IMG/VR virus record: IMGVR_UViG_3300042539_001659
Coordinates: 1-22,928 of that record
Length of the DNA stretch: 22,928 nt
Source of the DNA: a virus
Direction: 5' to 3' (one strand)
In this document: positions 1-22,928 of the stretch, piece after piece
Layout of the letters: every line of letters starts with the position of its first letter
How positions within the stretch are numbered: position 1 is the first letter of the stretch
Notes under the pieces: model-generated
Seen by the model: only the letters and a program-made list of their open reading frames with translations
What the model was told of the DNA's origin: nothing
Database searches by the model: none
Translations under genes and position numbers: made by a program

Positions 1-36
1 AGATGCCGTTTCGAAATCGCTGACAACGTATTTCAT
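1..36 (-). CDS. N-terminus of a probable family A DNA polymerase (partial)
   Basis: Only the first 12 codons are in the window, reading MKYVVSDFETAS. The DFET core at the extreme N-terminus matches the Exo I motif (DxE) of the 3'-5' proofreading exonuclease domain that opens many phage family A polymerases. The ATG overlaps the stop of the upstream 67-codon gene by four bases (ATGA), so translation is probably coupled. The context supports the call: the same strand carries DUF2815 and DUF2800 genes, which commonly sit next to DNA polymerase A in phage genomes. Another DEDD-type exonuclease could start the same way. Confidence 0.55.
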   Translation of the reverse strand, partial: MKYVVSDFETAS

Positions 37-236
37 GGCTGATACACAAAAATGTTACGGTTGTTGAGGGATTGGCGATACTCGACGTATTGAATCTTAG
101 TCGTCAATTCGTGCAGAGGTGCCTTTGCCGAAATAGCCACATAGCTAGGGGGTTCGGATAGACGTATTGTGTCGCCACCACTCCAACCGACTTTTTTACC
201 GTCGAACGGCCCACCATAAAGAGTTACTTCGGGCAT
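33..236 (-). CDS. Hypothetical small protein (67 aa)
   Basis: A short soluble protein with no membrane segment. The N-terminus (MPEVTLYGGPFDGKKV) resembles a family of small phage and bacterial proteins that begin with a 'GGPxDG' turn, but no function is known to me. The gene sits one base beyond the 84-codon gene upstream and overlaps the putative polymerase gene downstream by four bases, so it is part of the replication operon. It does not carry the EYDL ending found on several neighbours. Confidence 0.7.
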   Translation of the reverse strand: MPEVTLYGGPFDGKKVGWSGGDTIRLSEPPSYVAISAKAPLHELTTKIQYVEYRQSLNNRNIFVYQP

Positions 237-237
237 A

Positions 238-492
238 TCAAAATTCCATCCCTTCGATTTCCTTGCGGAACCGTGCGCGAGCCCTGCGAGCGGATTTGCC
301 GGTACCTGCCGTCTTCACAGCTTGATTGCGAGCATTCATTTTCTGGCGTTCCAGATCAGGAACACCGCGAAACTCGATCGCGCATGTCGCGTGCTGCGTT
401 CTCCATACCCGACCGAACCGCTCGAAATGACCTTCGCCCGCTTCTACAGTTTTACCGCAGCGATAGCATGGACCGGGAAACTTGTTTCTCAC
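238..492 (-). CDS. Hypothetical zinc-knuckle-like protein (84 aa)
   Basis: Translation starts at a GTG that overlaps the stop of the upstream gene (GTGA). Near the N-terminus is CYRCG, followed about 20 residues later by H-x2-C (HATC). This C-x2-C...H-x2-C arrangement could hold one zinc ion. The C-terminal half is rich in Arg and Lys (GKSARRARARFRKE), so binding to nucleic acid is possible but not shown. The product ends GMEF. The stop lies in GGAATTTTGATATG, which also supplies the ribosome-binding site and ATG of the next gene. Function is unknown. Confidence 0.7.
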   Translation of the reverse strand: MRNKFPGPCYRCGKTVEAGEGHFERFGRVWRTQHATCAIEFRGVPDLERQKMNARNQAVKTAGTGKSARRARARFRKEIEGMEF

Positions 493-692
493 AAATCATA
501 CTCCCATCCAAGAGTGTCAGGATAACTCTGATTTACCCATCGCCGGATTTCGGCTGCGGTTTCGACGTAGTTGGTCGTCGGCGTGCCGAGCGTATCGCGA
601 GGAAAATTGACGCGGATTTTGGCAGAGATCGCAGGCACCAGCTTGTCCGCATTGGCCTCGATCCAGCGATGCAAGGCTAGGTCGAACATCAT
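489..692 (-). CDS. Hypothetical small protein ending in EYDL (67 aa)
   Basis: A small helical protein without recognisable domains. The sequence GGGAGGGA lies just before tandem ATG codons, so the start is well supported, though the second ATG could be used. The last residues are GWEYDL, encoded GAG TAT GAT TTG, then TGA. The final TG plus TGA forms the GTGA overlap that starts the next gene, and the GGAG upstream is well placed as its Shine-Dalgarno. It is one of nine genes in the window with an exact E-[YF]-D-L end. Function is unknown. Confidence 0.7.
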   Translation of the reverse strand: MMFDLALHRWIEANADKLVPAISAKIRVNFPRDTLGTPTTNYVETAAEIRRWVNQSYPDTLGWEYDL

Positions 693-752
693 TCCCTCCC
701 ATCCTAAAAATCTCCGGCAGATTACCCGCTGCCGGAACCGGGTCGTGTGAGA

Positions 753-1472
753 TCAGAACGCCGGTTCTTCCTCGAAATCGGAAGCAGTCGGAGCGCCTGC
801 GAGAGGGTCAATGTCCGAGTAATTGGCGAAGCCGCCGAACACCTGGCTATTGTCAGGACCGCCGCCACCAGCGATGCGCTCACCCTTGCGGATATAGAGG
901 CAGTTTTGGAGATAGGCAGTCACGCCGTCCTTGGCATCCAACGTCTTGCGTCGGAACGCCTTGAAGGCCACCGCGGGCACCACATAAGCGCCGGGGTAGA
1001 ACAGATCCTTGCCCGCCTGCGCACGCGCATGTTCCTCAGCCGGGATATCGATGATCTTGCCAGCTTCCAGCTTGGCGAGTTCGATATCGTACTGCGACGA
1101 GGCGGTGAGGATGCCAGCGTAAGGGGCAAGGAGTTCGGCACGCTTTTCCGCCTTTTCCTTGATCTTGAATGCTTCATCAGCGCCCTTGCCCTGAGCGTCG
1201 AGTTCGGCCTTCTGGATGGCGCGCTTGCCAGCCGTCGCGCCGCTCATGGCTGCAAGGTAATAGTCGGCCGGGTTGGAGAAGCCGCCGAGTTCGGCCTTGA
1301 TCGCATTGACCATGATCGCCACGACTGCGTCGAAATCTTCCTTTTCGAGCCCGAACGTGCCGGAAAACTTCGGTGTGGCGTTCATGACGCCGCGCGGTGT
1401 GGACTTGGCAGTGATCGACGAGTAGATAAGCCGTGCGGGCTTGACGAGCGTGTAGCGGTAGGTTTCAGCCAT
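753..1472 (-). CDS. DUF2815-family phage replication-associated protein (239 aa)
   Basis: The sequence matches the DUF2815 family as I know it: an N-terminal strand-rich part (ETYRYTLVKPARLIYSSI), a central charged helical part and an acidic tail (DFEEEPAF). Family members are encoded beside DUF2800 nucleases and family A DNA polymerases. An ssDNA-binding or replication-accessory role is often suggested, and the acidic C-terminus ending in Phe resembles the tails of single-stranded DNA-binding proteins. I chose the ATG of MAETYRY because AGAGGAA lies six bases upstream; an in-frame ATG seven codons earlier has no such site. The downstream gap 693-752 holds nothing I recognise. Confidence 0.8.
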   Translation of the reverse strand: MAETYRYTLVKPARLIYSSITAKSTPRGVMNATPKFSGTFGLEKEDFDAVVAIMVNAIKAELGGFSNPADYYLAAMSGATAGKRAIQKAELDAQGKGADEAFKIKEKAEKRAELLAPYAGILTASSQYDIELAKLEAGKIIDIPAEEHARAQAGKDLFYPGAYVVPAVAFKAFRRKTLDAKDGVTAYLQNCLYIRKGERIAGGGGPDNSQVFGGFANYSDIDPLAGAPTASDFEEEPAF

Positions 1473-1522
1473 GATAGTTCCTCTTGGTTTCATCGTTGTT
1501 GCACGGAAGCCGCCGTGCCGGA

Positions 1523-1672
1523 TCAGTATTGTTCAATCTTTTCGCAGCGCCATTTGCGTCCGTCAATCTCGTAAATTTCGCCGATTTTGTAGGCGGCGGG
1601 AATTTGCTGCAAGATTGTCAGATTGTTTCCGCTACCATCCAGATATGGGCCGGAATACTACCAAGTTGCCAT
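1523..1672 (-). pseudogene. Small gene interrupted by an amber codon after residue 4
   Basis: An ATG with a plausible ribosome-binding site (AGGGG, seven bases upstream) follows the stop of the DUF2800 gene. The frame reads MATW, then TAG (1658-1660), then stays open for 44 codons to a TGA. The later part looks protein-like: YSGPYLDGSG, then IPAAYKIGEIYEIDG, ending CEKIEQY. This looks like a real small gene broken by a single amber mutation, a sequencing error, or a site of amber read-through. TAG is used as a normal stop at 17033-17035, so whole-genome recoding of TAG is unlikely. A TTG start 16 codons beyond the amber could still give a short product. Confidence 0.5.
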
Positions 1673-1673
1673 A

Positions 1674-2885
1674 TCAAAACCCCTGTTCTTCAGGCGTCTG
1701 AACGAAATTCTCAAACACGGTTGCGTTGCCCTTGGGCTTCGCTTCGGGTCGGGGATCGGACAGAGGCGCAACGGATAGACCGGCGCTCTCAGGCTTGTAG
1801 CCGTATTCCAAGGCCATTTCCTTGCCGCGGCTGGACAGCTTCTCGATCTGTGCCGGGCTCTTGACCTTGCGAGCCTCGTAAGCCTGATCTCCGAACGCTG
1901 TGACCAGCGCAGTCGAAGCACCAGGCTTCCAGACGCGCGCGGTTTTCTTTTCCACCAGCTTTGCGCTCGGGATCTTCGAGCCGCCGACGAGCCGCGCATG
2001 TACGGTCTGCTCCAGCGCGTTCATGAAACGGCGAGCATATTCCCGCTGCGAATAATAGTGATCAAGTTCTGCATCTGTGAGCATAGTAATGAAATCCTCC
2101 GAACCTTCGACATATTCCTGATAGGCTCGCTGCATCTTTGGGCAGTCGAGAAGCACCGGGCAAAACTGGCAGTGCGATCCCGGCACAAAATCGCCTTCGT
2201 CAATGTCCTGCGCAACCATAAGCGAATTCATGCGGGGGAGCAATTCGTTATGCCCCCAATCCAACACAAAGCCGAGCGAGGTTTCCCACACGTCCGGCTC
2301 TTCAAAAATCCCGTAGAAATTCGGCTGCACGATCCCGAGATTGACCGGCAGATTGCGTGGCGCATTGCGCAGCCGCTCGTCCGCCATGATCATCAGGAAA
2401 GCGTAATAGAGAAGCTGCCGATTGCCTGCGGCCGCAACACCGATCCCTTCGCCATTCTTGTAGTCGCGAAGCCAGAGGCCAGCCTGTGGCAACCAAAATC
2501 CGAAATCGACCGTGCCCCGCAGCAGGGGGTGCAGTTCGGGAAGGTGGATAGTTTTCTCGACCAGCACATTGCCGTAACCTTGGCTTTCGACGATCCGCAT
2601 GCACTCGTTGAAATAGACGTGCGCAGCGTCGAGCGAGATACCTTCTGGCCAGCCGGCAATGAACCCTATGAATTCCTCGCCGAGAAATTCATAGGGTTCT
2701 GCATTTTCCAGAATGGCGCGAGCGCACAGTTCGTGCGCAGCAGTACCAAGCTTCGCAAATTCGCTTTCGATGTTTTCGAATTCGCCAGCTTGAAGCTGTT
2801 CGCGGTGCAGCAGGAACGAGCCCGCGCATGTCATGAAGCGGTGCGCGCCAGATCCACCGAGCGGAGAGTGTTCTAAGTCGATCAT
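1674..2885 (-). CDS. DUF2800 Cas4/RecB-like PD-(D/E)XK nuclease (403 aa)
   Basis: A probable DNA exonuclease of phage recombination or replication. RecB/Cas4-type motifs appear in order: G-x3-H (His51), Asp127 in TVDFG, D-x-K in RDYKNG (Asp141, Lys143) and Q-x3-Y in NRQLLYY (Gln157, Tyr161). Four cysteines are placed as in Cas4/AddB iron-sulphur nucleases: Cys20 near the N-terminus and Cys239, Cys242 and Cys248 in HCQFCPVLLDC. The start ATG overlaps the stop of the upstream gene (ATGA). DUF2800 is usually found with DUF2815 and polymerase A, as here. The substrate, single- or double-stranded ends, cannot be read from the sequence. Confidence 0.85.
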   Translation of the reverse strand: MIDLEHSPLGGSGAHRFMTCAGSFLLHREQLQAGEFENIESEFAKLGTAAHELCARAILENAEPYEFLGEEFIGFIAGWPEGISLDAAHVYFNECMRIVESQGYGNVLVEKTIHLPELHPLLRGTVDFGFWLPQAGLWLRDYKNGEGIGVAAAGNRQLLYYAFLMIMADERLRNAPRNLPVNLGIVQPNFYGIFEEPDVWETSLGFVLDWGHNELLPRMNSLMVAQDIDEGDFVPGSHCQFCPVLLDCPKMQRAYQEYVEGSEDFITMLTDAELDHYYSQREYARRFMNALEQTVHARLVGGSKIPSAKLVEKKTARVWKPGASTALVTAFGDQAYEARKVKSPAQIEKLSSRGKEMALEYGYKPESAGLSVAPLSDPRPEAKPKGNATVFENFVQTPEEQGF

Positions 2886-3097
2886 TGTTCGATCCTCTCA
2901 GGAAACATTACGCCAACTCGATCAATTTCAGAGGGTGCAACACCGAGCATGAATGCAGCAATTTCAGCCTCGGCGTAGGTCGCCCATGAAGCAATATACT
3001 GACCCTTAGGGTGATCAGGAATAAACATACCATACCGCGTGCAGTTTTCAGTCACGCAGTCCATATGTTGTGCGGGCATTATCCGAAATTCCGACAT
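2882..3097 (-). CDS. Hypothetical protein (71 aa)
   Basis: The start MSEFRIMPAQH is chosen because AAGGA lies seven bases upstream; an in-frame ATG seven codons earlier lacks a good site. The product is a small soluble protein with two cysteines in CVTENC. The middle part (WATYAEAEIAAFML) is a likely helix. The stop overlaps the DUF2800 start by four bases, so the two are probably co-translated. Function is unknown. Confidence 0.65.
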   Translation of the reverse strand: MSEFRIMPAQHMDCVTENCTRYGMFIPDHPKGQYIASWATYAEAEIAAFMLGVAPSEIDRVGVMFPERIEQ

Positions 3098-3185
3098 ACC
3101 GAATTCCTTTAGTTGCATCGTGGTTTCTTCGTGGTGTGAATGGCGGCGACCTCGGGTCGCAGAAAAGCCGCCGCCACTCGTTTTG

Positions 3186-3227
3186 CCTAGGGACCAGTTC
3201 CAAGTTCCATTCCCTAGGTCTTTTATT
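3186..3227 (+). terminator. Terminator-like stem-loop within the minus-strand operon
   Basis: An 8-bp perfect inverted repeat, CCTAGGGA (3186-3193) and TCCCTAGG (3211-3218), is followed on the plus strand by the T-rich run TCTTTTATT. By form it would stop plus-strand transcription, although the genes on both sides are read from the minus strand. A second possible stem, GGCGGC with GCCGCC, lies just before it (about 3147-3175). In the minus transcript the structure could act as a processing or pausing site between the 257-codon gene and the 71-codon gene. Confidence 0.4.
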
Positions 3228-3240
3228 CACAGGTTGGGAA

Positions 3241-4014
3241 TCAACCCGCGAATTCAATTCCCGCCTTTTCTTCGACCGCCGCGACAAACGCCGCACGCTG
3301 ATCGGCCGGAATGTTGCGACTGTGCGCAACTTCGCCTTCCGGCACGTGCGCCGCGATCAGTTCCTTGACCGGAGTGGGATCACCCATCTTCACCGCCGCC
3401 TGGTTGCACAGCGCGCCGAGATCGGCATCACTGTAGTTGCGCGCCGGGACGTTGACCTTCGCCGCTTCGTCATTGGCATCGCTCGCAGCCGCAGCCGCGC
3501 GGAAGGCCGCGAATTCGTCATCTTCATCCTGCGATGCAGCGGCAGATGCGGGTTCCTCGATCAGCGTAGAACCAGCCGGTTCCGTCACAGTATCGACAAC
3601 CGGGCTCGCCGGGGAAGCGGTCGAAGTCGCGGAAGGTGTTTCGGTCGTCACAGGGAATCCCGGCTTCGGATCGGGCCGGGTCACGCCGACCTTCATACGC
3701 CAGAGGCCATCCTTCGTGGTACCCTTCGTCGAAGCGTGCAGTTCCGCCGACCACGGCCAGCCGTGCGCGTCGATTTCGTCGCTCGTTTTGGTAAGCGCGG
3801 GGTCAGCTTCGGGGATCGGCCCTTCTTCACTGCGCACGGAATCCGTCGAGCGAATTTCCGACATGATCGGATTGATGTTCGAAGCGGTTCTAGGCTGCAA
3901 AGTCGACTCACCGTCGTAATATTCCGGCCGGACCAGCGAAGCGATCTTGGCGAAATCGGTAAGGGTGACCATACCGTTGAGGTGCATGTTGATATGGATA
4001 CGTGGTTCACTCAT
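3241..4014 (-). CDS. Phage protein of unknown function with a conserved HGWPW...STK motif (257 aa)
   Basis: Three regions are visible. The N-terminal 50 residues look folded (INMHLNGMVTLTDFAKI). A middle segment, DEIDAHGWPWSAELHAS followed by DGLWRMKVGV, belongs to a motif I have seen in many phage proteins of unknown role. A long, low-complexity acidic and Ala-rich linker leads to a final domain of about 60 residues that ends GIEFAG. The gene lies one base after the helicase stop, with AAGGA before its ATG, and belongs to the replication operon. A DNA-binding accessory role is possible but unproven. Confidence 0.7.
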   Translation of the reverse strand: MSEPRIHINMHLNGMVTLTDFAKIASLVRPEYYDGESTLQPRTASNINPIMSEIRSTDSVRSEEGPIPEADPALTKTSDEIDAHGWPWSAELHASTKGTTKDGLWRMKVGVTRPDPKPGFPVTTETPSATSTASPASPVVDTVTEPAGSTLIEEPASAAASQDEDDEFAAFRAAAAASDANDEAAKVNVPARNYSDADLGALCNQAAVKMGDPTPVKELIAAHVPEGEVAHSRNIPADQRAAFVAAVEEKAGIEFAG

Positions 4015-4015
4015 T

Positions 4016-6664
4016 TCAATTTCCTTCTCTGTGATCCAAAACCTTGTGGATTGTGTTCATTTTTTCGAGCGCCCGAACCAATATTTTTTCGGAGATCGAC
4101 CCAGGCGCAACGAAGATTTCCGCAGTGACTACGTTTTCTTGACCGAACCTGTCTAACCGGGAAACTGCTTGCTCGTTCTGTGCAGGCACCCAATCGGGTT
4201 CAGCCAAATAGCACCGTGAACAAACCTTCTGCAAACCATCCAAGCCGGTGCCCGCTGCCTGGATATTGCCGATGAACACGCGCACGTTACTCTGATTGAT
4301 AAAATCGTCAACCGCTTTTTGCCTCGCGGCCGGAGATTTCCGCCCATCGACGCGCACCGTACCGAAGCGAGACAATTCATTTTCGAAAATGTCGAGGACT
4401 TCCAAATGCCAGCCGAAGATCACCAGCTTTTCATCGGAGCCCTCAAGAAAATCGCGGGCATAGTCGGCGATCTGCGGCGCAAGAGCAATCCCCATCAATC
4501 GGCGCACCTGCGCGATATGTCCTAGGATTTCGAAATCCTTGGTCGTCTGGATATCGTCAATTGAGATATCCAAAAGCCCCTCAGCGTCGAGCGCCGAGCG
4601 GACATTCCCGCTTTCCTCGCAGCGCACCACAGCGTAGCGGGGCGGCTTCATGAACGTGAGCACGTCCTTTTTCTCGTGCCTCGCCATGACATTCACTCTA
4701 AGCCGATTTTGCAGTTCCGATTCCAGCGACGTACTCTCCAACTTGAACCGCTTGCCTTCGATCGTTTTCAGATCCGCTTGCCGATTGTAACGTTCCTTGA
4801 ATTTTTCCTCACTGGCAAAGTCGATGGCTTCCCAATCGAAAAACCGGAAAAGCACATAGCACTCTGACGGGCGATTGAGCAAAATGGTCCCTGTCAGGGC
4901 TAGGCGCTCTCGGCAATAGTGCGAGATCGCTTTCATCTTGTGATCGCCATGATGATAATCGCCGCGGGAATTGCCGATCACTGCGCGCGTGGTGAGTGCG
5001 TCGATATTTTTCATCTTGTGGGCTTCGTCGCATATCAGCACGTCCCATTCATATTTGGAAATCGCGCGGATGATCGCCGGGTTGCGCGCAGCTTCATAGC
5101 TGATGATCTGATAATGTGCCGTGGGGTGGATGCCGTCCTTGACCTTGAGCATCGTCGAAACCTTGACGCCAGGGATCGTGGACCACGCCTTGATCTGTTC
5201 TGCCCATTGGAGCCTCACCGACGCCGGCACGATCACGAGCACGCGCTGTGCTTCCCTCTCATTGCAGTAGGCGATCGATGTCGGCGTGTTGTGCGTGAGA
5301 GTATATCCTCTAGTGACGAAAAGCCCGCGAGGATCTGCAATCTTGATGCACCGCTGAAATTCCTCTCCATCAGGGACAATCTCAGAAATCGCGAGTTTGA
5401 TGTTTGACGGACGCCATTGGTCGGCTTTACGCACCAAATAAAAGGGGCAGAAATGTGTTTTCACATTCACTTGGTAATCAGTTCCCTTATCGTCTGACCG
5501 TTTGTAGACTCGAACCTTAGCCCATCCTCCAAGAGAGCGGACGAGTTGCGCAATATCTTCTGCAAGTCGTGAAGATTTGGTGTGATAAACGGTTCTGTTT
5601 CGGCTGCAGGAACCGTCAGTGTCCATAAGGCCCGCTAACAAATCCTGCCTTTGGTTTACCGAACCCATGAGATAATTTTCAGGAATGAAACGCTCGGGAC
5701 TTTTTACGTTAAGGCCGAGTGCTGCGATCATGTGATGAAATGCGGCACCTTTAGTGGGGTTGGAGATTATGTATTGCGGACAGTTAGGGTGCCTGTTTTC
5801 GACAAAATGAAATCCATTCGGCAAACACTTTTCCGCATTCTGCACTATTTCAATGTCCTGATCGGGGCACGAAAGCGCAACCTTTGTTCCTGTCAATGCA
5901 CCGTCACCGATCAGTGCACCAAGCAAATAGGGGTGTATGTCGAAATTTTTTTGCGCGTACTGAATCGGTTGCACCAGTGGGACATAAAAACGTGCGATTT
6001 GGCGAGGTACTCCGTTGCGCGTTCCTCCGCCAACCGTCAGTCCCCAATCCATGATTTGCTGTGTAGTCAACACTTCCGTCTTGAAACCGCAGCCTCCGCG
6101 CCGTTCGACTTCCCATAAATGTTCCGCATCACATCGAACGTAGCGACCATCCGAAAAGACGACTTTCCAAACTCGGCTCTTTTGAGGGCGATGCACTGCC
6201 TCAATTTGAACAGGTTGCCCATTATGCCCATAAACCCAAGCACCTGCATGCAAGTCTGAATTCTTGCGCCAGCCGAAGGGTGTCAGGATTGGCTCGGACA
6301 AAGGCAATCGTTTCCCGAGCCCCGGCTGATCGCCATTGATCCCGCCGCCCCTCTCCAGCAAGAAATCCAGTGTGGCTTTCTGATAATCCCACAGTTCCTT
6401 GCCTGGCGGCAGTCGGCGGGTTCCCTTGCCATCGAGCGCGCGGGATTTCTCGATCTGTTGGCGGTATGGGCCGAGCGTCGGCAGGCTCTCGTCGGCGATA
6501 TCAGCGAGCGAATACGGGTTAAGTGAGAAAAGCACAGCTTCGTTGCGACTGCTCGCACTCGTCGAGAACGTAAGCCCGCGATAGGCCATCAGGTTCGCAA
6601 TTTCCTTGCGATCCGAAATCGGTACGTGAAGGATGAAATTTTTACCGTTTTCGGAAACCTTCAC
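4016..6664 (-). CDS. SNF2-family DEAH-box helicase interrupted by an intein (882 aa precursor)
   Basis: A superfamily 2 ATPase of the SNF2/SMARCAL1-like type, common in phage replication operons. Before splicing, Walker A is split: GDQPGLGK (residues 111-118), then the intein (119-459), then TPTS, so splicing restores GLGKT. Motif II is DEAH at 546-549, motif III is LTGTILLNRP (590-599; most relatives have GTP where this has GTI), and motif VI is QAVSRLDRFGQ (832-842). The N-terminal 90 residues resemble the accessory domain before the helicase core. The mature protein would be about 541 aa. The start is a GTG overlapping the upstream EFDL stop (GTGA). Likely roles are fork remodelling or strand annealing on DNA. 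Confidence 0.88.
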   Translation of the reverse strand: MKVSENGKNFILHVPISDRKEIANLMAYRGLTFSTSASSRNEAVLFSLNPYSLADIADESLPTLGPYRQQIEKSRALDGKGTRRLPPGKELWDYQKATLDFLLERGGGINGDQPGLGKRLPLSEPILTPFGWRKNSDLHAGAWVYGHNGQPVQIEAVHRPQKSRVWKVVFSDGRYVRCDAEHLWEVERRGGCGFKTEVLTTQQIMDWGLTVGGGTRNGVPRQIARFYVPLVQPIQYAQKNFDIHPYLLGALIGDGALTGTKVALSCPDQDIEIVQNAEKCLPNGFHFVENRHPNCPQYIISNPTKGAAFHHMIAALGLNVKSPERFIPENYLMGSVNQRQDLLAGLMDTDGSCSRNRTVYHTKSSRLAEDIAQLVRSLGGWAKVRVYKRSDDKGTDYQVNVKTHFCPFYLVRKADQWRPSNIKLAISEIVPDGEEFQRCIKIADPRGLFVTRGYTLTHNTPTSIAYCNEREAQRVLVIVPASVRLQWAEQIKAWSTIPGVKVSTMLKVKDGIHPTAHYQIISYEAARNPAIIRAISKYEWDVLICDEAHKMKNIDALTTRAVIGNSRGDYHHGDHKMKAISHYCRERLALTGTILLNRPSECYVLFRFFDWEAIDFASEEKFKERYNRQADLKTIEGKRFKLESTSLESELQNRLRVNVMARHEKKDVLTFMKPPRYAVVRCEESGNVRSALDAEGLLDISIDDIQTTKDFEILGHIAQVRRLMGIALAPQIADYARDFLEGSDEKLVIFGWHLEVLDIFENELSRFGTVRVDGRKSPAARQKAVDDFINQSNVRVFIGNIQAAGTGLDGLQKVCSRCYLAEPDWVPAQNEQAVSRLDRFGQENVVTAEIFVAPGSISEKILVRALEKMNTIHKVLDHREGN
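5288..6310 (-). mobile_element. Class 3-like intein with LAGLIDADG homing endonuclease
   Basis: A 341-residue in-frame insertion between Lys118 and Thr460 of the helicase. Its first residue is Arg (codon CGA), not Cys or Ser, so a canonical class 1 N-terminal acyl shift is impossible. It carries the class 3 signature instead: Trp66 in block B (DAEHLWEV), Cys321 in block F (RCIKIADP) and Thr339 in block G, before the terminal His340-Asn341. The +1 residue is Thr. Two LAGLIDADG motifs are present, LLGALIGDGA (about 129-138) and LLAGLMDTDG (about 224-233), so the homing endonuclease looks intact. Bases inside look AT-richer than in the flanks, consistent with separate origin. Confidence 0.9.
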
Positions 6665-6870
6665 AAATCAAACTCCCTCGCAGGCTTCTCGTCCATGTAG
6701 GGCAGCGGGCCGATCCAGCCCGCCACGGTTCCGGCGACAGGCTCCTTGATATTCGAGAGCCAGCCGGTGCCGCCAGCAAGCCAAAAGCGAACCACAGTCG
6801 GCACTTCGAGGCCGTGCATATAGCAGACGTAATGTCCGGTTTCGCGCGGGGTGCCTGTCTGGATTTTCAC
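6661..6870 (-). CDS. Hypothetical protein ending in EFDL (69 aa)
   Basis: The start is a GTG with GGAG eight bases upstream; that GGAG lies inside the end of the preceding gene. The protein has the pattern [13 protein letters not shown], then [11 protein letters not shown], then GWIGPLP. This recalls small phage DUF551-like proteins with conserved Trp and Gly positions, but I am not certain of the family. It ends AREFDL (GAG TTT GAT TTG TGA), and its TGA overlaps the GTG of the helicase gene. One of nine E-[YF]-D-L endings in the window. Confidence 0.65.
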
Positions 6871-7769
6871 AGATCATACTCCAGCTTCATCGCAGATTTC
6901 CTTGACGACTTCGGCGAAGGCTTGCGCGGTTTTCGCGTCGAGCGCATTTCCGTAGGCGCGCAGGATCCCCACTCGACCGGCAATCCCATGAGCCAGCGGG
7001 AATGTGAGGGATTCAACGGGCCTCCAGCTTGGCTCTCCGGCAGGATTTCGACACAAAAGCCAATCTGCATCGTCGAGCGATCCAGCTTCCCGCGAATTGC
7101 GAACGGTCCCTGCACTGCTGATATCGTCGCTCGGCTGGAGTCCGTGTTGCCTCCCGGATTGTTCCCGTTCTGCACTGGCGTCCCTACTTGAGGAGTCGGC
7201 CAGCCCGACAAATTCACTGCCGATTGCAAGTTCAATCCGCCTTCCCTGCCCGATGTTCCCACTCCGGTCGAGTTGCTGGTCGTCGTTGTCGGCCAGCCTG
7301 ACAACCAGGCTGCTCGCCCCAAGAGCGCATTGATCGGCACGTTCAAGCATTCCTGCCCATCCTTCCAATCCCTCGTGGTGGTGGTGGGCCAGCCCGATAG
7401 CTGCGCTTGCATCGCTACGTCCGAGATCGTGTCGCCCATCTGTATCCCGCGAGCCTGCGCCGTCTGTTTGCGCTCCATGAATTTCTCGGCTGTCCCGTTC
7501 GCCGGATTGCTCACTGGAGTCCCCCAACCCGATAGCACAAACTCCATCGGAGATTGCGACAAAGTATAGGCGCTGACGCAGGTGCGCTTGGCCGAACCCC
7601 GCAGCGCACAGATCGCTCGCCCCGAAGGCGTAACCCGCTCCTTCCATGTCAGTCGATACAAGATCGAGCCATTGCAATCCGTCCTTGCTCGCAACTTGCT
7701 CTCCAACGATTGTTGAAGGGCGGCACTGGTCAATGAGCTCGAACCAGGTAGGCCACATGTGACGTTCAT
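6867..7769 (-). CDS. Overprinted protein in the +1 frame of the methyltransferase gene (300 aa)
   Basis: This frame stays open through the last three quarters of the methyltransferase gene and looks like a real protein family. It has [15 protein letters not shown] and [11 protein letters not shown] near the N-terminus, repeated '[14 protein letters not shown]' units, a NTDSSR segment, and [16 protein letters not shown] near the C-terminus. I recall phage proteins with these features, often annotated as methyltransferases. The start chosen, MNVTCG, has AGGGA seven bases upstream; a longer start at 7844 lacks a clear site. The 'GWPT' repeats are the same DNA as 'GLAD' repeats in the other frame. 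It ends KLEYDL, matching the ending shared by other genes here. Function is unknown; translation is inferred. Confidence 0.55.
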
Positions 7770-8049
7770 CAGCAAATCCCTTTTGTTTTCCTGCGGCACT
7801 GAACGGTTGACAGGGGCAAGAGCCTGTCCAGATCGGTCGATCATCAGACCAACCAGCCTGCCTCAGAGCATAGGACCAAACCCCAATCCCGGCGAAAAAA
7901 TGACATTGCGTGAATTGGTGCAGTTCCCACGCTTCCACGTCCTGAATTTTTCGCTCGTCGACGATCCCCGGCGCGATGTGACCGGCTGCAATCAAATTGC
8001 GCAGCCATTGGGCAGCAAATGGATCAGGCTCGTTATACCATGCGGTCAC
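6874..8049 (-). CDS. C5-cytosine DNA methyltransferase (391 aa)
   Basis: Transfers a methyl group from S-adenosylmethionine to cytosine C5 in DNA, probably protecting phage DNA from host restriction. Visible motifs: I, FFAGIG (51-56); IV, SCPCQPF with catalytic Cys80; VI, GEQVA (116-120), where Gln replaces the usual Asn of [15 protein letters not shown] (158-165); and X, YGNAL near residue 375. The region between VIII and X, where the target recognition domain lies, is full of 'GLADxx' segments and polar low-complexity sequence. The GTG start overlaps the stop of the preceding gene (GTGA). From codon 94 onward the DNA is also open in the +1 frame (see the overlapping gene), so its base composition is doubly constrained. 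Confidence 0.85.
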
Positions 8050-8195
8050 AGATCATACTCCGGTTCGGGGTATTTCCGCCATTCATATTTGTAAGATTCT
8101 GCGGAAGGGCACAATCTGATTGCGGCCACGACAGGTGAACGAAATTTGGATGCGTCGATCCAATCGCCGCCGTCAAAACGAATTTCTAATTTCAT
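8046..8195 (-). CDS. Hypothetical small protein ending in EYDL (49 aa)
   Basis: A short gene filling the space between the MerR-like gene and the methyltransferase. It reads MKLEIRFDGGDWIDAS, then a middle part, then KYPEPEYDL and TGA. An in-frame GTG two codons upstream (8201) overlaps the previous stop and could be the true start, giving 51 aa. Its stop overlaps the GTG of the methyltransferase. The 16 bases at its end (8046-8061) are identical to those at 6867-6882, where the overprinted frame ends. Function is unknown. Confidence 0.65.
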   Translation of the reverse strand: MKLEIRFDGGDWIDASKFRSPVVAAIRLCPSAESYKYEWRKYPEPEYDL

Positions 8196-8197
8196 TT

Positions 8198-8533
8198 TCA
8201 CAGATCGTACTCGATTGCAGTGCTTGCGGCTGGCGGCTTAGGCAAATTTTCACCCAGGCGCACGGCGGCGCGCATCTGATCATCAAGCCGGATCATGATC
8301 GCTTCATACACTTCTGGACCCCACTCGATCAGCATCAATTGGATCTGCTCGATGCTCCAACCGCCGAATTGCGCCGCAGCGATGATCTTGGCCTTATCGA
8401 TCTGTTCGGGAGTGAAGCGGCGCGTACCTTTCTCGGATCGCTCGACCTCGCCGAGCAAACCCTTTTCTTCCCAAAACCGAACCCCGCGCGGCGACGTGCA
8501 GCCCGCTCGCGCCATTTCTTCAACGGTGTGCAT
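8198..8533 (-). CDS. MerR-type winged-helix protein ending in EYDL (111 aa)
   Basis: The N-terminal 70 residues match a MerR DNA-binding domain: TVEEMARAG (helix-turn-helix), SPRGVRFWEEKGLL (second helix and wing), RRFTPEQIDK, and a helix leading to the C-terminal part. No effector-binding cysteines are visible. The ATG has GGGAG four bases upstream and lies inside the end of the preceding gene. It is probably a phage transcription regulator or excisionase-like architectural protein. The C-terminus, STAIEYDL, carries the shared ending (GAG TAC GAT CTG TGA). Confidence 0.7.
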   Translation of the reverse strand: MHTVEEMARAGCTSPRGVRFWEEKGLLGEVERSEKGTRRFTPEQIDKAKIIAAAQFGGWSIEQIQLMLIEWGPEVYEAIMIRLDDQMRAAVRLGENLPKPPAASTAIEYDL

Positions 8534-8948
8534 CAAACTCCCTTTCGATTTCTTCAAGCGGCGCTTTTGTCCAATGATGAATGCGCTCGACGATGAAATA
8601 CTTTCGCAGAATCTCACACTGCGTCAAGCGCGGCAAGCCTGCATAATCCAGTTCGAATTCCAGCCGCCGCGCGGACTTTGGAACCGCAGGCCATCGATCA
8701 GTGTGACCTACCACGATCGCGAGCGCAGGCCAGAGTGGCGCGAGTTCGTCGGCAGTGTAGAACGGACGAACACGCCAATGAGGAAACCAGGAGAGGACGG
8801 CCGCAGCGTTCGGATCTTTGGGATTGCTCTCGGCCCAAGCGCCGACCTGATCGCGCCATTCGGCAATCACACCGGCACGATTCCCTGTGGCCTTCATCGC
8901 CTTGATGATCGCCCAAGTTTCACCTTTCCAGAAATCTCGACCACTCAC
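8520..8948 (-). CDS. Hypothetical protein (142 aa)
   Basis: The start is the GTG (MSGRDFW) that overlaps the stop of the 48-codon gene upstream; a longer frame from 9014 would overlap that gene almost entirely. The protein is rich in Trp and Pro, for example SWFPHWRVRPFY and ADELAPLWPALAI, and ends EREFDAHR. The GAGTTTGATG that encodes EFD near its end also serves as ribosome-binding site and start of the MerR-like gene, a 14-base overlap. I do not recognise the family. Confidence 0.65.
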   Translation of the reverse strand: MSGRDFWKGETWAIIKAMKATGNRAGVIAEWRDQVGAWAESNPKDPNAAAVLSWFPHWRVRPFYTADELAPLWPALAIVVGHTDRWPAVPKSARRLEFELDYAGLPRLTQCEILRKYFIVERIHHWTKAPLEEIEREFDAHR

Positions 8949-9091
8949 TTTTTGCTTTCTCTCTTCGCGTTGGTCTGGCCGGTGAGGTATTGGCGGACTT
9001 GTGACGGCCACCAAACTGAGGCCACACCCGGCATGATGAAATGACGTTTCGTCAGCCCCTCAGCGATCCGCGCGATTTCCGGGTCAGTCAT
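8945..9091 (-). CDS. Hypothetical small protein (48 aa)
   Basis: A short gene beginning MTDPEIARIAEGL and ending KRESKK. The ATG overlaps the stop of the preceding coiled-coil gene (ATGA) and has GGAG seven bases upstream. Its own stop overlaps the GTG of the next gene. The N-terminal part is a likely helix and the C-terminal tail is basic. The tight overlaps on both sides are the main evidence that it is real. Function is unknown. Confidence 0.55.
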   Translation of the reverse strand: MTDPEIARIAEGLTKRHFIMPGVASVWWPSQVRQYLTGQTNAKRESKK

Positions 9092-9348
9092 GCCTTTTCT
9101 CCTGCGAGGGCCGCATCCCGTTCTTTGCGAAGCGACCTGACTTCATCATCCCGTGACGCAGCGCCCTGCATATAGGCGATAGTAAGCATCTCGCTTTCAT
9201 CCGCGAGGCGCGCCTCCAATTCAGCAATGCGGGCGGCTTGGGCTTCGAGAGCGTCGGCAACCCGCCAGTTGGGCCAGGCGCGCTGACCCGCTGTATCGGC
9301 CTTGCGCCCGCTTTCGATCATGTCGGCAATCTTCTGGTCAACGTCCAT
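9088..9348 (-). CDS. Coiled-coil hypothetical protein (86 aa)
   Basis: The central part (ALEAQAARIAELEARLADE) has heptad-like spacing of Ala and Leu and should form a coiled coil; the C-terminus is also helical and charged. GGAGGA lies four bases before the ATG. Small proteins of this type, with a Trp-containing N-terminal part followed by a coiled coil, are common in phage early regions and have no known function. Its stop overlaps the next gene by four bases. Confidence 0.65.
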   Translation of the reverse strand: MDVDQKIADMIESGRKADTAGQRAWPNWRVADALEAQAARIAELEARLADESEMLTIAYMQGAASRDDEVRSLRKERDAALAGEKA

Positions 9349-9505
9349 CCCGTCCTCCTATCAGCCAATTGATGAAACCCCGGCGCGGGGAATGCATGGG
9401 TTGCAGCGGCCCATGGATATGCGTCCGCAGGCCCGTGAGGTGATCGCTCGGGCGATGCTGGAACGGGCGCGCGTTGCCGCTGGTGTGGATGCGGTGGGCG
9501 GTCAT
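9338..9505 (-). CDS. Possible small basic protein (55 aa)
   Basis: This frame fills the gap between the 134-codon gene and the coiled-coil gene. Its ATG shares one base with the upstream stop (TGATGA), and its end overlaps the next start by 11 bases. It is rich in His, Arg and Pro and ends PRRGFINWLIGGRDGR. The positions fit the tight packing of the operon. No clear separate ribosome-binding site was seen and the composition is unusual, so it may be untranslated spacer. Confidence 0.4.
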   Translation of the reverse strand: MTAHRIHTSGNARPFQHRPSDHLTGLRTHIHGPLQPMHSPRRGFINWLIGGRDGR

Positions 9506-9909
9506 CACGTCGCTTCTTTCAACATTGCCGCCATCAGATCGGCTTCGGCTTCGCTTTGTGTCGCACCGAACCCAGCTACGCTTTCTTGCAGGTTCTCAAA
9601 CCCCGGCATGAACGCGCACCACATAGAACCGTCGCGCACAAATCTGATTGAGCCTTCAGACGGCCCCCCGTGCGCAGCGCAGCAAAACGCAGGCGCATAA
9701 GGCGGCGCATTGTGGGGGTTCAGATAATGGCCGTAACGGTCACGCTGCGACCAGTGCGGCGGCGCATACTTACTGTCCGATGAATATTGCTCGCCGTGAG
9801 CGGGCTGGTCGCAAAAGCCGCTTGGGGTTCCGCTATGCCACATTGGTACAGAGCATTTCCCAACTGCCCCACAGCCGGGGCTATGATGTTCTGAAATTCT
9901 GGTCATCAT
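9505..9909 (-). CDS. Cys/His-rich protein with a HicB-like C-terminal segment (134 aa)
   Basis: Two tandem ATG codons follow AGGAATTTG; either may start the protein. The N-terminal half has many Cys and His residues (HHSPGCGAVGKC, SGFCDQPAHG, FCCAAHGG) and may bind metal. The C-terminal half, RDGSMWCAFMPGFENLQES then AGFGATQSEAEADL, belongs to a widespread small-protein pattern in phages and bacteria that resembles the strand-helix core of HicB antitoxins. I see no toxin partner next to it. Function is unknown. Confidence 0.6.
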   Translation of the reverse strand: MMTRISEHHSPGCGAVGKCSVPMWHSGTPSGFCDQPAHGEQYSSDSKYAPPHWSQRDRYGHYLNPHNAPPYAPAFCCAAHGGPSEGSIRFVRDGSMWCAFMPGFENLQESVAGFGATQSEAEADLMAAMLKEAT

Positions 9910-9918
9910 CAAATTCCT

Positions 9919-10503
9919 TCACTGTTCGTTATTGATAGAGGCGGGAGCCTCAGCCTGCGCGATCTGCGCGGTTAATGTGGCGAGGGCTTCAGAAGCTTCG
10001 TTGCAGATAACTTCCAAAGTCTCGGGATCACCACGACCGCGCGCGGGACAAATGCCGTGGCGGACTATACTCTCCAAAGCCTCCCTCGCTTCCCGCATGG
10101 CATCAAGCTGCGCGGAGGGGGTGACTAGATCAGTGCGGACATTCGCCGCCGGGCCAGTCGATCCAGCCATCATCGGCGAGGCATTTCTGCGTGGCGTAGG
10201 ATCAGCACTTTCGGGCAGAACCGTTGCCCTGTCCTTGCGCCGCCCCTTTACAGCGACAGGCGAAAGAGAACCTTGGCACTTCGCAATATGCTCCCGCGCG
10301 GCAACGGCTTCCTTGTTCCATGTCTCGCCGCGCTTGCCCGAATAGATCACCCCGACGCCGTGCTTTGTGCGAAACCGCAGCATCTCATAAGGATTGGTCG
10401 GGCCAAGAACTTCGCCGCCCGCTTCGATCAGCGCCTTACGGAACGTGTCCAGCCTCGCAGCATCACTCCCTTTGCCTGTGATGCGCTTTTCTTCGCGGTT
10501 CAT
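9919..10503 (-). CDS. Hypothetical protein (194 aa)
   Basis: The N-terminal 80 residues look like one folded domain that includes LDTFRKALIEAGGEVLGP and TKHGVGVIYSGKRGETWN. A Pro/Ser-rich linker follows, and then a helical C-terminal part (REALESIVRHG, EALATLTAQIAQAEA). The ATG overlaps the stop of the primase gene (ATGA), with GGAG eight bases upstream inside the primase EFDL codons, so translation of the two is probably coupled. Function is unknown. Confidence 0.65.
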   Translation of the reverse strand: MNREEKRITGKGSDAARLDTFRKALIEAGGEVLGPTNPYEMLRFRTKHGVGVIYSGKRGETWNKEAVAAREHIAKCQGSLSPVAVKGRRKDRATVLPESADPTPRRNASPMMAGSTGPAANVRTDLVTPSAQLDAMREAREALESIVRHGICPARGRGDPETLEVICNEASEALATLTAQIAQAEAPASINNEQ

Positions 10504-12386
10504 AAATCAAACTCCATTTTCTTCGGGATTGCCCATTTACCAGGTACAGGCCGTAAAAAAGTCAGGTCGTCATTTTTCAGTAATTGCTTGCGGACAACGT
10601 CTTGATCAATCGCATGCGTCCCGGCGATCGTCCGCTCCAGCACGGACGCGCTCGTTTCACCGCCGAGACCTGCTAGAACCTTCGTGACTTCCTCAACGCT
10701 CGCCCACGCATACCGGCTGGATTGAACCTTACCCGGCGACATATCAGCTAACGCCGCGGTACGTTCGAGTACAATCGAATTGCCGACTTCTTTCACTGCA
10801 AAGTAGCTGATTTCGTCGCTCACGTCTGCATCTTTTTGCTTGCGCACTCGCAACTCAGTCCCGCCCTGTTTCAGTTTGGTACTGATGACGGTATCCATAT
10901 TAGCATAGAAGGCGCTGGAGCCGCGCGCACCCTTCGCCTGATCCTTACCTGTGTGGTGAACCGCGAGCACAAAACACTCATAATAGCGCGCCAAGCTCTC
11001 CATGAAATTCGTGATCATGCTGGCGTCTTTGGCTGAATTTTCATCGAGCCCGGTAATCAGTCGTGTGAGAGTGTCGAGAATGATCAATGATGGCTTCGCT
11101 CTCAATTCCGCAAGGTCAGCTTTCACATGCTCCCAAGCGTCGGTATCAGTGTAAAAAGGGACTCGGTCCTTGATCAAAAATCTGTGGTCGTTTCGAAATT
11201 CGATTTCCTGCCATTCCATCCAAGCAGGCCAACGCTTTTTCGCAGTCGCAACCGGACCTTCACCAGCAAAGAACAAAACGTCATTTTTAACCGGCGGCGC
11301 ACCCCATTGACCGGGAAGGCCAAACGCAAGGCACAGGCCCATATCGAGCGCGAGGAATGATTTGTAACTGCCACTTTCCCCGTAGATCATCCCGATACCT
11401 TGTGCCGGGATCACCTGCGGAATAAGCCAAGCTGGGTCTTTCACACCGTCCGCATAATCGTGCAGGAATCGGATTTTATCGCGAGCCCGATCTACAGGGG
11501 CGGGTTGCTCGAATTCTTGTCCTGCGAACGCCGCGAAAGCATCTTCGTTCGCCTGAAAACCCTTGACGCCGCCCTCTGTGTCCTCTCCATAGCTGGCTGC
11601 GTTGCGGATTATCTGCTCCAACTCCCATTCATCCCACGGCGGCGAACAATGGGGATTCCAGTGCTCCCATAGGAGATCAAAGCACATTGCCGGCGAAATG
11701 GCCTTGTCGAGTATTGAGGCGGCAACCTTGAAGGCTTCGGAGTTCCCGCCGCGGCCCTCGATCGAAACACGCCCGTTCGCGACATAACCCTTCAAGAGAT
11801 CGAGAGCCCAAGACACATTGCGCGCCTGATCCGCATCGGGGTTTTTCGAAAGGCCTAGTGTGTCCGTCTTTTTGCGCTCAGGGACAATCGCCGAGACTGC
11901 GGCCGGGAGAGGTAAAATCTGACCACCGGGCAACGCTTCATAGCTGCCTTTTTCGGTTCGTGATCCAGGCAACAAGACATAGCCGCCCGAAATGATTTTT
12001 CCGTCTTTCCTGATCCCGCCGCGCGTGTCGATCCCTTCCGCAATGCGGCTGGCGGTGCTCGGGCCTTCGCCTCTGAAATAGATATGCAGTCCGCCGCGCG
12101 GCGTCCGCACCTGAAAGGCTTTACCGACCGCCTCACAGATGACGTGATCGCGCTCTAGCAGCTTATGCCAGTAATCCAGCCCCTGCGGGTCCACATCGAT
12201 AACAAAGAGCCCGCTAGGGCCGGTGGCGATCGCCCAATTGAAATCAGGATTGATGCGCTGCCATTCTGCGATCTGTGCCGGATCATCTGTGGCGACGTGC
12301 CACCCTTCGCGGGTCGCAGGAAGTTTGCCGAGCGGTACGCACGGAAAACACTTGCAGCCTCTTAGAATGTCCGGTAACTCTTGCAC
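10500..12386 (-). CDS. Primase-polymerase fused to a RepA-like ATPase/helicase domain (628 aa)
   Basis: A replication initiation enzyme. The N-terminal bifunctional prim-pol (archaeo-eukaryotic primase) domain has VIDVDP with metal-binding Asp64 and Asp66, GLHIYF with His101, and GIDTRG followed by GGYVLLPGS. After a helical linker comes a RecA-fold RepA/AAA_25 domain: Walker A GESGSYKS (336-343), Walker B SLIILD (Asp438) and sensor-like VHHTGK. Together these make primers and probably unwind DNA. I chose the GTG (MQELPDIL) because AGGA lies five bases upstream and it avoids the hairpin at 12425-12454; a TTG start at 12461 would include that hairpin. The C-terminus is KKMEFDL, one of the shared endings. 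Confidence 0.85.
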   Translation of the reverse strand: MQELPDILRGCKCFPCVPLGKLPATREGWHVATDDPAQIAEWQRINPDFNWAIATGPSGLFVIDVDPQGLDYWHKLLERDHVICEAVGKAFQVRTPRGGLHIYFRGEGPSTASRIAEGIDTRGGIRKDGKIISGGYVLLPGSRTEKGSYEALPGGQILPLPAAVSAIVPERKKTDTLGLSKNPDADQARNVSWALDLLKGYVANGRVSIEGRGGNSEAFKVAASILDKAISPAMCFDLLWEHWNPHCSPPWDEWELEQIIRNAASYGEDTEGGVKGFQANEDAFAAFAGQEFEQPAPVDRARDKIRFLHDYADGVKDPAWLIPQVIPAQGIGMIYGESGSYKSFLALDMGLCLAFGLPGQWGAPPVKNDVLFFAGEGPVATAKKRWPAWMEWQEIEFRNDHRFLIKDRVPFYTDTDAWEHVKADLAELRAKPSLIILDTLTRLITGLDENSAKDASMITNFMESLARYYECFVLAVHHTGKDQAKGARGSSAFYANMDTVISTKLKQGGTELRVRKQKDADVSDEISYFAVKEVGNSIVLERTAALADMSPGKVQSSRYAWASVEEVTKVLAGLGGETSASVLERTIAGTHAIDQDVVRKQLLKNDDLTFLRPVPGKWAIPKKMEFDL

Positions 12387-12424
12387 CCGCTGTCCTGTCC
12401 TGTCAGCGCAACCCGCCAACGATA

Positions 12425-12459
12425 GCCCCGAGAGCCCGCCAAGGTTCTCGGGGCTTTTC
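12425..12459 (+). terminator. Rho-independent terminator form facing plus, inside the minus operon
   Basis: A perfect 9-bp stem, GCCCCGAGA (12425-12433) with TCTCGGGGC (12446-12454), a 12-base loop and a TTTTC tail on the plus strand. The stem bases and a following TGTCTAG are shared with the terminator at 16767-16805. It lies in the leader of the primase gene, so it would stop antisense transcription entering from the left, or fold in the primase mRNA leader. Between it and 12548 there is only a 28-codon GTG frame that I do not call a gene. Confidence 0.6.
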
Positions 12460-12547
12460 AATGTCTAGTGTTGTGGGCTTTCATTGAAGCACCACCCCGA
12501 ACCGGGAGACATAACCCGGCGCTGTGTCTCATGGCAAGCGAAAGCCT

Positions 12548-12913
12548 TCACAGATCGAATTGCTGCCAGCGGTCGCTTTTAAACATCGTGCGCAGCAGGT
12601 CGTCAGGATCGACAGGCCGCGTCCCGTTCGCACAGGTGAAGCCATCGGCGAATTCTTCTATGATCTTCTCCAGGCTCTCCAGCAGATCGAGACGCCCACA
12701 AGCCCAATCGGCGATACGCTGATGCTCGTGCAAATCTAGCTTGGAGCCATTGACGATATCGGGCGCTTTGCAGTGAATATCCTCCAGCGCCGCCTCCATC
12801 GCCTCGAATTCACCTTCGCCATCCATAAGATCCAGCAATCCTGGAGCCCATTCGCAACCAGCTAACCTTCGGCTTTCCAGCCATTCGCGCGCGTTCAAAT
12901 GCACATGAGCCAT
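12548..12913 (-). CDS. Hypothetical acidic protein ending in QFDL (121 aa)
   Basis: An acidic, mostly helical protein (REWLESRRLAGCEW, MEAALEDIHCKAP, LLESLEKIIEEFADGF). The ATG overlaps the upstream stop (ATGA). It ends RWQQFDL and TGA: the last two residues and the aromatic match the EYDL group, but Gln replaces Glu. Downstream there is an 80-base gap with the terminator-like hairpin before the primase start. Function is unknown. Confidence 0.65.
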   Translation of the reverse strand: MAHVHLNAREWLESRRLAGCEWAPGLLDLMDGEGEFEAMEAALEDIHCKAPDIVNGSKLDLHEHQRIADWACGRLDLLESLEKIIEEFADGFTCANGTRPVDPDDLLRTMFKSDRWQQFDL

Positions 12914-13101
12914 CAGCTTACGTCCTTTTCATCCTCAGCGCCGCAGATCGCGCAGCGCAAACCAATGCAGCCGCCCGAGCGCGTGCCGTCCGGTTCCCAT
13001 GTGTGGTCGTGAATTTCGCAATGCGTCGGAAAAACGGCGGTTAATTCGCCTTTGAATTCTCCGCTGCGCTCGACACGGAAAAGAACAGGAATATCGGTCA
13101 T
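12913..13101 (-). CDS. Small phage protein with Cys/His pairs (62 aa)
   Basis: The N-terminus (PVLFRVERSGEFKGELTAVFP) matches a recurrent small phage protein whose members share the 'FR...G.LTAVFP' start. The C-terminal half has C-x2-C (CAIC) after CIGLRC, and an earlier CEIHDH, so one metal site is possible. Its start follows the conserved leader repeat at 13111-13129, which supplies the GGAG. Its stop overlaps the next gene by four bases. No function is known to me. Confidence 0.65.
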   Translation of the reverse strand: MTDIPVLFRVERSGEFKGELTAVFPTHCEIHDHTWEPDGTRSGGCIGLRCAICGAEDEKDVS

Positions 13102-13110
13102 AATTTTTCA

Positions 13111-13129
13111 CTCCGTTGAAAGCGGTTTA
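13111..13129 (-). repeat. Leader repeat, copy 1
   Basis: On the minus strand this reads TAAACCGCTTTCAACGGAG and lies just before the 62-codon gene, with GGAG as its ribosome-binding site. A second copy with one mismatch is at 15229-15247 before the first gene of the operon. Conservation beyond the GGAG suggests a promoter part, protein site or mRNA leader element. Confidence 0.6.
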
Positions 13130-13135
13130 TATTGT

Positions 13136-13906
13136 TTAATCCTTCACGGGATTATCAAAGCCATGAATGCGACATTGCAATTCAAGTAGGTCAAGGATCG
13201 CAAATGTCTCTTCGCCAAGCGGCGTTCCTGCACGTGTCTTTGTCCAGTGCGAGCGTGCTTCCTCGAATGAGAAATAGCGGCACCCTGCGATGATGCGGGG
13301 ACCTTCCGGCGTGGAGGTGATGGTGAAGGTGTAATTGTCGCTGCGGACGGCAGTGAGGTTGACCTTGCAGACCCGTGCATTGCCGTAGACCCGTGCATTG
13401 CCGTAGACCCGTGCATCGCCGGAAACCCGTGCATCGCCGGAAACCCGTGCATTGCCGGAAACCCGTGCATTGCCGTAGACCCGTGCATCGCCGGAAACCC
13501 GTGCAAAGCCGTAGACCTGCGCATTGTCGTAGACCTGTACATTGCTGGAGACCCATGCATTGCCGTAGACCCATGCATTGCCGTAGACCCGTGCATTGCT
13601 GTAGACCCACGCATCGCCGGAGACCAGCGCATCGCCGTGGACCCGTGCATTGTCGAAGACCCGTGCATCGCCGGAAACCCATGCATTGCCCGAGACCCGT
13701 GCATTGCCAGAGACCTGTGCATTGCTGTAGACCCACGCATTGCCGCAGACTGAAAGATTGTCTTCTTTCTCGACCCACCCGCCAAGCATTCCGGCAACAA
13801 GGTCGAGTGCCGCAATGTCAGCCGTGGCACGGATGCGGTGAAGGGTGCGACCAAGCAATTGCTTGGTTTCGCCGGTCGCTTCAAATTTCGCATTCTTGAA
13901 AGTCAT
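13136..13906 (-). CDS. Hexapeptide-repeat (left-handed beta-helix) phage protein (256 aa)
   Basis: After an N-terminal domain of about 80 residues, 21 perfect-length hexapeptides follow (DNA 13370-13747), mostly of the form Y/S-G-N/D-A-R/W-V. This is the pattern of a left-handed parallel beta-helix, as in bacterial hexapeptide acyltransferases, and of phage proteins with 'GNARVYG' repeats of unknown function. The C-terminal 70 residues form a separate domain. The ATG (MTFKNAKF) is preceded by AGGAGAAC; an upstream GTG overlapping the previous stop has no such site. The repeats keep several other frames open, which are not genes. No catalytic His is evident in the repeats except one HGDALV unit. 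Confidence 0.8.
   Translation of the reverse strand: MTFKNAKFEATGETKQLLGRTLHRIRATADIAALDLVAGMLGGWVEKEDNLSVCGNAWVYSNAQVSGNARVSGNAWVSGDARVFDNARVHGDALVSGDAWVYSNARVYGNAWVYGNAWVSSNVQVYDNAQVYGFARVSGDARVYGNARVSGNARVSGDARVSGDARVYGNARVYGNARVCKVNLTAVRSDNYTFTITSTPEGPRIIAGCRYFSFEEARSHWTKTRAGTPLGEETFAILDLLELQCRIHGFDNPVKD
13370..13747 (-). repeat. 21 tandem 18-bp units coding for hexapeptides
   Basis: Each unit is close to TACGGCAATGCACGGGTC on the minus strand, with changes mostly at codon 1 (Tyr, Ser, Phe, His), codon 3 (Asn or Asp) and codon 5 (Arg, Trp, Gln, Leu). All units are exactly 18 bp, so the array can gain or lose units without a frameshift. There are no unique spacers, so it is not a CRISPR array. 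Confidence 0.9.
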
Positions 13907-13941
13907 AACACTGTTCTCCTGTTTATAGATATTACGTAGCG

Positions 13942-14517
13942 TCACAAATCCAGAGACGCAAGTGAATTCGGGCGAGCGTACAAGGTCACATTGCGACCTG
14001 CGCGCTTTTCATAGGTAAACCAATCGGCGAAGCTTTCCAGCTTGCGCACACGTGATAGAGCGCGCGGAATTCGTGGTGCGTCAAATTCCCTGAGATTGGT
14101 CGGCGAGGCCAAGAGCAACCGACATGCAATCCAAGCATGGCTTACGGACTCGGCTGGCAAAATAGACTTGATCCAGGTTGCGAGCATATCGACTGCGACA
14201 GGATCGCCGCGCGCTGCATCACTGATCGCCGCGACAATCTCGATAGGCGCAGTTTCGTGTGTCGCATCGCCGATCGCGTCTAGCTGCTCTTGAGCCCTGC
14301 CAGCGTAGCGACCCAGGGACAGTATCAAGGCCGGGTTATCAGCGAGCGCGGACAATTCCAGAGCAGACAAAGGCGAGCGGTTGGTAAGTGTGCCGATAAT
14401 CCCGACACAAGCCGCATCCGTTACATCAGCGACGCGCAAGACGCCTGCCTTGAGCATTAGCTTGGCCTTTTTGTGAGATACCCGGAATTTCTCGCAGAAT
14501 TCTAAAAGCGTCATCAT
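13942..14517 (-). CDS. Hypothetical protein with N-terminal helix-turn-helix-like segment (191 aa)
   Basis: The first 35 residues (LLEFCEKFRVSHKKAKLMLKAGVL) look like a winged helix or excisionase-like DNA-binding segment. The rest is helical (SALELSALADNPALILSL, VAVDMLATWIKSIL), and a C-terminal part is rich in Arg. Tandem ATG codons follow AAGGA. The product ends SLASLDL, a weaker relative of the EYDL ending (GAT TTG TGA is kept). Function is unknown. Confidence 0.65.
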   Translation of the reverse strand: MMTLLEFCEKFRVSHKKAKLMLKAGVLRVADVTDAACVGIIGTLTNRSPLSALELSALADNPALILSLGRYAGRAQEQLDAIGDATHETAPIEIVAAISDAARGDPVAVDMLATWIKSILPAESVSHAWIACRLLLASPTNLREFDAPRIPRALSRVRKLESFADWFTYEKRAGRNVTLYARPNSLASLDL

Positions 14518-14720
14518 TGCGAATTTTCCTTAATTATTTTTCGCAGATACTTGACGGAACACCCTGCTTCTCTTGCGGCACTCCTCAATTCCGCACTGCG
14601 TGCAAAACTGGCGAGCCATGTTGCAACACGTGAACACGCCTCGGATTCCCCATCTTCGCCCTCATTGGCTTCTAACCACATGCAAGCGGTTTCAATATCT
14701 TCTAGGCATGGACGTTTCAT
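14514..14720 (-). CDS. Hypothetical small protein (68 aa)
   Basis: A Cys-containing helical protein: CLEDIETACMWLEANEGE, then CSRVATWLASFARSAELR. The C-terminal segment AREAGCSVKYLRKIIKE could be a helix-turn-helix. The ATG shares its first base with the upstream stop, and its own stop overlaps tandem ATGs of the next gene. Function is unknown. Confidence 0.6.
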   Translation of the reverse strand: MKRPCLEDIETACMWLEANEGEDGESEACSRVATWLASFARSAELRSAAREAGCSVKYLRKIIKENSQ

Positions 14721-14908
14721 CAGCCTTGCTCCTGAAAAATATCGGTGAGGGAATCCCGCTCAGTTTCCAATTCCGCAGCGCGCGCAGTGTTGCCAGCTTT
14801 CAACGCGCGCCGCCGCTCTTGATCCGCCTGCAAAGCCAGATCCGCCAACGCCTGCGAAGTCATGGGAAGTGCAAGCGTTGCGATTATCCGGGCTAGTTGT
14901 TCTGGCAT
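14720..14908 (-). CDS. Hypothetical helical protein (62 aa)
   Basis: Almost wholly helical: QLARIIATLALPMTSQAL, then LALQADQERRRALKAGN, then AAELETERDSLTDIFQ. The second half has coiled-coil character. The start and stop each share one base with the neighbouring genes (TAATG/TGATG style junctions), as expected in this operon. Function is unknown. Confidence 0.6.
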   Translation of the reverse strand: MPEQLARIIATLALPMTSQALADLALQADQERRRALKAGNTARAAELETERDSLTDIFQEQG

Positions 14909-15222
14909 TAGCCTTCCCCTTCGAATTCGCGCAGATATTCGGATTCTGTCATCCCGATCACATCAAGTGACCAATCGGTTGACGCTGCAATACGTAAGCG
15001 CTGCGAATAATTGCCCTCACCTTCGCGCGGCATGTGGAATTCATGCACGTAATATTCATCACCTTGCGTTTCATCGGCTTCGGGTAAATCCCGCTCCCAC
15101 TGGTCGCAAGCATTTTTGACGATGTCGCAAAATTCCGTTTCGGTTTCCACAGCATGATACCGCTGATCATCTGGCATGAAATCCGCTTGCCCGATTGCGA
15201 TGCAAAAGAAAAATTTCGACAT
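14908..15222 (-). CDS. Hypothetical acidic protein, first gene of the left operon (104 aa)
   Basis: The ATG of MSKFFFCIAIG is chosen because GGAG lies six bases upstream, within the leader repeat; an ATG four codons earlier overlaps that site. The protein is acidic (ERDLPEADETQGDEYYVHEF) and ends EFEGEG. It is the promoter-proximal gene of the long minus-strand operon. First early genes of phages often encode host-takeover proteins, but nothing in this sequence identifies such a role. Confidence 0.65.
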   Translation of the reverse strand: MSKFFFCIAIGQADFMPDDQRYHAVETETEFCDIVKNACDQWERDLPEADETQGDEYYVHEFHMPREGEGNYSQRLRIAASTDWSLDVIGMTESEYLREFEGEG

Positions 15223-15228
15223 GATTTG

Positions 15229-15247
15229 CTCCATTGAAAGCGGTTTA
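15229..15247 (-). repeat. Leader repeat, copy 2
   Basis: On the minus strand it reads TAAACCGCTTTCAATGGAG, one base different from copy 1 at 13111-13129. It ends with the GGAG that serves the 104-codon gene. It lies just downstream of the inverted repeat at 15255-15286. Confidence 0.6.
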
Positions 15248-15254
15248 GAATTTT

Positions 15255-15286
15255 GCCTTAATCCCTGATTGTGGCGAGATTAAGGC
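15255..15286. promoter_or_regulatory. 9-bp inverted repeat upstream of the left operon
   Basis: GCCTTAATC (15255-15263) and GATTAAGGC (15278-15286) are perfect complements with a 14-base spacer. The position, 33 bases before the first gene, suits an operator for a dimeric repressor or an mRNA hairpin in the leader. There is no T-run to make it a terminator. Confidence 0.5.
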
Positions 15287-15456
15287 GACATTGCGAAACA
15301 TGCGTACATTAAGCGTATTCATGTGTGTTGATTAGCGAAATTATTTACGCGCGTGCACGTTCAATAGACGATTGTTTAGTGTCGCGGCTACGGCTACGCG
15401 CCGAAGGCGCTCCGCTCCGCCGCTCCACACATGATAGACGCCTAGAAAAATATTCA
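15287..15456. other. Non-coding stretch, probable left-operon promoter region
   Basis: No convincing gene is present. On the minus strand TTGAAC (15359-15364) and TAATTT (15338-15343), 15 bases apart, are a weak promoter candidate for the left operon. A GC-rich block at about 15388-15425 contains GCGCCGAAGGCGC, a short hairpin. Confidence 0.3.
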
Positions 15457-15502
15457 GGCTTTATAAAATTCCCGAAAATCGGAAATCTCAAAAGCCTATT
15501 TT
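15457..15502. terminator. Stem-loop with T-rich flanks on both strands
   Basis: GGCTTT (15457-15462) pairs with AAAGCC (15491-15496), with an inner imperfect stem TTCCCGA/TCGGAA. The plus strand continues TATTTTTC, and the minus strand continues with TGAATATTTTTC, so it may work in both directions. On the minus strand it would end the short 15546-15880 transcript. Confidence 0.5.
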
Positions 15503-15545
15503 TCTCGTTCCCTTGGCTTTGACAAATTCACCTGCGCCCCGAAAT

Positions 15546-15689
15546 TTACCACTTAGCAAAAACCCGCGTCCGCTCTTGGTAGCTGTAAAGCTTGCGAGCC
15601 CGTTCCTGATCCCGCAAATGCCGCCAGGCGGTCAATTCGTCGAAACCGTGCTGATCCATAAGCCGCTCAATTTTCGGGTTGCTGATCAT
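15546..15689 (-). CDS. Hypothetical small protein (47 aa)
   Basis: Reads MISNPKIERLMDQHGFDEL, then AWRHLRDQERARK, ending RTRVFAKW and TAA. The ATG overlaps the stop of the preceding gene (ATGA). Basic and helical, it resembles small phage proteins with a 'HLR...R' helix, but I recognise no family. It is the last gene before the two-way stem-loop at 15457-15502. Confidence 0.6.
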   Translation of the reverse strand: MISNPKIERLMDQHGFDELTAWRHLRDQERARKLYSYQERTRVFAKW

Positions 15690-15880
15690 TGTCCAATACC
15701 CCGTCCTTTGATATCCGACCGCTTGACTAAGTGAGACGTTTCACTGTTAGCGATATCGGAATCTGTCTTGATCTCGATAATCCCGCGATTGCCACCCCAA
15801 TTGAAAGCAGTAATTACGCCGCGCAGGGTTTCACCATAAAACTTGAATGAAACCCTATCACCGATTGTCAACTTTGCCAT
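15686..15880 (-). CDS. Small KOW/SH3-like beta protein (64 aa)
   Basis: The start MAKLTIGDRVSFKF has AAGGA seven bases upstream; an earlier in-frame ATG lacks a good site. The sequence is strand-rich (IGDRVSFKFYGETLRGVITAF, NRGIIEIKTDSD), with Gly turns, as in small SH3 or KOW barrels. It lies first after the control region on the minus strand, probably with the promoter at 15926-15953. It may be an early regulator or host-interaction protein, but that is inference. Confidence 0.6.
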   Translation of the reverse strand: MAKLTIGDRVSFKFYGETLRGVITAFNWGGNRGIIEIKTDSDIANSETSHLVKRSDIKGRGIGQ

Positions 15881-15925
15881 TCCAAATTCCTTTCCATGTT
15901 TCCGATAATCCCTTATTGCACCCAA

Positions 15926-15953
15926 ACCTTACCAAATTCCTAACGCTCGTCAA
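15926..15953 (-). promoter_or_regulatory. Candidate leftward promoter
   Basis: On the minus strand TTGACG (15948-15953) is followed 16 bases later by TAAGGT (15926-15931). The -35 is close to consensus and the -10 is poor. It would drive the 15546-15880 gene pair. Confidence 0.35.
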
Positions 15954-16205
15954 ATTAAATATGTCATTACGTCATATCATGCACCTTGCACTGCCTCACG
16001 CAACGCAACGTAAGGTTAATAACTTATTAATCTGTCGCAGCGTCACGTCATGGTAAAGATTTGATAAAAAGGGACCCGCCCGCCAAAAATCGCAGACCGG
16101 GGGGATACCTTCGAGGCCGGCGCAGGTTGGCCGGGTCAGTGGGCTGTAGGCGATACATACCAATTTTCACCATCACCTTCCCTTACGTCATATACCATAT
16201 AGAAC
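15954..16205. promoter_or_regulatory. Divergent control region with repeated TTACGTCATAT
   Basis: No gene is present. TTACGTCATAT occurs at 15967-15977 and again at 16183-16193, and a partial copy, CACGTCATGG, lies near 16042. These could be operators for a phage repressor. A G/C-rich tract from 16070 to 16135 (GGGACCCGCCCGCC, then GACCGGGGGGATACC, then two GGCCGG) stands out from the AT-rich surroundings and may be a packaging or structured site. Confidence 0.45.
16016..16030. promoter_or_regulatory. Perfect 15-bp AT-rich palindrome
   Basis: TTAATAA, a central C, then TTATTAA. It sits in the middle of the divergent control region and has the form of a dimeric regulator site. The regulator is not known; the MerR-like and winged-helix proteins in this window are candidates. 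Confidence 0.5.
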
Positions 16206-16232
16206 TTGACACCATTCCCAATCCATTATAAT
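16206..16232 (+). promoter_or_regulatory. Rightward promoter with consensus hexamers
   Basis: TTGACA (16206-16211) and TATAAT (16227-16232) both match the sigma-70 consensus exactly; the 15-base spacer is short. It points toward the Acb2/Tad1-like gene, with 159 bases between the -10 and the ATG. The gap 16233-16391 holds no convincing gene. Confidence 0.65.
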
Positions 16233-16391
16233 CAACCCCCATGTCCGAGGTAATTGGGCCTATCAGGCGTGCCATTCGATCAGCACCGAATAAACAAGCA
16301 CACCCGGCACAGGTTGCTCGGCAAAACTGGAGCCCCTGCGGTCCACGCAAAAGATCGCAGGAGCTCCTTTCACCTGACAGGAGAACAGCAC

Positions 16392-16700
16392 ATGCTCGAT
16401 TTCACCGACAAGCAAATCGCCGGCGACCCAATCCTGCAATTTTTCAACTACAAGCATCTGCCGGAAACCTTGCAACCTTACAGCAAGCCATTCGGCGACC
16501 TCGCTCACCAGATCGTGACCACCCTTCCCCGCAACTCCGAGCGCACGGTGGCCTTGCGCAAGCTGCTCGAAGCCAAGGACGCCGCAGTCCGTGCACGAGT
16601 ACTACTGCCACCAATTATCGGGGCTGCGAGTTTCGGCGAACCTGTCGAAATCAACCGGTTCGATATCGACCGCGACGGACCCCCACCTTTTTCCAGTTGA
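16392..16700 (+). CDS. acb2: Acb2/Tad1-family protein, candidate cyclic-nucleotide sponge (102 aa)
   Basis: The core, HLPETLQPYSKPFGDLA followed by LPRNSERTVALRKLLEAKD, matches the helical hairpin of the Acb2/Tad1 family as I know it. Family members bind and sequester cyclic nucleotides made by CBASS (Acb2) or the signal of Thoeris (Tad1), blocking abortive defence in the host cytoplasm. The N-terminal FTDKQIAGDPILQFF is also typical of phage members. About 30 extra residues follow (EPVEINRFDIDRDG). AGGAGAAC precedes the ATG. The gene has its own consensus promoter and a strong terminator, so it is an independent, likely early unit. Ligand specificity cannot be read from sequence, and many homologues are annotated only as hypothetical. 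Confidence 0.65.
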   Translation: MLDFTDKQIAGDPILQFFNYKHLPETLQPYSKPFGDLAHQIVTTLPRNSERTVALRKLLEAKDAAVRARVLLPPIIGAASFGEPVEINRFDIDRDGPPPFSS

Positions 16701-16766
16701 CAACCTGCCACGATATCGGCATTTCGATATCGCCGATCCCAAGTTGGCAATCCTCTCAAACCTGAG

Positions 16767-16805
16767 CCCCGAGAACCATCCCCCCGGTTCTCGGGGTTTC
16801 TTTTG
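16767..16805 (+). terminator. Strong rho-independent terminator after the Acb2-like gene
   Basis: An 11-bp perfect stem, CCCCGAGAACC (16767-16777) with GGTTCTCGGGG (16786-16796), an 8-base loop, and a TTTCTTTTG tail. It closes the single-gene unit. The stem core and following TGTCTAG recur at 12425-12466. Confidence 0.85.
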
Positions 16806-16816
16806 TCTAGGCACCC

Positions 16817-16845
16817 TTGACCCACCAACGGCAATCCTTTATGGA
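16817..16845 (+). promoter_or_regulatory. Candidate promoter of the packaging operon
   Basis: TTGACC (16817-16822), a 17-base spacer and TATGGA (16840-16845), immediately after the terminator and 25 bases before the next gene. The -35 has five of six consensus bases; the -10 has four. Confidence 0.5.
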
Positions 16846-16870
16846 CTGAACGAGATCAAGGAACCATCCC

Positions 16871-17035
16871 ATGACAAGCCGGTTGGAAGCATTGGAAAAG
16901 AAACTCGCGGCCCGAGCCGGTATTCCCGGTTACGAAAAGAACTGCGAAGATATCCGAGCAGAAATTGCCTGCATCACGGCCTGCCAAGAGCAAGCAGCCA
17001 CTTCTCCGGTGGCTTCCGAAACAAACAAGGATTAG
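16871..17035 (+). CDS. Hypothetical small protein (54 aa)
   Basis: Begins MTSRLEALEKKLAARAG, a likely coiled coil, and continues with CEDIRAEIACITACQEQ, which has three cysteines. AAGGA lies eight bases before the ATG. It stops at TAG, the only clear amber terminator I see in the window, which argues against TAG recoding. Phage packaging operons often start with small coiled-coil proteins like this; function is unknown. Confidence 0.6.
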   Translation: MTSRLEALEKKLAARAGIPGYEKNCEDIRAEIACITACQEQAATSPVASETNKD

Positions 17036-17039
17036 TCCG

Positions 17040-17384
17040 GTGACTGCTACCAGCCTGACGCCGCCCGTCATTGGAAATATTACCCCTCACCAGTCGCCGA
17101 CGATTGACTTCCTCATTCGGCTCAAGTTGCTTGACGAGAACTATGTCACGCCGCGCGATTTACTGATCCTTTACGCGATTATCCGCAAACCGGGCATGTC
17201 TCAAAAGGACGTGTCCGAAGCAATCGGCGTCAACAATCCGGCGAACGTCATGTCGAATATTGCACGGCTCCAGCGTTGGAACTATATCGAGGACAAGCGC
17301 GTTGTCTCCCGACGCGCGAGCCCTTCCCTTCTTTACGCTCTGCCCGATGGGGTCGAGTTTTGGGAAAAGATCAAGCCAGCATGA
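17040..17384 (+). CDS. Winged-helix (MarR-like) DNA-binding protein (114 aa)
   Basis: The middle of the protein has the pattern of a winged helix: TPRDLLILYAIIRKPGMSQ (first helices), KDVSEAIGVNNPANVMSNI (recognition helix), WNYIEDKRVV (wing), then LLYALPDGVEFWEKI. The GTG start has AAGGA eight bases upstream; a longer ATG frame would overlap the 54-codon gene. Its position near the start of the packaging operon suits a late-gene regulator or a DNA-recognition component for packaging. Regulation of the nearby palindrome is possible but untested. Confidence 0.65.
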   Translation: MTATSLTPPVIGNITPHQSPTIDFLIRLKLLDENYVTPRDLLILYAIIRKPGMSQKDVSEAIGVNNPANVMSNIARLQRWNYIEDKRVVSRRASPSLLYALPDGVEFWEKIKPA

Positions 17385-17587
17385 CCCTCTATGACGAAGC
17401 CACCTGCTATCGCTGCGGCGCGAACGCCTGGACAAGCTGCAACCACCGCGAGGCGACGAGGGTAAAGCCTGCATTCGTTGATAAGATGGATCGGCAGGAG
17501 ATCGCCAAGAAACGGGCAGGCGGCGGTAGATACACCTTCACAACCTCTAACGATGGTTTGAATTTCAAGACACGGAAACGACTATGA
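17381..17587 (+). CDS. Small zinc-knuckle-like protein (68 aa)
   Basis: The N-terminal segment CYRCGANAWTSCNH gives C-x2-C followed by C-x-H, a likely metal site. The rest is basic (KKRAGGGRYTF, FKTRKRL). CYRCG also appears in the minus-strand protein at 238-492, but the rest differs. The ATG overlaps the upstream stop (ATGA), and its stop overlaps the next ATG, so it is co-translated. It may bind nucleic acid; function is unknown. Confidence 0.6.
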   Translation: MTLYDEATCYRCGANAWTSCNHREATRVKPAFVDKMDRQEIAKKRAGGGRYTFTTSNDGLNFKTRKRL

Positions 17588-17925
17588 GCGACAAACCCAC
17601 TGGCACGGATCTGATGCAGCCGACGCGCGACCTCGCGAAGCTGCCGATGATCTCGGCCGAGCAGTATCAGCACGTGGGCCGCTATGCCGGCGCTCTCGTC
17701 ATGTCCTGCTTTGCACAGATCGGCGGCTTGGAGCGCATGGCCTCGTGGGCTGATAGCAACCCGACCGACTTCTACACGAAGCTGTTCCCCAAGATGATCT
17801 CTCGCAGCACACAGGTTGACGTGAGCGGGACGCTGACGATCGATGACGCGATCTCCCGGCTGGAGCGGCAGAGCGACACCGTCGATGCGACCTTCGAGGA
17901 AATCCCTCAAGAATATGATTTGTGA
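17584..17925 (+). CDS. Candidate terminase small subunit ending in EYDL (113 aa)
   Basis: The middle segment, CFAQIGGLERMASWADSNP followed by DFYTKLFPKM, matches a pattern in phage proteins encoded just before the large terminase, where 'WA..N...FY....KL.P' recurs. Some are annotated as small terminase, most as hypothetical. No clear DNA-binding domain is visible in the N-terminus, so the call is tentative. The C-terminus, IPQEYDL, is encoded GAA TAT GAT TTG TGA. Its end forms the left copy of the 41-bp direct repeat. Confidence 0.5.
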   Translation: MSDKPTGTDLMQPTRDLAKLPMISAEQYQHVGRYAGALVMSCFAQIGGLERMASWADSNPTDFYTKLFPKMISRSTQVDVSGTLTIDDAISRLERQSDTVDATFEEIPQEYDL

Positions 17926-17951
17926 ACCGGCATAGGAGAACGATGCCATGA
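17911..17951 (+). repeat. 41-bp direct repeat, copy 1
   Basis: Covers the last four codons (EYDL) and stop of the upstream gene, then a spacer with the AGGAG ribosome-binding site, and the ATGA of the next gene. Copy 2 at 18116-18156 differs at one base (TAT/TAC, synonymous). Spacing between copies is 205 bp. Confidence 0.9.
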
Positions 17952-18130
17952 TCGTCGAGAAAATTAAAGAATTGCTTTTGAAGGAAGATGGGTTTTTCCA
18001 TGTTACAGACGCGCGAGGACATAAGACGATAGTGATTGAAGGACCATTTTCGTCACAAGATAAACTGGAGAGACATACAGGTAAAACCAAAAATTCGGTT
18101 ACTCGTATTGTAACCGAATACGATTTGTGA
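17948..18130 (+). CDS. Hypothetical cassette-like protein ending in EYDL (60 aa)
   Basis: Reads MIVEKIKELLLKEDGFFHV, then KTIVIEGPFSS and a basic segment, RHTGKTKNSVTRIV, before TEYDL. The gene is visibly AT-richer than its neighbours. It is bracketed exactly by the two 41-bp repeats, so that removing one repeat plus the gene would leave a perfect junction between the flanking genes. This suggests recent gain by homologous recombination or exchange. Function is unknown. Confidence 0.65.
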   Translation: MIVEKIKELLLKEDGFFHVTDARGHKTIVIEGPFSSQDKLERHTGKTKNSVTRIVTEYDL

Positions 18131-18156
18131 ACCGGCATAGGAGAACGATGCCATGA
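18116..18156 (+). repeat. 41-bp direct repeat, copy 2
   Basis: Same element as 17911-17951 with one synonymous change; it ends the 60-codon gene and starts the 79-codon gene. Both copies contain a nine-codon GTG frame that bridges the two genes with four-base overlaps on each side. Confidence 0.9.
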
Positions 18157-18392
18157 CCTACGAACGAATGCACGGACGCGAGGAAGGTATTGCCGAGCGC
18201 CTGAAAATGTGGCGACGTGCTCTTGCCACCGACAAGAGTTATCCGTGGCTCGGCACCGGCATCTGCGACGACCTCGTAACTGCCGCTCGAATGCTCGGCG
18301 CTGATGTGTCCGAATTCGACCAACACAATGACGAACCGACCTTGCCTGAGATTGTGCCTGCCGAGCCTGTAGTAATGGAGTTTGACCTGTGA
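18153..18392 (+). CDS. Hypothetical protein ending in EFDL (79 aa)
   Basis: The N-terminal half is helical (GIAERLKMWRRALATDKSY, CDDLVTAARMLGADVSEF) and the C-terminal half is acidic and Pro-rich (EPTLPEIVPAEPVVMEFDL). AGGAG in the direct repeat precedes the ATG. Its TGA overlaps the GTG of the MazG-like gene, and GGAG within the EFDL codons sits eight bases before that GTG. Function is unknown. Confidence 0.65.
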   Translation: MTYERMHGREEGIAERLKMWRRALATDKSYPWLGTGICDDLVTAARMLGADVSEFDQHNDEPTLPEIVPAEPVVMEFDL

Positions 18393-18721
18393 GCGACCTT
18401 CCATTTCTTGAGCAGCTTCGGCAAACGAATGGCGATCGATATCGCGAATGGACAGGTGACGGCATCGAAGATCCCCTCTACCTGTCAAATGAATTTGGCG
18501 GTGAAGCAGGGGAAGTCCAAAATCAGGTCAAGAAACTCGTCCGTGAAGCGCGGGGATGGAAGGGCAGCAGAACGACCATCGACAAACTTGCGGACGAAAT
18601 AGGCGACTGCATAATTTGCCTCGACAATCTCGCGCGCGGGTATGGTATTAGTCTTGAAGAAGCAACACGACGCAAATTTAATGCGACGAGCGATGCAAAC
18701 GGCTTCGAGCAAAAGCTATGA
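18389..18721 (+). CDS. MazG-like nucleotide pyrophosphohydrolase (110 aa)
   Basis: An all-alpha NTP pyrophosphatase. The two metal-binding helix motifs are visible: E-x2-E in NEFGGEAGEVQNQVKKLVRE, and E-x2-D in DEIGDCIICLDNLA. Downstream, RRKFNATSDANGF is typical of MazG-like ends. Phage members hydrolyse NTPs, dNTPs or possibly alarmones such as ppGpp, adjusting nucleotide pools or host stress signals. It is single-domain, so close to the small phage type. The GTG start overlaps the preceding EFDL stop. Confidence 0.8.
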   Translation: MSDLPFLEQLRQTNGDRYREWTGDGIEDPLYLSNEFGGEAGEVQNQVKKLVREARGWKGSRTTIDKLADEIGDCIICLDNLARGYGISLEEATRRKFNATSDANGFEQKL

Positions 18722-18951
18722 CCGCCGCCCGCGACCGCAAGCAAGCTGCAAAGGTTCTCGGGATCACGATGCAGGCGCAGCTTCGCGCATTGCTCGAAGC
18801 CCAAGGCAACGACGAAATCCAAACCGCCGCCATCATTCTCGGCGACACCTTCAACCGCAATTCCGAATTCATTGTGTGGGTGCTGAAGGAATTCGGCGGC
18901 GTCGAGCAGATGCCTTTTGCTCGCCAGCCAAGTCTCAAATCGGTGAACTGA
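18718..18951 (+). CDS. Hypothetical protein (77 aa)
   Basis: A helical protein: RDRKQAAKVLGITMQAQLRAL, then DEIQTAAIILGDTFNRNSEF, then IVWVLKEFGGVEQ. The ATG overlaps the MazG-like stop (ATGA). The N-terminal stretch could be a helix-turn-helix but is not convincing. Function is unknown. Confidence 0.6.
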   Translation: MTAARDRKQAAKVLGITMQAQLRALLEAQGNDEIQTAAIILGDTFNRNSEFIVWVLKEFGGVEQMPFARQPSLKSVN

Positions 18952-18952
18952 C

Positions 18953-19090
18953 ATGCAGGAAAAAACTTTCATAAAGATACGAGACATAGGTAAAGAAAAA
19001 CCCGATCAATTCCTGTTTGTGGAAACCGGCCTAGCAGGCAAAAATTTGATACCCGTAGGCTACATGAAACCAGTAGAACCCGATCTATGA
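18953..19090 (+). CDS. Hypothetical small protein ending in EPDL (45 aa)
   Basis: A short gene, MQEKTFIKIRDIGKEKP, then FLFVETGLAGKNLIPVGYM, ending VEPDL and TGA. The stop overlaps the ATG of the large terminase. It is AT-richer than its neighbours. The strand-rich middle suggests a small beta protein. The ending keeps Glu, Asp and Leu of the EYDL group but has Pro in the aromatic position. Function is unknown. Confidence 0.55.
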   Translation: MQEKTFIKIRDIGKEKPDQFLFVETGLAGKNLIPVGYMKPVEPDL

Positions 19091-20859
19091 ACCTCCAAGC
19101 GATAGCCAATGCATACGGCGTTTCCGTCGATGAAGTGCGCGAGCGTTGGCTATCGCTGCGCGTGGCAATCTGGAAATCTGATTTCCGGCGCTTTGCAAAA
19201 GAGGCGCTTCGCATTCGGACCAAATCAGGCGATCTTGAACCGCTCGAATTGAACGAGGCGCAAGGAATTTTGCACGACGCCGCCGAAGCGCAGCTTGCGC
19301 AAGAGGGCTGGGTGCGTCTCGCTGGCCTCAAAGGTCGGCGGCAAGGTTTCTCGACCTACGTTGCTGGCCGCGGCTACTGGCGCGCAACCTTGTGGGATCG
19401 CCAACGGATTTACATTCTCTCGCATGAAATGAATTCGTCGAATATCCTTTTCGACATGGTTCAACTTATGCAGGAGAAACACCCCTTCCCGCCTGCGGTC
19501 GGCACCGACAACGCCAAGGAACTCGAATTCGTCAAGCGCGGCTCCAGCTACCAGGTTGCGACCGCAGGACAGAAAGCCGGAGGTCGCGGCACCGCAATCA
19601 GCTTCTTTCACGGCTCGGAAGCCGCATGGTGGACCAACGCACCTGACCATTTCGCTTCGTCCGTGCAGGCCGTTGACGAAGTGCGCGGTGTTTGGGGAGT
19701 TCTGTGGACGCAGCCAACCAATCCCCTACCGTTTGAACAGCAGCACATGCAGATCGAAGGATGGATCAAGGCACCGTCCGAAATCTGGCTGGAAACCACG
19801 TCAGCCGGTCCAAGCGGGGAATTCTGGAAACGCTACATGGAAGCCATGAAGGGGACAGGGCGATATCGCCACGTCTTTGTGCCGTGGACCGTGCAGAGCG
19901 AATACACCGAACCGGGTGATTTCATCCCCTCGCAGGAAGCCGAGGAAGAAGGTGATCTTTCCGAACTCGAATATCAGGAAGCTTATGGGCTTTCCGACGC
20001 TCAGATGCTTTGGCGGCGGTCGAAAATTCAGGACGTGGGCTCGGCCGGGAAATTCCGGCAGGAATACCCGATCGATGTGACCGAAGCTTTCGCGGCCGCG
20101 AATATCGAAGGCGTGTTCATCAAGCCGTCGCTCGTGCTGCGCGCTCGCAAGCGCAAGATGGTCGATCCGGACGCGCCGCTGATTATTGGTGTCGATCCGG
20201 CTGGCGCAGGCGGGGACCGCTTCGCCGTCGCGTTCCGTCGCGGCGACAAGATCATGAAAGTGGTGCATCGGAACAAGCTGGAGCATGACGAGGCCGTAGC
20301 GTGGCTTTCCTCAATCATCGACGACCACAACCCGAGCCGCATGTGCATCGACCGTGGCTCGATGGGGCAAAACATTATTTCCGCACTGCGCAACATGAAC
20401 AAGGAATATGCGAACGTAGTGAAAGGGATCGACTTCGGAGCCACATCGCGCACGAAAATGGCAAATCCGAAGCGTGCAGGGCCGTGGAACAAGCGTGCCG
20501 AAATGTATGGCGATTTCCGGACGTTTCTCGTTGAAGGCGGCGCGATCCCTGATGATGATGATCTCGCATCCGATATTAGCGGCCCGAAGCAAAAATGGCG
20601 CGCGAATAACGATTGGCTGCTTGAGAGCAAGCAGGATATGAAGGTGCGAGGTATCCGCTCGTCTGACCTTTCCGACGCCTGCGTTCTGACCTTTGCGACT
20701 CGCGAATTCTTCGACGAGTGGAGCAAGCCCAAGCAGTCAACCGGCTTCGGGGCTGGACGTTTGCCCAACGAAATCGCATTGAACAGAGTTGATAGTCCCG
20801 GTATTGGTGATAATGACGGATATTGGGAATATTCCGGCTCTACAGGATGGATGGGGTAA
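19087..20859 (+). CDS. terL: Terminase large subunit (590 aa)
   Basis: The motor that pumps DNA into the prohead and cuts it. The N-terminal ATPase has a Walker A-like KGRRQGFST (82-90) and a Walker B region, AISFFHGSEAAWW, with probable catalytic Glu178. The C-terminal RNase H-like nuclease has Asp370 and Asp377 in GVDPAGAGGD, Asp422 in CIDRGSMGQ and a late Asp near 530 in SDLSDACV. The ATG overlaps the preceding stop. The length is at the upper end for the family. The gene is directly followed by the portal, the usual order. Confidence 0.93.
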   Translation: MNLQAIANAYGVSVDEVRERWLSLRVAIWKSDFRRFAKEALRIRTKSGDLEPLELNEAQGILHDAAEAQLAQEGWVRLAGLKGRRQGFSTYVAGRGYWRATLWDRQRIYILSHEMNSSNILFDMVQLMQEKHPFPPAVGTDNAKELEFVKRGSSYQVATAGQKAGGRGTAISFFHGSEAAWWTNAPDHFASSVQAVDEVRGVWGVLWTQPTNPLPFEQQHMQIEGWIKAPSEIWLETTSAGPSGEFWKRYMEAMKGTGRYRHVFVPWTVQSEYTEPGDFIPSQEAEEEGDLSELEYQEAYGLSDAQMLWRRSKIQDVGSAGKFRQEYPIDVTEAFAAANIEGVFIKPSLVLRARKRKMVDPDAPLIIGVDPAGAGGDRFAVAFRRGDKIMKVVHRNKLEHDEAVAWLSSIIDDHNPSRMCIDRGSMGQNIISALRNMNKEYANVVKGIDFGATSRTKMANPKRAGPWNKRAEMYGDFRTFLVEGGAIPDDDDLASDISGPKQKWRANNDWLLESKQDMKVRGIRSSDLSDACVLTFATREFFDEWSKPKQSTGFGAGRLPNEIALNRVDSPGIGDNDGYWEYSGSTGWMG

Positions 20860-22928
20860 ATGGCAGGCATCAGAGACAATCTCGCGCGGCAGGACTTCGA
20901 GCCCATCGCCCGTACGCGCGTCAAAACCCCCAAGGGTTTTGACAGTGATGATCAATTTCTGGATGATATGCGCTCGAAATATGAGTGGGGCTACGGCTTC
21001 AACGAGCACAATATTCTCGCGGGCAAGGAAGATGCCAAGTTCGTTGTCGGGAACCAATGGGACCCTATCGTTGAGCAGCGCCGCAAGGATCAGCGCAAGC
21101 CTGTTCTGACCTTCAACCGCCTCGTGGCCTTCATCGCTCAGGTTGTCGGCAACCGGCTGATGAATGAGACGGAAATTCGGGTCAATCCCGACAAGGCCGG
21201 CACCAAGGAAATCGCGGAAATCCGTGAAGGTATTATCCGCTCGATCTTCAAGAATTCCCATGCCGACTTCGCGCGCGATGAAGCTGCGAAGTACCAGGTT
21301 GTCGGCGGTGAAGGCTACTTCACCCTCAACATGGAATACGAAAGCGATGACGTTTTCGAGCAGCACCTAAGCCTTGGCGCTGTCACCGATCCCTATGCCG
21401 TGGTCCTCGATCCGTTGTCGATCGAGCCGAGCGGCGCGGACGCGCAATGGGGCTTTGTCGGCGACGATCTCCCGCAGCAGGAATTCAAGCGCCGCTGGCC
21501 GTGGGCGGCGGAAGTCAGCTTCCTCAACGAAAAGCGGTGGAACCAAAGCGGCTTTTGGCTTTCCCAAGACTGCGTCCGGATCGTGTCCTATTGGCGCATG
21601 GTCACGGAAGGTGTCAAAGTCCTCGCACTCTATCAGGATGGTAGCGTTCATGACGTTACCGAAATGGAAGAATTCGAGTACATCAATTTCGTCGAGCAGC
21701 GTAGCGACGGGACGCCCTATATTCGCGAAGTGCCGAACCGTTTTGCGCGCCTTTACGTGTGCTCGGGCAACGCAATTCTTGAAGGCCCATACGATTACCC
21801 GGTTTCGTCGATCCCGGTTTACCGGGTGCCGGGATGGGAACTCAATGATGGGGAAAAGGTCCACCGTTGGGGCTTGATCCGGTTCCTGAAAGATCCGCAG
21901 CGCCTTCACAACTATTGGCGATCGACGGTTGCAGAACAGCTTGTCGCCGCACCACGCAACAAGTGGCTGACCACGCCCGAAGCGGTGAAAAGCCACGAAG
22001 CAAGATGGCGGCGCGCTCCAACCAGCGACGATCCGTTCCTGTATTACAATGACGGGGAAACCCTGCCGCAGCACATTCCGCCGCCCGGTATTGATGCCGC
22101 GCTGGTGAATGAAGCCGCGATCTCGACGCAGGACATGAAGGATATTTCCAATATCCATGAAGCTGCGATGGGGATGCCGAGCAACGAAGTCTCGAAGGTC
22201 GCGATCCAGCAGCGCCAGATGGTTTCGGATGTGGGAACCTATATCTACGTGGACCGTCGCCGGGTTGCCGACGAGCGTTGCGCGAAGAACATCAACGAAT
22301 TGATTCCCTACATTTACGACACGCAACGCACGGTCGCAATTATCGGCCGGGACGACAAAACCATCCTGCAAGCGATCAATGATCCGTCCGAACCGAATTC
22401 AGACATGACACTTGGCAAATACGGGGTCACAGTGAGTGTCGGGCCAGCGAGCGAAACCAAGCGCACACTTGCAGCCGAGCAGATGATGGCCTTCGTGAAC
22501 GCGATGCCGCAGAGCGCCGCAGTTGTCATGGATCTCGTCGCTGAAGCACAAGATTGGCCGCGAGCAGGTGAATTTGCCAAACGCTTCCAGGCGCTCTTGC
22601 CTCCTGGCACGATCCCGATGGAAGACATGACACCCGAACAGCAGCAGGCGGCGCAAATGCAACAGCAGATTGCCGAGATCACACAGCAGATGGACAAGGC
22701 GATGGCCGACGCCGAATTGGCAGGTAAGCAGGCCAAGGCAGCAAATGACGAAGCCCGAGCCCGTCTTGCCGAAGCACAAGCCTACAAGGCCATTCTCGAT
22801 GCACAAAGTCGTGCGGCTGACGTGGCCTCGAAAACCGGCGAGCGGGAAGCCAAGATTGACGACATGGAATTCCGTGAAGTCATGGACACTTTGGATCAGG
22901 AAAATCGCCTGATCGCCGAAGATCGAGA
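20860..22928 (+). CDS. Portal protein, P22-like (partial, C-terminus off the window)
   Basis: Begins at the ATG directly after the terminase stop (TAAATG) and remains open to the window end, 689 codons. The N-terminal part (WDPIVEQRRKDQRKPVLTFN, IAQVVGNRLMNETEIRVNP) and the middle (YPVSSIPVYRVPGWE, LIRFLKDPQRLHNYWRST) match P22-type portals of podoviruses. From about codon 585 it becomes Gln- and Ala-rich and coiled-coil-like (PEQQQAAQMQQQIAEITQQM), as in the barrel-forming C-terminus of such portals. It forms the dodecameric ring at the capsid vertex where the terminase docks. Confidence 0.9.
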   Translation, partial: MAGIRDNLARQDFEPIARTRVKTPKGFDSDDQFLDDMRSKYEWGYGFNEHNILAGKEDAKFVVGNQWDPIVEQRRKDQRKPVLTFNRLVAFIAQVVGNRLMNETEIRVNPDKAGTKEIAEIREGIIRSIFKNSHADFARDEAAKYQVVGGEGYFTLNMEYESDDVFEQHLSLGAVTDPYAVVLDPLSIEPSGADAQWGFVGDDLPQQEFKRRWPWAAEVSFLNEKRWNQSGFWLSQDCVRIVSYWRMVTEGVKVLALYQDGSVHDVTEMEEFEYINFVEQRSDGTPYIREVPNRFARLYVCSGNAILEGPYDYPVSSIPVYRVPGWELNDGEKVHRWGLIRFLKDPQRLHNYWRSTVAEQLVAAPRNKWLTTPEAVKSHEARWRRAPTSDDPFLYYNDGETLPQHIPPPGIDAALVNEAAISTQDMKDISNIHEAAMGMPSNEVSKVAIQQRQMVSDVGTYIYVDRRRVADERCAKNINELIPYIYDTQRTVAIIGRDDKTILQAINDPSEPNSDMTLGKYGVTVSVGPASETKRTLAAEQMMAFVNAMPQSAAVVMDLVAEAQDWPRAGEFAKRFQALLPPGTIPMEDMTPEQQQAAQMQQQIAEITQQMDKAMADAELAGKQAKAANDEARARLAEAQAYKAILDAQSRAADVASKTGEREAKIDDMEFREVMDTLDQENRLIAEDR

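Follow-up and report, generated by a model that had tools for sequence, protein, structure and literature searches.

A class 3 intein with arginine at position 1 in the Walker A motif of a phage SNF2-type helicase, predicted to be splicing-competent

We analysed a stretch of viral DNA of 22,928 bases (a virus record, referred to below as the window), and found that its SNF2-type helicase gene is interrupted by an endonuclease-bearing class 3 intein, the first residue of which is Arg. We consider this intein to be splicing-competent with a probability of roughly 0.92. This assessment rests on the exact position of the insert relative to empty homologous sites, on the presence of the complete set of class 3 residues, on the predicted fold, and on the signatures of purifying selection in three diverged phages.

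The helicase precursor gene (4016..6664, on the minus strand, as are all parts of this gene given below) has 882 codons with no internal stop, and its GTG start overlaps the stop codon of the upstream gene. Pfam matches above the cut-off were obtained for SNF2-rel_dom (PF00176, E 1.3e-16), Helicase_C (PF00271, E 1.2e-6), LAGLIDADG_3 and Hom_end. The first two domains place the protein in the SNF2 family of helicases, and they are interrupted by the segment that matches the last two. The precursor also matches phrog_62, DNA helicase (E 5.1e-71). The neighbouring genes encode an exonuclease-like DUF2800 protein, a Gp2.5-like ssDNA-binding protein, a primase-polymerase/AAA protein, a DNA methyltransferase and the terminase large subunit, and this gene neighbourhood is consistent with a block for phage replication and recombination. 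The annotated relatives of the terminase large subunit are all distant (33.7% identity for the top-ranked record). A YdcK-like beta-solenoid protein built of short repeat units (PF18836) is encoded at 13136-13945 (minus strand). It should be noted that phrog_19299, named "terminase large subunit", matches the helicase precursor essentially across the intein (113-460). Two relatives, with host types assigned by eye, are misannotated via their inteins as well: a P-loop ATPase of Bacteroides phage BS-TP3 (L004) as "terminase large subunit", and a RecB-like nuclease of Mycobacterium phage StubbySaigey (L010) as "HNH endonuclease".

The intein (5288..6310) comprises 341 aa, R1 to N341, and lies within Walker A, between GLGK and T, as proposed earlier in a sequence-only reading of the window. 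The N-extein (6311..6664, 118 aa) ends in GDQPGLGK, the first half of Walker A, and the C-extein (4016..5287, 423 aa) contains the remaining SNF2 ATPase and the Helicase_C domain. A scan of IMG/VR with the C-extein yielded 36 homologous loci, which served as the basis for counting empty and occupied sites. GLGK-T is uninterrupted in 31 of them (L045 included), and the C-extein of the window shares about 90% identity with its nearest empty homologues. The insert is present in two loci, L015 and L043 (the same contig as L002), both of which have Arg1. The remaining three sites were unscorable: two loci (L029 and L047) are truncated at a contig end, and the third (L027) lacks an intein but has an altered site. 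Because close homologues have an empty site, the insert can be delimited exactly as R1 to N341, without gain or loss of a residue, and a wrong intein boundary is thereby ruled out. Comparison with homologues lacking the insertion, which the sequence-only reading had recommended, thus fixes the boundary and confirms that Arg1 is real, leaving the intein without the usual N-terminal nucleophile; the predicted spliced product (882 - 341 = 541 aa) has the length given in that reading.

Two of the intein-free sites deserve a separate description. In L027 (about 4980-5010), PGK-stop-SSA stands at the insertion site instead of PGLGKTP, with equal length; this one sequence may reflect faulty assembly, or else a scar left by repair at a homing site. 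In L045 (3294-5846), the Walker site of the homologous SNF2 gene is empty, and another intein, of class 1 type (Cys1 at its start, HN followed by Cys at its end), lies further downstream, between NRPSE and CYVLF.

Arg1, Trp66, Cys321 and Thr339 are all found where they had been claimed. Position 1 is occupied by Arg (codon CGA, 6308..6310), and not by Cys, Ser or Thr. Alignment with relatives identifies His64 (block B:10, 6119..6121) and the WCT triplet, that is, Trp66 (block B:12, 6113..6115), Cys321 (block F:4 nucleophile, 5348..5350) and Thr339 (block G:5). The latter is followed by His340 and the C-terminal Asn341 (block G, 5288..5296 for the three residues), and then by Thr+1 (5285..5287), which is defined by the empty homologues and is both the C-extein nucleophile and the Walker A threonine. 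His64, Trp66, Cys321, Thr339, His340 and Asn341 are invariant in an alignment with ten relatives. Both LAGLIDADG motifs are kept, as the sequence-only reading had stated: LLGALIGDG with Asp136 (5900..5926) and LLAGLMDTDG with Asp230 and Asp232 (5612..5641), both of them supported by the alignment and by Pfam (Hom_end and LAGLIDADG_3 for the first motif). The intein matched 761 of 50,697 phage records at E<=1e-3, and this similarity is far beyond chance.

An AlphaFold2 model of the intein (m5104bd6dcc36) has a mean pLDDT of 95.8 and a pTM of 0.93, with no residue below 70 (the model alignment had 46 rows, i.e., the window and 45 of 159 usable loci). The top Foldseek matches of the model are inteins with homing endonucleases. 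In VIA, comparison of the whole model with PI-SceI gave Z 27.5 at 3.1 Å over 321 residues, and comparison with 6bs8, the class 3 DnaB intein of M. smegmatis, gave Z 20.7 at 1.5 Å over 123 residues. We are confident that the predicted fold consists of a HINT domain, similar to the splicing domains of solved class 3 inteins, and a LAGLIDADG endonuclease; the model bears on the fold and gives no side-chain test.

The absence of Cys, Ser or Thr at position 1 could also be expected for a class 1 intein that has recently lost Cys1 and merely resembles class 3. We rejected this explanation as extremely improbable, since Trp B:12, Cys F:4 and Thr G:5 co-occur and the intein groups only with rows that have Cys F:4. 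Specifically, in a quick tree of 172 rows (the window, 169 relatives collected by similarity and two class 1 inteins, both on long branches), the window intein falls within starred sets of 3, 6 and 12 rows, all of which have Cys F:4. The sequence-only reading had asked for such a phylogeny and had named clustering with class 1 as an outcome that would speak against it; the nearest relatives all have the block F cysteine. In addition, Arg1 is encoded by three different codons in three phages (CGA, CGT and CGG in the window, L015 and L002), which argues against a fresh mutation, retention of a single residue at about 80% identity being weak evidence alone.

To place Arg1 among related inteins, we used a census of relatives, in which 169 of 172 were kept (L099, L109 and L171 were dropped, because the match was too short or the start was cut off). 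The census loci are the best 80 per scan; as they were gathered by similarity to the window intein and are not a random sample, the counts below cannot give class-wide frequencies. Among the 169 matches listed, block F:4 is Cys in all 169, B:12 is Trp in 166, and the C-terminal THN is found in 162; the +1 residue is Thr in 132, Ser in 35 and Cys in 2. By contrast with these positions, position 1 of the class 3-type relatives varies freely in the aligned sequences and is mostly Ala: among the same 169 matches listed, there are 106 cases of Ala, 13 of Gly, 9 of Glu, 8 of Ser, 7 of Pro, 5 of Leu, 4 each of Arg, Met, Asp and Cys, 2 of Gln, and 1 each of Phe, His and Val. The four relatives with Arg1 are L015, L002, L009 (Dulem virus 38) and L061. 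Among the 139 listed matches with GK before the insert and Ser or Thr after it, Arg1 is found in three. The variability of position 1, together with the recurrence of Arg1, is therefore what would be expected if this position is not catalytic.

It should be noted that Cys1 occurs together with the class 3 residues Trp B:12 and Cys F:4 in four of the 169 matches listed (L098, L174, L187 and L190). Ser1, as judged by the aligned start, occurs with the same two residues in eight (L010, L051, L078, L085, L117, L127, L139 and L145); L010 does not adjoin GK, and its extein suggests a start that could lie one residue further on.

On the intein tree, Arg1 requires three changes among 170 class 3-type inteins. 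The Arg1 group of the window and L061 belong to separate starred sets, and L009 belongs to none (quick tree). These comparisons indicate that Arg1 is an uncommon natural variant, and not the recent inactivating change that the sequence-only reading had allowed for, because it is common to three diverged phages and recurs elsewhere.

For the analysis of selection, we compared the window, L015 and L002, the inteins of which are 79-84% identical at the protein level. As dS is saturated in several comparisons, where omega is meaningless, pN and pS were used instead. For the entire intein, which has no stop or frameshift in any of the three phages, pS is 0.72-0.83 and pN is 0.09-0.13. The endonuclease part has pS of 0.73-0.88 and pN of 0.11-0.16 (pN/pS about 0.14-0.20), the splicing part has pN/pS of about 0.10-0.18, and the C-extein has pS of 0.62-0.69 and pN of about 0.07-0.08. 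The low pN compared to the high pS is indicative of purifying selection on both the splicing and the endonuclease domains, and a pseudogene intein was considered and rejected.

The same data bear on another explanation, namely that this class 3-type intein no longer splices, or mainly cleaves, due to Arg1, and that the phage either can do without the helicase or obtains it from the host or a coinfecting phage. Arg1 is indeed rare (4 of the 169 matches listed), and a dead class 3 intein, Arth_1007, has been described (PMC3196547). However, the exteins are intact and constrained in three diverged phages, as is the splicing domain; His B:10 and Cys F:4, which were lost in Arth_1007, are both present in the window intein; and Arg1 recurs in the distant inteins L009 and L061, which have full WCT sets. 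Thus, we regard loss of splicing as very unlikely, and the class 3 intein of this phage helicase, a candidate for splicing, is very probably active.

The intein is patchily present among related phages. A carefully built tree with 34 C-exteins (five of the 36 homologues, L027, L029, L043, L046 and L047, were left out, L043 being the same contig as L002) places the window in a group of seven (support 94/96, unstarred), three with the intein and four without it. Presence of the intein requires three changes on this tree, and a single clade of the three carriers is not rejected (AU p 0.198). Synonymous divergence of the intein is as high as that of the exteins, which speaks against very recent exchange among the three carriers. 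Any homing among the window, L015 and L002 is not evidently recent.

Several known inteins resemble that of the window. The Snf2 intein of Deinococcus radiodurans, reported as an experimentally studied class 3 intein that splices (PMC3196547, PMC11219805), is likewise found, by its literature description, in an SNF2/Rad54-type helicase, but has a bacterial host. The inteins of Brevundimonas phage Domovoi (ON529855, L003) and Mesorhizobium phage Cp1R7A-A1 (MT188704, L012) share the class 3 residues, the SNF2-type helicase and the site between DQPGLGK and T. However, the former is only about 42% identical over the intein and has Met at position 1, whereas the latter has Gly at position 1 and endonuclease motifs that look eroded by eye. 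The closest cases are L015 (IMG/VR 3300037462_000205, 84% identical) and L002/L043 (IMG/VR 3300025018_000051, 79% identical), which share the intein, the site and Arg1, but belong to other phages of one family, with synonymous sites near saturation. The DnaB-1 inteins of M. smegmatis and M. chimaera (6bs8, 6rix) have the same splicing-domain fold (Z about 20) and class 3 residues; unlike the window intein, they are mini-inteins without an endonuclease, hosted by DnaB. Inteins are also listed for a HepA-related helicase of mycobacteriophages, the relevant part of that source giving no intein class (PMC5050341).

The sequence-only reading had presented the SNF2-type host with an intact LAGLIDADG domain as a useful addition to class 3, and neither half of this was borne out. 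SNF2-rel_dom is matched in 34 of 38 proteins scanned (37 relatives and the window), and SNF2-type hosts account for at least 33 of the 139 listed matches with the GK junction, a lower bound because a Walker-type pattern picked only 37 of the 139 for the domain scan; together with the D. radiodurans case, this led us to reject SNF2 as a new host type. An endonuclease is usual, LAGLIDADG motifs being reported in 82.5% of 1,701 class 3 inteins (PMC7891396). A literature text search combining intein, Snf2 and Walker A found no related paper.

In class 3 chemistry, as described in PMC4031507 and PMC3196547, the N-scissile bond is attacked by Cys F:4, after which the +1 residue takes over the N-extein; cyclisation of Asn and ligation of the exteins complete the reaction. 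By analogy, Cys321 would attack the Lys-Arg1 peptide bond directly, producing a branched thioester; the N-extein would then be transferred to Thr+1, Asn341 would cyclise, and the exteins would be joined as GLGK-T, restoring Walker A. Arg1 would be tolerated because it takes no part as a nucleophile, although slower or partial splicing is possible, given that Arg1 is uncommon (4 of the 169 matches listed). Before splicing, the helicase can soundly be expected to be inactive, and the LAGLIDADG domain would enable homing into uninterrupted GLGK-T alleles of related phages. Alternatively, splicing might be conditional, with activation of the helicase delayed either by Cys321, if this residue responds to redox state or zinc, or by the Lys-Arg1 junction. 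In M. smegmatis, the class 3 intein of DnaB is reported to sense oxidative stress (PMC6195587), and the insertion site is the ATP-binding loop; against this stands the view that endonuclease-bearing inteins splice constitutively (PMC7891396), and we consider conditional splicing unlikely. Somewhat more doubtful still is a specific variant, in which position 1, being catalytically free, repeatedly acquires bulky charged side chains such as that of Arg, and Arg1 after the Walker lysine tunes a strained N-junction, so that the helicase is turned on only when Cys321 is reduced. If true, a phage helicase would be under intein control.

We also observed a gene-end signature, GARTWYGAYYTGTGA, which reads E-[YF]-D-L-stop, with the last codon and the stop overlapping a start codon. 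In the window, copies are located at 489-503, 6661-6675, 6867-6881, 8046-8060 and 8198-8212 on the minus strand, and at 17911-17925, 18116-18130 and 18378-18392 on the plus strand. The exact signature has 70 matches in 340 kb of 37 family loci (L002 and L013-L048), versus none in 1.03 Mb of 160 other loci. Among 2,940 stops that follow at least 60 open codons in the family loci, the commonest C-termini are EYDL (71) and EFDL (43), and the wider pattern [DE][YFWL]DL is found at 124 of these 2,940 gene ends, compared to 1 of 6,081 in the other loci; another listing, filtered somewhat differently, again gave 124 proteins, in 24 sequence clusters. The signature could be either a shared C-terminal peptide or a nucleotide element of translational coupling. 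Third codon positions vary freely, which points to the peptide; the last codon and stop together usually read ATGA or GTGA and thereby overlap a start codon, and the methyltransferase gene of the window stops inside one copy in another frame, both of which point to the nucleotide element. In the window and in L002, the DNA methyltransferase gene is overlapped in a different frame by an open frame of 325 codons that ends in EYDL (6867-7844 of the window, minus strand; L002, 1464-2441). A literature text search for EYDL, phage and C-terminal found no paper.

The intein with Arg1 alone changes no view of intein biology, and the family-wide gene-end signature may merit more attention than the intein. 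Nevertheless, three phages with the Arg1 intein, set against some thirty close relatives in which the site is empty, provide a clean natural test of the view that class 3 inteins need no defined first residue. Precursors with Arg1 could also aid engineering, because how tolerant the N-junction is makes a difference to class 3 tools.

Follow-up and report, generated by a model that had tools for sequence, protein, structure and literature searches.

M.EcoHK31I is a C5-methyltransferase composed of two polypeptides (YGGCCR), the smaller of which is translated from a different frame within the large-subunit gene. It is the closest precedent for the locus described here. The large polypeptide holds motifs I-VIII and X and the small polypeptide holds motif IX (PMC3404938), and the enzyme has been termed naturally split (PMC3439449). 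According to the title of a 1995 paper, quoted in PMC3404938, two proteins are required in vitro. In M.AquI, the larger subunit carries motifs I-VIII and the smaller carries the distal variable region with motifs IX-X, and M.SssI fragments complement one another best if the enzyme is divided between motif VIII and the recognition domain (PMC3404938). Several tandem recognition domains, for several targets, occur in the Bacillus phage methyltransferases SPR, phi3T and H2 (PMC8936443). The part of the literature on overprinted or overlapping methyltransferase genes that we covered gave no description of a case such as this one beyond the remarks on EcoHK31I and AquI. New here are the scale, the module shuffling and the presence of what is probably the recognition region in a hidden frame.

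We analyzed a 22,928-nt stretch of DNA from an IMG/VR virus record (the window). Two overlapping reading frames, termed B and A (+1 to B), are present on its minus strand, with the following features:

6874-8049, minus strand: frame B, predicted catalytic subunit with C5-methyltransferase motifs I-VIII and X, 391 aa, GTG start (PF00145, PHROG 363)
6867-7844, minus strand: frame A, predicted overprinted second protein, 325 aa from the ATG at 7844 (ORF, PHROG, tblastn, constraint)
7882-7899, minus strand: motif I of B, FFAGIG (invariant columns)
7798-7815, minus strand: motif IV of B, PCQPFS with the catalytic Cys (conserved columns)
7777-7784, minus strand: AAAAGGGA, Shine-Dalgarno-like, 7 nt upstream of the ATG at 7769 (sequence)
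7558-7590, minus strand: motif VIII of B (conserved columns)
7395-7529, minus strand: module 1 of A, ending in AQLS (module clustering)
7299-7394, minus strand: module 2 of A, from a cluster present in 15 proteins (module clustering)
7206-7298, minus strand: module 3 of A, from a cluster present in 9 proteins (module clustering)
7071-7205, minus strand: module 4 of A, from a cluster present in 20 proteins (module clustering)
6969-7016, minus strand: motif-IX-like segment of A (conserved C-terminus of A; order VIII, modules, IX, X in the single chain of PHappiness gp71)
6943-6960, minus strand: motif X of B, RAYGNA; A reads the same bases within a basic, Ser/Pro-rich tail (conserved columns)
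6867-6881, minus strand: GAGTATGATCTGTGA box, encoding the EYDL tail and stop of A and sharing bases with the GTG at which the following small ORF starts (sequence)

Frame A has no stop between 7859 and the TGA at 6867, a stretch of 331 codons from one stop to the next. Its ATGs in the window are at 7844 and 7769, the second of which coincides with codon 94 of B and would give a protein of 300 aa. The GLAD/GLAHHHH segments of B and the GWPT segments of A are identical bases. These reading frames and shared bases confirm a preliminary description of the DNA, in which the methyltransferase frame and the +1 frame were both noted as open for about 300 codons.

Searches with both translations, which that description had called for, gave informative matches. 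B matched PF00145 over residues 74-168 only (5e-14) and PHROG 363 over residues 2-386 (3e-73), and A matched PHROG 31772 (5e-24) and PHROG 1008 (2e-21). All three PHROGs are labelled DNA methyltransferase; they thus already hold both frames, as separate families with no mention of a shared locus. We identified motifs I, IV (PCQ), VI, VIII and X of the C5-methyltransferases (PF00145) in B. The recognition domain and motif IX, which are expected in the same chain, are missing from B, and a motif-IX-like segment is found in A. Searches of phage records by tblastn with A gave matches in 108 records (best, 38% identity over 91%), with A aligned over at least 80% of its length in 38 of them, and many B alignments are split into N- and C-terminal pieces around the variable region. 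No informative match came from Pfam or NCBIfam with A as the query, nor with forms of A that carry motif X.

We propose that the locus encodes a naturally split C5-methyltransferase, with both subunits read from shared DNA in two frames (probability about 0.8). With motifs I-VIII and X, B would bind SAM and catalyse the reaction. Translation of A would begin at a start codon of its own, either within B or where B begins. A would recognize the target through its SGWPTP module array, would contribute motif IX, and would bind B to form the active enzyme. The stretch of B opposite the A modules may serve as a disordered tether, free of stops so that motif X stays attached.

As far as its published description goes, M.EcoHK31I has the same division as the window, with motifs I-VIII and X in one chain and motif IX in the other. 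However, its recognition domain is assigned to the large subunit, whereas in the window locus this domain is apparently in A, which holds the constrained sequence between motifs VIII and IX. M.EcoHK31I also belongs to a restriction-modification system, unlike A and B, which are phage and prophage genes with module arrays. M.AquI alpha/beta has both motifs IX and X in the second subunit, whereas the window keeps motif X in B, so that the overlap spans the whole 3' part. The tandem domains of SPR, phi3T and H2 are like the modules of A, but are found in a single chain and one frame.

Taken alone, the window cannot settle whether the open +1 frame arose by chance, as 11 of 500 synonymous shuffles of B yield an equally long +1 run. 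Thus, we examined the window's methyltransferase family (G1, 100 loci) and a distant second family (G2, 81 loci), reached via locus L018; B of this locus encodes a C5-methyltransferase that carries motifs I-VIII and X. The sets were thinned to 91 (G1) and 63 (G2); the sequences are related and the trials are not independent, and the effects are large. In G1, the +1 frame is open for at least 240 codons in 99 of 100 loci, and the lone exception has a truncated B. It is open over nearly the whole gene in all 81 G2 loci, including some with GC3 as low as 0.33, and the +2 frame in this family is full of stops. When B is held and its codons are permuted synonymously between motifs VIII and X, 102 and 35 stops are expected in A for the two families and 0 and 0 are observed. 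With A held instead, 221 and 113 stops are expected in B, again with 0 and 0 observed. Conventional C5-methyltransferases of streptococcal phages, used as a control, have 16.6 stops per gene in the +1 frame. At the level of sequence, these counts reject chance as an explanation for the openness of both frames, in both directions.

Patterns of substitution indicate which frame is constrained where. At shared fourfold codons of G1, wobble identity is 0.29-0.37 over B codons 1-80, climbs to 0.54 at codons 81-100, reaches 0.67-0.71 over codons 101-180, and returns to high values in the C-terminal region. Synonymous constraint from A thus sets in near motif IV of B (codons 81-100) in these relatives. 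The ratio of A-frame identity to that expected from synonymous shuffles is 1.11 in the B-only part (codons 1-68), and 1.72, 2.13 and 1.95 in three segments of the overlap. G1 mismatch rates at the first, second and third positions of B codons are 0.18/0.14/0.55 over the B-only part; from motif VIII to motif X they become 0.32/0.16/0.10, so that the maximum there shifts to the third position of A. The same pattern is seen in G2 (0.44/0.20/0.18 between VIII and X). Sites in this region that are fourfold-silent in A, and mostly change B, differ in 0.43 of comparisons, versus 0.07 for sites that are silent in B but change A. The conventional streptococcal-phage enzymes have their maximum at the third position throughout (0.164/0.076/0.329 in the variable region), with no flip of the substitution phase.

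The phase flip and the silent-site rates argue that selection between motifs VIII and X acts on the A protein. By these measures A alone is constrained there, with B kept free of stops and its sequence close to unconstrained, and both frames are constrained in the catalytic and C-terminal parts. The locus thus has the purifying selection on both frames that is looked for in overlapping genes, with B showing only stop avoidance over the modules. A chance open frame was rejected on the two-way shuffles, the substitution phase and the conventional-enzyme control. The preliminary description had suggested that both frames are coding, and the conservation of the open +1 frame in 99 of 100 and 81 of 81 homologues bears this out at the sequence level, with expression as the expected consequence. 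Stops in the +1 frame of homologues, or constraint on one frame only, would have spoken against it; no stop closes A in these loci, and the constraint falls on both frames over the catalytic and C-terminal parts. It had also viewed the second protein as overlapping the target-recognition region of the methyltransferase. The overprinting itself stands, but B is nearly unconstrained between VIII and X, and thus A most likely is the recognition region rather than a protein that overlaps it.

Start sites are consistent with translation of both products. In G2, the sequence rTGAATGAGyTGGCT holds the start of B and, 4 nt on, the ATG of A. This A-frame ATG is kept in 59 of 63 loci, even where B begins further upstream; in loci of the latter kind, a purine-rich sequence resembling a Shine-Dalgarno site often precedes it inside B. 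For 75 of 91 G1 loci, the A frame opens within B codons 20-39, and 72 of 91 have a Shine-Dalgarno-like site with an A-frame ATG at B codon 27, 31, 37 or 41. Arg33 of B is encoded by AGG, which creates AGGAG, in 30 of 91 loci, compared with 8 of 310 other Arg codons within codons 1-68 of B. This pattern does not hold for the small clade that includes the window. In the window, the upstream part of A is closed by a stop and lost, and the ATG at 7844 lacks a Shine-Dalgarno sequence, whereas the ATG at 7769 is preceded by AAAAGGGA. A start at 7769, as first suggested for this DNA, is plausible for the window's clade, but does not extend to most relatives, in which A starts upstream (B codons 27-41, with a Shine-Dalgarno sequence).

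The EYDL ending of A, initially regarded as its signature, is present but is not particular to A. Ten otherwise unrelated ORFs of the window share an E[YF]DL (or QFDL) terminus. The sequence that encodes it, GARTWYGAYYTGTGA, has 10 matches with up to one mismatch in the window versus 0.03 expected. The boxes (by match to GARTWYGAYYTGTGA) are as follows:

489-503, 6661-6675, 6867-6881, 8046-8060, 8198-8212, 10500-10514 and 12548-12562, minus strand: E[YF]DL boxes
17911-17925, 18116-18130 and 18378-18392, plus strand: E[YF]DL boxes

Synonymous codon differences occur among the boxes, and for two or three of them the stop does not coincide with the start of a gene. Thus, the sequence hints at a C-terminal peptide tag shared by about ten ORFs of this phage, rather than only a DNA box associated with starts. 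The relative L020 has IYDL at the end of A and EFDL at the end of B. Identical copies of TGTGAACCGGCATAGGAGAACGATGC follow two different EYDL-ending ORFs (window positions ~17920-17946 and 18125-18151, plus strand), apparently a duplicated junction.

Two other genes of the window have unusual structures. An SNF2-type helicase (4019-6664, minus strand) carries a LAGLIDADG/homing-endonuclease insertion directly after Walker A (GLGK). The insertion ends in TLTHN before a Thr and has no obvious N-terminal Cys or Ser; judging from its sequence, it is probably an intein. A YdcK-type beta-solenoid repeat protein with VxGNARVxG repeats is encoded at 13139-13945 (minus strand), and because several repeat frames are open in this gene there are long spurious ORFs.

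Proteins encoded by frame A consist of a conserved N-terminal part, 1-5 (usually 3-4) modules, and a conserved C-terminus. The modules have a median length of 39 aa and each begins with [S/A]GWPTPxxxD. The 288 modules fall into 108 clusters, which occur in 90 distinct orders in 91 proteins, and one cluster adjoins up to 32 different neighbours. Thus, the modules are shuffled between phages. Tandem, exchangeable modules in the variable region are a feature of multispecific methyltransferases, found here in frame A. By analogy, each module may be one recognition domain, and exchange of modules between phages would alter the sequences that are methylated and thereby the set of restriction systems evaded. 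The segment at the C-terminus of A is motif-IX-like in its position before motif X and in its spacing, L-[NT]-P-x5-L-[MQ]-G-x-P, which is also that of the conventional motif IX of streptococcal enzymes (RKLTPRECWRLQGFPDW). Profile comparison of A-type proteins with conventional enzymes gave a weak match (61.5%). HHalign comparisons link A of the window with an actinophage-type family (95.9%, E 6e-9), A of G2 with the same family (99.9%, E 2.6e-34), and A of G2 with A of G1 (97.8%, E 7.5e-13).

In some relatives the motifs are divided differently. We examined a random sample of 80 IMG/VR loci, picked by a DNA pattern for the WVEWLMG segment of A. Motifs I-VIII and X are in one ORF opposite A in 64 of them. 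In L217 and L227, the catalytic ORF ends just past motif VIII and A spans the modules, IX and X; L260 is the end of an A of this kind. In L208 and L230, B is broken by a stop opposite the modules and A is intact. A extends past the end of the catalytic ORF in L266, where motif X may be elsewhere. The A and B halves of L205 (897-1780) and L218 (4312-5167) look frame-swapped inside the overlap, as a single-base indel would produce; this could be an assembly error, which IMG/VR contigs may contain, or a natural frame exchange.

Whenever A is an ORF of its own in the actinophage-type relatives, its frame is shifted by +1 from the catalytic one. Mycobacteriophage Twister encodes motifs I-VIII in gp79 and the modules, IX and X in gp78, in +1, near the M.AquI split, as are L217 and L227. 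Twister 79/78 and Arthrobacter phage KHumphrey 42/43 are short-overlap versions of the same two proteins, with an open-frame overlap of ~180-390 nt, versus ~980 nt in the window, and with motif X in A. In PHappiness gp71, motifs I-VIII, modules, IX and X follow one another in a single chain, and fused single-chain forms also occur in L314, L493, L495, L496 and L500. The best stretches in searches of fused proteins against Pfam and NCBIfam stop at motif VIII.

The pair is also found in bacteria. All 80 bacterial-genome loci with A also hold B; most of these loci belong to Proteobacteria, and a few are in MAGs that were placed in other groups. A megablast search of E. coli genomes for N15-like copies found none. 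Only B is annotated in N15 (gene 58; A lies unannotated at positions 1474-2199 of L023), Escherichia phage Golestan (L317) and Erwinia phage 59, only A is annotated in Pseudomonas phage phPA-G (L316), and pieces are annotated in Erythrobacter phage ZS04.

A could be a real overprinted protein that is not a methyltransferase subunit, for example an anti-restriction or regulatory protein trapped in the gene. We regard this as unlikely. Motif X is mostly in B, which could be complete except for recognition, and A has no structural match to a recognition domain. PDB sequence searches and Foldseek with A found no recognition-domain fold, but the AlphaFold models of A alone (pLDDT 57-60 in both families) are so poor that the fold search result carries no meaning. 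Against a role outside the enzyme are the single-chain fusions of I-VIII, modules, IX and X (PHappiness, L493, L495, L496, L500), the presence of motif X in A where the catalytic ORF lacks it, and the joint occurrence of A and B in all 80 bacterial-genome loci.

Alternatively, ribosomes translating B could undergo programmed frameshifting near motif VIII, and A would then exist solely as a continuation of B, in a chain of I-VIII, modules and IX. The joined order fits a conventional enzyme, and frame fusions have occurred in evolution. This is nevertheless very improbable given that in G2 a separate start for A lies at motif I or ahead of it and in most of G1 a Shine-Dalgarno site with an ATG for A occurs at B codons 27-41, that constraint on A reaches well upstream of motif VIII, and that motif X would be lost unless there were a second shift. 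We give hardly any credence to a third explanation, in which A is only a mirror of B, with the +1 frame kept open and similar by codon or composition constraints or by recombination sites at module borders. The two frames do share their bases, and the window alone is only mildly unusual (11 of 500). However, B-synonymous shuffles fail to reproduce an open, conserved +1 frame, substitutions between VIII and X track the codon phase of A, conventional enzymes have neither the open frame nor the flip, and A is open where B is closed.

If the split-enzyme reading is right, very many phage and prophage genes annotated as a lone cytosine methyltransferase or an isolated hypothetical protein each encode one subunit of a pair, and the part that sets specificity was overlooked because it is in the other frame. 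This would account for methyltransferases with no apparent recognition domain, and their targets would become readable from the modules. As tandem recognition domains are known in Bacillus phage enzymes, the module arrays of A may confer several targets. The relatives would also provide a large natural data set on the origin of overlapping genes, in which fused chains, short overlaps and full overprints form a series. A broader possibility, to which we give even odds, is that a large class of phage "Dcm" enzymes are half-enzymes that draw their specificity from a shuffled, multi-target subunit in the +1 frame, so that phages may rewrite their methylation by swapping modules while the opposite frame is merely kept free of stops.
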